Shown here: positions 1 through 64,000 of the stretch, piece after piece | Numbering within the stretch: the first letter of the stretch is position 1 | Layout: the number at the start of each line of letters is the position of its first letter | NCBI RefSeq assembly: GCF_040892545.1 | Contig: NZ_CP156079.1 | Span: forward strand, 3,011,501-3,075,500 | Source of the DNA: Paracidovorax avenae | Lineage (GTDB): Bacteria; Pseudomonadota; Gammaproteobacteria; Burkholderiales; Burkholderiaceae_C | DNA length: 64,000 nt | Direction: 5' to 3' | Program-made: the position numbers and the translations under genes | Notes under the pieces: model-generated | Databases searched by the model: none | What the model saw: only the letters and a program-made list of their open reading frames with translations | Told to the model about the DNA's origin: nothing

Positions 1-2232
1 GGCATGGGCATCCCCGGCGCCGAGCGCGCGGCGGATGGCGGGCTCGTCGAACCGCATGCCGGCAATGGCATACGTGGCCACGGTGCACATGTCGCCCAGG
101 CTCCCCGCGAGGTCCGCAATGGACTCCACGGCGCAGCGGCTGGCCTGGTAGGAATTGCCGGTGGGCAGGTGAGACAGCGAGGACAGCAGGCCGGCGAACT
201 GCCCGGCATGGCGGTCATGGTGCAGCCGCAGCCATTCCAGGAGGTAGGGGTTGCGCTTCTGCGGCATGTTCGACGAACCGCCGTACATGGCCTCCGGCAG
301 CTGGACGAAGCCCGTTTCCCGCATCGTCCAGAGTTGCAGGTCGGTGGCGAGCCGGTTCAGGTGGCCGCTCAGTTCGATGAACAGGTAGGCGCAGCGCAAT
401 GCCGGCGTCTTGTCGCTGATCGCGGCCAGGGAATTGGAGGGCCCGCGCACGCAACCCAGCAGGCGGGCGGTTTCATGGGGGGCCGTGCGGAAGGTGGTGC
501 CGGCACCCGCGCACGCGCCGAGCGGCGAGGTGTCCAGGCCGCCCTGCAGCGACGCCAGCGCCTCCATCGTGCCGAGCAGGACCGTGGCCTGGGCCGCCAG
601 GTAGTGGCCCGCCGTGCCGGGCATCGCCACCTGGTACTGGCTATGGATGGGCCATGTCGTTTCCACCGTGGCTTCGGCGCGCTGCAGCAGGGCTTCGCCG
701 AGTTGCAGCGCGCGGTCCATGGTGCCCGAGATGGCCTGCCGGAGCGCCAGCAGCAGGTGCGTCGCATTGATGTCGTTGCGCGAGCGCGCGGCCTGGACCA
801 TGCCGCCCGTGGCTTCTCCGCACCGGTCGATGACGTAGTGCTCGTAGTCGAAGTAATCGCCGCGGCCGGAGGCATGGGCACGCAGCAGTTCCGGCTCCGC
901 CTCGGCCGCCAGCACCGCCTTCCGGAGCGCGCCGAACTGCCCGGCGGACAGGATGCCCTGGCTGCGCAGCATCAGCAGGTGCGCCTTCTCGATCGGGAAC
1001 AGGCTGCCCGCCAGGCTGCCGGGGCGGAATGCGCTGCGTTCGCCCAGCGCGATGCCGCGGACCGTGGCCGCATCCGGCAGGGGAGCCTCCGGTGGTGCGT
1101 AGAGGACCCGCGACCGGGCCCGCAGCGACAGCGCCGCGCGCAACGCCGACGACGCCGTGCGGCCGCCGGCGATCACGTAGCCGGCGCGGTCGGAGAAGTC
1201 GAAGCGGCCCTGGTTGGTGCCGCCCTCCCCGAATGCACCGGCATCGGTGGCATCCTCCGGAAAATCGATGCCCAGGTAGCGGCGCCCGGCATCGGGGACG
1301 ATGAAGGCGACGGCGGCATGGAGGGCGGGCTCCGGCACGGCGAACTGGCAGCGCCCGGCCAAATGGCTGCGCACGTACAGGTCGGCGACGGACCAGCCGA
1401 AAGCGAGCTCCAGCAGGCGCGGGATCATGCCGCCCGCGAGCCGGGCATTGATCTCGATCACCGTGGCGACATCGCCCTGGAGCTTGACCTCGGTGTGCGC
1501 AGGCCCGAAGGCGTAGCCGACCGCGTCGAGCGCCCGGGTGACGGTCTCCACGATCCTGCGGGCCGCGTCCGGGCCGATGTCCGCCGGGAGCACGTGCGCG
1601 AGCTCCAGGAAGTGCGGGGGCCGCGTGAGGTACTTGCGCGTGACCGCCAGCACGTGGTGCCCGGCGGCGTCGCTGAAGGTCTCCACCGAGAACTCGGTGC
1701 CTTCCACGAAGCGCTGCGCGATCCAGGGCCCGTCCTGCGCACCGGGCATGCCGCGGGCCTCGGTGACGAGCCGCACGCCGATGCTCCCGGTGCCCTGCCG
1801 CGGCTTGACGATCGCGGGGAGCCCGATGCTGTCCATGTCCCCGGCAGAGCGCACCTCCCGCGTCGCCGGATACGGCACGCCACGGAACTGCAGCACCTCC
1901 CCCAGCCGCAGCTTGTCGCGGCACAGCGCGATCGCGGCGGAAGGATTGCAGGGCAGGCCCAGCCGCTCCGACAGGCGCGCGGCCATCTCGATGAAGCCGT
2001 CGCTCGTGGAGGCGACGTACCGGATGGGACCGATGCCGGACACGGCCTGCACCAGTGCATCGAGCGATTGCGTATCGCAGGCGATGGTGGACAGCCCCGC
2101 GGGCAGCCGGCCGGCGAAACCATAGCGGGCCGGGTCCCGGACCAGCCAATAGACCGCGCCGTACCGGCACGAGGTCTCCAGCAGCCGGTGGCCGAAGCCG
2201 GTGGTGTTGGACTCGATATAGACGATCGCCAT
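1..2232 (-). CDS. ATP-grasp / argininosuccinate-lyase fusion protein (C-terminus beyond window)
   Basis: Two enzymes in one chain, open for 744 codons from the ATG at 2232 to the window edge without a stop. Residues about 1-385 form an ATP-grasp ligase: Lys143 lies in a VKPRQGTGSIGV-like nucleotide loop, and Glu260 and Asn262 of EINARLAGG match the metal-binding pair. Residues about 400 onward are an aspartase/argininosuccinate-lyase superfamily domain with RSRND at 483-487 and the signature GSSNMPQKRN, with the serines at 653-654. The usual THLQ motif reads SQYQ, so the customary catalytic His appears to be Gln. It starts 3 nt after the PLP-enzyme stop, so it is third in an operon. Inferred role: cleaving fumarate from an aspartate adduct, and ligating an amino acid with ATP. 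The substrate is unknown. Confidence 0.85.
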   Translation of the reverse strand, partial: MAIVYIESNTTGFGHRLLETSCRYGAVYWLVRDPARYGFAGRLPAGLSTIACDTQSLDALVQAVSGIGPIRYVASTSDGFIEMAARLSERLGLPCNPSAAIALCRDKLRLGEVLQFRGVPYPATREVRSAGDMDSIGLPAIVKPRQGTGSIGVRLVTEARGMPGAQDGPWIAQRFVEGTEFSVETFSDAAGHHVLAVTRKYLTRPPHFLELAHVLPADIGPDAARRIVETVTRALDAVGYAFGPAHTEVKLQGDVATVIEINARLAGGMIPRLLELAFGWSVADLYVRSHLAGRCQFAVPEPALHAAVAFIVPDAGRRYLGIDFPEDATDAGAFGEGGTNQGRFDFSDRAGYVIAGGRTASSALRAALSLRARSRVLYAPPEAPLPDAATVRGIALGERSAFRPGSLAGSLFPIEKAHLLMLRSQGILSAGQFGALRKAVLAAEAEPELLRAHASGRGDYFDYEHYVIDRCGEATGGMVQAARSRNDINATHLLLALRQAISGTMDRALQLGEALLQRAEATVETTWPIHSQYQVAMPGTAGHYLAAQATVLLGTMEALASLQGGLDTSPLGACAGAGTTFRTAPHETARLLGCVRGPSNSLAAISDKTPALRCAYLFIELSGHLNRLATDLQLWTMRETGFVQLPEAMYGGSSNMPQKRNPYLLEWLRLHHDRHAGQFAGLLSSLSHLPTGNSYQASRCAVESIADLAGSLGDMCTVATYAIAGMRFDEPAIRRALGAGDAHA

Positions 2233-2235
2233 GGC

Positions 2236-3240
2236 TCAGCCGAACGCGTGGATCTCGGAACGGTTCCATGCCATGCAGGCCCAGTCGCTGCCCGCCCTCT
2301 CCGACCGCGGATGCCGGACCTGGACCGGCTGGACCCCGAAGTGGTCCGCGCACGGAGGGTCGCTGGCATAGGTGGAGTCCACGTAGCGCGACCCGTCGTC
2401 CGGGCTCACGAAGACGATGGGCGTGGACGGGTACTGCGCCTGCAGGCTTCCCGCCACGGCATAGGCCGCTCCCGTGGTGGGTCCGCGGAAATGGCCTGTG
2501 GTCTTGTAGAGGTGGCGGGTGTAGTGGTCGGCCAGGGGGGCGCTGATCCAGTGGACATGGTCGAACATCGAATGCTTCAGGTTGCCCGGCATCACGGTGT
2601 TGCCCAGCCCGCGCAGCGGGCGCGGGCCGTCGGGCTGGCCGAACAGGATGCTGTTGAACGTGTCCACCCCGACCAGCGTGCAGTCGGCGCCGGCCGCGCG
2701 CAGCGCCCCGGCGAGGCCGCAGCTCGAACCTCCGGAGCCCACGGGCGCCACGAGGACGACCGCGTCGCCGACCAGGTCGCGCAGCTGGCGCCCGATGCCC
2801 TCGTAAGCCAGCGAGTTGTCCTCGTTGTCGTACTGCCGGCACCAGAACGATCCGGGTTCGGACTCCAGGATCTCGTGGAGCCTGTCCAGCCGGGCCTTCT
2901 GGTAGCCCTGGCAGCCCTTCTTGTCGGTGACGATCTCCACGCGCCCACCCAGCATCTCGAGCTGGCGCCGGTAGCTGTCGTCGATCGCCGGGTCGCTGAT
3001 CGCGATGAAGCGCGAGTTCATGCGATTGCAGACCATCGCCATGCCGAATGCGAAATTTCCGCTGGAAGTCTCGATGACGCTGCCGCCGGGCTTCAGGTCG
3101 CCGCGGGCGATCGCCTTGTGGATGATGAAGTGCGCGGGCACGATCTTCATCGCCTTGAACGCCAGCATGTGCATTCCCTCGTCCAGGGGAAAGACGACGG
3201 CGTCGCGCATGGCATCGAGGGGGGATTCGTAACGGAGCAT
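2236..3240 (-). CDS. PLP-dependent beta-replacement enzyme (cysteine synthase / SbnA-like)
   Basis: Fold-type II PLP enzyme of 334 residues related to cysteine synthase, cystathionine beta-synthase and SbnA. The cofactor-phosphate loop TSSGN is at residues 58-62. Lys32 (AMKIVPAH) aligns with the Schiff-base lysine of the family, though its surroundings differ from the usual GSVKDR. A glycine-rich [10 protein letters not shown] loop follows later. The start at 3240 (MLRYES) lies 7 nt after the stop of the upstream kinase, and the stop precedes the ligase/lyase fusion by 3 nt, so the three are probably co-translated. Family members replace an activated beta-leaving group (O-acetyl or O-phospho) with a nucleophile. 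With a kinase upstream and a lyase downstream, the likely substrate is O-phosphothreonine or O-phosphoserine and the likely nucleophile an amine such as aspartate (inference). Confidence 0.85.
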
Positions 3241-3247
3241 CTGCGAT

Positions 3248-4147
3248 CTAGGCGGTGGTGTAGAGGTGGGTGGAGATGTCGAGGGCCTGCAGCCGCTTCT
3301 GGGCATGGAAGGCCTTGGCGGCGCACTCGGGATCGCGCGCGCCGTAGAGCAGCCCGATGTAGGTGCCCGAATGCGCGGCCACCATGCCCAGGGCGCCGGT
3401 CTCTTCCTTCAGGGCGCGGAGGTGGCCGATGTGCGGATGGGGGTTGAAGGCCTGCGAGATTTCGCAGCTGCGCGTCGCGACCTCACCGATCCTGCGCAGG
3501 TCCACGGCACGGGCGGCGGACTTCATGTCGTCGAGCAGCGCGTGGTACTCGGAGCACAGGGCACTGGAGACCGCGCACCGCGTCCGGTTGAACTCGATCG
3601 TGTCGCATTCGCCGCCGCGGTCGGTCCCGACGATCATGAGCTCGGGCGTCTCGCCCAGCTGCTCGTCGAGCTTCACTTCCCGGTGGTAGAAGGAGACGAT
3701 GCCGTCGTACATGACCCCGTCGGTGGGTTCGATGCCGCGGAGGATGGACTCGATGGTCTCGGCCTCCGGTTCCCGCCCGTGCGCGCGGGCCGTCGCCCGG
3801 ATGACGGCCACCATGTCGGCGGAGGAGCTCGCGAGCCCCTTGCCCGCCGGGAAGACCGACTGGAAGTGCAGCCGCCCGCCCGGCGGCAGGCCATGCAGGC
3901 GCAGGTAGTCCTGCGCGGCGCGGCAGGCCTTCGTGCGGCAGGCGATATTGCAGACCACCGCGGGCCCGTCCGTCACCTGGAATTCGACGATGGACATGAG
4001 ATTGACCGGCAGGGTCACCAGGAAGTGCCTGCCCCCCGGCAGCACCCCCTGCATGAGCTCGCCGAAGGTGCCCCGGCACTGGCCGGTGGCCCGCAGCGGC
4101 GGCCAAGTGGCGGACTGAAGCGCTTCTCCTCGTTCTTGCGGAACCAT
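3248..4147 (-). CDS. GHMP-family amino-acid kinase, PduX-like
   Basis: Small-molecule kinase of 299 residues. The N-terminus ([12 protein letters not shown], about residues 23-34) resembles PduX, the L-threonine kinase of cobalamin synthesis. The GHMP phosphate-binding motif 2 is [13 protein letters not shown] at residues 99-111. PduX makes O-phospho-L-threonine. Here no cobalamin gene is nearby; instead the product probably feeds the PLP enzyme 7 nt downstream as an activated beta-phospho amino acid. Threonine versus serine cannot be decided from sequence. The ATG at 4147 has a good Shine-Dalgarno (AAGGAG, about 5 nt upstream), which lies inside a predicted leader hairpin. It is the first gene of the operon. 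Confidence 0.85.
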
Positions 4148-4149
4148 GT

Positions 4150-4219
4150 TTCTCCTTGTTGTGCGGGCTCCCAGTCCCTTTGGCCAACAAGGCTAAACGC
4201 CGGGAGACGGCGTTTTTTT
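4150..4219 (-). promoter_or_regulatory. structured 5' leader of the kinase operon
   Basis: Reading the minus strand, a hairpin with 7-bp arms AAACGCC/GGCGTTT (4195-4201 and 4209-4215, 7-nt loop) is followed by a second inverted repeat with perfect 8-bp arms CCTTGTTG/CAACAAGG (4185-4192 and 4154-4161). The second stem covers part of the Shine-Dalgarno of the kinase gene, so it could limit translation. The first hairpin has a run of seven T on the plus strand and only three on the minus strand, so it would terminate plus-strand antisense transcripts better than operon mRNA. Regulation by this leader is inference. Confidence 0.45.
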
Positions 4220-4350
4220 CCAAAGATTGCTCAGTCCTGTCGAGAAATTGCTGTGCCGCGGCGCTCTTGCAGCCGGCTTCCGGCCGGCGTACATTGGGAC
4301 GGTTGGCCAATCGTCTCCACCCGCCTTCGCGGGCCGATGGGCGCGAGGAA

Positions 4351-4412
4351 GCAACGCAGCGGAAACACCGCGATGCGTTGCGTGTTTCCCTTTCGTGCAT
4401 CCCTTGGAAAGG
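4351..4412 (+). promoter_or_regulatory. hppA leader with overlapping alternative stems
   Basis: Three possible stems share bases. Stem A pairs GCAACGC (4351-4357) with GCGTTGC (4375-4381). Stem B pairs GGAAACAC (4361-4368) with GTGTTTCC (4382-4389). Stem C pairs CCTTTC (4389-4394) with GAAAGG (4407-4412), which is the Shine-Dalgarno region of hppA. A and B cross with no connecting loop, so they should be mutually exclusive. B and C share base 4389. Such a chain could switch ribosome access, but no known riboswitch consensus was recognised. Confidence 0.35.
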
Positions 4413-4423
4413 AGACGACGATC

Positions 4424-6511
<2,088 letters not shown>

Positions 6512-6656
6512 GCCGACGGCCCGGCGCCGCGCGGCCATAGCGGCCGGCCCTGGGAGCCCGGAGACCATGGGGATGGGCCGCCCGCAGGTGACAAGCCAGG
6601 GGCCTGGCCCGGGGTAAGGTGGCCCTCTCCCCGGTCCTCCCAGGAAAGGCTGTCCG

Positions 6657-8042
6657 ATGCCGCTGCACGCATCCCCTCGATCCCTCCCCGCTTTCCGCCA
6701 GCCGCCCGCCGGCTGGAAACCCGTCCTGGCGGCCGTGCTGGCGCTCGGCGCGCTCGCCGCCGGCCCGGCCTCCGCCCAGGCCAACGCACCGCAGCCCGGC
6801 GCCAGCCCGGCCATGCAGGACACGCTGCAGGCCGTGCGATCGGCCCCGGCGGTGCGGCAGGTGCTGGACGACCTGCGCACCGACCACGACCGCTCCATCG
6901 CCGAACTGCGCCAGCTGGTGCAGATCCCGGCGCCACCCTTCAAGGAACAGCGCCGCGCCGAGTATGTGGTGAAGCGCTTCCGGGAACTGGGCCTGGCGGA
7001 CGCCGCCATCGACCGGGAGGGCAATGCCGTGGGCATCCGCAAGGGCACCGGCAACGGCCCCAGGCTCGTGGTTTCGGCCCATCTCGACACCGTGTTCCCC
7101 GAAGGCACCGACCTCACCGTGCGCGAGGAGGGCGGCCGGCTGTACGCCCCCGGCATATCGGACGACACGCGCGGCGTCACCGTGCTGCTCTCCTGGCTCA
7201 AGGCGCTCGGCGAACGCCGTCTGCAGACGGTGGGCGACATCGTCTTCGTGGCGAACGTGGGCGAGGAGGAGCTGGGCAACCTGCGCGGCATGAAGGCCCT
7301 GTTCCGCGAGCATGCCGACATCGACGGCATGGTCGGCCTGGAACCCGGCGACGGCGACGGCATCCTCAACCAGGGCACGGGCAGCCACCGCTACGAAGTG
7401 GCTTTCAAGGGGCCGGGCGGCCACAGCTTCGCGGCGTTCGGGCAGGTGCCCAGCGCCATCCATGCGATGGGCCGCGCGATCGCGCACATCGGCGATGTCC
7501 AGGTGCCGGCCGATCCCAAGACCACCTTCACCGTGGGCAAGGTGGGCGGCGGCACCTCCGTGAACACCATCGCGGGCGACGCCACGATGGCCGTGGACAT
7601 CCGCTCCAACGCCCTGCCCTCGCTGCTGCAGGCGGAGAAAGACATCATGGCCGCCATCCAGCGCGGCGTTCAGGAAGAAAACCGCCGCTGGAACACCGCC
7701 GCGCAGATCACGGCCGAGCCGAAGATGATCGGCGACCGCCCGGCCGGTGCCACCGCCGCCGACCAGCCCATCGTGCAGGCCGCCGTGGCCTCGGTCATCG
7801 CCTCGGGCGGCAAGCCCACGCTGCGCGCGGCCAGCACCGACGCCAACGTGCCCATGGGGCTGGGCATCCCCGCCATCATCCTGGGCAGCGGCGGCAGGAC
7901 CGGCGGCTTCCACGCGCTGGGCGAGTGGTTCGACCCGGCCGACGCCTGGAAGGGCGCGCAGACAGGGCTCGCCACGGTGCTCACGCTGGTGGGCGTGCAG
8001 GGCGTGAGCGAGCCGGTCCTCGCCCGCCGCCCGCGCCGCTGA
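6657..8042 (+). CDS. secreted M20-family metallopeptidase
   Basis: Zinc-dependent exopeptidase or amidohydrolase of the M20/M25/M40 clan, 461 residues. A signal peptide is visible at about residues 25-41 (VLAAVLALGALAAGPASAQA), so it acts in the periplasm or outside. Metal-site motifs are present: SAHLDTVFPEG, GISDDTRG, and NVGEEELGN with the catalytic Glu pair, followed by the dimerisation lid with GPGGHSFAAFG. A C-terminal GGFHALGEWFD supplies the last His ligand. The start at 6657 gives a longer N-region before the hydrophobic core. It stands alone after hppA and before the convergent Mpo1-like gene. Substrate specificity cannot be read from the sequence. Confidence 0.9.
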   Translation: MPLHASPRSLPAFRQPPAGWKPVLAAVLALGALAAGPASAQANAPQPGASPAMQDTLQAVRSAPAVRQVLDDLRTDHDRSIAELRQLVQIPAPPFKEQRRAEYVVKRFRELGLADAAIDREGNAVGIRKGTGNGPRLVVSAHLDTVFPEGTDLTVREEGGRLYAPGISDDTRGVTVLLSWLKALGERRLQTVGDIVFVANVGEEELGNLRGMKALFREHADIDGMVGLEPGDGDGILNQGTGSHRYEVAFKGPGGHSFAAFGQVPSAIHAMGRAIAHIGDVQVPADPKTTFTVGKVGGGTSVNTIAGDATMAVDIRSNALPSLLQAEKDIMAAIQRGVQEENRRWNTAAQITAEPKMIGDRPAGATAADQPIVQAAVASVIASGGKPTLRAASTDANVPMGLGIPAIILGSGGRTGGFHALGEWFDPADAWKGAQTGLATVLTLVGVQGVSEPVLARRPRR

Positions 8043-8069
8043 GGGACAGCACCCGGGACAGGACCCGGG

Positions 8070-8606
8070 TCAGGCCCGTGCCGGCCGGCCCGGCCGCTCG
8101 TTGAGGCGCACCGGGCCCGAACGCGCCTCGACCGCCGCCTGCACCTCGCGACGCAGCCCGAGCACGAAGCCGATCTCGGCCGCCACGAAAAGCGGCCCGA
8201 CGATCAGGCCCACGAGGTCGTCCACGAAGGCGGGCTTGCGGCCCTCGTAATAATGGCCCACGAACTGGATCACCCAGCCGACCACGAACAGGCCAAGGCC
8301 CGCGCCCAGCCACAGCGCGGTACCCTGCGCCGCCAGCCACTGGCCCACGGCCAGCATGGCGGCCAGCACCGCGGCCATCGCGAGCCCGTAGCGCGCATCG
8401 AGCCGGAAATAGAACAGGCTGGCGGCCAGCGCCGCGACCAGGGCGGGCGATACCGGCAGCAGGCCGGCCGCCGGCCACGCCGGACGCGACAGCAGCACCG
8501 TGACGGCCAGCATGATCATGGGCACGCCGGCGAAATGGGTCTGGATATTGCGCGGATCGCGGTGGTAATCCGCGTACTGCGACAGATGGTCGATCAGGGT
8601 TTTCAT
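8070..8606 (-). CDS. Mpo1-like (DUF962) membrane protein
   Basis: 178-residue integral membrane protein of the DUF962 family. The N-terminus MKTLIDHLSQYADYHRDPRNIQTHFAGVP is followed by four hydrophobic spans, and the motif VGHYYEGRKPAF lies late in the chain. The yeast relative Mpo1 is an Fe(II)-dependent dioxygenase in fatty-acid alpha-oxidation; the conserved histidines (YHRDPRN..H, GHYYEGRKPA) are kept here. Bacterial function is not established. It is divergent from the Crp/Fnr regulator gene (126 bp between starts) and convergent with the peptidase gene. Confidence 0.8.
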   Translation of the reverse strand: MKTLIDHLSQYADYHRDPRNIQTHFAGVPMIMLAVTVLLSRPAWPAAGLLPVSPALVAALAASLFYFRLDARYGLAMAAVLAAMLAVGQWLAAQGTALWLGAGLGLFVVGWVIQFVGHYYEGRKPAFVDDLVGLIVGPLFVAAEIGFVLGLRREVQAAVEARSGPVRLNERPGRPARA

Positions 8607-8681
8607 GGAGCGTCTCCTGCGTGGCGGCCCTCTCGGTCGGGGTGCCTGGGGCGAATAATCCGCAGTGGCCGCCGCACCGTC

Positions 8682-8697
8682 TGTCGGCCAGCCGACA
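8682..8697. promoter_or_regulatory. 16-bp inverted repeat upstream of the Crp/Fnr gene
   Basis: Perfect 7-bp arms TGTCGGC and GCCGACA separated by CA, ending 35 bp before the regulator start. A -10-like AATAAT lies at 8654-8659. Position and symmetry suggest an operator for the adjacent regulator or for the divergent membrane-protein gene. It is not the TGTGA-N6-TCACA type bound by classical CRP. Confidence 0.35.
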
Positions 8698-8732
8698 CAA
8701 ACCCGCCGGAGCGGCCGCCCCCGATCCCCCGC

Positions 8733-9452
8733 ATGCCCGACGCCCTGACCTCCCCCGCGGACCATCTCGCCACGCTCGCTTCGGGCCGGTGGTTCGCCGC
8801 CCTGCCCCCGGAACTGGCCGGCGCGCTCGCCGGCATGGCACACATGCGCGCGCTGCAGCCCGGGCAGGCGCTCTTCCTGCGGGGCGATCCACCGTGCGGG
8901 CTGTATGCGGTCGTGCGCGGCGCCATCGACATCTCCGGCGTGGGCGGCCCCGACCCGCAGCCGCGCGCCGCCCTGCTCACGCGGCTGGAGCCACCCGCCT
9001 GGTTCGGGGAGATCGCGGTCTTCGACCGCGCTGCGCGCACGCACGACGCGCATGCGGCCGAGCCCGGAACGCTGTTGCTGCACGTGCCGCAGGCGCCCCT
9101 GCTGGCCTGGCTGGCGCAGCATCCGGCCCATTGGCACGCCCTGGGCATGCTGCTGGCCGACAAGCTGCGCACGGCCTTCGTCGCGCTGGAAGAGCTCGCG
9201 CTGCTGCCCGCGCCCCGGCGCCTCGCGCGGCGGCTGGTGCTCATGGCCGAGGGCTACGGGCAGTGGGCCGGCGAAGGGCGCTCGCGCCGGCTGCTCTCGC
9301 TCTCGCAGGAGCAACTGGCGCTGATGCTCGCACTCTCGCGCCAGACCACCAACCAGATCCTGCGCGACCTGCAGGCCCGTGGCCTGCTGCGCATGCACCG
9401 CGGCGGCATCGAGATCCTGGACCTGGCCGGCCTGCGCGCGGCCTGCGGCTGA
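8733..9452 (+). CDS. Crp/Fnr-family transcriptional regulator
   Basis: 239-residue regulator. An N-terminal cyclic-nucleotide-binding-like beta barrel (about residues 20-140; LQPGQALFLRGDPPCGLYAVVRGAIDISG) is followed by a long dimerisation helix and a C-terminal winged helix-turn-helix (about 188-225; LSLSQEQLALMLALSRQTTN). No N-terminal cysteine cluster is seen, so it is not an Fe-S Fnr. The PEAAARS-type cAMP signature is not obvious, so the effector is unknown. The ATG at 8733 is chosen because the barrel begins just downstream; no clear Shine-Dalgarno precedes it. It is followed within about 33 bp by the aldehyde dehydrogenase gene. Confidence 0.85.
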   Translation: MPDALTSPADHLATLASGRWFAALPPELAGALAGMAHMRALQPGQALFLRGDPPCGLYAVVRGAIDISGVGGPDPQPRAALLTRLEPPAWFGEIAVFDRAARTHDAHAAEPGTLLLHVPQAPLLAWLAQHPAHWHALGMLLADKLRTAFVALEELALLPAPRRLARRLVLMAEGYGQWAGEGRSRRLLSLSQEQLALMLALSRQTTNQILRDLQARGLLRMHRGGIEILDLAGLRAACG

Positions 9453-9485
9453 CTGCCGGGGCGTGCGTGTCGCACAATGCCCCGC

Positions 9486-10919
9486 ATGCAATACCACCAC
9501 ATTGCCAATGCCGCGGTGCCCTCCACCGGCGGCCGCACCCTGCCGGTGATCGACCCTTCCGACGGCCAGCCCTACGACGAGATCCAGCGCGGCACGGCCG
9601 AGGACATCGACGCGGCCGTGCGTGCCGCGCGAGAGTGCCATGACACCGCCTGGCGCAAGCTCGCACCGGCCGAGCGCGGCCGGCTGCTGATGCGCCTGTC
9701 GCAGGTGGTGGCGGACCATGCGGAGGAACTGGCGGACATCGAGCGGCGCGACTGCGGCAAGCCCACCCGGCAGGCACGCGCCGATGCCGCCGCGCTGGCG
9801 CGCTATTTCGAGTTCTATGCCGGCGCCTGCGACAAGCTCCACGGCGACACCATCCCCTACACGGACGGCTACAGCGTGCTCACCTGGCGCGAGCCGCACG
9901 GCGTGACGGGGCACATCGTGCCCTGGAACTACCCCATGCAGATCTTCGGCCGCTGCGTGGGCGGCGCGCTGGCCGCCGGCAACACCTGCGTGGTCAAGCC
10001 CTCGGAAGACGCCTGCCTCTCGCTGCTGCGGGTCGCGCAGCTGGCCACCGAGGCGGGGTTTCCGCCGGGCGCGATCAACATCGTGACGGGCTACGGACAC
10101 GAGGTGGGCGAGGCGCTGGCACGCCACCCCGGCATCGACCACATCAGCTTCACCGGCAGCCCGCGCATCGGCACGCTGATCCAGCAGGCGGCGGCCGAGC
10201 GGCATTGCCCGGTCACGCTGGAACTGGGCGGCAAGAGCCCGCAGATCCTCTTCGCGGATGCGGACCTGGACGCTGCCCTGCCCGCCGTCGTCAACGCCAT
10301 CGTGCAGAACGCGGGCCAGACCTGCTCGGCCGGCTCGCGCGTGCTCATCGATGCCCTCATCTACGAGCGGGTGCTGGAGCGGCTGGCGGGCCTGTTCGAA
10401 GCGCTGCGCGTCGGGCCCGCGGCGATGGACCTGGACCTGGGGCCGCTGATCCGCCAGAGCCAGCAGCAGCGCGTGTGGGATTTCCTCTCAGACGCACAGG
10501 TGGCGGGCATCCCCGTCATGGCCCAGGGCACCGTGGTGGACGGCGCACCGCAGACAGGCTTCTACCAAGCGCCCACGCTGCTGCGCGACGTGCCGCCGGA
10601 CCATCGCCTCGCGCAGGAGGAAATCTTCGGCCCCGTGCTTTCGGCCATGCCCTTCGAGGACGAGGAACATGCCGCGCAGCTGGCCAACGCCACGCGTTTC
10701 GGCCTCGTGGCCGGCGTATGGACGCGCGATGGCGGGCGCCAGTTCCGCATGGCACGGCGCATCGCCAGCGGCCAGGTGTTCATCAACAACTACGGCGCCG
10801 CCGGGGGCGTGGAGCTGCCTTTCGGCGGCGTGAAGTCCAGCGGCCATGGCCGCGAAAAGGGCCTGGAGGCGCTGCACGGTTTCACCACGCTCAAGACCGT
10901 GGCCATCCGGCACGGGTGA
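9486..10919 (+). CDS. NAD(P)-dependent aldehyde dehydrogenase
   Basis: Aldehyde dehydrogenase superfamily enzyme of 477 residues. The cofactor domain is shown by PWNYPMQIF and the FTGSPRIG loop, the general base Glu by LELGGKSP, and the catalytic Cys by QNAGQTCSAGSR. Similarity in style is to betaine-aldehyde and aminoaldehyde dehydrogenases, but the substrate is not decided. The start is taken at MQYHHI (9486); an in-frame ATG three codons earlier (9477) is equally possible because neither has a strong Shine-Dalgarno. It lies just downstream of the Crp/Fnr regulator in the same direction, and converges on the ZIP gene only 4 bp away. Confidence 0.92.
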   Translation: MQYHHIANAAVPSTGGRTLPVIDPSDGQPYDEIQRGTAEDIDAAVRAARECHDTAWRKLAPAERGRLLMRLSQVVADHAEELADIERRDCGKPTRQARADAAALARYFEFYAGACDKLHGDTIPYTDGYSVLTWREPHGVTGHIVPWNYPMQIFGRCVGGALAAGNTCVVKPSEDACLSLLRVAQLATEAGFPPGAINIVTGYGHEVGEALARHPGIDHISFTGSPRIGTLIQQAAAERHCPVTLELGGKSPQILFADADLDAALPAVVNAIVQNAGQTCSAGSRVLIDALIYERVLERLAGLFEALRVGPAAMDLDLGPLIRQSQQQRVWDFLSDAQVAGIPVMAQGTVVDGAPQTGFYQAPTLLRDVPPDHRLAQEEIFGPVLSAMPFEDEEHAAQLANATRFGLVAGVWTRDGGRQFRMARRIASGQVFINNYGAAGGVELPFGGVKSSGHGREKGLEALHGFTTLKTVAIRHG

Positions 10920-10923
10920 CGCG

Positions 10924-11826
10924 TCAGCCCAGCGCGGTATCGAGCAGCATCATCAGCACGAAGCCGATCATGAGCCCGCCGGTGGCCCAGGCCTCGTGCC
11001 CCTTGCGGTGCGACTCGGGAATGATCTCGTGGCTGATGACGAACAGCATCGCCCCGGCGGCGAAGCCCAGGCCCCAGGGCAGCAGCCCGGCCGACAGGCC
11101 GATGACCGAGGCGCCGAGCACCGCCCCCAGCGGCTCCACCAGGCCCGAGGCCATGCCCAGCAGCACGGCCAGCCAGCGCCGGTAGCCTGCCGCGAGCAGC
11201 GCCACCGCCACCACCAGCCCCTCCGGCACGTCCTGGATGGCGATGCCGGCCGTGAGCGTGCCGGCCTGCAGCGGGCTGGTGCCTCCGTAGGCCACGCCGA
11301 TCGCCAGCCCCTCGGGCAGGTTGTGCAGCGCGATCGCGAAGACGAACAGCCAGGTGCGCCGCAGCGTGCGCGGCGAGGGGCCTCCCTCCACCCCCTTGAT
11401 GAAATGCTCGTGCGGCAGCAAGCGCTCCATGGCGAGCAGCGCCAGGCCGCCCAGCAGGATGGATGCGCCGATGATGCCGCCGGCCGCCCAGGAGCCCGCG
11501 CCGTTGGCTTTCGCGGCGTCCAGCCCGGGGATGATGAGCGAGAAGGAGCTGGCCGCCAGCATCACGCCGGCCCCGAAGCCGAAGAGCGTGTCCTGCACGC
11601 GCTCCGACAGGCGCTGGGAGAACACCACGGGCAACGTGCCCAGCGCCGTCGCCAGCGCCGCCACGAGACCGCCCTGCCAGGCCTGGGCCACGCGTGGATT
11701 CGCCTGCAGGAACTGCGTGAACTGCAGCGCCAGCACCACGGCGCCCGCCACGGCGATGGCCAGGCCCAGCCAGCGGCGGGTGCTCCAGGCGGGGCGGCGC
11801 AGGGAAAGCGAGTTCTGGGCGGGCAT
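10924..11826 (-). CDS. ZIP-family divalent metal transporter
   Basis: 300-residue inner-membrane protein of the ZIP family (ZupT/GufA-like), likely importing zinc or other divalent metals. About eight hydrophobic spans are visible. The metal-binding signatures are HNLPEGLAIG in span IV and QDVPEG in span V, and HEIIPESHRKGHE adds a further histidine-rich site. A loop with HEHFIKG may also bind metal. The start at 11826 (MPAQNS) is preferred over an upstream extension poor in hydrophobic sequence. It precedes nothing in its own direction but the convergent aldehyde dehydrogenase; sodA lies upstream in the same orientation with 76 bp between. Confidence 0.9.
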   Translation of the reverse strand: MPAQNSLSLRRPAWSTRRWLGLAIAVAGAVVLALQFTQFLQANPRVAQAWQGGLVAALATALGTLPVVFSQRLSERVQDTLFGFGAGVMLAASSFSLIIPGLDAAKANGAGSWAAGGIIGASILLGGLALLAMERLLPHEHFIKGVEGGPSPRTLRRTWLFVFAIALHNLPEGLAIGVAYGGTSPLQAGTLTAGIAIQDVPEGLVVAVALLAAGYRRWLAVLLGMASGLVEPLGAVLGASVIGLSAGLLPWGLGFAAGAMLFVISHEIIPESHRKGHEAWATGGLMIGFVLMMLLDTALG

Positions 11827-11902
11827 GGGCGGAGGCTCCGGCTGGGTTTTCACGGTGGAAGATCCCGGTGCATTCGGGGCGGACGGGACTGTGCCGGCGG
11901 GA

Positions 11903-12535
11903 TCAGCCGCGCGCCTGCGCATACCGGCGCGCGACCTCGTCCCACCGGATCACACGATAGAACGCGGCGATGTATTCGGGACGCCGGTTCTGGTACTGAA
12001 GGTAGTAGGCGTGCTCCCACACATCGAGTCCGAGGATCGGCGTGTGGCCGGACAACAGCCCTGCCATGAGCGGACTGTCCTGGTTGCCGCTGCTCTCGAC
12101 CGCGAGCCGGCCGGCACCATCGACCACCAGCCAAGCCCAGCCGCTGCCGAAGCGGGTGAGCGCCGCCTTGGTGAAAGCCTCCTTGAACGCATCGAAACCG
12201 CCCAGGTCCCGGTCGATGGCCTCGCCGAGCGCGCCGCCCGGCTGCCCGCCGCCGCCCTGCCCTTCAGGGGCCATCACGGTCCAGAACAGGCTGTGGTTCG
12301 CATGGCCTCCGCCGTTGTTGCGCACCGCCGTCTGCAGCGATTCCGGCAGCGACTGCAGGGCCGCCACGAGCGCGTCCACCGGGGTATCGGCATGCGGCGT
12401 GCCTTCCAGCGCCGCATTCAGGTTGTTGACGTAGGTCTGGTGGTGTCTGGTGTGGTGGATCTCCATGGTGCGCGCATCGATGTGCGGCTCCAGGGCGTCA
12501 TAGGCATAGGGCAAGGCGGGAAGCGTATGCGGCAT
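11903..12535 (-). CDS. sodA: superoxide dismutase, Mn type
   Basis: 210-residue Fe/Mn-family superoxide dismutase converting superoxide to hydrogen peroxide and oxygen. Metal ligands are visible in [15 protein letters not shown] and [18 protein letters not shown] and GNQDSPL carry the Gly and Gln pattern usual for Mn enzymes; Fe enzymes normally have a Gln in the first motif and AGTPL-like residues in the second. The start at 12535 gives the classic [11 protein letters not shown]-terminus. A Fur-box-like site sits about 50 bp upstream, consistent with induction under iron limitation, as for E. coli sodA. Confidence 0.93.
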
Positions 12536-12586
12536 GTGGCTCACTTTCGGGCAAATGGACGGAGGAAAGATCAATAGATTTTGAAT

Positions 12587-12605
12587 GATAATTATTCCTA
12601 TTGTC
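12587..12605 (-). promoter_or_regulatory. Fur-box-like site upstream of sodA
   Basis: The 19-bp site read on the minus strand, GACAATAGGAATAATTATC, matches 14 of 19 positions of the Fur consensus GATAATGATAATCATTATC. It lies in an A/T-rich stretch that stands out from the GC-rich surroundings and would cover the sodA promoter. Confidence 0.6.
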
Positions 12606-12722
12606 ATTTACGTCAAGTAGGACATTGCCCTTCCGTGACAGGCCGGGCTCCCGGCCACTGCCCTGCCGCCGGCCCTGCAGATTGGCAGCAGACCGGCAGG
12701 CGGCCTGTGGCTGCCCCCGGCG

Positions 12723-14123
12723 TCAGGCCAGGGGCGGCAGCAGGTTCATCAGCATCACCATGGCCAGCCCCACCAGGGCCACGATGGACTGCACTACCGA
12801 AATCGTCTTGGTGGCCTCGCCCATGTCCATGCCGAACGACTCCTTCACCAGCCAGAAGCCGGCATGGTTGGCATAGTTGAAGAAGAGCGATCCGCAGCCG
12901 ATGGACAGCGCGAGCAGCGGCTGGTTCACCGCCGTGCCGGAAGCGGCCAGGGGCGCCAGCAGGCCTGCCGCGCCCACGATGCCGACGGTCGCCGAGCCGG
13001 TGGAGACGGACAGCAGCATGGAAATCAGCCAGCCCAGCAGCAGCGGGGACACGGGCCACTGCTGGCTCAGGTGGACGATGGCGTCGCCCACGTGCGCGTC
13101 GGTCAGCACCTGCTGGAAGGCACCGCCGCCCGCGATGATGAGCAGCACGTTGGCGATCGGCTTGATGCTGTCGCCCAGGGCCTTGCGCACGGCCTCGGGC
13201 CGGCCGGGCCGCAGCGCCAGCACGGCGAAGAGAACGCCCAGCAGCATGGCGATGATGGGGTGGCCCACGAAGGCAGCGAAATGCAGCAGGGCAGAGCCCT
13301 TGGCCAACAGCACCTCGCCCAGCGCGTGCAGCAGCATCAGCAGGGCGGGCGCCAGGGCGGCCAGGATGCCCAGGCCGATGCCTGGCGGGTTCTGGCGCGC
13401 GGGCTGCGCCGCAGGGCTCCCCGCATCGGCGGCATCGGGCGCGTACTGGGCGATCAGCGCATCATCAGGGCGCACCTTCAGGCGCCGGGCGATGAACGTG
13501 CCATACACCGGGCCTGCCAGCACGATGGCCGGAATGGCAGCGATGAAGCCGTAGATCATGGTGGCGCCGACGCTGGTCTTCAGCGTGGCGATGGCCGTGA
13601 GCGGGCCGGGATGCGGCGGCACCATGCCGTGCATGGCCGCCAGCGCGGCGATCACCGGCACCCCGACATACACATAGGCAGAACCGCGGCCCTTGCGTCC
13701 GGCCTCCAGCTTGCGGGCCACGCCGAAGATCAGCGGCAGCAGCACGACCAGCCCGACCTCGAAGAACATCGGGATGCCGATGACGAAGGCCACGCCCGCC
13801 ATGGCCCACGGCAGCATCTTCGTGGAGGCGCGTTCCAGGATGGCGCTCGCCAGGCGGTCGGTGACCCCCGAGTCCGCCAGGATCTTGCCCAGCATCGCCC
13901 CCAGCGCCACGACCAGCCCGACCGCGCCCAGCGTCTTGCCTGCTCCTCCGGAAATGGCCCCGACGAGCTTGTCCAGCGGCATGCCGGTGAACAGGCCGGC
14001 GGCCACCGAAACGATGAGCAGGGCCAGCAACGGATGCAGCCGGAGCCGGGACACGATGAGTGCGACCAGCCCGAGCACGCTGGCCAGCGCCGTGACCAGC
14101 AGTTGAATGTCCTGAGAGTTCAT
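12723..14123 (-). CDS. GntP-family gluconate/sugar-acid permease
   Basis: 466-residue inner-membrane permease with about 12-14 hydrophobic spans and the GntP hallmarks: GAMLGKILADSGVTDRLA near residue 80, GIPMFFEVGLVVLLPLIF, HGMVPPHPGPLTAI, and STGSATVGIVGAAGLLAP. The family co-transports gluconate or related hydroxy-acids with protons. No kinase or catabolic gene accompanies it here, so the substrate is open; a glycerate or gluconate role is equally possible. The start at 14123 (MNSQDIQ) places the first membrane span normally. It is divergent from the LodA-type oxidase gene with 236 bp between; I see no clear operator there. Confidence 0.9.
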   Translation of the reverse strand: MNSQDIQLLVTALASVLGLVALIVSRLRLHPLLALLIVSVAAGLFTGMPLDKLVGAISGGAGKTLGAVGLVVALGAMLGKILADSGVTDRLASAILERASTKMLPWAMAGVAFVIGIPMFFEVGLVVLLPLIFGVARKLEAGRKGRGSAYVYVGVPVIAALAAMHGMVPPHPGPLTAIATLKTSVGATMIYGFIAAIPAIVLAGPVYGTFIARRLKVRPDDALIAQYAPDAADAGSPAAQPARQNPPGIGLGILAALAPALLMLLHALGEVLLAKGSALLHFAAFVGHPIIAMLLGVLFAVLALRPGRPEAVRKALGDSIKPIANVLLIIAGGGAFQQVLTDAHVGDAIVHLSQQWPVSPLLLGWLISMLLSVSTGSATVGIVGAAGLLAPLAASGTAVNQPLLALSIGCGSLFFNYANHAGFWLVKESFGMDMGEATKTISVVQSIVALVGLAMVMLMNLLPPLA

Positions 14124-14359
14124 GGAAGAAGCCGGGGTGCGGAAAAAACGCGTGGACGTGCATCGTACCGGCCGGGCCCATCCCTCCGGCCTCCCGGATG
14201 ACGGCCATGGGAGCGTCGGGTGAAACCCTGGGCCCTGGTTCATGCAAAATCCGCACAATGGAATGGCCACGCCCCGTCGGTTCCGGCGGGTGCGCAGGCG
14301 ACGACAGACCAACGACGACCGGCCGGCAGCCGGCACGGCCAGCAAGAGAGAGGGTTCCC

Positions 14360-16372
14360 ATGCAAGACAGCACATCTCCCGCCTCCGGGGCGGGTACGGA
14401 TACGCGCATCGTGCGCGCCGCCATCCACCCCGCCATCGGCATCGCCCGCGTGGGCAACAGCCGGGAGGATTTCTACATCGGCCCGCAGGTCACCCATCCC
14501 GCCCCCCGGGAGCCCGGCTTCTACCGAGATCCCACGGGAGCGCTCAAGCGCGAGGCAGCCGAGTTCCGCATCTATGGCTACAACGCCGCGGGCGAGGTGG
14601 TCCGCGAACTGTCGTCTCCTGCGGACGACATCACCTGGGAGGTCCACGTCGCCAACCGCAAGGCGGCCTGGTACCAGTGGCAGATCGCCATGGACATCCC
14701 GGAGGCGGCCAAGGTCGTCCTGCCCCGCCGCAATGCCAACGTGACGGCGCCCGCGCGCAATACCCTGGCCATCGACGCCGGCGCGCAGCGCATCCAGGGA
14801 CCGCATGCCGCCGCCGTCGCGTGCATGGGCCACTTCACCGGCGTGGCGGTGCAGATCGGCGAACTGCGCACCGACGGCCAGGGCCGGCTGCTGTTCCTGC
14901 CCGGCCACGGCGTCTCCGCCTCGCCCACGGGCAGCCCGATCTTCATCGAGGGGGACGACAACTCCTTCATCAATGCCGACGGCTGGTACGACGACACCTG
15001 CGACGGCCCTGTCTCCGCCACGGTGCGCATCGACGGGCAGCCGGTCCCGGTGGAGGGCGCCTGGGTGGTCAGCGCCCCGCCCAATTACGCGCCCCAGGTC
15101 AAGGCCGAACGCACGCTGTACGACCTGCTGCACAGTCTCTACATGCAGGCGGGCTGGCTGCCCTTCCCCAGGGAGATCTCGTTCACGCGCGATGTGTACC
15201 CCATCCTGCAGCGGCTCTCCGGGCTGCAGTGGGTCAACCAGGGATTCGCGACGCAGTTCGGCCACAACGGGGTGTTCGATTTCGAGCACCCGGCGTTGAT
15301 CGAGCGCCTCGCCGCCCTGCCCCCGGACGGCGCCTACGACCCGAACGCGGAAGTGCGCCGGCAGGTGTTCAACAGTTTCCGCCCCCCCGAGCCGGCAGAC
15401 GGAAACCAGATGCCCTGGCCCTGGATCTATGGCGACGCCATGACCAACCCCGCGGGCCAGAGCCCGCGCCAGAACGCCGCCATCAGCCAGACCCAGAGCG
15501 ACATCCTGGCCCGCTGGGCGGACGGCCGGTTCACTGCGGACTGGGGCACCGTGCCCGCCCCTGCGGACCACATCGACGCCGTGCCGCTGCAGGAGCAGCC
15601 GGCCATGCTCGACCGGGCCGCCCTGGAATTCTGCCTGGCCGATGCCTTCCACCCCGGCTGCGAACTGACCTGGCCGATGCGCCACCTCACCCTCTACAGC
15701 GCACCGTTCCGCATCCGCCGCCGGCCGGCGGGCGAAGTGGAGCGGGACTACGGCAACACGCTCGACCAGGCGACCGCGCTCTCGGCGAACGGGCCGCTGT
15801 ATGCGCAGGGTCCCGGCGACCTCAATCGCTGGATGGGCCTGCCCTGGCAGGCCGACACCGCCTTTTGCCGCGCGGGCTACGACACGCGTTACGACCCGTT
15901 CGCTCCCGCCTTCTGGCCGGCCCGCGTGCCCAACCAGGTGCTTGCCGAACAGGACTACGCCATCGTGGTGGACTCCGCCCAGCCGCCAGAGCGCCGCGTG
16001 GAGGCGTTCACCAACCGCACCGACTGGAACAAGCCGCTGCCCGGCGGCACCGCCGAAGCAATGACGACGATGGTGCGCATCTTCGGATCCATGGGCCTGC
16101 TGGAGGTGCGCCCGGGCGTGCAAGGCGATCCGCGTTTTCCCGCCACGATGATGGTGGCGTCCTACGGCCCCGACGTGGCACCCGCCGACGCCCGCAGCAC
16201 TGCCGGCACGACCGCCGCACCGGCCGGCGATGCGGTGCGGCCCATGGGCCTGCAGGCCGTGGCACCCGCAGGGGGAGCGGCCCGCCCGCTGCCATCCGGC
16301 GCCAACTTCCGTTCGCACGACGATGCCCGCAGGGCGCCCCTGCCTGTCCGCAAGGGCCCGCCCCGGGCATGA
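14360..16372 (+). CDS. LodA/GoxA-type cysteine-tryptophylquinone amino-acid oxidase
   Basis: 670-residue protein of the LodA family (L-lysine epsilon-oxidase, glycine oxidase), whose members form a cysteine tryptophylquinone from their own Cys and Trp and deaminate amino acids with release of H2O2 and ammonia. The start motif AAIHPAIGIARVGNS is typical. Candidate cofactor residues are Cys434 (AFHPGCELTW) and Trp496 (GLPWQADTAFC), 62 residues apart; LodA itself has a comparable spacing. No signal peptide is seen. The ATG at 14360 follows a GAGGG Shine-Dalgarno. It overlaps the LodB-like gene by 4 nt, matching the known need for a partner flavoprotein. The amino-acid substrate is unknown. Confidence 0.88.
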   Translation: MQDSTSPASGAGTDTRIVRAAIHPAIGIARVGNSREDFYIGPQVTHPAPREPGFYRDPTGALKREAAEFRIYGYNAAGEVVRELSSPADDITWEVHVANRKAAWYQWQIAMDIPEAAKVVLPRRNANVTAPARNTLAIDAGAQRIQGPHAAAVACMGHFTGVAVQIGELRTDGQGRLLFLPGHGVSASPTGSPIFIEGDDNSFINADGWYDDTCDGPVSATVRIDGQPVPVEGAWVVSAPPNYAPQVKAERTLYDLLHSLYMQAGWLPFPREISFTRDVYPILQRLSGLQWVNQGFATQFGHNGVFDFEHPALIERLAALPPDGAYDPNAEVRRQVFNSFRPPEPADGNQMPWPWIYGDAMTNPAGQSPRQNAAISQTQSDILARWADGRFTADWGTVPAPADHIDAVPLQEQPAMLDRAALEFCLADAFHPGCELTWPMRHLTLYSAPFRIRRRPAGEVERDYGNTLDQATALSANGPLYAQGPGDLNRWMGLPWQADTAFCRAGYDTRYDPFAPAFWPARVPNQVLAEQDYAIVVDSAQPPERRVEAFTNRTDWNKPLPGGTAEAMTTMVRIFGSMGLLEVRPGVQGDPRFPATMMVASYGPDVAPADARSTAGTTAAPAGDAVRPMGLQAVAPAGGAARPLPSGANFRSHDDARRAPLPVRKGPPRA

Positions 16373-17529
16373 ATGCGGCCGGTGCGGTCTTCGACGCGGC
16401 GATCGCCGGTGCAGGCCCCGCGGGCTCGGCCTGCGCGGCGGTGCTGGCGCGCGCGGGCTGGCGCGTGCTCCTGGCGGACACGGAGGGCGAGCGGAACGCG
16501 CGCATCGGGGAGAACCTGCCGCCCGCGGTGTTCCACCTGCTGGCGGAACTGGGCCTGAGCGAAGCGGTGCGCGCCGATGGACACCGCCCATGCCTGGGCA
16601 GCTGGTCCAGCTGGGGCGAGTCGTCCGGCCGGGCCAGTGACACCCTACGGCAACTGCAGGGCGACGGGGTGCAGCTGGACCGGGCCCGCTTCGACGCGCG
16701 CCTGCGGGCGGCCGCCCTTCTGGACGGCGTGCGGTTCTGGCCATCCACCCACCTGCAGATCGACCGGCCCGCGGAAGACGGCCATCCCCACGCGATCCGT
16801 GCCCGGGCGACGGGCGGAGGAGACACCGTGCAGGTCGCCACACGCTGGTTCATCGACGCCACCGGGAGGGCGGCCGCCCCGGCCTGCCGGCTCGGAGCCC
16901 GGCGCCAGCGCCATGACGCCCTGCTCGCCTTCCACCTGCGCCTGGAGAGCAGCGGCCCCCGTGACCGCGACGGCCGCACATGGATCGAAGCCGTCGAGGA
17001 CGGCTGGTGGTACAGCGTGCTGCTGCCCGGCGGGGAGCGGGTCGTTTCGTTCCTGGGCGACGCCGATCTCGTCGATCGCCGCGCGCTGCTCTCCAGCGAC
17101 GGCCTCTGGAGCAAGCTCCAGTCCACGCAGCACCTGCGCGCACTCTGCGCAGGACATGGTTACCGGCCCTGCGCCGCCGTCCAGGGCGCGGACGCCTGCA
17201 GCTCCGAACTCGACCAGCCCGCAGGCCATCGCTGGCTGGCCGTGGGCGATGCCGCCCAGGCCTTCGACCCGCTGTCGTCCAAGGGCATCGGCAACGCGCT
17301 CCATACCGGGCTGTGTGCTGCCAGGGCGATGCTGGCGGCCGAGAGCGGCGATGCGGGGGCCGTCGGGCGATATGCCGCCCATCTGCGGAACATCCACCGG
17401 GTGTACCGGGCGCAACTGGCGGCCGTCTATGCCCAGGAACGGCGCTGGGCCGGCGAGCCGTTCTGGGCCCGCCGCCATGCACGGGCCGGCACGGCGGCCG
17501 AGCCGCCCATGGCCGCTACACTGGCCTGA
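16369..17529 (+). CDS. LodB-like FAD-dependent maturation oxidoreductase
   Basis: 386-residue flavoprotein of the tryptophan-halogenase/geranylgeranyl-reductase type. The N-terminal GxGxxG fold AAIAGAGPAGSACAAVL (about residues 9-25) binds FAD, and a second FAD motif, WLAVGDAAQAFDPLSSKGIGNAL, lies near residue 290. In Marinomonas, LodB is required to build the quinone cofactor of LodA; the ATGA overlap with the upstream gene (16369-16372) and co-directionality support the same role here. A direct substrate-oxidising role is less likely. Confidence 0.87.
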   Translation: MNAAGAVFDAAIAGAGPAGSACAAVLARAGWRVLLADTEGERNARIGENLPPAVFHLLAELGLSEAVRADGHRPCLGSWSSWGESSGRASDTLRQLQGDGVQLDRARFDARLRAAALLDGVRFWPSTHLQIDRPAEDGHPHAIRARATGGGDTVQVATRWFIDATGRAAAPACRLGARRQRHDALLAFHLRLESSGPRDRDGRTWIEAVEDGWWYSVLLPGGERVVSFLGDADLVDRRALLSSDGLWSKLQSTQHLRALCAGHGYRPCAAVQGADACSSELDQPAGHRWLAVGDAAQAFDPLSSKGIGNALHTGLCAARAMLAAESGDAGAVGRYAAHLRNIHRVYRAQLAAVYAQERRWAGEPFWARRHARAGTAAEPPMAATLA

Positions 17530-17566
17530 GCGCCGGGCCATCCGGCCCCCGAAGGAGTCACAGGCC

Positions 17567-18337
17567 ATGCGCGTTCCAGGCAAATCCACCATCGTCACCG
17601 GCGCCGGCGGCGGCATCGGCGAAGGCATCGCGCGGCGGCTCGCGGCCGAAGGCGGCCTCGTGATCGTGAACGACATCCGGCCCGACGCGGCCGAACGCGT
17701 GGCGGCCGCCATCCGCGCCGACGGGGGCTCCGCCCAGGCCTTCGCGGCGGACGTCACGCGGTCGGACGAGGTGCGGGCCCTGGTGGCCGAGGCCGTATCC
17801 CGGCACGGCGGGCTCGACGTGATGGTCAACAACGCCGGCTGGACGCACCGCAACCGCCCCATGCTCGAAGTGAGCGAGGAAGAATTCGACCGGGTGTACG
17901 CGGTCAACGTCAAAAGCATCTACCTGTCGGCGCTGCACGCGGTGCCGGCGATGCGCGGCAACCCGCAGCGGCGCGGCGGCTGCATCATCAACATCGCATC
18001 CACCGCCGGACTGCGGCCGCGGCCCGGGCTGACCTGGTACAACGGATCGAAAGGCGCGGTGATCGTGACCAGCAAGTCCATGGCGGCCGAACTCGGCCCG
18101 GACAACATCCGGGTGAACTGCATCAACCCGGTGTTCAATCCCGATACGGGCCTGGCGGCGGAGTTCGCGGGCGGCGAGCTCGACGATGCCCGGCGGGCGA
18201 AATTCCTGGCCACGATACCGCTCGGCCGCTTTTCCACGGCGCTGGACGTGGCGAACGCGGCGCTCTACCTGGCGAGCGACGAGGCCGCCTTCGTGAGCGG
18301 CACCTGCATCGAGGTGGACGGGGCCCGCTGCGTCTGA
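17567..18337 (+). CDS. short-chain dehydrogenase/reductase
   Basis: 256-residue classical SDR. The nucleotide motif TGAGGGIG is at residues 11-18, NNAG follows strand 4, and the catalytic Ser-Tyr-Lys triad is in IASTAGLRPRPGLTWYNGSKGA. Asp after strand 2 (VNDIRPD) suggests NAD rather than NADP. The C-terminus SGTCIEVDGARCV is usual for the family. A GAAGGAG Shine-Dalgarno at 17551-17557 fixes the start. It follows the LodB-like gene by 37 bp on the same strand and may act on the aldehyde or keto product of the oxidase (inference). Confidence 0.9.
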   Translation: MRVPGKSTIVTGAGGGIGEGIARRLAAEGGLVIVNDIRPDAAERVAAAIRADGGSAQAFAADVTRSDEVRALVAEAVSRHGGLDVMVNNAGWTHRNRPMLEVSEEEFDRVYAVNVKSIYLSALHAVPAMRGNPQRRGGCIINIASTAGLRPRPGLTWYNGSKGAVIVTSKSMAAELGPDNIRVNCINPVFNPDTGLAAEFAGGELDDARRAKFLATIPLGRFSTALDVANAALYLASDEAAFVSGTCIEVDGARCV

Positions 18338-18342
18338 CGCAG

Positions 18343-18672
18343 TCAGGCGAAGGTGTTGAGGCGCGTGCCCAGCGTGCCGAACGTCGCCAGGGCCGGTTCG
18401 GCGAACGGCAGCGATTGCAGCACGGTGGCCTCCAGCGTGCCGGCGGTGGCCAGCGTGGGGTCCAGGGAAGGCAGCGGGTCCAGCAGGCTGTCTTCCAGCG
18501 TCCCGAAGGGCACGAGGGAGGGACCGGTGATGGACTCGGACTGCAGCAGGGCCGACACATCGGACTCCTGCACGGCGAGCGAATTCCGGAGGGCCCCCGC
18601 GGCGCTGCCGTTGCGGTCCTGGTAGGCAAAGCTGGCCGTGTTCACGATGGATTGGTAGATGGAGACGTCCAT
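18343..18672 (-). CDS. small hypothetical protein with 21-residue tandem repeats
   Basis: 109-residue protein that I do not recognise. Residues 1-50 are polar and probably helical ([20 protein letters not shown] start). Residues 51-71, 72-92 and 93-109 are repeats of a pattern P-x-L-x-x-(F/A)-G-T-L-x-x-x-(L/V)-L-x-x-L-P-x-x-(D/E), the last one truncated. No signal peptide, membrane span or cysteines are visible. The ATG at 18672 is preferred because the codons before it encode an arginine-rich, low-complexity extension. It converges on the SDR gene with 5 bp between stops. No function is proposed. Confidence 0.6.
18346..18522 (-). repeat. 63-bp tandem coding repeat, 2.8 copies
   Basis: Units at 18522-18460, 18459-18397 and 18396-18346 encode the GTL repeats of the small protein. 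DNA similarity is also visible: on the plus strand the phrase CCAGCGTGCCG (or CCAGCGTCCCG) recurs every 63 bp, followed by a divergent stretch, so the array arose by duplication and has drifted. Confidence 0.7.
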
Positions 18673-18851
18673 GTCAGCTCCCGATGTCGCCGGTATCCGC
18701 ATTGTGCCCCCGCCGGCGTGCGGGTGCCAAGGCCTCTGGCGCTTGGAGGCACGGGCCGGCAGGAGGTTCCCCGGGCGCCGGCGGAAATGACGGGCGTCCA
18801 TATTCCGCCGTCTTCCATACCCCTACTGCGGCCATGCGGCAGAATCCCGCC

Positions 18852-19994
18852 ATGGCCGAACGTGTGATTCCGCTCGTGGACCAGCGCATCGCCGCGCTGC
18901 GTCCCCGCATGCCCGACGGCCCCTTCGCCGGACCCGACGGTCGCCTGGCCGACGCGCTGGGCCGGCCCCTGCGCGACCTGCGCATCAGCGTCACCGACCG
19001 CTGCAATTTCCGCTGCAGCTACTGCATGCCCAAGGAAGTCTTCGGCAAGGACTATCCCTACCTCTCCCACGGCGACCTGCTCAGCTTCGAGGAGATCACG
19101 CGCCTGGCGAGGGTCTTCCTGGCCCATGGCGTGCGCAAGATCCGGCTCACCGGCGGGGAGCCGCTGCTGCGGCGCCACCTGGAGAACCTGGTGGAGCAGC
19201 TCGCGGGGCTGCGTACCACGGAGGGGCGCGTGCCCGACCTGACGCTGACCACCAACGGCTCGCTGCTCGCCCGCAAGGCCCGGGCCCTGCGCGATGCGGG
19301 CCTGGCGCGGCTCACCGTCAGCCTGGACAGCCTGCAGGACAGCGTTTTCCGCCGCATGAACGACGTGGACTTTCCCGTGGCGGAGGTGCTCGCCGGCATC
19401 GAGGCCGCCCAGGCGGCCGGGTTCGAGCACATCAAGGTGAACATGGTGGTCAAGCGCGGCACCAACGACCACGAGATCGTCCCCATGGCGCGCCACTTCC
19501 GGGGTACCGGCATCACGCTGCGCTTCATCGAGTACATGGACGTGGGCGCCACGAACGGATGGCGCATGGACGAGGTGCTGCCGTCGGCGCAGGTGATCGA
19601 CCGGATCCGGCAGGAAATCCCCCTGGTACGGTTGCCGCCTGCGGCCCCCGGGGAGACGGCCGAGCGCTGGGGCTATGCAGACGCCCTGGGCCGGCACGAT
19701 CCCGCCCTGGGGGAAGTCGGAACGATCAGCAGCGTCACCCGGGCGTTCTGCGGCGATTGCAACCGCGCCCGGCTGTCGATGGAAGGCCGGCTCTACCTCT
19801 GCCTCTTCGCCACACAGGGCTGGGACCTGCGCGCGCTGTTGCGCGGCGGGGCCGCCGACCCCGATCTCGCCGCGGCCATCGCCGGCATCTGGCAGGGCCG
19901 CACCGACCGCTATTCCGAACTGCGCGGCAGCCTGCCGCCGGCCACCGGCGCCCCGGCCGCGCGGCGCGTCGAGATGAGCTACATCGGCGGATGA
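18852..19994 (+). CDS. moaA: GTP 3',8-cyclase, molybdenum cofactor biosynthesis
   Basis: Radical SAM enzyme (380 residues) catalysing the first step of molybdopterin synthesis, rearranging GTP to 3',8-cyclo-GTP. The N-terminal [4Fe-4S] motif CNFRCSYC has Cys51, Cys55 and Cys58. The C-terminal second cluster is in [21 protein letters not shown]. The chain ends in the conserved Gly-Gly (SYIGG). The start at 18852 ([10 protein letters not shown]) is the in-frame ATG closest to the conserved part. It leads the cluster moaA-mobA-moeA. An unusual 40-residue N-terminal arm precedes the barrel. Confidence 0.96.
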
Positions 19995-20007
19995 GCCGCG
20001 GGGTGCC

Positions 20008-20661
20008 ATGGTGATCGCCCGCGCGGACATCGCCGGCCTGGTCCTGGCCGGCGGCCAGGGCTCGCGCATGGGCGGGCTGGACAAGGGGCTGCAGGCATTC
20101 CGGGGCCGGCCCCTGGCCGCGGTCGCATTGGAGCGGTTGCGCCCGCAGGCCGCTCCAGGACAACTCGCGGTCAGCGCCAACCGCCACCAGGACCGTTACG
20201 CCACGCTCGGCGTACCCGTACTGGGCGACGCCCTGCCCGGCCATCCAGGCCCCCTGGCCGGCATCCTGGCGGGCCTGCAATGGTGCGGCACGCCGTGGCT
20301 GCTGGCGGTGCCCTGCGATACGCCCTGCTTCCCGCCCGACCTCGGCGCCCGGCTGGCCGAGGCCGCCATGGCGGCTGGCACGGACATCGCCATGGCAGCT
20401 GCCCCCGAATCCGTGCCCCCATCCCCGCCCACCGGCGGGCCGGTGCCGATGCGCGTGCACCCCGTGGCCTGCCTGCTGCGCGCGGGCCTGCAGGACGACC
20501 TGCGGCGCTATCTGGAGGGCGGTGGGCGCAAGGTGCTGGACTGGATGGGCCGCCATGCCCCGGCCACGGCCGCTTTCGACCGGCCCGGGGACGATCCGAA
20601 CGCCTTCCGCAACGCCAACACCCTGGACGAATTGCACCGACTGGAAGCCGACACTGCATGA
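20008..20661 (+). CDS. mobA: molybdenum cofactor guanylyltransferase
   Basis: 217-residue nucleotidyltransferase that attaches GMP to Mo-molybdopterin to form the bis-MGD precursor. The N-terminal GTP-binding signature is LVLAGGQGSRMGGLDKGLQ, and Asp of VPCDTPCFPPDL corresponds to the metal site. It follows moaA by 13 bp and overlaps the moeA start by 4 nt (ATGA), implying co-translation. Presence of mobA implies that the cell has DMSO-reductase-family enzymes such as nitrate reductase or formate dehydrogenase elsewhere. Confidence 0.94.
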   Translation: MVIARADIAGLVLAGGQGSRMGGLDKGLQAFRGRPLAAVALERLRPQAAPGQLAVSANRHQDRYATLGVPVLGDALPGHPGPLAGILAGLQWCGTPWLLAVPCDTPCFPPDLGARLAEAAMAAGTDIAMAAAPESVPPSPPTGGPVPMRVHPVACLLRAGLQDDLRRYLEGGGRKVLDWMGRHAPATAAFDRPGDDPNAFRNANTLDELHRLEADTA

Positions 20662-22010
20662 GCCACTCCCAGCCATCCCCCGCCGAGCCGACCCCATCGA
20701 TGCCGCAGGCAACGCCTCCCGGCGCCCCGGTGGCGCACGACCTGCCCGTGGAGGCGGTGCACGCACGGCTCGCCGCACTGGCCGAACCGGTGCGCGGGAC
20801 CGAACAGGTGGGCATCTTCGCCGCGCTCGACCGCGTGCTGGCCGAGGATGTCGTCTCGCCCATGGACGTGCCGCCGCACGACAACTCCGCCATGGACGGC
20901 TTCGCCTTCGACGGCGCGGCCCTGGCGGACGGCCGGCCGCTGGCCCTGCAGGTGGCCGGCACCGTGCTCGCCGGCCATCGCTGGGAGGGGCGCCTCGGCC
21001 CGGGCCAGTGCCTGCGCATCATGACCGGCGCGGTGATGCCGCACGGAGCGGACACCGTGGTTCCCCAGGAAGCCGCCCTTCCCGCGTCTCCCGCAGGCGG
21101 GCCGGAGAGCATCACCATTCCCCCGGGCGCGGTTCGCCGGGGCGACCATCGGCGGCGCGCGGGCGAGGACTTGGCGCGCGGCCGGACCGCCCTCTCCCGG
21201 GGAACACGGCTCACGCCGGCCGCGCTCGGGCTGCTGGCGAGCCTCGGGCAGGCCACGGTGCCCGTCGTCCGCCGCCTGCGGGTGGCGTTCTTCTCCACGG
21301 GAGACGAGATCCTCAGCCTGGGAACGCCCTGGCGCGAGGGGGCCGTGTACGACAGCAACCGCTACACCCTGTTCGGGCTGCTGGCACGCATGGGCGTGGA
21401 GCCCATCGACCTGGGCGCCGTTCCGGACGAGCCGCAGGCACTGGAAGCCACGCTGCGCGCGGCGGCGGCGCGTGCCGATGCCATCGTCACCAGCGGTGGC
21501 GTCAGCGCGGGTGCGGCCGACCACACGCGCACTTTGCTGGACCGCCTCGGCCAGGTGGAGTTCTGGCGCATCGCCATGCGGCCGGGCCGCCCGATGGCCG
21601 CGGGCCGCATCCCGCGCCCGCAGGGAGCCGGCGGCGGCGAAGCCGGTGCGGACGGCGCCGCCGTGCTGTTCGCGCTGCCCGGCAATCCGGTGGCGGCGAT
21701 GGTGGCCTTTCTGGTGTTCGTGCGGCCGGCGCTGTGGCGCATGATGGGCTGCGAGCCCACGGCACCCCCCGCGCTGCGCGCACTCGCGGCCGGGCCGCTG
21801 CACAAGCGCCCCGGGCGCACCGAATACCAGCGCGGCATCGTCTTCCAGGATGCGGACGGCACCCTGCGCGTGCGCACCACCGGGCCGCAGGGCTCCGGGC
21901 TGCTGAGTTCCATGGTGCAGGCCGACGGACTCATCCTGCTGCCGCATGCCCGCGGCCCCGTCGCCGTGGGCGAGCCGGTGGACGTGCTGCTGTTTGACGG
22001 CATGCTCTGA
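20658..22010 (+). CDS. moeA: molybdopterin molybdenumtransferase
   Basis: 450-residue MoeA, inserting molybdate into adenylylated molybdopterin. Domain features: PPHDNSAMDGFAF near residue 75, IMTGAVMPHGADTVVPQE, FFSTGDEI, YDSNRYTL, and the conserved ALPGNPVAAMVAF of the C-terminal part. A loop insertion between residues about 315 and 335 (PRPQGAGGGEAGADGA) is richer in Gly and Ala than usual. Starts on the ATGA that ends mobA. It completes the three-gene cofactor operon. Confidence 0.95.
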   Translation: MSHSQPSPAEPTPSMPQATPPGAPVAHDLPVEAVHARLAALAEPVRGTEQVGIFAALDRVLAEDVVSPMDVPPHDNSAMDGFAFDGAALADGRPLALQVAGTVLAGHRWEGRLGPGQCLRIMTGAVMPHGADTVVPQEAALPASPAGGPESITIPPGAVRRGDHRRRAGEDLARGRTALSRGTRLTPAALGLLASLGQATVPVVRRLRVAFFSTGDEILSLGTPWREGAVYDSNRYTLFGLLARMGVEPIDLGAVPDEPQALEATLRAAAARADAIVTSGGVSAGAADHTRTLLDRLGQVEFWRIAMRPGRPMAAGRIPRPQGAGGGEAGADGAAVLFALPGNPVAAMVAFLVFVRPALWRMMGCEPTAPPALRALAAGPLHKRPGRTEYQRGIVFQDADGTLRVRTTGPQGSGLLSSMVQADGLILLPHARGPVAVGEPVDVLLFDGML

Positions 22011-22071
22011 CACGGGAAGGCCCGGGCCGGGCGTACCCTTGCAGCCATCCCCCCACCGACCGGAAAACCCC

Positions 22072-22425
22072 ATGCCCTATACCGCCCAGCATCTCGCCGA
22101 AGCCCCCGCGCGGGAGGACATCGACCGCCTGCAGGGCGCGGCCGTCCTGGAATTCGGCACGCCCTGGTGCGGCTACTGCCAGCGTGCCCAGCCGCTGATC
22201 GAAGCCGCCCTGAAGGACCAGGACCACGTACAGCACATCAAGGTCGAGGACGGCCCGGGCCGGCCGCTCGGCCGCAGCTTCGGCGTGAAGCTCTGGCCCA
22301 CCCTGGTATTCCTGCGCGACGGCAAGGAAATCGACCGGGTGGTCCGCCCGCAGGACGCGACGGCGCTGCATCCGGGGATGCAGGCCATCGCCCATGCGCC
22401 GGCCATCAGCATCGGCCCGGCCTGA
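22072..22425 (+). CDS. thioredoxin-family protein
   Basis: 117-residue thioredoxin-fold protein with active-site Cys33-Gly-Tyr-Cys36 (TPWCGYC) and the cis-proline segment LWPTLVFLRDGKEIDR. No signal peptide, so cytoplasmic. The CGYC dipeptide differs from the CGPC of classical thioredoxin (encoded at 40830-41162), suggesting a different redox potential or partner. It follows moeA by 61 bp in the same direction and converges on rnhA. No specific role can be assigned. Confidence 0.88.
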   Translation: MPYTAQHLAEAPAREDIDRLQGAAVLEFGTPWCGYCQRAQPLIEAALKDQDHVQHIKVEDGPGRPLGRSFGVKLWPTLVFLRDGKEIDRVVRPQDATALHPGMQAIAHAPAISIGPA

Positions 22426-22452
22426 AGCGCGGGTGCCGGACGCCCTGCGGCC

Positions 22453-22932
22453 CTAGCCGCGGCCCAGGGCCTTGTCCACGCCCTTGTTGGCGAGGGCGTC
22501 GGCGCGCTCATTGCCGGGATCGCCCGCATGGCCCTTCACCCACTTCCAGTCGATCACGTGGCCGCCGCCGGCTACCAGGTCGTCGAGCCGCTTCCACAGC
22601 TCCACGTTCTTCACCGGCTGGCCGGATGCCGTGCGCCAGCCCTTTTTCTTCCACCCTTGGATCCACTCCGTGATGCCCTTGCGCACGTACTGGCTGTCGA
22701 GATAGAGCGTGACCTCGCACGGACGCTTGAGCGCGCCCAGGGCCTCGATCACGGCCAGCAGTTCCATGCGGTTGTTGGTGGTGCCCAGTTCTCCCCCGAA
22801 CAATTCCTTTTCCAGCGCGCCCGAACGCAACACCACCCCCCAGCCGCCGGGACCCGGATTGCCCTTGCAGGCCCCGTCGGTATAGATCACAACCTGATTC
22901 AAAACTCGCTCGCTTCCTTTGTCGTCATTCAT
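22453..22932 (-). CDS. rnhA: ribonuclease HI
   Basis: 159-residue endonuclease that removes RNA from RNA-DNA hybrids. All active-site residues are seen: Asp of [14 protein letters not shown], Glu of [12 protein letters not shown], Asp of YLDSQYV and Asp of NERADALAN, and the basic handle region [11 protein letters not shown] is present. Length matches the family. The ATG at 22932 is chosen; an upstream in-frame ATG at 22956 would overlap the methyltransferase gene by 11 bp. The gloB-methyltransferase-rnhA neighbourhood is common in proteobacteria. Confidence 0.95.
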
Positions 22933-22945
22933 AACTTCCGCTTCT

Positions 22946-23791
22946 TCATCGGCCATCGCGCCGACGCGGCACGCCGCCCGGCACAGGTCCGGCGCGCTGC
23001 GCCACGGGCATCGTGGCGGCACGCGCCTGCGGGGCCTGGCCGGTGCGCCAGGACGGCTCCAGCAGGCGCATGCCATGCACGCGCTTGACAGCCACCACCA
23101 TGTAGGCGGCCCCGAGTATCGGCCACCAGCGCGCCCCCACCGCATCCAGCCACTCGTACCGGTCGAGCCAGCGCGCGCTGCGCACCGCGGGACGGTAGGC
23201 GCCGAAGCTGATGGTCTCGATCTCGAAGTTCAGCAGCCGCAGCCAGTCGCGCAGCCGCCAGTGCCCGATGAACTCGCCCACGTCGGGCAGGTAGAGCTGC
23301 CCCCCGGCCCCCAGGCGCTGGTACAGCCGCACGCGGCGCTGGCGCAGGCCCCAGAGGCTCACGGGATTGAGCCCGCTCACCACCAGCCGCCCTTCCGGCA
23401 TCAGCACCCGGTGCACTTCGCGCAGCGCGGCATGCGGATCCACGCTGAGTTCCAGCGCGTGCGGCAGCAGCACCAGGTCGAGGCTGTTCTCGGGAAACGG
23501 CAGTGCCACCGGGTCGGCCAGCAGCGCCGCGCGCACGGGGCCGTCCGCCGGTCCGGGTTCGGACTCTGCCGGTGGCGGCCACAGCAGCGCCTCGGCGGCG
23601 CCGAGCGCCAGCCAGCGGTGCGGCATGCGGTTCGCGCGCAGCCCCTGCAGGCCGGGCATGCCGAGCTGCAGCGCATGGAAGCCGAACACGTCGGCCACCA
23701 TCTCGTCGTAGCGCTCCTGCTCCCACGCCAGCAGGTAGCGGCCGGGCGGTGAGTCGAACCAATGGTGCAAACCTATAATTTCGTCGCTCAT
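22946..23791 (-). CDS. SAM-dependent methyltransferase (type 11 family)
   Basis: 281-residue class I methyltransferase-like protein. The region around [22 protein letters not shown] is the motif following the SAM-binding strand, and [23 protein letters not shown] is the post-II/III motif. The canonical GxGxG loop is replaced by a weak [10 protein letters not shown] segment, so SAM affinity could differ. Its start codon at 23791-23789 overlaps the divergent gloB ATG. The gene sits between rnhA and gloB as in many proteobacteria; the substrate is unknown. Confidence 0.85.
23774..23779 (+). promoter_or_regulatory. perfect -10 hexamer ahead of gloB
   Basis: TATAAT, identical to the sigma-70 consensus, ends 10 bp before the gloB ATG, so transcription should begin at about 23786 and leave at most a few untranslated bases. 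No good -35 is seen around 23751-23757. The site lies inside the 5' coding part of the divergent methyltransferase gene. Confidence 0.65.
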
Positions 23792-24572
23792 GAACTTGCT
23801 GCCGCTGCCCGCTTTCACCGACAACTACATCTGGATGCTGCACGACGGCCGCTCGGCCGCCGTGGTCGATCCAGGGGAGGCCGGCCCGGTGCTGCAGGCC
23901 CTGCAGCACCATGGCCTGGCACTGCAGGCGATTCTAGTCACGCACCACCACGGCGATCATGTCGGCGGCGTGGCGGCGCTGCGCGAGGCCACCGGCGCGC
24001 CGGTGTACGGCCCGGCGCGCGAGTCCATTCCCCAGCCGGCGCAGCCGCTGGCCGATGGCGACACGCTGCAGGTGCTGGGCCTGCGCCTGTCCGTGATCGA
24101 CGTGCCCGGCCACACCGCGGGGCACATCGCCTACTATGCCGCGGACGCCGCAGGCGGCCCGCTGCTCTTCTGCGGCGACACGCTGTTCTCGGGCGGCTGC
24201 GGCCGGCTCTTCGAGGGCACGCCCGCCCAGATGCAGCATTCGCTCGACCGGCTCGGCGCGCTGCCGCCGCAGACGCGGGTGTGCTGCGCCCACGAATACA
24301 CACTTTCGAACCTCGCTTTCGCGCGGGCCGTGGAACCCGGCAACGCGGCGCTGCTCCAGTACAGCCATGACTGCGAGGCACTCCGCGCCGCGGGACAGCC
24401 CACCCTGCCCTCGCGGCTCGGCATGGAGCATGCCGTCAACCCCTTCCTGCGGACGCGGGAGCCCGGCGTGGCCCGTGCGGCGCAGGCCTTCGCACCGCGC
24501 ACCGACACCGGCGACCCGGCCTCGGTGCTGGCGGCGCTGCGCCAGTGGAAAAACGAATTCCGACCGACCTGA
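23790..24572 (+). CDS. gloB: hydroxyacylglutathione hydrolase (glyoxalase II)
   Basis: 260-residue metallo-beta-lactamase-fold enzyme that hydrolyses S-D-lactoylglutathione to lactate and glutathione in methylglyoxal detoxification. The N-terminus [17 protein letters not shown] is classic. Metal ligands are in [35 protein letters not shown] and the late [10 protein letters not shown]. The C-terminal substrate-binding helix region (NPFLRTREP) is present. The start codon shares the bases CATG (23789-23792) with the divergent methyltransferase start. mltD follows by 4 bp, so gloB-mltD are co-transcribed. Confidence 0.96.
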
Positions 24573-24576
24573 CCCC

Positions 24577-26118
24577 ATGAAACTCCTGCACATCCTGGGC
24601 CTCGCGAGCGTGCTCTGGCTCACCGGCTGCGCGGCGCCCGGCACCCCCGGCAAGGACGCCCCTGCCACCCCCTCCAGCACGGGCGGCACCGCGGCCACCC
24701 CGCCCACGGCCGGCTCCCCTCCGCTGCGCCCCATCACCGCCGCGGACGCCAGCCACTTCGGCGTGACCTCGCTGGCCGCGCCCACCGACCTGTGGGACCG
24801 CATCCGCCGCGGCTTCGCCATGCCCGATCTCGACCAGGACCTGGTGCGCGACCGCGAGCTCTGGTATGCGACGCGTCCCGACTACATGCAGCGCATGACC
24901 GAGCGCTCCAGCAAGTACCTCTTCCACATCGTGGAGGAACTCGAACTGCGCGGCATGCCCACCGAACTGGCGCTGCTGCCCTATATCGAGAGCGCCTTCA
25001 ATCCCATGGCCGTGTCCAGTGCCAAGGCGGTGGGCATGTGGCAGTTCATGCCCGCCACGGGCAGCGACTACCAGCTCAAGCAGAACGCCTTCCGCGACGA
25101 CCGGCGCGACGTGCTCGCGTCCACCCGCGCGGCGCTGGACTACCTGCAGCGGCTCTACGGCATGTTCGGCGACTGGCACCTGGCCCTGGCCGCCTACAAC
25201 TGGGGCGAAGGCAATGTGAGCCGCGCCATCGCCCGCAACCAGAAGATGGGCCTGGGCACCAGCTACACCGAGCTGAACATGCCGGCGGAAACCCGCATGT
25301 ACGTGCCCAAGCTGCAGGCGGTGAAGAACATCGTCGCGCACCCCGAGCGGTTCAACACCGAGCTGCCGCTGATCGAGAACCACCCCTACTTCCAGACGGT
25401 GGACATCACCCGCGACATCGACGTCTCGCTGGTGGCCAGCTTGGCGGGCGTGCGCGAGCAGGACTTCCGCGAACTCAATCCTTCGCTGCACAAGCCCATC
25501 ATCCTCGCGGCCGGCATGCCGCAGATCCTGCTGCCCTGGGACAACGCGCAGGTCTTCCGCAAGAACCTGGAGGCCTACACCGAGGGCCAGTACGCGAGCT
25601 GGACGGTCTGGAGCGTGCCGACCACGATGAGCGTGTCGGCGGCAGCACAGCGCGTCGGCATGAGCGAGGCCGACCTGCGCAACGTGAACAAGATCCCGCC
25701 GCGCATGCTCATCAAGGCCGGATCGGCCCTGATGGTGCCCCGCGGCAACGCGACGCAGGCGGACGTGCCCGGACAGCTGGCGGACAACGGCCAGGTCGCC
25801 TTCACCCCCGAGATCGTCACCCGCCGCACCACGGTGCGCGCCGGCAAGCGCGATTCGGTGGCCACGATCGCCCGGCGCTACAAGGTGACCACCGCGGACG
25901 TCGCGACCTGGAACGACGTGAAGTCCACGGCCTCCTTCAAGGCCGGCGAGGCGGTGGTGGTGTATCTGCCGGTGCGCATGACCTCCGGCGCCTCGGCCAG
26001 CAGCGGCAGCCGGAGCAGCCGGCAATCGGCCGCGCCGTCGAAGGGGAGCGCGAAGAAGGCATCGGCGCCCGCGCCCTCCCGCAAGGGCGGGACCCCGTCG
26101 CGCGTGAAGAAGCGCTGA
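24577..26118 (+). CDS. mltD: membrane-bound lytic murein transglycosylase D with LysM domains
   Basis: 513-residue lipoprotein that cleaves peptidoglycan glycan strands. The lipobox LTGC places the acylated Cys at residue 18. The SLT domain includes catalytic Glu138 in LLPYIESAFNP, followed by SSAKAVGMWQFMPATG and LALAAYNWGEGNVSRAI. Two LysM-like peptidoglycan-binding modules follow at about residues 345-395 and 420-465, and a Ser/Lys-rich basic tail ends the protein. Starts 4 bp after gloB. Its coupling to gloB is a common gene order. Confidence 0.94.
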   Translation: MKLLHILGLASVLWLTGCAAPGTPGKDAPATPSSTGGTAATPPTAGSPPLRPITAADASHFGVTSLAAPTDLWDRIRRGFAMPDLDQDLVRDRELWYATRPDYMQRMTERSSKYLFHIVEELELRGMPTELALLPYIESAFNPMAVSSAKAVGMWQFMPATGSDYQLKQNAFRDDRRDVLASTRAALDYLQRLYGMFGDWHLALAAYNWGEGNVSRAIARNQKMGLGTSYTELNMPAETRMYVPKLQAVKNIVAHPERFNTELPLIENHPYFQTVDITRDIDVSLVASLAGVREQDFRELNPSLHKPIILAAGMPQILLPWDNAQVFRKNLEAYTEGQYASWTVWSVPTTMSVSAAAQRVGMSEADLRNVNKIPPRMLIKAGSALMVPRGNATQADVPGQLADNGQVAFTPEIVTRRTTVRAGKRDSVATIARRYKVTTADVATWNDVKSTASFKAGEAVVVYLPVRMTSGASASSGSRSSRQSAAPSKGSAKKASAPAPSRKGGTPSRVKKR

Positions 26119-26151
26119 CGAAGTGCGCTGGCGGAGCGCCGCCCGCGCCCG

Positions 26152-26304
26152 TCAGATCCTCAGGTTGTGCATGCCCACCAGCCCGAGCACGCCGATGAGG
26201 ATGAGGTAAAGCGCCACGATGAAGTTGAGCAGGCGCGGCATCACCAGGATGAGGATGCCGGCGATGAGCGCCACGAGCGGGCCGATGCTGAGGTTCAGTG
26301 TCAT
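26152..26304 (-). CDS. small two-span membrane protein (DUF3096-like)
   Basis: 50-residue hydrophobic protein, almost entirely two membrane spans (GPLVALIAGILILVM and IVALYLILIGVLGLVG) joined by PRLLNF. It resembles the DUF3096 family of short membrane proteins of unknown function. The ATG at 26304 is preceded by a GAGGAAA stretch on the minus strand that can serve as ribosome-binding site. It converges on mltD. Nothing else is seen in the 165 bp upstream (26305-26469). Confidence 0.75.
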   Translation of the reverse strand: MTLNLSIGPLVALIAGILILVMPRLLNFIVALYLILIGVLGLVGMHNLRI

Positions 26305-26469
26305 GGGAGAAGTTTCCTCGGGAAACAGGATGGAAGGCTGCATGCAGGCGTCCGCGGTGCGGCCGGCCGGTGCCCGGATGCCGATTGCCGGGCAGTGGCC
26401 GGAATCTAACGCCGAGCCGTGGCGCCGCGGTGTCGGACCATGGCGCCACTTGGAGCCCTGCCGGCGTTC

Positions 26470-27531
26470 TCAGGCGTTGAACTTCGCCTTGGCTTTGCGT
26501 GCGTATTCATTGGTGTAGGTGCGTCCCAGATCCACCTTCGAGGCAGCCCATTCCGGCCGCAGCCGGGCCAGCGCGCGCAGGGCCGTGGCGGGGCCGTCGT
26601 CGGGCATCATGCCGTCGGGCGAGAAGGTGTCGCGCACCTTGTGGAACGCCGCCATGTAGGCGCCGCGGTCGCCGAGCAGGTCGTCCTGCGGCACCACGCG
26701 CATGAGGTCCGTGGCACTGGCCGTCTGCAGCCACTTGAGCGCATGCACCATGGCATGCACGAGCGCCTGCGACACGGCGGCATGCTGCTGCACGAACGCC
26801 CGGGGCGCATACAGGCTGGACGCCGGCATGGTGCCGCCGAAGAGCTCCTGCGACGCCTTGAGGGTGCGCGTGTCGCACAGCAGCCGCACTTCACCGTGCT
26901 GCTCGAGCACGCTCACCACGGGGTCGGCATGGCACAGCGCATGGATGCGGCCCTGGCGCAACGCGGCCAGTGCACCACGGCCGGAGGCGCCCACGCCGAC
27001 GAAGGAAATCCCCTCCAGCGATGCACCGTTCTGCGACAGCGCCAGCTGCGCCAGCATGTGCGTGGACGAGCCCGGCGCCGTCACGCCCACCCGCAGGCCC
27101 TTGAAGCTCTGCACGCTGCGCACGGGCCAGTTGCGCGCGGAAGCGGCGAACGCCAATTGCGGTGCCCGGCCCTGCAGCACCAGGGCGCAGTAGTCCTGCC
27201 CCTGCAATTGCCGGCGCAGCGTATGGTCGTAGCCCCCGCAGCAGACATCCGCCGCGCCCTGCTCCACGGCCTGCAGCGCGAGTGCCCCACCGGCGTAGTC
27301 CTGGATCGTCACGTCCAGTCCTTCGGCACGGAAGAAGCCCAGCTGCCACGCCACGGTGAGGGGCAGGTAGTACAGCAGGCCCGCCCCGCCCACGGCCACC
27401 CGCACCCGCCCCTGCGATGCCGCGCTGAATGGCGGTACCAGCGCGTGCGCGCCGGCACCTGCCAGGCCGGCCAGCGGCAGGGACAGGGCCATGGCGCCCA
27501 GGCGGCGGCGGCTGAAGGACGACGGGATCAT
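26470..27531 (-). CDS. ABC transporter substrate-binding protein (NMT1/SsuA-like), Tat signal
   Basis: 353-residue periplasmic binding protein. The N-terminus SSFSRRRLGAMALSLPLAG has a twin-arginine motif and hydrophobic core, so export through the Tat pathway is likely. The mature part (VRVAVGGAGLLYYLPLTVAWQLGFFRAEGLDVTI) is typical of the nitrate/sulfonate/thiamine-precursor binding group. No permease or ATPase gene lies beside it, so it is an orphan binding protein; the ligand is unknown. A 15-bp palindrome lies about 20 bp before the start codon. Confidence 0.87.
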   Translation of the reverse strand: MIPSSFSRRRLGAMALSLPLAGLAGAGAHALVPPFSAASQGRVRVAVGGAGLLYYLPLTVAWQLGFFRAEGLDVTIQDYAGGALALQAVEQGAADVCCGGYDHTLRRQLQGQDYCALVLQGRAPQLAFAASARNWPVRSVQSFKGLRVGVTAPGSSTHMLAQLALSQNGASLEGISFVGVGASGRGALAALRQGRIHALCHADPVVSVLEQHGEVRLLCDTRTLKASQELFGGTMPASSLYAPRAFVQQHAAVSQALVHAMVHALKWLQTASATDLMRVVPQDDLLGDRGAYMAAFHKVRDTFSPDGMMPDDGPATALRALARLRPEWAASKVDLGRTYTNEYARKAKAKFNA

Positions 27532-27549
27532 GGAACGAGGCGTGATTTA

Positions 27550-27564
27550 TGCTGCACTGCAGCA
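27550..27564. promoter_or_regulatory. 15-bp palindrome upstream of the binding-protein gene
   Basis: TGCTGCACTGCAGCA is perfectly symmetric around a central base (7-bp arms) and lies 18 bp before the ATG at 27531. Its place between promoter and start is typical of an operator, but no cognate regulator is encoded nearby. Confidence 0.4.
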
Positions 27565-27689
27565 ATCGTGCCCGAAAAGCCTCCCGCCGGCACCGGGGAA
27601 AATCCCTGTGAACCGCAAGGAAAAGCAGGGAACCGAAGCCGTACCGGCTTCGCCGCACGGCCATTGCCGCGCGGCGGGCTGCAGGCCCG

Positions 27690-28094
27690 TCAGCGGTAGC
27701 CGAGGAAAAAGATGGCCGCGTTGACCGCGAAGGCGCCCAGCCAGACGGCGCTGCGGATGGTGGGCATGTCGGAGACGTACATCAGCACGTAGAACATCCG
27801 CAGCATCACGAAGGCCAGCGCCAGCAGGTCCAGCAGGGTCTGCGCGGCACCCAGCTGGTGCGCGACGATCACCGCGCCGATGAAGAACGGCAGGCATTCG
27901 AAGGTATTGGACTGGGCTGCCAGCGCGCGGGCGCGCCAGTCGGTCTGCCGCGCTGCCCAGCCGCGCGGATCGCGGTTGTCCGCGGCCCTGAACCCGCCGC
28001 GCTTGGCCAGCATGGCACAGGCGACCGGCATGAGCGCCATCGCGAAAACGCACCAGTACGCCACGGTGAAGCGGGCGATGTGCAGGGAATTCAT
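27690..28094 (-). CDS. MAPEG-family membrane protein
   Basis: 134-residue four-span membrane protein of the MAPEG group (membrane-associated proteins in eicosanoid and glutathione metabolism). The conserved segment RALAAQSNTFECLPFFIGAVIVA (about residues 56-78) and the following span with RMFYVLMYVSDMPTIRS are the family marks. Bacterial members may be glutathione transferases or peroxidases; no substrate is known. Its start at 28094 is 33 bp after the recR stop on the same strand, so it could be the last gene of the dnaX-ybaB-recR run. Confidence 0.85.
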   Translation of the reverse strand: MNSLHIARFTVAYWCVFAMALMPVACAMLAKRGGFRAADNRDPRGWAARQTDWRARALAAQSNTFECLPFFIGAVIVAHQLGAAQTLLDLLALAFVMLRMFYVLMYVSDMPTIRSAVWLGAFAVNAAIFFLGYR

Positions 28095-28127
28095 GTCGAT
28101 CTTCCAGAAAGCCTGGCGCAGTACGGG

Positions 28128-28727
28128 CTACCGCCGGTCCACGAGGGCATGGGCGATGGTGCCCAGGTCCACGTATTCCAGCTCGCTGCCCACCGGCACG
28201 CCGCGCGCCAGGCGCGTCACGTGCATGCCGCGTGCCTTGAGCGTTTCGCTGAGGGCATGCGCGGTCGCCTCGCCCTCGGCCGTGAAATTGGTGGCGAGGA
28301 TGACCTCCTGGACCACGCCGTCGCCCGCACGCTCCAGCAGCTTGCCGAAACCGATGTCCTTGGGGCCGATGCCGTCCAGCGGGGACAGCTTGCCCATCAG
28401 CACGAAGTACAGCCCGCGGAAGGCCCCGGTGCGCTCGAGCGCGGCCTGGTCCGCGGGGGTCTCCACCACCGCCAGCCGGGAGGCATCGCGCGACGGATCG
28501 AGGCAGGTCGAGCAGACCTCGCCCTCGGTGAAGGTATGGCAGCGCGCGCAGTGCCGCACCGATTGCGCGGCGTCGTGCAGCGCGCGCGACAGCACTTCCG
28601 CGCCCTGGCGGTCGTGCTGCAGCAGGTGGAACGCCATGCGCTGGGCCGACTTCACGCCCACGCCCGGCAGGCGCCGCAGCGCCTGCACGAGGGCATCGAG
28701 GGAATGCATGTCGGAGCCGGATGCCAT
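28128..28727 (-). CDS. recR: recombination mediator protein RecR
   Basis: 199-residue partner of RecF/RecO in loading RecA at single-strand gaps. The N-terminal helix-hairpin-helix ([20 protein letters not shown]), the four-cysteine zinc finger [16 protein letters not shown] and a Toprim domain with [14 protein letters not shown] are all present. The ATG at 28727 (MASGSD) is chosen; a later in-frame ATG at 28709 is possible. It sits 17 bp after ybaB in the conserved dnaX-ybaB-recR order. Confidence 0.96.
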
Positions 28728-28744
28728 GGCGCGCACGGTACCGG

Positions 28745-29077
28745 TCAGAACGGGAACTTCATGCCGGGCGGCATGCCGGGCATGCCGGCGGTCAGCTTGC
28801 CCATCTTCTCCTGCGAGGTTTCCTCGGCCTTGCGCACCGCGGCATTGAAGGCGGCGGCCACCAGGTCTTCCAGCATGTCCTTGTCGTCCGACAGCAGGCT
28901 CGGGTCGATGGTGACGCGCTTCACGTCGTGCTTGCAGGTCATCAGCACCTTGACGAGGCCGGCGCCGGATTCGCCCTCGACCTCGATCAGGGCGAGTTCG
29001 TCCTGGGCCTTCTTCAGGTTGTCCTGCATGGCCTGGGCCTGCTTCATGAGGCCGGCGAGTTGTCCTTTGTTGAACAT
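28745..29077 (-). CDS. ybaB: nucleoid-associated protein YbaB/EbfC
   Basis: 110-residue dimeric DNA-binding protein. The N-terminal helix [21 protein letters not shown] and the central strand region ([23 protein letters not shown]) are typical. The C-terminal tail is methionine-, glycine- and proline-rich ([13 protein letters not shown]), as in other family members. Start at 29077 with GGAACCCC upstream on the minus strand. It lies between dnaX (109 bp upstream) and recR. Confidence 0.95.
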
Positions 29078-29186
29078 GGGGTTCCTTTTCTCTGAGGGTC
29101 GAAGACGAAAGCGAAAAATCAGGCGGGTCCGGCGGGACGGTGCGCCAGGCCGGTACCCCGGACCGGGCGGTGCGTCATGCGGGCCT

Positions 29187-31214
29187 TCATGCGGGTTTGA
29201 TGCTGCCAGGGACGATTCTCGCCCCGAAGTCCCGCACCAGCGCCTGCACATAGGGATCGTTTTCCACGATCTCCTGCGCGCGCCGCTGGCGCTCCGCGGC
29301 CGCATGGGCGTTGCGCCGCGCGGGGCTGTCGATGACCGCGCCCACCTCCACGCTGATCTGGCGGGCGAAGCCGGCCGCCTCCAGCGCGGCGCGCAGGCGC
29401 TCGCGGGCCGTGGGCTGGTTGAGGGACTCGCGCTCCACGCGCAGCAGCCAGTGGTCGGCGTCGCGGGCCACCAGCTGGGACTGCAGCGCGAGTTCGCGCA
29501 CCAGGGCATTGATGGCCTCGGCCGCGACGAGCTGCATCACGGTGGCATGCCAGACATCGCCCTCTTCCGTCGGCGTGTAGCGGGCCGAGGCCGGCAGGGC
29601 GCCGGGCGCGGCCGCCGGCTGCAGCCGCATGCCGGGCTCGGGCGCGACCCGCACGGGAATGGCCACGAAATCGGGGGGGCTGGCGGCAGGCGGCGCGGCC
29701 TCGGCAGGCCGGTGCGCCTGCAGGTCGGCCGGCGTCCTGACCGGCAGGCGCACGGCCGCCGCCACGGCGGCGTCGGGGGGCGACTCCTGCGCAGAAGCCG
29801 GTGCCTCCATGGTGGCGGTGGCCAGAGGTGGGGCATCGTCCGCCCAGGGGTCCTCGCCGGAGGGTGGCTCCTGCGGCGCGGGGGACGGCGGCACGGGCCC
29901 GGGCGGATGGGCTTCGGCAGGCCGGGCCTGCGCCTCGGGCAGTGCCGCGGCGGCGGGCTCCACAGGCAGGGGGGCCGCTCCGGGTGCCGGAACGGGAATG
30001 GAAGGTGCCGGTTCCGCGGCGGATGCCGTCTCCGGCTCAGGCGCCGGAGGCTGCGCCTGGGGCGGTTTCAGTGTTTTTTTTTCCGCCGGGGGCGTCCCGC
30101 CCTCCGCAGCAGGCTTGAAGGCCAGCAACCGCAGCAGCGCCATGGTGAGGGCCGCGTACTCGTCGGGTGCGAGGCCGAGCTCCGTGCGTCCGTGCAGGCA
30201 GATGCTGTAGAGCAGCTGCGTCTCGTCGGCGGGCAGCGTGCCGGCCAGCCGCGCGATTTCGGAGGCCTCCGGATCGGCAGGATCCACGGCGTCGGCCATC
30301 TGCGGCACGGCCTGGAACACCGCCATGCGCTGCAGCACGGCGCTCATTTCCTCGAGCGTGGAGGCGGCGGACAGCCCGTGCATGCGCAGGGATTCGGAAG
30401 TCTCCACCACCGTGCGGCCGTCGCCGCGGGCCAGCGCGTCGATGAGGCGGAATACATAGCTGCGGTCCACGCTGCCCAGCATCTGCCACACGCCGGCTTC
30501 CTGGAGCTGGCCGCTGCCGAAGGCGATGGCCTGGTCGGTGAGGGACAGCGCATCGCGCATGGAACCGCGCGCCGCGCGCGCCAGCAACCGCAGCGCCTGC
30601 GGCTCCGCCGGCACGCTTTCCTGGGCGAGCACCCGGGTGAGGTGCTCCAGCACGGTTTCCGGCGCCATGGGCCGCAGGTTGAACTGCAGGCAGCGGCTGA
30701 GCACGGTGACCGGCACCTTCTGCGGGTCGGTCGTGGCCAGCACGAACTTCAGGTATTCGGGCGGCTCCTCCAGCGTCTTGAGCATCGCGTTGAACGCGGT
30801 GTTCGTGAGCATGTGGACCTCATCGATCATGAAGACCTTGAAGCGGCCCTGCACCGGCTTGTAAACGGCCTGTTCCAGCAGGCCCTGCACTTCGTCCACG
30901 CCGCGGTTGGAGGCGGCATCGAGCTCGGTGTAATCCACGAAACGGCCGGCATCGATGTCCCGGCACGCCTGGCACACGCCGCAGGGCGTGGCCGTGATGC
31001 CACCCTGCCCGTCCTCGCCCTGGCAGTTGAGCGACTTGGCCAGGATCCGCGACACCGTGGTCTTGCCCACCCCGCGCGTGCCGGTGAACAGGTACGCGTG
31101 GTGCAGGCGCTGCTGGATGAGTGCGTTCGAGAGCGCCTGCACCACATGTTCCTGCCCGACCATCTCCGAGAAGGTCTTGGGGCGGTATTTGCGGGCGAGC
31201 ACGAGATAGGACAT
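29187..31214 (-). CDS. dnaX: DNA polymerase III subunits tau and gamma
   Basis: 675-residue clamp-loader ATPase (tau). AAA+ motifs: Walker [10 protein letters not shown], zinc-binding CGVCQAC with the earlier NCQ, and the Walker B region FMIDEVHML followed by the sensor-1 [10 protein letters not shown]. After residue about 370 comes a long Pro/Ala-rich linker, then the C-terminal domain that contacts polymerase alpha and DnaB. The linker begins at a run of nine A (30082-30074). Slippage by -1 there after Lys380 would add 12 residues and stop at 30039-30037, giving a 392-residue gamma product, close to the E. coli gamma length. Start ATG at 31214 ([12 protein letters not shown]). Confidence 0.96.
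30037..30083 (-). promoter_or_regulatory. dnaX slippery site and downstream hairpin
   Basis: On the minus strand nine consecutive A (30082-30074) are followed after 14 nt by a perfect 7-bp stem, CAGGCGC/GCGCCTG (30059-30053 and 30044-30038, 8-nt loop). The -1 frame then meets TGA at 30039-30037. A run of A with a closely placed stop is the arrangement used for tau/gamma production, by ribosomal frameshifting in E. coli and by transcript slippage in Thermus. Confidence 0.7.
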
Positions 31215-31264
31215 CCGCGGGATTCTACGGGGGTCGCCGGCCCCTGCAGGGCGCGCCGCGCCGC

Positions 31265-31291
31265 TAACATTTCGTGACAAGGGGCCGCCGG
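31265..31291 (+). promoter_or_regulatory. possible sigma-28 (FliA) promoter of the chemoreceptor gene
   Basis: TAACATTT (31265-31272), 11 bp, then GCCGCCGG (31284-31291). The FliA consensus is TAAAGTTT-N11-GCCGATAA; the match is 6 of 8 and 4 of 8 with exact spacing, about 41 bp before the start codon. Modest support only. Confidence 0.35.
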
Positions 31292-31332
31292 GCATTTCCG
31301 CATCGGCCACCCGTACCTGAAAAGAGGCCATC

Positions 31333-32958
31333 ATGGACAGAAACACGCCTTGGCTCGCCCGCATGGGCATCGCACGCCGCCTGGGCCTGCTGATCGGCTT
31401 CGCCCTGCTGGGTATCGCGCTGATCACCGCCGTACTGCTGGCCTCCGAGCGGAAACTCATCATGGAGGAACGCCAGGCCGGCGTGCGGCAGACGGTGGAA
31501 GTCGCCCACAGCCTCGTCGCCCGCTACCACGCCCTCGCCGCGGAGGGCAAGGTCAGCGATGCCCAGGCCCGGCAGATGGCCATGGACGCCCTGCGCGCCA
31601 TGCGCTACAGCGGCAGCGAGTACCTGTGGATCAACGACATGGGGCCGGTCATGCTCATGCACCCCATCCGCCCCGAGCTGGAAGGCAAAAACCTGGCGGA
31701 CAACAAGGATCCGACCGGCAAGCACCTGTTCGTGGCTTTCGTGGACATGGTCCGGCAAAGCGGCGCGGGCTTCGTCCCCTACCTGTGGCCCAAGCCCGGC
31801 GCCACCGAGCCGGTGCCGAAAATCTCGTACGTCAAGGGCTTCGCCCCCTGGGGCTGGGTGATCGGCTCCGGCGTGTACGTGGACACGGTGGCCTCCACGG
31901 TGAATGCGCGCATCCTGCGCTTCGGCCTGGGCTCGCTGGTGCTGGCCGGACTGCTGCTGGCGCTGGGCCTGCTGATAGCGCGCAGCCTGGTGCGCGAACT
32001 CGGCGGCGAGCCCGGCGAAGCCCTGCGCATCAGCGAGGCCATCGCGCAGGGCCACCTCGCCCAGCCGATCGCCCTCAAGCCGGGCGACCAGTCCAGCGTG
32101 CTGCACGGGCTGGAGCGCATGCGCCAGAGCATTGCCCACATCGTGGCCGAGGTGCGGTCCGGCACCCAGTCGATCAACACCGCATCGGCCGAGATCGCGG
32201 CCGGCAACAACGACCTGTCCGCCCGCACCGAGCAGCAGGCCGGGGCCCTGCAGCAGACGGCCGCCTCGATGGAACAGCTCACCAGCACCGTGCGCCAGAA
32301 CGCCGACAACGCCCGCCACGCGGCGCAGCTGGCGGGCTCCACGTCCGAGGTGGCGCAGCGCGGAGGCGCGATGGTGGGGCAGATGGTCAGCACCATGGGC
32401 GCGGTGACCGATTCCTCCCGGCGCATCGTGGACATCATCGGCGTGATCGACGGCATCGCATTCCAGACCAACATCCTGGCGCTGAACGCCGCCGTGGAAG
32501 CGGCCCGGGCCGGCGAGCAGGGCCGCGGCTTCGCGGTGGTCGCCAGCGAGGTGCGCAGCCTGGCCCAGCGCTCGGCCTCGGCCGCGAAGGAGATCAAGCA
32601 GCTGATCGACACGTCGGTGCAGCAGGTGGGCGAAAGCTCCCGCCTGGTGAACCAGGCCGGCACGACCATGGGCGAGGTGGTGGAGAGCGTGCAGCAGGTG
32701 GCGCGCCTGATCCAGGAGATCGCCTCCGCCAACCAGGAGCAGGCCGCCGGCATCGACCAGGTGAACCAGGCCGTGGCCCACATGGACCAGGCCACCCAGC
32801 AGAATGCCGCGCTGGTGGAAGAGGCCACCGCCGCGGCCCAGTCCCTGACCACCCAGGCCTCGCGGCTGGAGCAATTGGTGGGCGTTTTCCGAATCACGGC
32901 CACCGCGGACGGGAATTTGCCCGGAGGCGTTCCCGGCATTGGGTACAATCCGACGTGA
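31333..32958 (+). CDS. methyl-accepting chemotaxis protein with Cache sensor
   Basis: 541-residue chemoreceptor. A first membrane span (about residues 18-38) is followed by a periplasmic single Cache-type sensor (residues about 45-190; [20 protein letters not shown] and [18 protein letters not shown]), a second span (about 197-217), a HAMP linker and the cytoplasmic signalling helix with the hairpin tip [20 protein letters not shown]. No C-terminal CheR-docking pentapeptide is seen. The family Cache with this pattern often senses small carboxylates, but the ligand is not readable. The last six codons double as the promoter of the SRP RNA gene. It is divergent from dnaX. Confidence 0.94.
32944..32949 (+). 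promoter_or_regulatory. -10 element of the SRP RNA gene
   Basis: TACAAT sits 7 bp before the first paired base of the RNA and lies inside the end of the chemoreceptor reading frame. The -35 region is weak, with TTGCCC at 32917-32922 spaced 21 bp away. Confidence 0.5.
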
Positions 32959-33050
32959 CGGGCCTCCCCGCATGGGGAAGCGGCCAACCGGGTCAGGTGG
33001 GGAACCAAGCAGCCCTAACCGTGGAGCCAGTGCCGGGGGTAAGGCTCGTC
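32957..33050 (+). ncRNA. ffs: 4.5S signal recognition particle RNA (small type)
   Basis: The region holds the universal SRP domain IV: GGTCAGGTGGGGAACCAAG and AGCAGCC-type bases (32991-33015), with a GGAA tetraloop between GTGG and CC-containing arms. The ends pair: GACGGGCCT at 32957-32965 with AGGCTCGTC at 33042-33050, with one G-U pair, then CCCC with GGGG further in. About 94 nt is close to the E. coli 4.5S RNA length. It binds Ffh to target membrane proteins. The RNA starts within the chemoreceptor stop codon and ends 4 bp before the stop of the convergent flavoprotein gene. Confidence 0.9.
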
Positions 33051-33054
33051 AACT

Positions 33055-34440
33055 TCATTTCTCTTCCTGCAGCCATTGCAGAACGCCCTGCCCCGCCACC
33101 GCGCCGGTGGCCATGCAGGCGGTGAGCAGGTAGCCACCCGTCGGGGCTTCCCAGTCCAGCATCTCTCCCGCGCAGAACACGCCCGGCCAGGCCGCGAGCA
33201 TGCCGTGCGCGTCCATCGCCTCGAATGCGACCCCCCCGGCCGTGCTGATGGCCTCGTCCAGCGGCCGGCAGGCCACCACGGTCACTGGCACGGCCTTGAT
33301 GGCGTGCGCGAGCGCCCGGGCATCCTGCATGCCTTCCTTGCCCAGCTGTTCATACAGCACCGCGGCCTTGATGCCGTCGAGCCCGAGGCGGCTCTTGAGG
33401 TGGCTGCTCAGGCTGCGCGAGCCGCGCGGATGCCGCACTTCCTTTTCCACGCGCTCGGGCGTGTGGTCCGGCAGCAGGTCCAGGTGGAAGGTGGCGTGCC
33501 CATGGGCGGCGATCTCGTCGCGCAGCAGGGCGGATGCCGCATACACGAGGCTGCCCTCCACGCCGGACGCGGTGGCCACGAACTCGCCGCGGCGGTGGAA
33601 AGACCGTCCCCGGCTGTCCGTGAAATGCAGGGCCACCGACTTGAACGGCTGGCCGGCGAAGCGCTCGGCGAAGTGCGGCGTCCATCCCACCGGCGGAGCA
33701 CCGCGCCCCAGGAGCGCCTGCAGGAAGTCGCGCCGGCTGGCGTCGGCCGGCGCGCCGGGGCCCAGGACATCGAAGCCGCAGTTCGCCGGCCGCAGCGGCG
33801 CCACCGCCACGCCCCGGGCCTCCAGCCACGGTACCCAGGCCCCGTCGGAGCCCAGGCGCTGCCAGCTCGCGCCACCCAGTGCCAGCACGGCAGCGCGCGC
33901 CTGCACCTGCACCTCGCCCGCCGGGGCCGCGAAGCGCAGCGCGACTGGCCCTGGCGTGTCGTCGCCGGTAGCGGCGGCCTCCGGGGCAACCTCGGAGCCG
34001 AGCCAGCGGTGCCGCATGTGGAACTGCACGCCCATGCCGCGCAGCCGGTGCAGCCAGGCCCGCAGCAGCGGCGCGGCCTTCATGTCCACCGGGAAGACGC
34101 GGCCGGAGGTGCCGACGAAGGTTTCCACGCCCAGCCCCCGCGCCCACTCGCGCAGGGCGTCGGGACCGAAGGCGCGCAGGCCGGCATCCAGGGTGCCGGA
34201 CCGATCACCATAGCGCTCCAGGAACGGGTCGAACGGTTCGGAGTGCGTGAGGTTGAGCCCGCCCTTGCCCGCCAGCAGGAACTTGCGCCCCACCGAGGGC
34301 ATCGCGTCGAACACATGCACCGACAGGCCGCGCGCGGCCATCACCTCGGCCGCCATCAGGCCCGACGGCCCGCCGCCGACCACGGCCACATCACAGGTCG
34401 GAAGGCCGGAGGCCGGCAGGGAAGGTGAAGAAGACGACAT
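33055..34440 (-). CDS. HI0933/YhiN-family NAD(P)/FAD-dependent flavoprotein
   Basis: 461-residue flavoprotein. The N-terminal FAD motif DVAVVGGGPSGLMAAEVMAA (about residues 16-35) and the family-specific GRKFLLAGKGGLNLTHSEP segment are followed by a long central domain and a C-terminal FAD-binding GVFCAGEMLDWEAPTGGYLL. This group (BaiN-like, COG2081) is widespread and its substrate in proteobacteria is not known. It ends 4 bp past the convergent SRP RNA gene. Upstream lies addA, 71 bp away on the same strand. Confidence 0.9.
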   Translation of the reverse strand: MSSSSPSLPASGLPTCDVAVVGGGPSGLMAAEVMAARGLSVHVFDAMPSVGRKFLLAGKGGLNLTHSEPFDPFLERYGDRSGTLDAGLRAFGPDALREWARGLGVETFVGTSGRVFPVDMKAAPLLRAWLHRLRGMGVQFHMRHRWLGSEVAPEAAATGDDTPGPVALRFAAPAGEVQVQARAAVLALGGASWQRLGSDGAWVPWLEARGVAVAPLRPANCGFDVLGPGAPADASRRDFLQALLGRGAPPVGWTPHFAERFAGQPFKSVALHFTDSRGRSFHRRGEFVATASGVEGSLVYAASALLRDEIAAHGHATFHLDLLPDHTPERVEKEVRHPRGSRSLSSHLKSRLGLDGIKAAVLYEQLGKEGMQDARALAHAIKAVPVTVVACRPLDEAISTAGGVAFEAMDAHGMLAAWPGVFCAGEMLDWEAPTGGYLLTACMATGAVAGQGVLQWLQEEK

Positions 34441-34511
34441 GGCAGTGCGAACGGTGGCGTGGGGTGGAGGAAGGAACCGGGCGGGCCGGGCACGCTGCCC
34501 GGATCCATGGA

Positions 34512-37500
34512 TCAATCGAACAGCGAGCCCTGCACGGGCTGCGGCCCCGATGGAGGGGCCGCGGCGGCCGCGGGCGATGGGCCGGCTGCCGGGGTGGGCG
34601 ATGGTAAGGGCGGAGCGGGCGCCGGCACGCCCCGGGCGGAAGAGTCCACCTCCACCATGCGGCCATCGCCGGTCAGGAAGGCCGCACGCACGGGCTCTCC
34701 GGGGAACTGGCCCTGCACGGCCTCGCGGTAGCGCCGCATCTGCTCCACCAATTCCGCCTGCCGCTCGGGATTCGCCGCGCTCTTGTAGTCCAGCACCCAC
34801 CATTCTCCGCCGCGGTCGGTGGAGCGCCGCACGAGCCGGTCGATGCGCAGGGTCTGCCCGCGGTGGACGATGGGGGCCTCGTCCATGGCCAGTTCGATTT
34901 CGGCGCTGTTCCAGGCCCAGGCGCCCTCGCCCTGCAGGATGCGGGCCGCCATCACGGCGGCGTGCTCGGCCAGTTCGGCAGGCAGCTCGAAATCCCGCGC
35001 CAGCTGCAGCAGGCGCGCGCGTGGCCAGCAGGCAGAGCCCCCTGCGGCACTGCCGGGCAGCGCGCCCGCCAGCCCCGCCTGCTCAAGCAACTGGTGCATG
35101 GCCTCGCCCTGCCGGGACACCGGCGTGGAGGGCGCACGGCGCTCCCGGGGAAGTCCGGCAACCGCCGCTTCGGCCTGTGTACCGGCCTGTGTACCGGCCT
35201 GTATGTCGGCCGCGGGCGGCAGCCCCATCGGCAGCGGCACGGCGTCCTGCCACCCGGGCAGTTCCGGCAATTGCGCTTCCACCGTGGCGCTCGGCCCATC
35301 CTCCATGCCGCCCATCGGGCCGGAGAGGTCCTGCGGCACGTCGGCCGCCAGGGGCGCGACCCGGTTCCACCAGCTGCCCGGCGCGGATTGCGACGCACGC
35401 ACGCACGACAGCGCCAGGCAGTGGCGCGCGCGCGTCATGGCCACGTACAGGGTATTGATCTCCTCGCGCTGGCGCTCCGCCAGTTCGGCGGCCAGCGCAT
35501 CGGCGGCGCTCGGCGGGGGCGATGCCTCGCTCGCCAGGAACACGAACCGGCGCGGGGCCGGCAGTTCGCCAGGCCAGTCCACCAGCACGCCCATGGTCTC
35601 TGCCTTCTGGGCGCGGCCATCGGTGTCCAGCAGCAGCACGGCGTCCGCCTCCAGTCCCTTCGCCCCGTGGATGGTCAGCAGGCGCACGGCATCGGCGTCC
35701 ACGCGGCCGGGCGCCCGCTGTCCCGGCCGCTTCAGGGCGCGCACGAAGGCATAGGGCGTCAGGTAGCGGCCGCCGTCCTGCTGCAGCGCCGCCGACAGCA
35801 GCGCGCGCAGGTTCGCCAGCACGCCGGCCCGCAGCGGCGCGGGGGACGCGGCCGCATACCGGGCCAGCACGTCGCGGTGCCGGTAGATCGCGTCCAGCGC
35901 GTCGTGGGGCGGCCATTGCTCCACCCAGTGGCGGTAGAGCCGCAAATCGTGCGACAGCCCGGGCATCTCTGCGTCCAGCAGGGCCCGGTCCGCCAGCAGC
36001 TCCATCCATCCCGGCACGCCGCTTTCCTGCGGTCCGCGCTCCGCGTCCCTGCGGGCCACCGCCACGCGCACCAGCAGGGCGTCGTCCACGCCGAACAAGG
36101 GGGAGCGCAGGGCACGGGCGAGGGACAAGTCGTGCCCCGGAGAGACCAGCACATCCAGCAGGGCCACCACGTCCTGCACTTCCGGGGCTTCGCACAACTC
36201 CACTTTTTCGGGCTGCACGCACGGCAGGTGCAGGTCGCGCAGGGCATCCTGCAGGGCCGACAGGCGGTCTCGCTTGCGCGCCAGCACCATGATCTGCCGC
36301 GCCGGCACGCCGGCCGCGATCCGCTCGGCCACCCAGCGGGCGGCCTGCTGGCACTCGCGCATGCGCAGCGTCTCCTCCGCTTCATGGCGGGGCTGGACCA
36401 GGCTGTCGCGCCAGGCCAGCGGATCGGGCCGCGCATCCGGCGCCCCGTCCCCATTCTCGTCCTCGTCCGCGGCGTTTTCGATGGGCGGCAGGCGCAGCAG
36501 CACGCCCACATCGCGCGATTCGGTCGTATGGTCGCGGAAGCCCGCATAGTCGCCCTGGGCCTGCGCGGCACCCATGACGGCATTGACCGCGGCGATCACT
36601 TCCGGGGCATTGCGGCGCGTGTGGTCGCAGGCCAGCAGGTCGCCGCCCAGGCCCTGGCGCACGAAGGCCTGCGCCGCGCGGAACACCTGGGGCTCGGCGC
36701 GGCGAAAACGGTAAATGCTCTGCTTGGGGTCGCCCACGATGAACACGCTGGGGGGATGCTGCCCGCCTCCGGTGCCGACATAGCCGGCGAGCCAGGCATG
36801 CAGCGCCTGCCACTGCAGCGGGTTGGTGTCCTGGAACTCGTCGATGAGCAGATGGCGCACCCGCGCATCCAGGCGCTCCTGCACCCAGCCGCTGAGCACG
36901 GGGTCGGACAGCATCACCAGCGCGGTGCGCTCCACGTCGTTCATGTCCACCCAGCCCCGGTCGCGCTTGAGCGCGCCGAAAGCCGCCACCAGCGCGCGGG
37001 TCAGCCGCGCCATGCGCTGCTGGTGCAGCCAGGCCTCGTGCTGGCGCCGCGCCAGGCACAGCGCCTGCAGCTCCCGCTCCGCCTCCTGGGCCGCGGCGAA
37101 TTTCTCGAGATGGCGGGTGAGCCGGTCCTCTCTGGCGACGAAGAGCGCGCTCCGCAGCGCCTCCAGCCGCTCCTGCAGGTCCGCGGTATCGCAGAACGCC
37201 GTGACGATGGCGTCCGCAGCTTTCTGCGGCGTCTTGCCGGATTCCGCCCCCAGCGCCGCGGCCCAGGCCAGCCAGCGTGCACGGCAATCCTCCGCCGCGA
37301 GCGCCTGCGCGGGGTGGTCCAGGCCCGCCCACTGCGGCGACTGCGCATGGAACGGCGGGACCGACGCATCGACCACGCCGCCCTCTTCCGCCAGTTCGAA
37401 CTCCACGCGCTTGGCCAGGGCCGACTCCAGCGCCTTGCGGGTCTGGGAGCGGCCGTGCAGGGCGACGGACTCGGCGAAATCCGCCCCCAGGCCGGCATCG

Positions 37501-38069
37501 GCCGCCACCTGCTGCAGGAACAGCGGCCACACCCGGCGCACGGCCTCGGCATCGTCCTCCAGCAGTTCGAAATGCAGCGGCAGCCCGCGCGACTGCAGCA
37601 CGGCCAGCGGCGCGGTACCGAGCAGCGCGGCGAACCAGCTGTGGAAGGTGCGGATCTGCACCGGCCGGCCCGCACCCAAGACCTGCAGGAACAGGCCCTG
37701 CAGGCGCGCACAGGCGTCGTCCGTGGCCTGCTCCGCCGGGATGCCCCGGGCCTGCAGTTCCCCCCGCAGCGCCGGCAGCGGCGTGCGGGAGAAAGCCTCC
37801 AGCCATTCCAGCAGGCGCTGCCGCATCTCGCCCGCGGCCTTCTTGGTGAACGTGATCGCCAGGATCTCGTGCGGCTCGCAGCCTTCCAGCAGAGCGCGCA
37901 GGATGCGGGACACCAGCATCCACGTCTTGCCCGCGCCCGCGCAGGCCTCCACCGCCACGCTGCGGGCGGGGTCGCAGGCTATGGCGTAGAAAGCCTCCCG
38001 CTCCACGGGCCGGCCGTTGTGTTCATAGGCAGCCTGCACGGATTGCCCCAGGGCGTCGGACCTATTCAC
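34512..38069 (-). CDS. addA: ATP-dependent helicase/nuclease subunit AddA
   Basis: 1185-residue UvrD-like helicase with a C-terminal nuclease, processing DNA double-strand ends for RecA loading. Walker A is AVEACAGAGKTWMLVSR near residue 45, the Walker B region is LLIDEFQDTNPLQW, motif III is GDPKQSIYRFRRAEP, and motif VI is TLYVAMTRARHCLALSC. The C-terminal nuclease shows LRIDRLVRRS and WWVLDYKSAANPE (metal Asp, DYK). A GTG start at 38069 overlaps the addB stop by 8 nt, so translation is coupled. A 12-bp tandem repeat lies in the linker before the nuclease domain. AddAB replaces RecBCD in this lineage. Confidence 0.93.
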   Translation of the reverse strand: MNRSDALGQSVQAAYEHNGRPVEREAFYAIACDPARSVAVEACAGAGKTWMLVSRILRALLEGCEPHEILAITFTKKAAGEMRQRLLEWLEAFSRTPLPALRGELQARGIPAEQATDDACARLQGLFLQVLGAGRPVQIRTFHSWFAALLGTAPLAVLQSRGLPLHFELLEDDAEAVRRVWPLFLQQVAADAGLGADFAESVALHGRSQTRKALESALAKRVEFELAEEGGVVDASVPPFHAQSPQWAGLDHPAQALAAEDCRARWLAWAAALGAESGKTPQKAADAIVTAFCDTADLQERLEALRSALFVAREDRLTRHLEKFAAAQEAERELQALCLARRQHEAWLHQQRMARLTRALVAAFGALKRDRGWVDMNDVERTALVMLSDPVLSGWVQERLDARVRHLLIDEFQDTNPLQWQALHAWLAGYVGTGGGQHPPSVFIVGDPKQSIYRFRRAEPQVFRAAQAFVRQGLGGDLLACDHTRRNAPEVIAAVNAVMGAAQAQGDYAGFRDHTTESRDVGVLLRLPPIENAADEDENGDGAPDARPDPLAWRDSLVQPRHEAEETLRMRECQQAARWVAERIAAGVPARQIMVLARKRDRLSALQDALRDLHLPCVQPEKVELCEAPEVQDVVALLDVLVSPGHDLSLARALRSPLFGVDDALLVRVAVARRDAERGPQESGVPGWMELLADRALLDAEMPGLSHDLRLYRHWVEQWPPHDALDAIYRHRDVLARYAAASPAPLRAGVLANLRALLSAALQQDGGRYLTPYAFVRALKRPGQRAPGRVDADAVRLLTIHGAKGLEADAVLLLDTDGRAQKAETMGVLVDWPGELPAPRRFVFLASEASPPPSAADALAAELAERQREEINTLYVAMTRARHCLALSCVRASQSAPGSWWNRVAPLAADVPQDLSGPMGGMEDGPSATVEAQLPELPGWQDAVPLPMGLPPAADIQAGTQAGTQAEAAVAGLPRERRAPSTPVSRQGEAMHQLLEQAGLAGALPGSAAGGSACWPRARLLQLARDFELPAELAEHAAVMAARILQGEGAWAWNSAEIELAMDEAPIVHRGQTLRIDRLVRRSTDRGGEWWVLDYKSAANPERQAELVEQMRRYREAVQGQFPGEPVRAAFLTGDGRMVEVDSSARGVPAPAPPLPSPTPAAGPSPAAAAAPPSGPQPVQGSLFD
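35171..35206 (-). repeat. 12-bp tandem repeat in addA, three copies
   Basis: CGGCCTGTGTAC occurs twice head to tail and a third copy diverges at its end (35195-35206). In frame it encodes repeated Ala-Gly-Thr-Gln in the poorly conserved linker of AddA, so copy-number change would keep the frame. Confidence 0.7.
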
Positions 38070-40713
38070 TCCAGAAATCCTTGCGGCACAGGCCGCGGGC
38101 GGCGCAGTAGTCGCACACCGCCCCCTCGCCGAGCGCGGGCAGCGGAGCACCGTCCGCGATGCGGGCGAAGTCGTGCAGCAGGCCCTCGACCAGCTGGTCG
38201 CGCAGCGCCACGACATCTTCCTGCTCGAAGCCGCGGGTCTCGCCCCGCTCGCCGACGTTCACGTAGAGCGCGCGCAGGGTGTCGTCGCCCAGCAGCGCGG
38301 CATAGAAGGCCAGTTGCGTGTCCTCGGTACCGGCGGCGATGCGGCGCCGGGTCGCGGATTCGCCTTCGGTCTTGTAGTCGATCACCATCACCGTGGGCGG
38401 ATCGCCAGGTGTCTGGCCGCGCACCGCGTCCACGCGGTCCAGGGTACCGATCAGTTCGAGGGGCCCGAGCGGCTGCACACAGCGCCGCTCCGCCTCGCGG
38501 AAACGTGCGCCCCCCGCCTCGTGCCCCGCCAGCCAGCGCAGGTAGCCTTCGCGCAGGGCCGGCCAGCCGGCCGAGAACGGCAGGAACTCCCCCGCCGACA
38601 GCCGCTGGGCACGGGTCGTGGCCTCGGCCGCGGCATCCAGCAACTGGCGGCGCGTGGCGGCGTCCTCCACCGGCGCATCGCGCAGGCCCTCGTGGAAGCG
38701 CTGCAGCACGGCGTGCAGCCAGTTGCCGAAGTCGCGCTTGTCCACCTCCGCGCCCAGTTCGTCCGACTCCTGCAGGCCCAGCAGGCGCAGGGCAAAAAAA
38801 CGGTAAGGACAGTGCCGCAGGTCCGCATAGGCCGACGAAGACACCCGCGCCAGGGGCAACGCATCGCCACGCGGCAGCGGGCGGGGCACCGGCGACGGCG
38901 CCACGGCACGCAGCTCGCGCGGGTCGGTTCCCGTACGGCGCCCCCCTTCCGCCTGCAGGGCCAGCACCAGCGGACTGGCCAGCAACGGCTCGCCCCCCTC
39001 GTCGCCGATGCGCCACAGCACGTCCACGTGGCCGACCGACAGCGCGTGTGCCCAGGCGGCGCGCTGCGCGGACTCCAGGTCCTGGCGCGTGGGCAGTCCC
39101 ATTTCCCTGCGCTGCTCCTTCGTCCAGGCACCGGGAGGCTCCGGTGCAGCCTGCAGGCGCTTCTCGTCGCATCCGGCAGCGACCAGGGCCGCGAAGGGCC
39201 GCGCCAGCATCTGCGGCAGGGGCACCACCACGGCGTCCGGGGCCCCGTCGCCACCGAATTCGGGGCGGAAGCGTCCCGCCTCCAGCACCTCGTCCGCCCA
39301 ATGCACGAACTCGGCCAGCGCCATCGGCCGGCCGGAGGCATCCAGCCCGCGCCACTCGCCTTCCTGGGCCAGGTCGAGCCGCAGTTCCGCCAGCACGCGC
39401 AGCCCCGCCGCATCCTCCTGCAGCCGTTCCCACTGGCCCGTGGCCTGCAGCAGCGCCCGCAGCGCAGCGAGCCAGCCCGGCAGATCGCGCGGAGCCTGCA
39501 TCGCAGCGCGCCAGGCCTCCGTGCGCCGCACCAGCGTGCGCCAGCCCTCCGCGGCATCGCGACCTGGCGCGTCCGGGCCCTCCGCATCGGCCATGTCCTG
39601 CACCGGTCCCGCCGCCAGCCCGGAGCCGCGCACGGCCGCCGGCCAGTCGCCCATGCCCGTGCGCCGCAGCCAGCGCTCGGCCAGCCGCAGCGCCCCGGCA
39701 TCGGCGGCGGGAACATGCTTGAGCCAGTCGAGCACCGCATCGCCGGAGGCATGCGCCATGCAGGCACGCAGGGCCGCCATCACCTGCGCCCCCGCCCGGG
39801 TGGTGGACAGCGTCCAGCCGTTCTCGTCGTGCACCCCCACGCCCCGCCCCGCGAGCAGCGCACTGATGCGCCGCGTCAGCGCCCGGTCGATGGCCGCCAG
39901 GGCCACCGGCGTGCGGCCTTCGGCCACGTGCCGCAGCACGCACGCGGCAGCCCTCTGGGCCTCGTCCTCCGCGTCCGCCGCGGCATGCAGCGCCACGTTG
40001 CCAGCGGCAGCCGATGCATGAGCCACAGCCGTGCCACCCGCTCCGGGGGCGGGACACAACGGCAGCACGCAGGCGCGATCCGCCCCCCAGAGGGCACACA
40101 GTGCATGCGCCAGGGGATCGGGCTGGAACCCGTCCAGCACCACCAGCACCGGTGCGGACGAGCGCACGCGCGGTTCGAACAGCACGTCGGTGGCCTGGCG
40201 CGTGGCCAGGGCCCATTCCAGTGCGATGCGGGCGACCGCCGCTTCGTAGCGCAGTGCCGCGCCATCGGCCGCTGGGGGCAGCAGGGGCCGCACCCTGCCG
40301 GCCCAGGCCTCGCGGCCCGCGGGAGGCACCGCCGCAACCGCCGGCGCCAGCTGGCAGGCGGCGTCGAGCAGCGGCCCCGCCAGCACGTCGCGCTGCCCGC
40401 CCAGTCCCGCACGGTCCAGCAGGGAGCGGGCGGTGAGCGTGTCCCGCGCCGTATCCCGCGCCAGGTCGTCGCCCTCGGGCACGAAAGGCGCCAGGCGCGC
40501 GGCCCAGTTGCGGGTGGTCTCGAAGCGCGGCGCGAAACCGTCCGGGAAGGCGCTCGCCCAGCGGCGCTGGGCTTCCCCCATGAGCTGGGCATAGGGCACG
40601 AGCACCACCGCAGCGCCCGCAGGCTGCCCGGTGCCGCGCACGAAGCTGTCCAGACGGCCGAGCAGCGCCTCCCAGGCATCGTCCCGCGATTCGGTTTTCG
40701 CTATGACTGTCAT
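38062..40713 (-). CDS. addB: double-strand break repair nuclease subunit AddB
   Basis: 883-residue partner of AddA with an inactivated helicase-like N-terminus (no Walker A) and a C-terminal RecB-type nuclease. Nuclease residues are in LIGTLDRVDAV and VMVIDYKTEGE. Cysteines for a [4Fe-4S] cluster are visible in DLRHCPYRFF and in the late VCDYCAARGLC, the pattern known for AddB. The ATG at 40713 (MTVIAKTESRDD) is preferred over an upstream extension of 30 residues that would run into the trxA promoter region. A 19-bp palindrome covers this start codon. First gene of addBA, divergent from trxA. Confidence 0.9.
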   Translation of the reverse strand: MTVIAKTESRDDAWEALLGRLDSFVRGTGQPAGAAVVLVPYAQLMGEAQRRWASAFPDGFAPRFETTRNWAARLAPFVPEGDDLARDTARDTLTARSLLDRAGLGGQRDVLAGPLLDAACQLAPAVAAVPPAGREAWAGRVRPLLPPAADGAALRYEAAVARIALEWALATRQATDVLFEPRVRSSAPVLVVLDGFQPDPLAHALCALWGADRACVLPLCPAPGAGGTAVAHASAAAGNVALHAAADAEDEAQRAAACVLRHVAEGRTPVALAAIDRALTRRISALLAGRGVGVHDENGWTLSTTRAGAQVMAALRACMAHASGDAVLDWLKHVPAADAGALRLAERWLRRTGMGDWPAAVRGSGLAAGPVQDMADAEGPDAPGRDAAEGWRTLVRRTEAWRAAMQAPRDLPGWLAALRALLQATGQWERLQEDAAGLRVLAELRLDLAQEGEWRGLDASGRPMALAEFVHWADEVLEAGRFRPEFGGDGAPDAVVVPLPQMLARPFAALVAAGCDEKRLQAAPEPPGAWTKEQRREMGLPTRQDLESAQRAAWAHALSVGHVDVLWRIGDEGGEPLLASPLVLALQAEGGRRTGTDPRELRAVAPSPVPRPLPRGDALPLARVSSSAYADLRHCPYRFFALRLLGLQESDELGAEVDKRDFGNWLHAVLQRFHEGLRDAPVEDAATRRQLLDAAAEATTRAQRLSAGEFLPFSAGWPALREGYLRWLAGHEAGGARFREAERRCVQPLGPLELIGTLDRVDAVRGQTPGDPPTVMVIDYKTEGESATRRRIAAGTEDTQLAFYAALLGDDTLRALYVNVGERGETRGFEQEDVVALRDQLVEGLLHDFARIADGAPLPALGEGAVCDYCAARGLCRKDFWSE

Positions 40714-40717
40714 AGCG
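40699..40717. promoter_or_regulatory. 19-bp perfect palindrome over the addB start
   Basis: CGCTATGAC, a central T, then GTCATAGCG. The arms are 9 bp and the addB ATG lies within. A third copy of CGCTAT follows at 40724-40729. It may be an operator, a translation-limiting hairpin, or a worn copy of a dispersed palindromic repeat. Confidence 0.5.
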
Positions 40718-40829
40718 CCTGAGTCGCTATCCACCACATCGAGCAGGGAATGTCTTTCTGTCACAATCCCAGGACTGTATCCGCACCTTTCCCCACAATC
40801 CATTTCTTCGCCTCCACAAGGAACGCGCC

Positions 40830-41162
40830 ATGGCCAGCGAACTGATCAAACACATCTCCGACGCCAGCTTCGAAGCCGACGTGCTGCAACCCGGCACCAC
40901 GGTACTGGTGGACTACTGGGCCGAATGGTGCGGCCCGTGCAAGATGATCGCCCCCATCCTCGACGAAGTCGCCGATTCCTACCAGGGCAAGCTCACCGTC
41001 GCCAAGATGAACGTGGACGAGAACCGTGAAGTGCCCGCCAAGTTCGGCATCCGCGGCATCCCCACGCTCATGCTGTTCAAGGACGGCCAGCTCGCCGCCA
41101 CGAAGGTCGGCGCGATGAGCAAGGCGCAGCTGACGTCCTTCATCGACCAGCAGCTCGCCTGA
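40830..41162 (+). CDS. trxA: thioredoxin 1
   Basis: 110-residue thioredoxin with the classical active site [10 protein letters not shown] (about residues 30-39) and the cis-Pro segment [14 protein letters not shown]. It reduces cytoplasmic disulfides and supplies ribonucleotide reductase and other enzymes. A GGAACGCGCC stretch precedes the ATG at 40830. It is followed by rho after 263 bp, the same gene order as in E. coli and many proteobacteria. The promoter is not clear; CACAAT-like sequences lie 50-80 bp upstream. Confidence 0.97.
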
Positions 41163-41425
41163 GCCGCTTTTCGGCCCCCCGGTGCGCCAGGCCTGCATGC
41201 CGCTTGCGCACCGGCCCTCCCCCTTCCGGCAGGCACTCGCCGGCACCCGCGCAGAGACCCTGATGAGCGGGCGTCTTTTCCTGTCATAATCCGCATCGAT
41301 CACCGGGCCAGCCCAGCAACGGCCCCCGTCGCAGATCCCCCAGACCCGCCTGGACGCCATGAGCAGTCCCCACGGCTTGCGGTCTCCCCCTGAATTCCTA
41401 TTTACTCCGTTCCGGAGTCACCCCC

Positions 41426-42688
41426 ATGCATCTAAACGAACTCAAGGCACTGCACGTGTCCGAAGTGCTGAAGCAGGCCGAAGAGCTGGAGATCGAGAAC
41501 ACCGGGCGCATGCGCAAGCAGGAGCTGATGTTCGCGATCATCAAGAAGCGCGCGAAGGCGGGCGAGCAGGTCTTCGCCGACGGCGTGCTGGAAATCCTGC
41601 CCGACGGCTTCGGCTTCCTGCGCAGCCCGGACACGAGCTACACCGCGAGCACGGACGACATCTACATCTCCCCCAGCCAGGTGCGCCGCTTCAACCTGCA
41701 CACGGGCGACATGATCGAGGGCGAGGTCCGCACGCCGAAGGACGGCGAGCGCTACTTCGCGCTGACCAAGCTCGACGCCGTGAACGGCGGCCCGCCGGAG
41801 CAGAACAAGCACAAGGTCATGTTCGAGAACCTGACCCCGCTGTTCCCCAAGGAGCAGATGAAGCTCGAGCGCGACATGAAGGGCGACGAGAACATCACGG
41901 GCCGGATCATCGACATCATCGCTCCCATCGGCCGCGGCCAGCGCGCGCTGATCGTCGCGCCGCCCAAGAGCGGCAAGACGATGATGATGCAGCACATCGC
42001 CCACGCCATCACGGCCAACAACCCCGACGTGCACCTCATGGTGCTGCTGGTGGACGAGCGCCCTGAGGAAGTGACCGAGATGCAGCGCACGGTCAAGGGC
42101 GAGATCATCGCCTCCACCTTCGACGAGCCCGCCGCCCGCCACGTGCACGTGGCCGAGATGGTGATCGAGCGTGCCAAGCGCCTCGTGGAACTGAAGAAGG
42201 ACGTGGTGATCCTGCTGGACTCCATCACCCGCCTCGCCCGCGCCTACAACAACGTCGTGCCCTCTTCCGGCAAGGTGCTGTCCGGCGGTGTGGATTCCAA
42301 TGCGCTGCAGCGTCCCAAGCGCTTCTTCGGCGCCGCGCGCAAGGTGGAAGAAGGCGGCTCGCTCACCATCATCGCCACGGCCCTGGTGGACACCGGCAGC
42401 CGCATGGACGAAGTGATCTTCGAAGAATTCAAGGGCACCGGCAACAGCGAAATCCACCTGAACCGCCGCCTCTACGAGAAGCGCGTGTTCCCGGCGATCG
42501 AGCTCAACAAGAGCGGCACGCGCCGCGAAGAGCTGCTGCTGCCCCCGGAAATCCTGCAGAAGACGCGCATCCTGCGCCAGTTCCTCTACAACATGGACGA
42601 GATCGAAAGCATGGAGCTGATGATCAAGAACATGAAGGCCACCAAGACCAACGTCGATTTCTTCGACATGATGCGCCGCGGCGGCTGA
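41426..42688 (+). CDS. rho: transcription termination factor Rho
   Basis: 420-residue hexameric RNA helicase. The N-terminal RNA-binding part includes [15 protein letters not shown] and the cold-shock-like [23 protein letters not shown]. The ATPase shows Walker [13 protein letters not shown], Walker [17 protein letters not shown], the Q-loop and the R-loop region [20 protein letters not shown]. Length and sequence are standard. The leader 41163-41425 is 263 bp with a CATAAT-like -10 at 41285-41290 but no leader element I can identify; rho is autoregulated in other bacteria. A strong hairpin follows the gene. Confidence 0.97.
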
Positions 42689-42719
42689 TCCGCGCCACGC
42701 GCTCCTGCGAAGGGCCTCG

Positions 42720-42753
42720 GGGCCCCGCCACGGCAACGCGGCGGGGCCCTTTC
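42720..42753 (+). terminator. hairpin downstream of rho
   Basis: Perfect 10-bp stem GGGCCCCGCC (42720-42729) and GGCGGGGCCC (42740-42749) with a 10-nt loop, followed by TTTCG. The T run is short, so it may act on both rho and the convergent sbcC end or mainly block RNA decay. Confidence 0.75.
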
Positions 42754-42772
42754 GTATTCCGGCATGCCGGCG

Positions 42773-45700
42773 TCAGGTGCCGCCGGCCACGGCGAAGCGC
42801 CGCTCCAGCGCGCTGTAGCCCAGGCCCACGCCCTTGCGCACGCGGATCTGCACGGGTATGCGCTCCTTCACGGCTTCCACGTGGCTGATGATGCCGATGG
42901 TCTTGCCGCCGGACTGCAGGCTGTCCAGCGCATCCAGCGCGACTTCGAGCGTGTCGCCGTCGAGGGTGCCGAAACCTTCGTCGAGGAAGAGCGAGTCGAT
43001 GCGCGTCTTGTGGCTCACGAGATCGGACAACGCCAGAGCCAGCGCCAGGCTCGCCAGGAAGCTCTCGCCGCCGGACAGGGTGCGCGTGTCGCGGGCCACA
43101 TCGGCCTGCCAGGTGTCGATCACCTCCAGTTCCAGGTCGCCGCCCGCGCGCCGCGCCAGCAGGTAGCGCCCATGCAGCCGCTGCAGCCGGAGGTTGGCCA
43201 GGTGCACCAGGTGGTCCAGCGTGAGGCCCTGGGCGAACTTGCGGTACTTGGCCCCGTCGGCGGACCCGATCAGCCCATTGAGGTGCTGCCAGGACTCGGC
43301 CTCGGCCTCCTGCGCCGCGATCTCAGCCAGCAGGGCCTGCAGGCCTTCCCGGCGCAAGCCATCCTCGTGCAGCTGGCCGGCGATCGCCCCCTGGCGCTGC
43401 GCTGCCGCCAGGCCCTGCGACTCCCAGGCCGCCAGTTCCTCGTCCACCTCCGGCAGGCCGCGCTGCGATGGCGCAGTGGCCAGCAGACGCTCCAGCGCCT
43501 GCCCGGCCTCGGTGTGCAGCGCCTGGGCAGCCACCCATGCCTGCCGGGTACGGTCCACGGACTCCTGCAGCGCCTGCCGCTCGGCGGGCTCCATCCGGGC
43601 GTCCAGGAAAGCCTGCGCATCCGCGAACGGGCTGGCCGCCAGCGCGGCCTCCCAGGCAGCGGCCCGCTGGCGGACCTGCCCGGCCGCTTCGGCCTGGGCC
43701 CGCTGCAGTTCGCGCTCGGTGCCACCCAGCGATGCCAGGGTGTCCTCGCAGGAATGCACCGACTGCGCCGCCTGCTGCAGCCAGCCTTCCAGCCGTGCCA
43801 CGTCCCGGACAGCGCCGGCATCGATGGCACCGTCCCCGGCTTCCCCGTCGCCAGGCCGCGCAGGCGATGCCGGCAGCGCGGCCAGCCGCTCCGCCCACTG
43901 CCGCGCCACCGCCGCGGCGTTTTCGGCGGCATCGTGGCGCAGGGGCAGTTGTGCCTGCAGTTCCTGCCGTCGCCGGCAGGCCGCATCCCAGGCCTGCACA
44001 TCGCGGCCGCGTTCGCGCAGCCAGGGTTCGGGATCCTGCGGCAGGGTGTATCCCTGTCCGGCCAGATCGCGCTCCAGGTTCTGCCGCCCCGATTGCAGCG
44101 CGGCAGTCTGGCGCTCCAGGGCCTCGTCCAGGGCCTGCAATTCGCGGCCCGCCACCTGCACATCCTTCTCCGCCAGCGCAAGGGCCTGTTCCGCCGTGGC
44201 GGCCTCCCGCTCGGCCTGCTGCACGCTCCGTCGCGCCGCCTCGGCCCTGTCCCGCGCCGCGCCCAACGCAGCCACCTGCGTGCGCGCCTGCTCCAGGAGT
44301 CCGGCATGCCGGCGCTGCGCCGCATCCAGTGCAGCCCCATCGAGCTGGTCGGCAGGCCATGCCAGCACCGCGCACCGCGCCGCCCATTGCGCCTGCCATT
44401 CGTCCTGGGCGCGCCCGTCCTCGGCCTCGTCCTCGCCAGCCCGGGTCTCCTGCGCGCGCAATGCCGCCAGCTCGGTCTCTGCCGTCCGGCACTCGTGGTC
44501 CAGTGCCTCCAGGGCCCGCCTGGCGTCCTCCAGGCGGGTTTGCGTCACGGAGACATCCAGGGCTTCGTAGGCACCGATGGCGGGATGCTCCCCGGAGCCG
44601 CAGAGCGGGCAGGCCTCGCCCGGGCGCAACTGCCGGCGGTGGGACTCCAGCGACTGGATGCGCCGCTCCTGCTCCAGCAGGCGCTCCAGGTCGCGCAGGC
44701 CCTGCTGCAGTTCCCGCCGCCGGCCGTCCAGCCCGCGCAATGCCGTCTCCAGCGCGCTCATCCGGGCCTGTCGGTCCGCCCCCGCCTTCACGCGACGGCT
44801 CCGCTGCGCCGACAGTGCCTCCCTGCGGGCCAGGAGATTCCGGGCGTCTGTCCAGGCATGGCCTTCTTCCACGAGGCGCAGGGTTTCCTGCTGCCAGTGG
44901 GCCTCGTCATGGCCGGCCAGCTGCCGGAGGTATTCGCCCTCCGCCTGCTCCAGGGCCTCGCGGGCACCCGCGAGGGCTGCCTGGGCCTGCAGGCGCGCCT
45001 CGGCGGCGGCCTGCTGCCGCTGCCGCTCCTGCGCGCGGCGGATGGTCTGGCCCTCGCGCTGCCCCTCCAGGCGGTGGATGTCTTCCTGCAGCCCGGCCAG
45101 CGCCTGGAACCGTGCGCTCCACTCGCCCAGCCGCGCCGCGAGCGCCGCATGCCGCGGATCATCGATGCCTTCCGCCTCCAGCCCGGCCAGCGCGTCACGG
45201 TCCGCCTGCCACCCGGCATGCCGCAGGGCCGACACCTGCCGCGCCAGGGCCTCGGCCCGGCGCAGCACCGCCGCATGCCGGGCCCGGGCCTGCTGCGCCT
45301 GCATCCCGGTCTCCTGCAGGCGGGAAGTTACCGTCCGCTCGTCCTGCACCGCGGCCAGCCAGGCCGCGTGCAGGGGTTCGAGCCGCATCGCGGGCTCCGC
45401 GCGCAGCAGGCGCTGTACATCGGCGTCCCGTGCGGCCCAGGCCGCGCCCGCATCGCGCACCTGCCGGTCCGCATCGGCCACGCGTTCCCGCGCACGCTCC
45501 ACGGCCACCAGCGCGTCGCGCTCTCCCTGGGTGGCCGCACGCCGATCGCGCAAAACCCGCAACTGCTCTTCCAGCGCCTCGGACTCCTGCGCCAGCGCGT
45601 CGCGTTCCGCGGTGTCCAGCAACGCCACGCCGCCCGCCCTGGCACGCGCCGCCTCCAGTGCCGACCGGGCGTCCCGCGCGCATTCATGAACGCGCTGCGA

Positions 45701-46267
45701 GATCTTTCCGTAGATGTCCGTGCCCGTCAGTTCCTCCAGCAGTTCGGCGCGCTTGCCGGCCGGCGCCTCCAGGAAGGCGGCGAAGCCCCCCTGGGCAAGC
45801 AACATCGACTTGGTGAAGCGCCCGAAGTCGAGTCCGGTCAGGGTCTCGACCTGCTGCAGCTTTTCCTGCACCTTGTGCGTCAGCGGCCGCGCGGCACCGT
45901 CGGCCGACAGCACCTGCGCCAGCTCCACCTGCGGAGGCTGCAGCGCGCCACCGGGCTTGTCGCGCGCCCGCCGCTGGCTCCAGAACGCGCGGTAGCGGCT
46001 GCCACGCACCTCGAACTCCACCTCCGCGAGGCAGTCCGCGGTATGCCGCGTCATGAGTTCGTTGCCGCCCTGGGACACGCCGCCGATGCGCGGCGTCTGG
46101 TGGTAGAGCGCCAGGCAGATCGCATCCAGCAGCGTGGTCTTGCCCGCGCCCGTCGGCCCGGTGATCGCGAACAGCCCACCCTCGGAGAAAGGAGGCGCCG
46201 TGAAGTCGATGCGCCACTCGCCCTTGAGGGAGTTGAGGTTCTTCAGGCGCAGTGCCAGGATCTTCAT
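42773..46267 (-). CDS. sbcC: DNA double-strand break repair ATPase SbcC
   Basis: 1164-residue SMC/Rad50-type ATPase. Walker A is ITGPTGAGKTTLLDAI near residue 40; two long coiled-coil arms flank the zinc hook CPLCGSGEHP near residues 552-561; the ABC signature TLSGGESFLASL and Walker B SLFLDEGFGTLD are at the C-terminal end. With SbcD it opens hairpins and cleaves protein-blocked DNA ends. The start overlaps the sbcD stop by 4 nt (46264-46267). The arms are Ala/Gln/Arg-rich and vary most between species. Convergent with rho. Confidence 0.96.
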   Translation of the reverse strand: MKILALRLKNLNSLKGEWRIDFTAPPFSEGGLFAITGPTGAGKTTLLDAICLALYHQTPRIGGVSQGGNELMTRHTADCLAEVEFEVRGSRYRAFWSQRRARDKPGGALQPPQVELAQVLSADGAARPLTHKVQEKLQQVETLTGLDFGRFTKSMLLAQGGFAAFLEAPAGKRAELLEELTGTDIYGKISQRVHECARDARSALEAARARAGGVALLDTAERDALAQESEALEEQLRVLRDRRAATQGERDALVAVERARERVADADRQVRDAGAAWAARDADVQRLLRAEPAMRLEPLHAAWLAAVQDERTVTSRLQETGMQAQQARARHAAVLRRAEALARQVSALRHAGWQADRDALAGLEAEGIDDPRHAALAARLGEWSARFQALAGLQEDIHRLEGQREGQTIRRAQERQRQQAAAEARLQAQAALAGAREALEQAEGEYLRQLAGHDEAHWQQETLRLVEEGHAWTDARNLLARREALSAQRSRRVKAGADRQARMSALETALRGLDGRRRELQQGLRDLERLLEQERRIQSLESHRRQLRPGEACPLCGSGEHPAIGAYEALDVSVTQTRLEDARRALEALDHECRTAETELAALRAQETRAGEDEAEDGRAQDEWQAQWAARCAVLAWPADQLDGAALDAAQRRHAGLLEQARTQVAALGAARDRAEAARRSVQQAEREAATAEQALALAEKDVQVAGRELQALDEALERQTAALQSGRQNLERDLAGQGYTLPQDPEPWLRERGRDVQAWDAACRRRQELQAQLPLRHDAAENAAAVARQWAERLAALPASPARPGDGEAGDGAIDAGAVRDVARLEGWLQQAAQSVHSCEDTLASLGGTERELQRAQAEAAGQVRQRAAAWEAALAASPFADAQAFLDARMEPAERQALQESVDRTRQAWVAAQALHTEAGQALERLLATAPSQRGLPEVDEELAAWESQGLAAAQRQGAIAGQLHEDGLRREGLQALLAEIAAQEAEAESWQHLNGLIGSADGAKYRKFAQGLTLDHLVHLANLRLQRLHGRYLLARRAGGDLELEVIDTWQADVARDTRTLSGGESFLASLALALALSDLVSHKTRIDSLFLDEGFGTLDGDTLEVALDALDSLQSGGKTIGIISHVEAVKERIPVQIRVRKGVGLGYSALERRFAVAGGT

Positions 46268-47484
46268 GCGGCGCCCTCCTCCCGCAGCCCGGACAGTACC
46301 CGGCCGTGCAGCGCCGCCAGCCGCTCCCGGAGCGCTTCGTCAATCGATTCCGCCCCCAGCCGGCGCTGGAACACCTCGGCGGGATCGAGCTCATCCAGGG
46401 TTTCGCGGGCCACCGGGGCCCATGCAGGGACCGCTCCCGCCCGTGCCCGACGCACGCGCAGCACCTCCACCGGCAGGCCTTCGGCCATCGCGGCGATGCG
46501 CGCCTGCAGGCTGGCGAGGTAATCGTCCCCCACCACCTCCACGTCGAGCCAGACAGGCCTCTCGGCCGTGCCCGCCCCCGCAGCCTGCCCCAGCGCGGCA
46601 GCCAGCTCCTGCAGGTTGCCCCGCAGGGATGCCATGGGCTGGAAGCACGGCACCGGCAGCGCGGTGACCGCCTGCAGGCCCGCCAGGTCGAAATCGACCT
46701 GCAGCACTTCCTTGCGCTGGCCCGCCTCGTCGAATCCCAGCGCGATGGGTGAGCCGCAATAGCGGATGTGCTCCTGGCCGCCGACCTTCATCGGCTGGTG
46801 GATGTGCCCCAGCGCGATGTAGTCGGCCGGCGGGAAGGCGTCCGTCGGAAAGGCCTCCAGCGTGCCCACGTAGATCTCCCGCACGGCCTCGCCGCCCGAG
46901 GCGCCCACGGTTGCCAGGTGCCCGGTGGCCACGATCGGCAGGCCGCCCAGGGATTCGCTGCGCTCGCGCGCCAGGTCGAAAAGGGCGTGGTAGTGGCCGC
47001 GGATGGCCTCCTGCAGGGCCTGCCGCTTGTCCAGGGCGCTCTCGCCGGGCAGGCTCAGCAGCAGCTCCCGGGCCCTCAGGTAGGGTACGGCGCAGAGCAC
47101 CGCGCCCGGCCCGCCCGTGCGCTTGTGCAGCACCAGGACCTGCTCGTCCGGGCTGTCGGCCGCGCACGGAACCACCCGCGTGCCAAGTTGCGCGAGCAGC
47201 GCGCGGCTTTCGCCCAGCACCGCGACCGAATCGTGGTTGCCGCCCAGCACCACCAGCGCGCACCCCGCTTCCCGCAGGGCCAGCACGGCGTGGTGGTAGA
47301 GTTCGCGCGCATGGCTGGGCGGGGCGGCGGTGTCGAACACGTCCCCGGCGACCAGCACGGCATCCGCCTGGCAGCCGGCCGCCCGCCCGGCCAGCCAGTC
47401 GATGAACGCACGGTGCTCGGCCTGGCGGCTCTTGCCCATGAAATGCTGGCCCAGGTGCCAGTCGGAAGTGTGCAGCAGACGCAA
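46264..47484 (-). CDS. sbcD: exonuclease subunit SbcD
   Basis: 406-residue Mre11-type nuclease. Metallophosphatase motifs are all present: HTSDWHLGQ, VAGDVFDTAAP, LGGNHDS, ATGHLA and LGHIHQPM. The translation start is a TTG at 47484 giving MRLLHTSDWHLG; no upstream ATG in frame gives a plausible protein. It precedes sbcC with a 4-nt overlap. The region between it and rpmE2 carries the divergent promoter of the latter. Confidence 0.95.
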   Translation of the reverse strand: MRLLHTSDWHLGQHFMGKSRQAEHRAFIDWLAGRAAGCQADAVLVAGDVFDTAAPPSHARELYHHAVLALREAGCALVVLGGNHDSVAVLGESRALLAQLGTRVVPCAADSPDEQVLVLHKRTGGPGAVLCAVPYLRARELLLSLPGESALDKRQALQEAIRGHYHALFDLARERSESLGGLPIVATGHLATVGASGGEAVREIYVGTLEAFPTDAFPPADYIALGHIHQPMKVGGQEHIRYCGSPIALGFDEAGQRKEVLQVDFDLAGLQAVTALPVPCFQPMASLRGNLQELAAALGQAAGAGTAERPVWLDVEVVGDDYLASLQARIAAMAEGLPVEVLRVRRARAGAVPAWAPVARETLDELDPAEVFQRRLGAESIDEALRERLAALHGRVLSGLREEGAA

Positions 47485-47546
47485 GATGGAGGGGTTCCCA
47501 TGGAAGGCCCCGTGCCCGGGGCTGGCGCTTCATTGCGCGGTTATGC

Positions 47547-47552
47547 GATAAT
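47547..47552 (+). promoter_or_regulatory. extended -10 element of rpmE2
   Basis: GATAAT preceded by TG one base upstream (TGCGATAAT, 47544-47552), 82 bp before the ATG. The -35 region is weak, as usual for extended -10 promoters. It is the best sigma-70 match in the sbcD-rpmE2 intergenic space. Confidence 0.55.
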
Positions 47553-47633
47553 GGTAGGCTTTTTCGAAGCGGAAAGTGCGTCGCAATGGGTGCGGCGTGG
47601 CTACCGCAGCAGCCCCCCAGAAAGGACCATGCC

Positions 47634-47894
47634 ATGAAAGAAGGCATTCACCCCAACTACCGCGAAGTGCTCTTCGTGGACCTGTCCAACGGCTTCAAGT
47701 TCGTCACCCGCTCCTGCGTGAACACCAAGGAAACCGGCAAGACCGACGACGGCCGCGAACTGCCGCTCTTCAAGCTGGACACCTCCAGCGAATCGCACCC
47801 TTTCTACACCGGCACGCAGAAGTCGGTGGACAACATGGGCGGTCGCGTCGAGCGCTTCCGCAACCGCTTCGGCAAGACGGCCGCCGCGAAGTAA
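47634..47894 (+). CDS. rpmE2: 50S ribosomal protein L31, type B
   Basis: 86-residue L31 of the zinc-independent form: the sequence MKEGIHPNYREVLFVDLSNG and SHPFYTGTQKSVDN is typical, and the CxxC zinc ligands of the type A protein are missing (only one Cys, in TRSCVNT). In other bacteria this form is induced by zinc shortage under Zur; I see no clear Zur site here, and whether a type A copy exists elsewhere is unknown. AAAGGA precedes the ATG. A good terminator follows. Confidence 0.95.
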   Translation: MKEGIHPNYREVLFVDLSNGFKFVTRSCVNTKETGKTDDGRELPLFKLDTSSESHPFYTGTQKSVDNMGGRVERFRNRFGKTAAAK

Positions 47895-47960
47895 TCCAAC
47901 GGTCCACCGGACCCGGGGCGGCACGGATGGCCGCATGGCATTCCACCCCCGCATCCCGCC

Positions 47961-47994
47961 AAAGGCAGCCCGGCACGTCCGCGCTGCCTTTTTT
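47961..47994 (+). terminator. intrinsic terminator after rpmE2
   Basis: Stem AAAGGCAGC (47961-47969) and GCTGCCTTT (47983-47991) with a 13-nt loop, running into six T (47989-47994). It is the clearest intrinsic terminator in the window. Confidence 0.85.
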
Positions 47995-48068
47995 ACTGCC
48001 CGGCCTCCCGGCTGGCCCCGCGCAGGCTTTTGCCTTTATTCTCGATCGATTTTTTCGGCACTGAACGC

Positions 48069-49814
48069 GTGAATCCTCCGACCCCCGCCATCGTGACCCA
48101 GGACGCCGTGCGGCCGCTGCCGCGCTGGGCGCTGCTGCTGCTGTGCCTGGCCTATGTCGTGCCCGGCTTCGTGGCCCGCTCGCCCTGGAAGAACGCGGAC
48201 GTGACCGCATTCGGCTACATGATGGAACTGGCCCGGGGGAACACGCCCTGGATGTCTCCGACCCTGGGCGGCATGGCGCCCGACACCGACGGACTGCTGC
48301 CCTACTGGCTCGGCGCGCTGGCCGTGCGGGCCGCACCCGACTGGCTGTCCGCGGACATGGCCGCCCGGTTGCCATTCGTCGCACTGCTGGCGCTCACGCT
48401 CGCCGCGACCTGGTGGGGCATGTACCACCTCGCGCGCAGCCCTGGCGCGCAGCCCGTGGCCTTCGCCTTCGGCGGGGAGGCCTCCCCGTCGGATTACGCG
48501 CGGGCCATGGCCGACGGCGCGCTGCTCGCGCTGCTGGCCTGCCTGGGGCTCGCCCAGCTGTCCCACGAGGTCACCAGCTATCTCTCGCAGCTGGCCTGCA
48601 CGGCACTGCTGTTCTTTGCCGCGGCCAGCCTGCCGCGCCGCCCGCCCATTGCCCTGGCGGCCGCCAGCCTCGGCCTGCTCGGGCTGGCCCTGAGCGGCGC
48701 ACCGACCATGGCGGCCCTGCTCGGTGGCGGCAGCGCGCTGCTGGTGGCCTGCACCGCCCGCGATCCTGCCGAGCAGGATTCCCTGGGCCCCACACGGCCC
48801 GGGTGGGTGTGGGGACTCGCCCTGGCCTTGCCGGTCCTGCTCGTGGCGGCGCTGTCCACGGCGCTGGACCTGTGGCGCTGGCGCATCCTTCCGGCCAGCG
48901 AGGTCAAGGAGTGGGGCAGCCTCGCACGCCTGCTGGTCTGGTTCGCGTGGCCCGCATGGCCCCTGGCCCTGTGGACGATCTGGCGCTGGCGCCGGCAGAT
49001 CCTGAGCCGTACGCTCCACCGCCACCTGCTGCTCCCGCTGTGGTTCGTGGGTGTCACCGTCGCGGGCTGCCTGACGACGAGCCCCGCCGACCGGGCCCTG
49101 CTGCTCGGGCTGCCCGCCCTGGCCACGCTGGCTGCGTTCGCGCTGCCCACGCTGCGCCGCGCCATCGCTTCGCTGATCGACTGGTTCACCCTGCTGTTCT
49201 TCAGCGTGTCGGCCATCACCATCTGGGTGATCTGGGTGTCCGTGCAGACGGGCGTGCCCGCGAAGCCGGCAGCCAACGTGGCCAAGCTCGCCCCCGGCTA
49301 TCCCACGGGTTTTTCCGCCATGGCTTTCGGCGTGGCGCTGGCCGCCACTGCCGTCTGGTGCGCACTGGCATGGTGGCGCGCCTCGCGCAACCGCACGGAA
49401 ATCTGGAAGAGCCTCGTGTTGCCGGCCAGTGGTGCCACGCTCGCATGGCTGCTGCTCAACACGCTCTTTCTTCCCATACTGGACTACGGCCGCAGCTACC
49501 GGCCGCAGGTGGAGAATCTTGCGCGCGTGCTTGGCCCCGAGCCGGGGTGCGTGCTCGTCTATGGCCTGAGCCGTGCCCAGATCGCCGGGCTGCAATACCA
49601 CGGCGGCTGGAGCCTGCAGCCGGTGGCGCTTCCCTCGGAAGTGCGGGAAAGCCCGTGCGAGTGGCTGGTGGCCGACGCCGGCGTGCAGGCCACGGTCCAC
49701 GAACTGGCCCGCGGCCGCGGGTGGCACCGTGCCGCGGTGCTGCCGCGCCCGACCGACAAGAACGACCAGCTCCTGGTGCTGCGCCGCCGGCCCCCCGCGG
49801 CCGGGCAGCCCTGA
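48069..49814 (+). CDS. PMT/ArnT-like membrane glycosyltransferase
   Basis: 581-residue integral membrane protein with about 12 spans and a C-terminal periplasmic globular part. The first loop after span 1 (ARSPWKNADVTAFGYMMELARGNTPWMSPTLGG) has the acidic residue and arrangement of GT-C glycosyltransferases such as ArnT and PMT. It probably transfers a sugar from a lipid-phosphate donor, but donor and acceptor are unknown. The GTG start at 48069 (VNPPTPAI) is chosen; longer in-frame starts lack a leader. It overlaps the MATE gene by one base. Confidence 0.75.
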   Translation: MNPPTPAIVTQDAVRPLPRWALLLLCLAYVVPGFVARSPWKNADVTAFGYMMELARGNTPWMSPTLGGMAPDTDGLLPYWLGALAVRAAPDWLSADMAARLPFVALLALTLAATWWGMYHLARSPGAQPVAFAFGGEASPSDYARAMADGALLALLACLGLAQLSHEVTSYLSQLACTALLFFAAASLPRRPPIALAAASLGLLGLALSGAPTMAALLGGGSALLVACTARDPAEQDSLGPTRPGWVWGLALALPVLLVAALSTALDLWRWRILPASEVKEWGSLARLLVWFAWPAWPLALWTIWRWRRQILSRTLHRHLLLPLWFVGVTVAGCLTTSPADRALLLGLPALATLAAFALPTLRRAIASLIDWFTLLFFSVSAITIWVIWVSVQTGVPAKPAANVAKLAPGYPTGFSAMAFGVALAATAVWCALAWWRASRNRTEIWKSLVLPASGATLAWLLLNTLFLPILDYGRSYRPQVENLARVLGPEPGCVLVYGLSRAQIAGLQYHGGWSLQPVALPSEVRESPCEWLVADAGVQATVHELARGRGWHRAAVLPRPTDKNDQLLVLRRRPPAAGQP

Positions 49815-51190
49815 TGCCGTCCGAGCGCGCCCAGGTCGCGCGCCACGCGGCCACCGTGCTGGCGGGGCAGCTCGCCGTGATGGCGTTCGGCGTGACCGAC
49901 ACCATCGTCGCCGGCCGCCATGCGCCCTCCTCCCTGGCCGCGCTCTCGATCGGCTCGGCCGTCTATGTGAGCGTCTATGTCGCCCTCATGGGCGTGCTGC
50001 AGGCGCTGCTGCCCATCTGGGCGGAGCAGCGCGGCGCGGGCCACACGGCCGAGATCGGCCGCACGGTGCGCCAGGCCCTGTACCTCTGCGCCCTCGCGAG
50101 CCTGCTGGGCATCGCCGTGCTGCTGTCGCCCGGCGCCATCCTGCGCTGGACGGAGGTGCCCGCCGATCTGCGCACCGAGGTGGGCCGCTACCTCACGGTG
50201 CTGGCCGCGGCCCTGCCGCCGGCCCTGGCCTTCCGTCTCTACACCACGCTCAACCAGGCCCTGGGACGTCCGCAGCTGGTCACCTGGCTGCAACTGGGTT
50301 CGCTGGCCGTGAAGATCCCCCTGTCCATCGGCTTCACCTTCGGGTTCGCCGGCCTGCCCGCGCAGGGCGCCGTCGGGTGCGCCTGGGCCACGCTGGTCGT
50401 GAACTACCTGCTGCTGGGCATCGCGCTGTGGCTGGTCCGCTCCTCGCCGATGTACGCGCCGCTGGCGCTCTGGAAGCGCATGGAGCGCCCCGACCCGGCG
50501 CAGATCGGGCGCTTCGCGCGGCTGGGCGTTCCCGCGGGGCTGGCCGTGATGGTGGAGGTCACCTCCTTCACGCTGATGGCGCTGTTCATCGCCCGGCAGG
50601 GCACGGTGGCGGCCGCGGCCCACCAGATCGCCTCGAACCTCACCGCCGTGCTCTACATGGTCCCGCTCTCGCTGGCCATCGCCACCAGCGCCCGGGTCAG
50701 CTACTGGCGCGGCCGCGCGGACGAGGCGGTCGCCCGGAGGGTGGCCTGGATGGGCTTGCGCATGGCAGGCACCATCGCCCTCGTGCTGTCCGGGCTCCTC
50801 CTCCTGGCACGCGACGGCCTGGCCGGCCTCTATACCTCCTCCCCCGATGTCCTGGACATGGCCCGCGGGCTGCTGGCCTGGGTCGCGGCCTACCATGTCG
50901 CCGATGCGCTGCAGACCTTCTGTGCGTTCGCCCTGCGCTGCTACCGGATCACCATCGCTCCGCTGGCCACCTACGGAGTGCTGCTCTGGGGCGCCGGGCT
51001 TCCTGCAGGCTATGTCCTGGCCTATGTGGGCTTTGCCGGGCATCCGCCGCAGCAATCGCCCGCCGCCTTCTGGATCGGCGGGGCGCTGGCGCTGGGCCTG
51101 ACGGCCGCGGTGTTCATTGCGATGCTGGCGAGGGCATTGCGGAAGGCCCGCTCGCCGGACTTGCACCCGGCTTCGGCAGGGCAGGCTTAG
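49814..51190 (+). CDS. MATE-family multidrug/cation antiporter
   Basis: 458-residue exporter with 12 hydrophobic spans of the NorM type. The N-terminal AGQLAVMAFGVTDTIVAGRHAPSSLAALSIG and the mid-protein VEVTSFTLMALFIARQGTVAAAAHQIASNL repeat the family motif in each half. MATE proteins export cationic drugs against Na+ or H+. The ATG overlaps the stop of the glycosyltransferase (TGATG), so the two are co-translated. The 3' end overlaps the convergent phoR gene by 77 bp. Confidence 0.9.
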   Translation: MPSERAQVARHAATVLAGQLAVMAFGVTDTIVAGRHAPSSLAALSIGSAVYVSVYVALMGVLQALLPIWAEQRGAGHTAEIGRTVRQALYLCALASLLGIAVLLSPGAILRWTEVPADLRTEVGRYLTVLAAALPPALAFRLYTTLNQALGRPQLVTWLQLGSLAVKIPLSIGFTFGFAGLPAQGAVGCAWATLVVNYLLLGIALWLVRSSPMYAPLALWKRMERPDPAQIGRFARLGVPAGLAVMVEVTSFTLMALFIARQGTVAAAAHQIASNLTAVLYMVPLSLAIATSARVSYWRGRADEAVARRVAWMGLRMAGTIALVLSGLLLLARDGLAGLYTSSPDVLDMARGLLAWVAAYHVADALQTFCAFALRCYRITIAPLATYGVLLWGAGLPAGYVLAYVGFAGHPPQQSPAAFWIGGALALGLTAAVFIAMLARALRKARSPDLHPASAGQA

Positions 51191-52541
51191 CCGGTGCGCT
51201 GCGCACCGCGGCACCGCGCTGGATGCGGTGCGGCGGGAACGTCACGGAAAACACGGAGCCCTTGCCCACGGTGCTCTCGATGCCCAGCGACGCCGAATGG
51301 CGCTGCACCACGTGCTTGACGATGGCCAGGCCCAGCCCGGTGCCGCCGGTGTCGCGCGAGCGGCTGCGGTCCACGCGGTAGAAGCGTTCGGTCAGCCGCG
51401 GGATATGCACGGCCTCGATGCCGGGCCCCGTGTCCCGCACCGAAAAGCGGCCGCTGCCGTCGGCCAGCGTCTCCCATGCCACGGTGATGCGGCCGCCAGC
51501 GGGCGTATAGCGCACGGCATTGCCGATCAGGTTCGCGAGCGCGCTCTGCAGTTCGGCCGCCACCCCGACCAGTTGCCCGGCGCCCTGCAGCGCCTCGGCC
51601 GGCGGAAACTCCAGCACATGGCCCGCCGACTGGCTGCGGGTGAGCAGCGCGGACAGGCCGCGGGCCTCGTCTTCGCAGCGGCGCAGCAGCGCATCCACCG
51701 GCGTGCATTCGGTCAGGCCCGGCGGCGGGCTGCCCTCCAGGCGCGACAGGGTCAGCAGGTCCTGCACCACGCTCTGCATCCGGCCGGCCTGCTGCGACAT
51801 CATGTTCAGGTAGCGTGCGCGTTCTTCAGAGGACAGCGGCAGCGTCTGCAGGGTTTCCACGAAGCCCATGAGGACGGTGAGCGGCGTGCGGATCTCGTGT
51901 GACACGTTGGCCACGAAATCGCGGCGCATGGCCTCGGCCTGCTCCAGCGCCGTCACGTCGCGCGACAGCAGCAGCTTGCGGCCGTCACCGTACGGGTGCA
52001 GGTGGACGGAAATGCGTACCGGCCGCGAAGCCGTGCTCTCGCGCCCCTGCAGCACCACGTCCCTGGAGAAATCCTGGGCGGCGTAGTAGGCGCTGAATTC
52101 AGGGTCGCGCAGCAGGTTGCCGATCGATTGGCCCATGTCGCGCGCGGCGTCCAGCGCGAACTGCGTGACCGCGATCTGGTTGCACCACTCGATGTGTCCC
52201 TCGGCATCGAGCAGCACCACGCCATTGGGCGTCGCCTGCAGGGCCGCGAGGATCTCCTGCAGGCGCGCATCGCTGGCGGCGATGTCGGCCTGGTTCTGGC
52301 GCAGCAGGCGGCGGGTCCTGTCGGCGACCTCGCCCCAGACGCCCTTGAGCGAGGGGCAACTGGCCAGGTCCCCGTCGCGCAGCCAGCGCAGCACGCGGGA
52401 GCCGCGCCAGAGATCCCAGAGGAACCAGAGCCAGACGCCCGCGAAAACGGTCGCCACCGCGCCATGGAAGCCACCCCAGAACCAGCCGAGCAGGAGGCCT
52501 GCGACCTGGAAGGACAGGAAGAAGATGCAACGCCAAACCAT
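51114..52541 (-). CDS. phoR: phosphate-regulon sensor histidine kinase PhoR
   Basis: 475-residue membrane kinase that phosphorylates PhoB when phosphate is scarce. Two N-terminal spans (about residues 5-45; FQVAGLLLGWFWGGFHGAV and TVFAGVWLWFLWDLW), a PAS domain (LQATPNGVVLLDAEGHIEWCN), the HisKA site VSHEIRTPLT, and the ATPase boxes NLIGNAVRY, DTGPGI and GTGLGLAI are present. No extended periplasmic domain, as usual for PhoR. It follows phoB after 102 bp with a strong hairpin between, and the final 25 codons overlap the convergent MATE gene. Confidence 0.95.
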   Translation of the reverse strand: MVWRCIFFLSFQVAGLLLGWFWGGFHGAVATVFAGVWLWFLWDLWRGSRVLRWLRDGDLASCPSLKGVWGEVADRTRRLLRQNQADIAASDARLQEILAALQATPNGVVLLDAEGHIEWCNQIAVTQFALDAARDMGQSIGNLLRDPEFSAYYAAQDFSRDVVLQGRESTASRPVRISVHLHPYGDGRKLLLSRDVTALEQAEAMRRDFVANVSHEIRTPLTVLMGFVETLQTLPLSSEERARYLNMMSQQAGRMQSVVQDLLTLSRLEGSPPPGLTECTPVDALLRRCEDEARGLSALLTRSQSAGHVLEFPPAEALQGAGQLVGVAAELQSALANLIGNAVRYTPAGGRITVAWETLADGSGRFSVRDTGPGIEAVHIPRLTERFYRVDRSRSRDTGGTGLGLAIVKHVVQRHSASLGIESTVGKGSVFSVTFPPHRIQRGAAVRSAPAKPALPKPGASPASGPSAMPSPASQ

Positions 52542-52606
52542 GGAATCCGGGAGGCTCCGCGGGGCCCCACCCCGTCCGCACTCCGCTGCCTTGTTGTCAG
52601 ATAACG

Positions 52607-52634
52607 AAAAGGGGGGCCGCCCGCGGGCGGCCCC
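52607..52634 (-). terminator. hairpin between phoB and phoR
   Basis: A 22-bp perfect palindrome (52613-52634; 10-bp GC arms GGGGCCGCCC/GGGCGGCCCC around GC) is followed on the minus strand by CC and TTTT (52610-52607). It lies after the phoB stop and before phoR, so it may attenuate rather than end transcription of phoR. Confidence 0.7.
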
Positions 52635-52643
52635 GGCCGGCGG

Positions 52644-53351
52644 TCAGGCCCGCATCAGGGCGGCAGGCTGGGCCGTCAGCCGGTAGCCCGCGCCGCGCAC
52701 GGTCTCCACCATGGCGCCGGCGACGCCCAGGGCCTCGCGCAGGCGCTTGACGTGCACGTCCACCGTGCGCTCCTCGATGAAGACATGGTCGCCCCACACC
52801 TTGTCGAGCAGTTGCGCCCGGCTGTGGACGCGTTCGGGATGCTTCATGAGGTAGTGCAGGAGCTTGAACTCGGTCGGGCCGATCTTGAGCTGCTGCCCCT
52901 GGTAGGTCACGCGGTAGGTGCCTGCGTCCAGGATCAGGTCGGAGATGGCCACGGTGTCGGTGGCCTGCTCGGGCGCCCGGCGCCGCAGCACGGCGCGGAT
53001 GCGTGCCAGCAGTTCCTGGGTGGAGAACGGCTTGGTGATGTAGTCGTCCGCACCCGCGTCGAGCCCGGCCACCTTGTCGGGCTCGTCGCCACGCGCCGTG
53101 AGCATCAGGATGGGAATGGGCTTGGTGCGCGCATCCGCGCGCCACTTGCGCGCGAGCTGCAGGCCGCTTTGGCCGGGCAGCATCCAGTCCAGCAGGATGA
53201 CGTCGGGCAGAACCGCATCCAGCTCGCGCTGGGCGGACTCGCCGTCCTCGGACCAGATGGGCTGGAAACCGTTGTGGCGCAGGTTGACGGCGATCAGTTC
53301 GGCGATGGCGGATTCGTCTTCGACGATGAGTACGCGGGGAAGTCTCTTCAT
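52644..53351 (-). CDS. phoB: phosphate-regulon response regulator PhoB
   Basis: 235-residue OmpR-family regulator. The receiver has the phospho-acceptor Asp in VILLDWMLPG, the acidic pair in VEDES and Lys in YITKPFS. The C-terminal winged helix includes LKIGPTEFKLLHYLMKHPERV and ERTVDVHVKRLREALG, the recognition helix of PhoB. It activates genes through 18-bp boxes; such boxes occur here before pstS, ppx and ppk. It follows phoU by 15 bp. Confidence 0.97.
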   Translation of the reverse strand: MKRLPRVLIVEDESAIAELIAVNLRHNGFQPIWSEDGESAQRELDAVLPDVILLDWMLPGQSGLQLARKWRADARTKPIPILMLTARGDEPDKVAGLDAGADDYITKPFSTQELLARIRAVLRRRAPEQATDTVAISDLILDAGTYRVTYQGQQLKIGPTEFKLLHYLMKHPERVHSRAQLLDKVWGDHVFIEERTVDVHVKRLREALGVAGAMVETVRGAGYRLTAQPAALMRA

Positions 53352-53366
53352 GGAGGGACAGGCCTT

Positions 53367-54068
53367 TCAGAGCAAGGCCGACTCGATCTCCTCGAGGGCC
53401 GTGTGGCGCACGTCCTTGCCCTTGACGAGGTAGATGATGAGTTCGGCCACGTTTTTGGAGTGATCGCCGATGCGCTCGATGGCCTTGGCCAGGAACAGCA
53501 GGTCCAGGCTCGCGGAAATCGTGCGAGGGTCTTCCATCATGTAGGTGATGAGCTTGCGCACGAAGCCGTCGAACTCGCGATCGATGAGGTCGTCTTCCTT
53601 CAGGATGGCCACGGCCGCCTTGGTGTCGAGGCGGGCGAACGCATCCAGGGCCTTGCGCAGCAGGCCCGACGCCAGGTCGGCCGCGACGCGCAGGTCGGTG
53701 GTGGGCAGCAAGCGGGCGGAGCCGCTCTCGATGATGGACTTGACCATGCGGGCCATCTTGTTGGCCTCGTCGCCCATGCGCTCGAGGTTCGCCGTGGCCT
53801 TCGAGAAGGCGATCAGCAGGCGCAGGTCGCGGGCCGTGGGCTGGCGGCGCGCGATGATGGACGAGAGTTCATGGTCGATCTCGACCTCCATCGCGTTCAC
53901 GCGGTGCTCGGTGGCGGAGACCTGGTCGGCCGCCTCCACGCTGAACTGCGACAGTGCGTAGATGGCCTGGCGGATCTGGGATTCGACCAGTCCGCCGAGC
54001 TCCATCACGCGGGCGGAGATGCTGTTGAGTTCGCTGTCGAACTGGGAGGAAAGGTGTTTCTCGGGCAT
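53367..54068 (-). CDS. phoU: phosphate signalling regulator PhoU
   Basis: 233-residue all-helical protein of two PhoU repeats. The first has HLSSQFDSELNSISARVMELGGLVE; the second ends in the conserved DAFARLDTKAAVAILKEDDLIDREFDG region. PhoU links Pst transport to PhoR so that the regulon is off when phosphate is plentiful. It lies between pstB (19 bp upstream) and phoB, the usual order. Confidence 0.96.
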   Translation of the reverse strand: MPEKHLSSQFDSELNSISARVMELGGLVESQIRQAIYALSQFSVEAADQVSATEHRVNAMEVEIDHELSSIIARRQPTARDLRLLIAFSKATANLERMGDEANKMARMVKSIIESGSARLLPTTDLRVAADLASGLLRKALDAFARLDTKAAVAILKEDDLIDREFDGFVRKLITYMMEDPRTISASLDLLFLAKAIERIGDHSKNVAELIIYLVKGKDVRHTALEEIESALL

Positions 54069-54087
54069 GCGGAGTCTCCTCGTCCGT

Positions 54088-54870
54088 TCAGCCGAAACGG
54101 CCGGTGATGTAGTCTTCGGTTTCCTTGCGCTGGGGCTTGAAGAACATCTGTTCGGTCTCGCCGAACTCCATCAGGTCACCCAGGTACATGTAGGCCGTGT
54201 AATCGCTGCAGCGGGCTGCCTGCTGCATGTTGTGCGTGACGATCACCACGGTGTATTCGTTCTTCAGTTCGGCGATCAGTTCCTCGACCTTGGCCGTGGA
54301 GATCGGGTCCAGCGCCGAGCACGGCTCGTCGAGCAGCAGCACTTCGGGCTTGATGGCGATGCCGCGCGCGATGCACAGGCGCTGCTGCTGCCCGCCGGAC
54401 AGGCCCGAGCCGCTCTGGTGCAGCTTGTCCTTGACCTCGTTCCAGAGGGCGGCCTTGCGCAGCGCCCACTCCACGCGGTCGTCCATGTCCGTGGCATTGA
54501 GGCTTTCGAACAGCTTCACGCCGAAGGCGATGTTGTCGTAGATCGACATCGGGAACGGCGTCGGCTTCTGGAACACCATGCCGACCTTGGCGCGGATCAG
54601 GGCCACATCCTGCTTGCTGGTCAGCAGGTTCTCGCCGTCCAGCAGGATCTGGCCTTCGGCGCGCTGCTCGGGGTAGAGCTCGTACATGCGGTTGAAGGTG
54701 CGCAGCAGCGTGGACTTGCCGCAGCCCGACGGGCCGATGAATGCCGTGACCTTCTTCTCGGGAATGTCCAGGTTGATGCCCTTCAGGGCATGGAACTTCC
54801 CGTAGTAGAAGTTCAGGTCGCGAACCGTGATCTTGGAGGTGCCGGCGGCGCCGGTGTTTTTCGTGGACAT
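54088..54870 (-). CDS. pstB: phosphate ABC transporter ATP-binding protein
   Basis: 260-residue ATPase of the high-affinity phosphate importer. Walker A is [19 protein letters not shown], the Q-loop VFQKPTPFP, the signature [14 protein letters not shown], Walker [14 protein letters not shown] and the H-loop IVTHNMQQA. All residues needed for activity are present. The ATG at 54870 follows the pstA stop by 35 bp. Confidence 0.97.
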
Positions 54871-54905
54871 GGGAAAGGGTCCGATCTGTGGCGGATGGGT
54901 TTGTC

Positions 54906-55790
54906 TCAGGACTTCTGGCGCGTCAGCACGCGGGCCAGGATGTTGAGGCCGAGCACGGCGAGGGTGATCAGGAACACGCCGGCCCAGGCCAGCTCCTGCC
55001 AGTTCTCGTAGGGGCTCATCGCGAACTTGAAGATGGTCACCGGCAGGCTGGCCATGGGCTTGGACAGGTCGGCATTCCAGAACTGGTTGTTGAGCGCGGT
55101 GAACAGCAGCGGAGCGGTCTCGCCGGCGATGCGGGCCACGGCGAGCAGCACGCCGGTGATGACGCCGGCGCGGGCAGCGCGCAGCGTGACCAGGATGATC
55201 ACCTTCCACTTCGGCGTGCCGAGGGCATAGGCGGCTTCCCGCAGGCTGGCGGGCACGAGCATCAGCATGTTCTCGGTCGTGCGGATCACCACCGGGATGA
55301 CGATGAGCGCCAGGGCCAGGATGCCGGCATAGGCGGAGAAGCTCTTGAATCGGGCGACCACCACGGCATACACGAAGAGGCCGATCACGATGCTGGGTGC
55401 CGACAGCAGGATGTCGTTCACGAAGCGGGTGGACGAGGCCAGCCAGCTGCGCTTGTCGTATTCGGCGAGGTACACGCCGGCCATGATGCCGATGGGCGTG
55501 CCCACGAACGTGGCCAGCACCACCATCACGACGGAGCCGAAGATGGCGTTGGAGATGCCGCCGACCTCGTTGGGCGGCGGGGTCATCTGCGTGAACAGCG
55601 TCACGCTCAGGCCGCCCACGCCCAGGCGGATGGTTTCCCAGAGGATCCAGATCAGCCAGAACACGCCGAACGCCATGGCCGCGAGGGACAGGCCCAGGGC
55701 GATGGTGTTCACGCGCTTGCGGCGGGCATAGCGCGCTTGGCGGTCGCTGGCCAGCTGGGCCGCGGAAATGAGTTGCTGCGAGGTGCTCAC
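54906..55790 (-). CDS. pstA: phosphate ABC transporter permease PstA
   Basis: 294-residue membrane permease with six spans. The EAA-type coupling loop ([29 protein letters not shown]) touches PstB. The N-terminus is basic ([13 protein letters not shown]), as in the family. Its start overlaps the pstC stop by 4 nt (55787-55790, ATGA), so the two permease chains are made together. Confidence 0.96.
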
Positions 55791-56812
55791 GAGCGGGCTC
55801 CTTCGTTCTTCTGCAGGCGCGACAGCAGGATCTTGGACAGCGACAGCACCACGAAGGTGATGAAGAACAGCACCAGGCCCAGGTAGATCAGCGACGCCTG
55901 GTGCAGGCCTTCGCCGGCTTCCGCGAATTCATTGGCCAGCGCCGAGGTGATGCTGTTGGCGGCCTGGAAGACCGACAGCGAATCGAGCTGGTTCATGTTG
56001 CCGATCACGAAGGTGACGGCCATGGTTTCGCCCAGGGCGCGGCCCAGGCCCAGCATGACGCCGCCCAGCACGCCGGTCTTCGTATAGGGAAGGACGACCT
56101 TCCACACCACTTCCCAGGTCGTCGAGCCCAGGCCATAGGCGGATTCCTTGAGCAGCGCGGGAGTGACTTCGAACACGTCGCGCATCACCGAGGCGATGAA
56201 GGGGATGATCATGATGGCCAGGATGATCCCGGCCGAAAGGATGCCGATGCCCACGGGCGGGCCGGACACCAGGGCGCCCAGGTAGGGAACGCCCGACAGC
56301 AGCGACTGCAGGGGCTGCTGCACCCAGGTGGCGAGGATGGGGCCGAACACCATCAGCCCCCACATGCCATAGACGATGGAGGGCACGGCGGCCAGCAGTT
56401 CGATGGCGGTTCCCAGGGGCCGCTTGAGCCAGGCGGGGGACAGTTCCGTGAGGAAGAGCGCGATGCCGAAGCTCACGGGCACGGCGATGAGCAGCGCGAT
56501 GATCGACGTGGCCAGCGTGCCGTAGATCATGACCAGGCCGCCGTAGTCGTTCTGCACCGGGTCCCACACGCTGCGGCCGAGGAAGCTCACGCCGTATTTG
56601 TGGATGGACGGCCAGGCGCCGATCACGAGCGAGACCAGGATGCCGATCAGCAGCGCCAGGGTCAGCATGGCAGCGCCCCGGGCGAGCCACGCGAAAATGC
56701 GGTCCGCCACCGCTCCGGAGAGCAGTGGCGCGCGGGACGGTGGAGTGGTTCGGGGAGCGCTGGCGCTGCGCTGCAGCGGCGTCGCGGGAGGTGCGGGCAT
56801 GGTGCTGGACAC
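55787..56812 (-). CDS. pstC: phosphate ABC transporter permease PstC
   Basis: 341-residue permease with six spans and an N-terminal Pro/Ala-rich cytoplasmic stretch. The EAA loop is [35 protein letters not shown] at 56812 is taken as start because an AAGG sequence lies upstream; the ATG at 56800 four codons later has none. A GC-rich hairpin lies in the 61 bp after pstS. Confidence 0.94.
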
Positions 56813-56839
56813 GGAGGGTGGCCTTTTCAGGTTTGCGGC

Positions 56840-56863
56840 CGCCCCGCCTGCGCGGCAGGGGCG
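56840..56863 (-). promoter_or_regulatory. intercistronic hairpin between pstS and pstC
   Basis: CGCCCC pairs with GGGGCG across 24 nt with further inner pairing (TGC with GCA). No T run follows, so it is more likely a barrier to 3' exonucleases, keeping pstS mRNA more abundant than the rest, than a terminator. Confidence 0.55.
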
Positions 56864-56873
56864 ACCCGGGGAC

Positions 56874-57914
56874 TTACTTCAGCGGGATGGCCTTGCCGGA
56901 AGCGTCCTTGATCTCATCCCAGGACTTGACCACGATGGCCTTCACGCTGTCGGGCATGGGCACGTAGTCCAGGTCGGCGGCGGTCTTGTCGCCGTTCTTG
57001 TAGGCCCAGTCGAAGAACTTCAGCGACGTGGCGGCCTGGGCAGGCTTGTCCTGGACCTTCTGCAGCAGGATGAAGGTGGCACCGGTGATGGGCCAGGATT
57101 CCTTGCCCTTCTGGTTCGTCAGGATCTGGTAGAAGCTCTTGGACCAGTCGGCCCCGGCGGCAGCGGCCTTGAAGGCGGAATCGTCGGGCGAGACGAAGGC
57201 GCCGTCGGCGTTCTGCAGCTGCACGTAGGTCAGCTTGTTCTGCTTGACGTAGGCGTACTCGACGTAGCCGATGGAGTTCGGCAGGCGGCCGACGAACGCT
57301 GCGACGCCTTCGTTGCCCTTGCCGCCCGCGCCGGTGGGCCAGTTCACGGCCGTGCCTTCGCCCACCTTCGTCTTCCACTCGTCATTCACCTTCGACAGGT
57401 AGTTCGTGAAGATGAAGCTGGTGCCGGAGCCGTCGGCGCGGCGCACCGGGGCGATCTGCGCGTCCGGCAGGTTCACGCCGGGGTTGAGGGACTTGATGGC
57501 CGGGTCGGACCAGTTGGTCACCTTGCCCAGGTAGATGTCGCCGAGCACCTGGCCGCTCAGCTTGATCTGGCCGGGGGCGATGCCCTTGATGTTGACCACC
57601 GGCACGACGCCGCCGATCACGGTGGGGAACTGCACCAGGCCCTTCTTGGCCAGGTCTTCGTCCTTCAGGGGGGCGTCGGATGCGCCGAAGTCCACCGTCT
57701 TCGCCTCGATCTGGCGCAGGCCGGCGCCGGAACCCACCGATTGGTAGTTGATCTTGACACCGGTTGCCTTGTTGTAATCGGCCGCCCACTTGGAATACAG
57801 CGGAGCGGGGAAACTGGCGCCGGCGCCCGTGGCCTCCTGCTGGGCCCACGCGGCGGAGAACGCACCCGCCGAGACGACACCCGACACCAGAATCCGAATC
57901 ACAGACAGTTTCAT
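56874..57914 (-). CDS. pstS: periplasmic phosphate-binding protein PstS
   Basis: 346-residue phosphate-binding component. A signal peptide with cleavage after SAAWAQ (about residue 25) is followed by [21 protein letters not shown] and later [24 protein letters not shown] and [18 protein letters not shown], which carry the phosphate-binding loops of the family. AGAGG precedes the ATG at 57914. First gene of the operon, preceded by a PhoB box. Confidence 0.97.
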
Positions 57915-57967
57915 GAGGGAACCTCTTGGTTGAAAAGAATCAGTGGTGCGGACTGTAGGAGTGCTTT

Positions 57968-57985
57968 ATGACAGGACTGTGACGC
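57968..57985 (-). promoter_or_regulatory. PhoB box of the pst operon
   Basis: On the minus strand GCGTCAC, four bases, then CTGTCAT: two 7-bp units 11 bp apart, the second a perfect match to the PhoB unit CTGTCAY. A -10-like TACAGT (57957-57952) follows about 10 bp later. The 302-bp gap 57915-58216 holds this box, the ppx box and both promoters; I see no gene in it. Confidence 0.75.
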
Positions 57986-58044
57986 GCCGTCCAGCGTGTC
58001 ACGGATGGCTTTCCGAGGGAAAGCGGCTGCCTTTCCGCACCCGA

Positions 58045-58062
58045 AAGTCACGCGAATGTCAC
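58045..58062 (+). promoter_or_regulatory. candidate PhoB box of ppx
   Basis: AAGTCAC, GCGA, then ATGTCAC on the plus strand, with the GTCAC cores exactly 11 bp apart. It faces ppx, 155 bp before its start. The -10 region downstream is weak (TTACTC around 58072-58077). Confidence 0.6.
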
Positions 58063-58216
58063 GATTTCGCCTTACTCTGGACATCCGCGACAAGGCTGCA
58101 TGCCGGCGCCGGCCACCTGGGCCACCCGCCGTGCGGCACCCACCGACCACCCTCCGGGCAGGCCTTGCCCGCGGGTGCGCACCCGCTTTGCCTCCGGCAC
58201 GGGAAAAGGGAGTGCT

Positions 58217-59737
58217 ATGCTGCGCCGCCAGAAAAACCAGCGCGCAAGGCGCGACAACATGCACGACGGAACATTGCTCGCCGCGGTGGATCTCGGATCC
58301 AACAGCTTTCGCCTCGAAATCGGACGCTTCGAGCACGGGCTGGTACGCAGGATCGAATACCTGAAGGAAACCGTTCGCCAGGGCAACGGCCTGGACGAGG
58401 AACGCAACCTCACGCCCGAAGCCATGCAGCGCGGCTGGGACTGTCTCGCGCGTTTCGCCGAACGCATCAAGGGATTTCCGGCCGAAAGGGTGCGCGCCGT
58501 CGCCACCCAGACGCTGCGCGAGGCGCGCAACCGCGACGCCTTCCTGCAGCGCGGCAGTGCCTTGCTGGGCCACCCGATCAACGTCATCTCCGGCCCCGAG
58601 GAGGCCCGCCTGATCTACCAGGGCGTGGCCCACCTGCTGCCGCAGTCGGACGAACGCCGGCTGGTGGTGGACATCGGCGGCCGCTCCACGGAACTGATCC
58701 TGGGCCATGGCTTCTCGGCCGATACCGTCGCCTCGTTCCGCGTCGGCAGCGTGGCCTGGTCCAGCCGCTACTTCCCTGACGGAGCCTTCACCCCGGAAGC
58801 CTTCCGCACCGCGGAGATCGCCGCCAAGGCCGTGCTGGACGAGGCGCTCAACACCTACCGGCCCCAGGCCTGGGATGTGGCCTATGGCTCTTCCGGCACC
58901 GCCGGCGCGATCGGCGACATCCTGGCCGTTCTGGGCGGCCCGCCCGGCCTGATCACGCGCGCCGGGCTGGACTGGCTGCAGGAGCAACTGCTGCGCGCCC
59001 GCACGGTGGACAAGGTGCGGCTGGAGGGCCTGAAGGAGGACCGCCGGCCGGTGATCGGTGGCGGCCTGAGCGTGCTGCGTGCCGTGTTCGACCTGCTGGA
59101 CATCCGGGAGATGCAGGTGGCCCAGGGCGCATTGCGCCAGGGTGTGCTGTACGACCTGCTCGACCGCGAACTGCATGCGGGCGATGTGCGCTCCTCCACC
59201 GTGCTCGGGCTGATGGAGCGGTTCCGCGTGGACGCGCGGCATGCCGGACGCGTGTCCCGCACGGCCGCCCTGCTCCACCAGCAGGCCTGCCCCGGCGGCG
59301 CAGAGCAGACCCACAGGGAACTCGTCTGGGCCGCGCAACTGCACGAAATCGGCTGCATCGTCTCCCATGGCGACCACCACCACCATGGCGCCTACCTCCT
59401 GGACCACACCGACGCGGCGGGTTTCTCCGTGTCGGAACTGCGCCACCTCGCCCGGCTCGTGCAGGGCCACCGGGGCAAGGTGCGCAAGCTCGAGGCCGAC
59501 CTCGACGATCCGCGCCTGGCACACCAGCTCGCCTGCCTGCGCATGGCCGTCGCCCTGTGCCATGCCCGCCGCGATCCGGACCTGGAAGGTGTGGCACTGG
59601 TACGGGACGGCCACCGCTTCGTCGCTTCCGCCCGCCCCGGCTGGGCCGCAGCCTATCCGCAATCGGCCCACCTGCTGCGCGAGGAAGGCACCGCGTGGCA
59701 GAGAACCGCCTGGGAATTCGTGGCCGAATTGCCCTGA
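58217..59737 (+). CDS. ppx: exopolyphosphatase
   Basis: 506-residue Ppx/GppA phosphatase that releases phosphate from polyphosphate ends. The actin-like ATPase fold begins with AAVDLGSNSFRLEIGRFE and shows the conserved ETVRQGNGLDEERNLT, SGPEEARLIYQGV and VVDIGGRSTELILG. The C-terminal HD-type part has HEIGCIVSHGDHHHHGAYLL. The ATG at 58217 (MLRRQKNQ) has a GGGAG Shine-Dalgarno; a start at 58259 is possible. Divergent from pstS, with which it shares an intergenic region containing two PhoB boxes. Confidence 0.95.
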   Translation: MLRRQKNQRARRDNMHDGTLLAAVDLGSNSFRLEIGRFEHGLVRRIEYLKETVRQGNGLDEERNLTPEAMQRGWDCLARFAERIKGFPAERVRAVATQTLREARNRDAFLQRGSALLGHPINVISGPEEARLIYQGVAHLLPQSDERRLVVDIGGRSTELILGHGFSADTVASFRVGSVAWSSRYFPDGAFTPEAFRTAEIAAKAVLDEALNTYRPQAWDVAYGSSGTAGAIGDILAVLGGPPGLITRAGLDWLQEQLLRARTVDKVRLEGLKEDRRPVIGGGLSVLRAVFDLLDIREMQVAQGALRQGVLYDLLDRELHAGDVRSSTVLGLMERFRVDARHAGRVSRTAALLHQQACPGGAEQTHRELVWAAQLHEIGCIVSHGDHHHHGAYLLDHTDAAGFSVSELRHLARLVQGHRGKVRKLEADLDDPRLAHQLACLRMAVALCHARRDPDLEGVALVRDGHRFVASARPGWAAAYPQSAHLLREEGTAWQRTAWEFVAELP

Positions 59738-59781
59738 CGCCCGGCAGCACAAAGCTGCAAAAACATGCAGACTCATCCATA

Positions 59782-59804
59782 ACGGTATAAACTGTTTATA
59801 TCGT
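59782..59804. promoter_or_regulatory. 23-bp palindromic operator candidate
   Basis: Arms ACGGTATAAAC and GTTTATATCGT around a central T pair at 10 of 11 positions (one G-T mismatch). This A/T-rich site in GC-rich DNA overlaps a -10-like TATAAA and ends 20 bp before the start of the ribbon-helix-helix gene, so self-repression is plausible. Confidence 0.55.
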
Positions 59805-59824
59805 TTTACTCTGGATGGCCTGCC

Positions 59825-60322
59825 ATGTCCGACACCACCTCTTCCGCCCCCGTCCCTGCTGCCGCCGAAGCGGCCTCCATGCCGGCAGCTGCACCGGCAT
59901 CCGCCACGAAGTCCGTCAAGAACGAGAAGGCCGCCAAGCCCCCCCGTGCGGCAGGCAAGCGCAGCAGTGCACCCGCGGCAGCCAAGAGCAAGCCCGCCGT
60001 CAGGCAGGAACCCGCCGTGCGCGAGGCCAAGGCGAAGAAGCCCAAGCTGGTGCGCGACAGCTTCACGATCCCGAAGGAAGAGTACGCCGCGATCGAAGGG
60101 CTGAAGCAGCGCCTGGCGCTGCTGGGAACACCCGCGAAGAAGAGCGAGCTGCTGCGCGCAGGCCTCGTGCTGCTGGCCGGCCTGTCCGATGCCGCGCTGG
60201 CCAGGGCCATGCAGGCCATTCCGTCCATCAAGACGGGCCGCCCGAAGTCCGAGCCGGCCGAGACCGCAGTGGCAGCCAAGCCTGCCAAGGCCCCCAAGGC
60301 GCGCACCGCCGGCAAGGCCTGA
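59825..60322 (+). CDS. ribbon-helix-helix-like protein with basic histone-H1-like tails
   Basis: 165-residue protein. Residues 1-72 are Ala/Lys/Pro-rich and basic, like histone H1 tails. Residues 78-118 look like a ribbon-helix-helix core: strand DSFTIP, helix EEYAAIEGLKQRLALL, turn with GTPAKK, helix SELLRAGLVLLAGL. A second AK-rich tail ends the chain. It therefore probably binds DNA as a dimer; no target is known. Related proteins with this core occur near ppx/ppk in Burkholderiales by my recollection. The gene lies between ppx and the convergent sixA, directly behind a palindrome. Confidence 0.7.
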   Translation: MSDTTSSAPVPAAAEAASMPAAAPASATKSVKNEKAAKPPRAAGKRSSAPAAAKSKPAVRQEPAVREAKAKKPKLVRDSFTIPKEEYAAIEGLKQRLALLGTPAKKSELLRAGLVLLAGLSDAALARAMQAIPSIKTGRPKSEPAETAVAAKPAKAPKARTAGKA

Positions 60323-60335
60323 CAGCCTGCCCGTA

Positions 60336-60800
60336 CTACAGGAAATCCGGCGCCTGCACGGCCATGAGGATGGTTTCCGCCACCTCGGCGCGCGCGCGCC
60401 GGCGCAGCCACCACACGGCGCCCTTGCGGATGGCGCAATCCGGTGAGCGCAGGCCGAGGAGTTCGGCCGCGGCCTGCCCCAGCATGGGCTGGTGCCCCAC
60501 GACCAGCACCGCGCCGCGCGCGTGCGGCCACTGCACCAGTTCCAGCAGGTCCGCCGCGGTACCTCCGGGCAGCAGTTCCGCACGCAGCTTGTATTTGCGC
60601 CCCAGCGCCTTGGCCGTGGCCTCGGTCCGCACGGCCGGACTCGCCAGCACGCGCAGGCCGTCCGGCAGCTGGCGGTCCAGCCAGGCCGCCATGCGCGCGG
60701 CCTGTTTCTCGCCGCGGGGCGTCAACGGCCGCTGCAGGTCCTCATCGCCTTCGCGAGGCTCCTCCGCCTCGGCATGCCGCCACAGGATCAGGTCCATCAT
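60336..60800 (-). CDS. sixA: phosphohistidine phosphatase SixA
   Basis: 154-residue histidine-phosphatase-fold enzyme with the catalytic RHA motif LWRHAEAEEP (His9) and second-site VVGHQPMLGQ. In E. coli SixA removes phosphate from phosphohistidine of the nitrogen phosphotransferase system. The start at 60800 overlaps the ppk stop (ATGATG), with 60797 as an alternative; the two genes are coupled. Convergent with the ribbon-helix-helix gene. Confidence 0.92.
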   Translation of the reverse strand: MMDLILWRHAEAEEPREGDEDLQRPLTPRGEKQAARMAAWLDRQLPDGLRVLASPAVRTEATAKALGRKYKLRAELLPGGTAADLLELVQWPHARGAVLVVGHQPMLGQAAAELLGLRSPDCAIRKGAVWWLRRRARAEVAETILMAVQAPDFL

Positions 60801-62950
60801 GTCCGGGCCGCCGAGGGCGCAGCGCCGGACGGGCCGTAGCGCAGCATCAGCGCCTGCTGTGCGCCATGGCCCGATACAGGGTGCGGCGCCCGCGCATAGG
60901 AGCCGTCGGACTGCAGCGTCCATGCATCCTTGTCGTCGTGCAGGTAGGCGACCAGGCACTCGTCGATGATCCGCTGGCGCAGTTCGGGATCGTCCACCGG
61001 CCAGGCGAGCTCCACGCGCCGCAGCATGTTGCGGTTCATCCAGTCGGCGCTGGACAGCAGCAGTTGCTCCGTGTCGCCCGCCCGGAAATAGAACACCCGC
61101 GTGTGCTCCAGGAACCGCCCGATGATGGAGCGGACACGGATGTTGTCGGTCACGCCCTCGCGCTGCGCCGGCAGCATGCAGGCACCGCGCACGATCAGGT
61201 CGATGCGCGCACCTTTCTGCCCGGCGACGACGAGCGCGTTCATGATCGCCTCGTCGGTCAGGGCATTCATCTTCGCCACGATGCGCGCGTCTTCCCCGCG
61301 CGCGGCGGCATCGCCCACGGCCACGATCATTTCCTGCAGTTGCCGGTGCAGGTGGAAAGGCGCCATCACCAGGCGCTTGAGCCGGGGCAGCTTGTTCTGG
61401 CTGGCCAGGTGGTTGAACACGGCATCCATGTCGGCCGTCGTGTCCGCATCGGCCGTGAAATAGCTCAGGTCGGTGTAGAGCCGTGCCGTGCGGGGGTTGT
61501 AGTTGCCCGTGGAGAGATGCCCGTAGCGGCGCAGCTGCTTGCCCTCGCGGCGGGTCACCAGCAGCATCTTGCCGTGCGTCTTGAGGCCCACCACCCCATA
61601 GACCACCTGTGCACCGATGGACTCCAGCGCCTCCGCCCAGTTGATGTTCGCTTCTTCGTCGAACCGCGCCTTCAGCTCCACGACGGCCATCACTTCCTTG
61701 CCGCGGCGCACGGCTTCGCGCAGCAGCTCCATCATCTCGGAATCCGCGCCCGTGCGGTAGATGGTCTGCTTGATGGCCAGCACCTGCGGATCGTTCACGG
61801 CCTCGCGCAGGAACTGCAGCACCGAGTCGAAGCTCTCGAACGGCTGGTGCACCAGGATGTCGCGGCGCCGGATCTGCTCCATGAGCGGCGAACCCGCCTG
61901 CACCTGCCGGGGCCAGGCCGCCCGCCAGGGCGGAAACAGCAGCGTCGGCTCGTTGACCAGGTCCAGCAACTGCGTGAGCCGCACCAGGTTCACGGGGCCG
62001 TGGACGCGGAACAGCGCCGCATCGGGCAGCGCGAACTGCGACTGCAGGAAATCGGAGAGAAAGCGCGAGCAACTGGCCGAAACCTCCAGGCGGACGGCCT
62101 GGCCGTAATGGCGGTGCTGCAACCCCTGGCGCAACGCCGTGCGCAGGTTGCGCACATCGTCCTCGTCCACGGCCAGGTCGGAATGGCGCGTCACGCGGAA
62201 CTGGGAGAACTCCGTCACCTCGCGCCCGGGGAACAGCTCGCTCAGATGTGCCCGCACAATGCTGGACAGACTGACGCAATGGGCCCCCTGCGGTGCCACC
62301 TTGACGGGCAGCCGCACCAGCCGCGGCAGCACGCGCGGCACCTTGACGATGGCGATCTCGTTCTCGCGTCCGAAAGCGTCGTTGCCCTTGAGCCGCACGA
62401 TGAAGTTCAGCGACTTGTTCGCCACCTGCGGGAACGGGTGGGCGGGATCCAGACCCACGGGCACCAGCAGCGGGCGCACCTCCCGCTCGAAATACTCGCG
62501 CACCCAGCGGCGCTGCTCGGGAGAGCGCTCGCCATGGGAGACGATGTGGATGCCCTGCTCCGCGAAGGCGGGCATCAGCGACTCGTTGTAGAGCGTGTAC
62601 TGGCGGGCCACGAGGTCGTGCGCCTTGGTGGACAGCGCCTCGAAGGACGCCACCGTATAAGGGCCCTTGGTCTCGCCGCTCTGCGCCGCCGTGATGTGCG
62701 GCGCGGCGCGCACCTCGAAGAACTCGTCGAGGTTGGACGACACGATGCACAGGTAGCGCAGTCGCTCCAGCAGGGGCACGTCGATGCGCGTCGCCCAGTC
62801 GAATACCCGCTCGTTGAATGCCAGGATGCTGTGGTCGCGATTGAGTAACGCGATGCCGGATGCATCGGACAGGGGCTCGGAGACCGCCAGGAGGTCCTGC
62901 GCGCCTGCGGAGGAAGCCGGTTCTGGGGAGAGCGTGGGCGAAGAGTGCAT
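60797..62950 (-). CDS. ppk: polyphosphate kinase 1
   Basis: 717-residue enzyme that makes polyphosphate from ATP. The N-terminal helical domain begins at ALLNRDHSILAFNERVF; the conserved YLCIVSSNLDEFFEVRA is next; catalytic phospho-His lies in RYGHLSTGNYNPRTARLY, and ALIGxGARIDLIVRG-like bases follow in QKGARIDLIVRGACML. The ATG at 62950 is chosen because a PhoB box covers the alternative ATG at 63001, which would place that start before transcription begins. No good Shine-Dalgarno precedes 62950, so the choice is moderate. Coupled to sixA. Confidence 0.95.
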   Translation of the reverse strand: MHSSPTLSPEPASSAGAQDLLAVSEPLSDASGIALLNRDHSILAFNERVFDWATRIDVPLLERLRYLCIVSSNLDEFFEVRAAPHITAAQSGETKGPYTVASFEALSTKAHDLVARQYTLYNESLMPAFAEQGIHIVSHGERSPEQRRWVREYFEREVRPLLVPVGLDPAHPFPQVANKSLNFIVRLKGNDAFGRENEIAIVKVPRVLPRLVRLPVKVAPQGAHCVSLSSIVRAHLSELFPGREVTEFSQFRVTRHSDLAVDEDDVRNLRTALRQGLQHRHYGQAVRLEVSASCSRFLSDFLQSQFALPDAALFRVHGPVNLVRLTQLLDLVNEPTLLFPPWRAAWPRQVQAGSPLMEQIRRRDILVHQPFESFDSVLQFLREAVNDPQVLAIKQTIYRTGADSEMMELLREAVRRGKEVMAVVELKARFDEEANINWAEALESIGAQVVYGVVGLKTHGKMLLVTRREGKQLRRYGHLSTGNYNPRTARLYTDLSYFTADADTTADMDAVFNHLASQNKLPRLKRLVMAPFHLHRQLQEMIVAVGDAAARGEDARIVAKMNALTDEAIMNALVVAGQKGARIDLIVRGACMLPAQREGVTDNIRVRSIIGRFLEHTRVFYFRAGDTEQLLLSSADWMNRNMLRRVELAWPVDDPELRQRIIDECLVAYLHDDKDAWTLQSDGSYARAPHPVSGHGAQQALMLRYGPSGAAPSAART

Positions 62951-62999
62951 GGGAGGCAAATTGTCAGTACCGGAATCAGTTTTAGTATTAGTCTCGACC

Positions 63000-63017
63000 A
63001 TGACATTTTCATGACAT
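63000..63017 (-). promoter_or_regulatory. PhoB box of ppk
   Basis: ATGTCAT, GAAA, ATGTCAT on the minus strand: identical 7-bp units 11 bp apart, the best PhoB-type site in the window. A -10-like TACTAA (62987-62982) lies 12 bp downstream, so transcription should begin near 62975. Confidence 0.75.
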
Positions 63018-63073
63018 GTCATCGACGCTGTCACGAACAGATTTGCAACGATCATCCCGGCTCCGTGCACCGG

Positions 63074-63913
63074 TCATCCAAGGAAGTGCTTGCGGTAGCG
63101 GGAGGGAAGATCCTCGATGCGCATCAGCATCGGCAGGTCGGCGGTGTTGAAATCCGGATCCCAGGCAGGCGCGCCGAGCACCCGGGTGCCCAGGCGCAGG
63201 TAGCCCTTGATCAGAGCAGGCGGCTCCACCGGCAGCGAGCCGTCGAGCTGCTCCACCGGCAGCGGCAGGCGGGGCTGCACCTCGTATTCGGGGGACGCCA
63301 TGTAACCGGCCTTGAGCTGGTTCCAGATGCTGGCGGCAGCGTTTCCGCTGAGCACGCCGTTGTGCAGCATGGGGATGCTCGCGCAGCCGATCATCATGTC
63401 CAGCCCGTTGCGCACCATGAAGTCCGCCAGCGCACCCCACAGGGTCATGATGACGCCACCATGGCGGTAATCGGGATGCACGCAACTGCGGCCCAGTTCC
63501 ACCATGCGCCCGCGCAGGTGGTCCAGTCGCGACAGGTCGAATTCGGTGTCGCTGTACAGGCCGCCCGCGCGCTGCGCCTGGGCGGGCGTGAGCACGCGGT
63601 AGGTGCCGATCACGGCCCGCGTCTCCACGTCGCGCACCAGCAGGTGCTCGCAGTAGGCGTCGAACGCATCCACGTCGTGGCCGGGAACGGACGTGCTCAG
63701 GCGCGCGCCCATTTCCCCTGCGAACACGAGGTATCTCAGGCGCTGGGCTTCCCGGACTTCGGCAGCGTCGCGCGCCCAGGAAGCCTCGATGGGCGCCACC
63801 GCGCCCTGGCCTTGCCTTGGCGCTGGAACCTCCCCAGGACCCGGTCGATGAAGCGACCTCCGGAAAGGCATATCGGGGGACAGTGACAGGGTGGGGACAG
63901 GAAGGTCGCTCAC
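63074..63913 (-). CDS. olsB: OlsB-type GNAT acyltransferase (ornithine lipid synthesis)
   Basis: 279-residue protein of the COG3176 acyltransferase group, to which OlsB (L-ornithine N-alpha-acyltransferase, acyl-ACP donor) belongs. Matching features: EAQRLRYLVFAGEMGARL, HDVDAFDAYCEHLLVRD, VIGTYRVL, GGLYSDTEFDLSRL, ELGRSCVHPDYR and MMIGCASI. OlsB makes lyso-ornithine lipid, a phosphorus-free membrane lipid induced by phosphate limitation in Sinorhizobium. The GTG at 63913 follows GGGAG. An olsA partner is not in the window, so the exact product is uncertain. Its location beside ppk fits a phosphate role. Confidence 0.75.
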   Translation of the reverse strand: MSDLPVPTLSLSPDMPFRRSLHRPGPGEVPAPRQGQGAVAPIEASWARDAAEVREAQRLRYLVFAGEMGARLSTSVPGHDVDAFDAYCEHLLVRDVETRAVIGTYRVLTPAQAQRAGGLYSDTEFDLSRLDHLRGRMVELGRSCVHPDYRHGGVIMTLWGALADFMVRNGLDMMIGCASIPMLHNGVLSGNAAASIWNQLKAGYMASPEYEVQPRLPLPVEQLDGSLPVEPPALIKGYLRLGTRVLGAPAWDPDFNTADLPMLMRIEDLPSRYRKHFLG

Positions 63914-63989
63914 GAATTACTCCCGGTGAACCGTTGAACCATCGCAGCCCTGCCCGGCAAGGCCGCGCTGGACAATGTCGCAGCGGCGC

Positions 63990-63996
63990 ATGACAT
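63990..63996 (-). promoter_or_regulatory. possible half PhoB box at the window edge
   Basis: ATGTCAT on the minus strand, identical to the units of the ppk box, preceded by four bases that reach the window end. The expected first unit would lie just outside (64001-64007). It lies 77 bp before olsB. Confidence 0.3.
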
Positions 63997-64000
63997 GTCG

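Follow-up and report, generated by a model that had tools for sequence, protein, structure and literature searches.

What does the operon at the left edge of this window make, and why does it carry a gene related to tRNA deacylases? The window is the whole 64,000-nt stretch of Paracidovorax avenae DNA that was analysed, and the operon extends 2.2 kb beyond its left edge. The gene set probably makes and formylates an unusual amino acid with two amines. The archaeal-type deacylase encoded in the operon perhaps keeps this product from poisoning the host's own protein synthesis. If true, the producer of an unnatural amino acid would protect itself by proofreading its tRNA, and a class of deacylases described in archaea and plants would gain a role in bacteria. 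The findings also point to a compact set of genes for some small amino acid in Burkholderiales and Halomonadaceae.

Organization and boundaries of the operon

The operon comprises five genes on the minus strand in the order kinase, SbnA-like PLP enzyme, ATP-grasp/lyase fusion, formyltransferase and DTD2-like deacylase, followed by a convergent AraC gene. The three ORFs described in the first-pass annotation lie where it had placed them and with the same spacing. The first gene (3248..4147) encodes a GHMP kinase of 299 aa. After 7 nt (3241-3247) follows the gene for a fold-type II PLP enzyme of 334 aa (2236..3240), whose start was taken to be the ATG at 3240, as the mechanical ORF start at 3306 would overlap the kinase gene. 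Another 3 nt (2233-2235) separate it from the gene for the fusion protein (856 aa), the first 744 aa of which are encoded in the window (1..2232).

The annotation had also expected the operon to continue to the left, and it does so on L003, the 16 kb left of window base 1, on which all coordinates outside the window are given. The fusion gene ends at L003 15662, 339 nt left of the window. The genes for the formyltransferase (14847-15665; PF00551, 5.6e-15) and the DTD2-like deacylase (13822-14787; PF04414, 6e-24) complete the operon, and the AraC gene occupies 12925-13815 on the plus strand (HTH_18, 1.5e-24). All this forms a block of approximately 7.5 kb between L003 12724/12725 on the left and 4254..4255 on the right, the flanks of which are 29 nt apart in the sister genome G1177. 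The right-hand neighbour outside the operon is hppA, encoding an H+-pumping pyrophosphatase (4424..6511, plus strand; PF03030, 890 bits). The next two genes to the left are ppa and an HD-domain gene. No cobalamin or staphyloferrin genes were found among these two and the five operon genes. An NRPS partner beside the operon was considered and rejected: The condensation domains of the genome are 1.3 and 2.4 Mb away.

Putative enzymes for a 2,3-diamino acid

The kinase scores above the Pfam cut-off of GHMP_kinases_N (PF00288, 1.7e-9), the nearest folds to its model are homoserine and other GHMP kinases, and its GKG and SSSAD motifs are invariant in 32/32 aligned kinases. The earlier label 'PduX-like' holds in part: The protein is 28.6% identical over 89% to an annotated PduX, and no NCBIfam threonine-kinase model matched at E 0.001. 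This identity does not settle the substrate. The protein is a putative Ser/Thr (or homoserine) kinase, and phosphorylation of L-Thr is likewise putative.

The fold class first assigned to the PLP enzyme was confirmed (PALP, 1.8e-32, above the Pfam cut-off), and beta-replacement is its putative reaction. SbnA is associated with 2,3-diaminopropionate and acts together with SbnB in the synthesis of staphyloferrin B. It is the closest named relative of the PLP enzyme, providing both the best PDB matches and the best NCBIfam model (TIGR03945; 197 bits, below the equivalog cut-off of 349.95). In the alignment, K32 falls on the lysine of GSMKD in SbnA, and it is invariant in 10/10 aligned PLP enzymes. 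Membership in the staphyloferrin B system was rejected since the SbnA cut-off is missed and the five operon genes include a lyase in place of an SbnB-like gene.

Gene content, order and conservation, family membership at the levels given, the model folds of two proteins and the empty site are observations; what the deacylase does, which product is made and by which chemical steps is inferred as follows. The kinase would phosphorylate Ser or Thr, and the SbnA-like enzyme would exchange the phosphate for an amine, with aspartate as the probable source of the amino group. The ATP-grasp domain would act on the aspartate adduct by some ligation, before or together with the lyase domain, which would release fumarate and free the second amine. 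The formyltransferase would cap an amine and, in relatives, LysE would export the product. Finally, the DTD2-like enzyme would release tRNA mischarged with the product or with its D or adduct form. 2,3-diaminopropionate is favoured over 2,3-diaminobutyrate because both SbnA and the gene neighbour in Acetoanaerobium (see below) point to it.

We tentatively favour the reading of a horizontally spread operon whose enzymes produce a small formylated 2,3-diamino acid and keep its toxicity in check. The first-pass proposal of a 2,3-diamino acid made from a phosphorylated hydroxy amino acid gains support from context, i.e. SbnA as best relative, the likeness to PduX, the NRPS neighbours in 4/4 actinobacterial loci and the Acetoanaerobium locus. 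For the whole reading, the cohesion of the cassette in 9/10 plasmid loci, NRPS neighbours, SbnA kinship, alternative ATP-grasp fusions, conservation across 11 operons, fold and motifs of the DTD2-like protein, the presence of DTD1 and the Acetoanaerobium neighbour were counted in favour. Counted against it were the absent YTHxQ His, the missed argH, SbnA and NF003072 cut-offs, the L059 stretch without lyase, the six Paraburkholderia loci without ATP-grasp and lyase, the Salinicola and Halomonas operons without PF04414, our own and two other Paracidovorax operons without LysE, and the fact that Acetoanaerobium is one record. A literature search on the four-enzyme route found no test of it.

Relation to known biosynthetic systems

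The friulimicin and laspartomycin clusters contain DabABC-type genes for 2,3-diaminobutyrate, which is proposed to derive from Thr, and genes for argininosuccinate cleavage are reported for a friulimicin-like cluster, as far as the available excerpts of these papers go (PMC4052310; PMC11117518). A cysteine-synthase-like PLP enzyme is common to both systems. However, DabABC systems serve NRPSs, whereas the operon here has no adjoining NRPS genes, and the review likens DabB to VioK and not to a lyase (PMC4052310; PMC11117518). The same excerpts do not mention a formyltransferase, LysE, AraC or DTD2-like gene for them.

The gvg operon is responsible for the production of 4-formylaminooxyvinylglycine (FVG), according to the available part of its description (PMC8064604). 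Like the operon here, it is compact, free of NRPS genes, directed at a small amino acid and equipped with a formyltransferase and LysE, the latter being found here in relatives. It differs in that the operon here has a kinase/PLP/ATP-grasp/lyase core and no carbamoyltransferase. Membership in the FVG system was rejected, as no carbamoyltransferase GvgF was found among the five operon proteins, the Pfam families of which were checked.

Conservation and probable horizontal transfer

The genes for kinase, PLP enzyme, ATP-grasp/lyase fusion, formyltransferase and AraC are conserved in all 11 operons opened, which represent fewer independent cases as our own operon and those of L009 and L010 are near-copies. 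The DTD2-like gene is present in 9/11 and the LysE exporter gene in 8/11, and no operon lacks both. Operons of Salinicola and Halomonas lack PF04414. LysE is absent from our own and two other Paracidovorax operons.

Four of 17 genomes of the genus carry the operon, and the block is absent at this site in 4/5 operon-free sister genomes tested. This empty site and the patchy presence tentatively suggest horizontal transfer. Foreign base composition failed as evidence for it (70.1% GC in the operon vs 70.5% in the window).

On plasmids, 12 loci were hand-picked from the best matches and opened. Ten were counted, L007 and L060 being one plasmid with a single count, after exclusion of L026, which has a kinase but no match to the PLP enzyme, and of the deacylase locus L028. 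Nine of these ten loci with kinase and PLP enzyme also hold ATP-grasp and lyase. In all four actinobacterial loci opened, the cassette adjoins NRPS genes; Streptomyces sp. NBC_01707 and other Streptomyces matches were left out of the locus counts. Six distant Paraburkholderia loci contain neither ATP-grasp nor lyase.

The DTD2-like deacylase

DTD2 is a D-aminoacyl-tRNA deacylase described for archaea and plants in the available part of the source (PMC10942605). The operon protein shares with it PF04414 (85.1 bits, gathering score 33.6), the fold (PDB 2gfq, 1yqe) and the His, Glu and Gly motif residues, which are invariant in 31/31 aligned sequences. H149 is among its conserved residues. In Foldseek, the top four matches are archaeal PF04414 proteins with TM by target of 0.82-0.84, and the other matches among the 50 listed reach at most 0.57. 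In contrast to archaeal DTD2, however, it belongs to a distant bacterial subfamily encoded in a biosynthetic operon, and a normal DTD1 gene is present at another place in the host genome. The ordinary DTD1 family was found in 9/9 of the genomes or records checked. The DTD2-like gene thus comes in addition, and its candidacy as general chiral proofreader of the cell was rejected.

The phylum search found the DTD2-like protein in 1/398 genomes, our own, and the class search for PF04414 exceeded the cut-off in 1/274, again our own, with one further genome weakly below. The plasmid search yielded only Acetoanaerobium, a single record and the sole DTD2-like locus outside these operons that was opened; other bacterial genes of this kind occur in Bradyrhizobium, Shimia and more. 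There, the DTD2-like gene lies 56 nt behind a gene for diaminopropionate ammonia-lyase and has an ABC transporter on its other side.

This neighbourhood resembles a catabolic set and can be read in a second way: The diamino acid chemistry would be the same, but the DTD2-like protein would hydrolyse an acylated, e.g. formylated, diamino acid instead of a charged tRNA, for maturation, turnover or self-immunity. The formyltransferase in the same operon and the distance from archaeal DTD2 (16-19% identity in structural matches; 45.3 bits vs the 272 of the NCBIfam deacylase equivalog NF003072) are consistent with such a small-molecule hydrolase. As DTD2 clearly has the closest fold and the motif residues are kept, we consider it rather unlikely. 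A wider proposal, that bacteria recruited an archaeal-type tRNA deacylase specifically to guard against 2,3-diamino acids, clearing mischarged tRNA both in a producer operon and in a diaminopropionate degrader, is equally doubtful. In the producer, the tRNA to be cleared would wrongly carry the formylated diamino acid antimetabolite that the cell itself makes. LysE export and the clearing of tRNA would then either substitute for each other or add up in letting the cell survive its product.

Matches to the DTD2-like protein and the formyltransferase on contigs of equal size (e.g. Shimia thalassica, 248048) hint at further linkage, and short contigs may share a size by chance, too.

The ATP-grasp/lyase fusion

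The fusion recognized at first sight is real, both ATP-grasp_4 (4e-17) and Lyase_1 (1.4e-26) exceeding their Pfam cut-offs. Its match to NCBIfam NF002563 (PRK02186, ATP-grasp/lyase) spans residues 1-742 of the 744 encoded in the window and scores 822 bits, above the curated cut-off of 625. Chance does not account for these family matches. The function of this family, 'argininosuccinate lyase', is a name only, and the fusion misses the argH (TIGR00838) equivalog cut-off (159.3 vs 279.5 bits). Its lyase domain retains the GGSSNMPQKRN loop and fails the Thr-His motif test of argininosuccinate lyases, as HSQYQ stands for YTHxQ and the His is replaced. Among 15 aligned lyases, all nine fused ones (out of 14 fused seen) have SQYQ with an aspartase-like Gln, and all six unfused ones YTHxQ with the classical His. 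In a tree of 14 of them (the near copy L009 omitted), a single branch sets the fused lyases apart, but its fork is supported by only 80/80, and the difference between Gln and His may go back to one event.

The ATP-grasp domain had been assigned a final ligation. It might couple another amino acid to a diamino acid already completed by the kinase, the PLP enzyme and the lyase, yielding a (formylated) dipeptide, and two dipeptide ligases, BL00235 and BacD, are indeed among its nearest PDB relatives. This version did not hold up well and is now quite unlikely: ATP-grasp stays with the lyase even in loci that adjoin NRPS genes, where a free amino acid would be used, and S. fredii and R. gallicum have a second, stand-alone ATP-grasp that could perform a final ligation. 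Two loci have ATP-grasp joined to the PLP enzyme in one protein, and here its fusion partner is the lyase, so it probably takes part in the pathway itself and does not follow it.

In purine synthesis, PurC ligates aspartate to a carboxylate and PurB removes fumarate, leaving an amide. A pair of this kind, making the amide of a beta-substituted amino acid and no diamino acid, would give ATP-grasp a natural place ahead of the lyase and fits their joint presence (nine) or absence (one) in the ten plasmid loci and their fusion in many, but it is highly improbable, as it leaves the nucleophile of the SbnA-like enzyme unexplained and the L059 genome has kinase, PLP enzyme and ATP-grasp with no lyase in the stretch. 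On the diamino acid route, which releases fumarate, ATP-grasp becomes a likely integral step.

Gene content and genomic setting

Going by its enzyme families, the operon would produce a formylated 2,3-diamino acid by a self-contained pathway, which is the interpretation we favour. A GHMP kinase gene (3248-4147), a gene for a PALP-type PLP enzyme (2236-3240) and one for an ATP-grasp/lyase fusion (from 2232 leftwards, past the window edge) lie on the minus strand with gaps of 7 and 3 nt, the spacing that the first-pass annotation had described. Pfam and NCBIfam support all three families. The 16 kb fetched left of the window (L003) complete the fusion protein to 856 aa. Its gene is followed, with a 4-nt overlap, by a formyltransferase-like gene (PF00551, 5.6e-15) and, 59 nt beyond the latter, by a D-aminoacyl-tRNA deacylase gene (PF04414, 85.1 bits versus a cut-off of 33.6; start set at L003 14787). 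A convergent AraC gene ends 6 nt beyond the deacylase gene. Left neighbour beyond AraC is ppa, right neighbour of the operon is hppA; the left-side annotation reaches an HD-domain gene at L003 10565. The leftward extension proposed to search for NRPS and similar genes yielded a formyltransferase, a deacylase and a regulator. No NRPS gene was found near the operon: The seven condensation-domain matches in the 5.6 Mb genome (window at G000:C1:3011501-3075500) are 1.3 and 2.4 Mb distant.

The kinase shares 28.6% identity over 89% with an annotated PduX, and all 32 relatives aligned retain GKG and SSSAD without change. Its model (pLDDT 89.4) is nearest to a homoserine kinase, followed by other GHMP kinases. 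Thr, Ser and homoserine are all possible substrates.

The PLP protein has 98% identity to a Paracidovorax oryzae protein, which marks the host as a close relative in Paracidovorax. Of 17 genomes of the genus, 4 carry the PLP gene. Both flanks were compared in six genomes of the genus (G1172, G1177, G1171, G1178, G1179, G377). The block is present in G1172. The distance between the ppa-side flank (to L003 12724) and the hppA-side flank (from window position 4255) is 29 nt in G1177, about 40 nt in G1171 and about 120 nt in G1178 and G1179; no match to the hppA-side flank was found in G377. Since the flanks nearly adjoin, about 7.5 kb are absent here in four of the five genomes without the PLP gene. 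The GC content of the operon does not stand out.

Conservation of the operon

Eleven operons were compared: seven loci from a scan of genome contigs, three fetched after Paraburkholderia searches and our own. All 11 comprise kinase, PLP enzyme, fusion, formyltransferase and convergent AraC genes. The DTD2-like deacylase gene is found in nine; the Salinicola and Halomonas operons lack it, and PF04414 has no match elsewhere in these genomes either. A LysE exporter gene (PF01810) follows the formyltransferase gene in eight, the exceptions being our own and two other Paracidovorax operons. At least one of the two is present in every operon (11/11). LysE export and tRNA editing would be alternative or joint protections from the product. 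In the genus of genome G1025, 6 of 144 genomes carry the DTD2-like gene, all six inside this operon. The kinase alone occurs in 3 of 399 genomes of the order.

The DTD2-like deacylase

One paper (PMC10942605) ascribes DTD2 to archaea and plants, and among the papers listed by one search on DTD2 in bacteria, none names a biosynthetic gene cluster in its title. H91, H149, H217, E174, G176 and S177 do not vary among 31 aligned bacterial proteins, and the conserved stretches align with archaeal AF0625. The top structural matches of the model (pLDDT 96.4) are archaeal PH0006 and AF0625, with TM by target 0.82-0.84, and no other fold among the 50 matches listed exceeds 0.57. Among 274 genomes of the class, PF04414 exceeded the cut-off only in our own. 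A protein search returned many bacterial members, including Burkholderia, Bradyrhizobium and Shimia. In Shimia thalassica, DTD2-like and formyltransferase matches lie on contigs of equal length (248048), which hints at linkage outside Burkholderiales. The ordinary DTD1 family is also present in all nine genomes or records tested.

In the plasmid collection, a DTD2-like gene was found in a single record, Acetoanaerobium noterae (36% identity to our protein over 309 positions). Here, the ORF starts 56 nt past a gene for diaminopropionate ammonia-lyase (TIGR03528, 573.5 bits versus a cut-off of 532.25), and ABC transporter genes come after it (L028:3715-9911, unannotated in the record). This single record connects the subfamily to 2,3-diaminopropionate in the absence of the other operon genes. 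The main rival to tRNA editing is that the deacylase works on a small acylated diamino acid, and the Acetoanaerobium gene setting fits such an activity too.

Relation to known systems

The proposed diamino acid chemistry has a parallel in the uridyl-peptide (pacidamycin) system. A literature search, with most subscription papers beyond its reach, found no paper describing this operon. The operon resembles the proposed DabABC route, where DabB is likened to VioK and not to a lyase (PMC4052310), and clusters of the friulimicin type, which carry genes for cysteine synthase and for argininosuccinate cleavage (PMC11117518). One gausemycin cluster has cysteine synthase and argininosuccinate lyase genes, but the same article states that the cluster of the other producer lacks them (PMC12471526), so that support from gausemycin is mixed. 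The closest analogue in logic is the FVG operon, which likewise combines a formyltransferase and LysE with a small amino acid (PMC8064604).

Lyase and ATP-grasp domains

All nine fused lyases aligned contain [HY]SQYQ versus YTHxQ in six of six unfused ones; E. coli aspartase AspA has RTQLQ. This is presumably the fumarase/lyase His position, in agreement with the alignment. This contrast speaks against argininosuccinate lyase as a name for the fused domain. Since the fused lyases are on one side of a branch in the tree (fork support 80/80), the Gln/His contrast may be a single event. The GSS loop is intact in our lyase. The Kitasatospora lyase (L022:7424-8935) reads ISAAMPQKRN, with the second Ser of the loop replaced by Ala, so the catalytic serine may be missing.

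Burkholderiales, Halomonadaceae and rhizobia have the ATP-grasp domain fused to the lyase; in Streptomyces globosus (confirmed by Pfam) and Kitasatospora, its fusion partner is the PLP enzyme. These alternative fusions suggest that it acts between PLP enzyme and lyase and not, as initially proposed, as the final ligase. S. fredii and R. gallicum have a second, stand-alone ATP-grasp of the amino acid ligase type, a better candidate for final ligation than the integral one.

Cassettes elsewhere and shorter variants

Ten of the plasmid loci opened encode both kinase and PLP enzyme, and nine of these also contain ATP-grasp and lyase; in the tenth, from Paraburkholderia phymatum, their place is taken by a GNAT domain at the C-terminus of the PLP enzyme. 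At six distant Paraburkholderia kinase loci, the PLP enzyme is likewise long (542-563 aa; the L055 gene is 4.6 kb from the kinase gene on the opposite strand), with GNAT confirmed in both proteins scanned and no ATP-grasp or lyase match at the loci. The Paraburkholderia loci L053-L058 and L008, where all three PLP enzymes scanned have GNAT at the C-terminus, perhaps represent a shorter route with an acetylated product. At locus L059, kinase, PLP enzyme and ATP-grasp genes stand in a row without lyase (L059:3718-12475), near genes for a TonB receptor and a DUF364 heavy-metal chelation protein and near a long ORF that looks hydrophobic and may encode a transporter; possibly, this is a metallophore set lacking the lyase.

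NRPS or adenylation genes adjoin the cassette in all four Streptomyces and Kitasatospora loci opened; none is listed in the (incomplete) gene tables of the Azospirillum, Sulfuriferula and rhizobial stretches. On the Sulfuriferula plasmid (L060:82-10185, the plasmid of L007), the four-gene cassette is accompanied by a second ATP-grasp, PhzF, MFS and a haem-oxygenase-like enzyme; the set has the look of a full small-molecule cluster that does without NRPS. A gene for a GntG-family PLP aldolase, which might be a source of a beta-hydroxy amino acid, is located near the cassette in S. globosus (L021:12238-13284) and S. fredii (L024:16615-17658).
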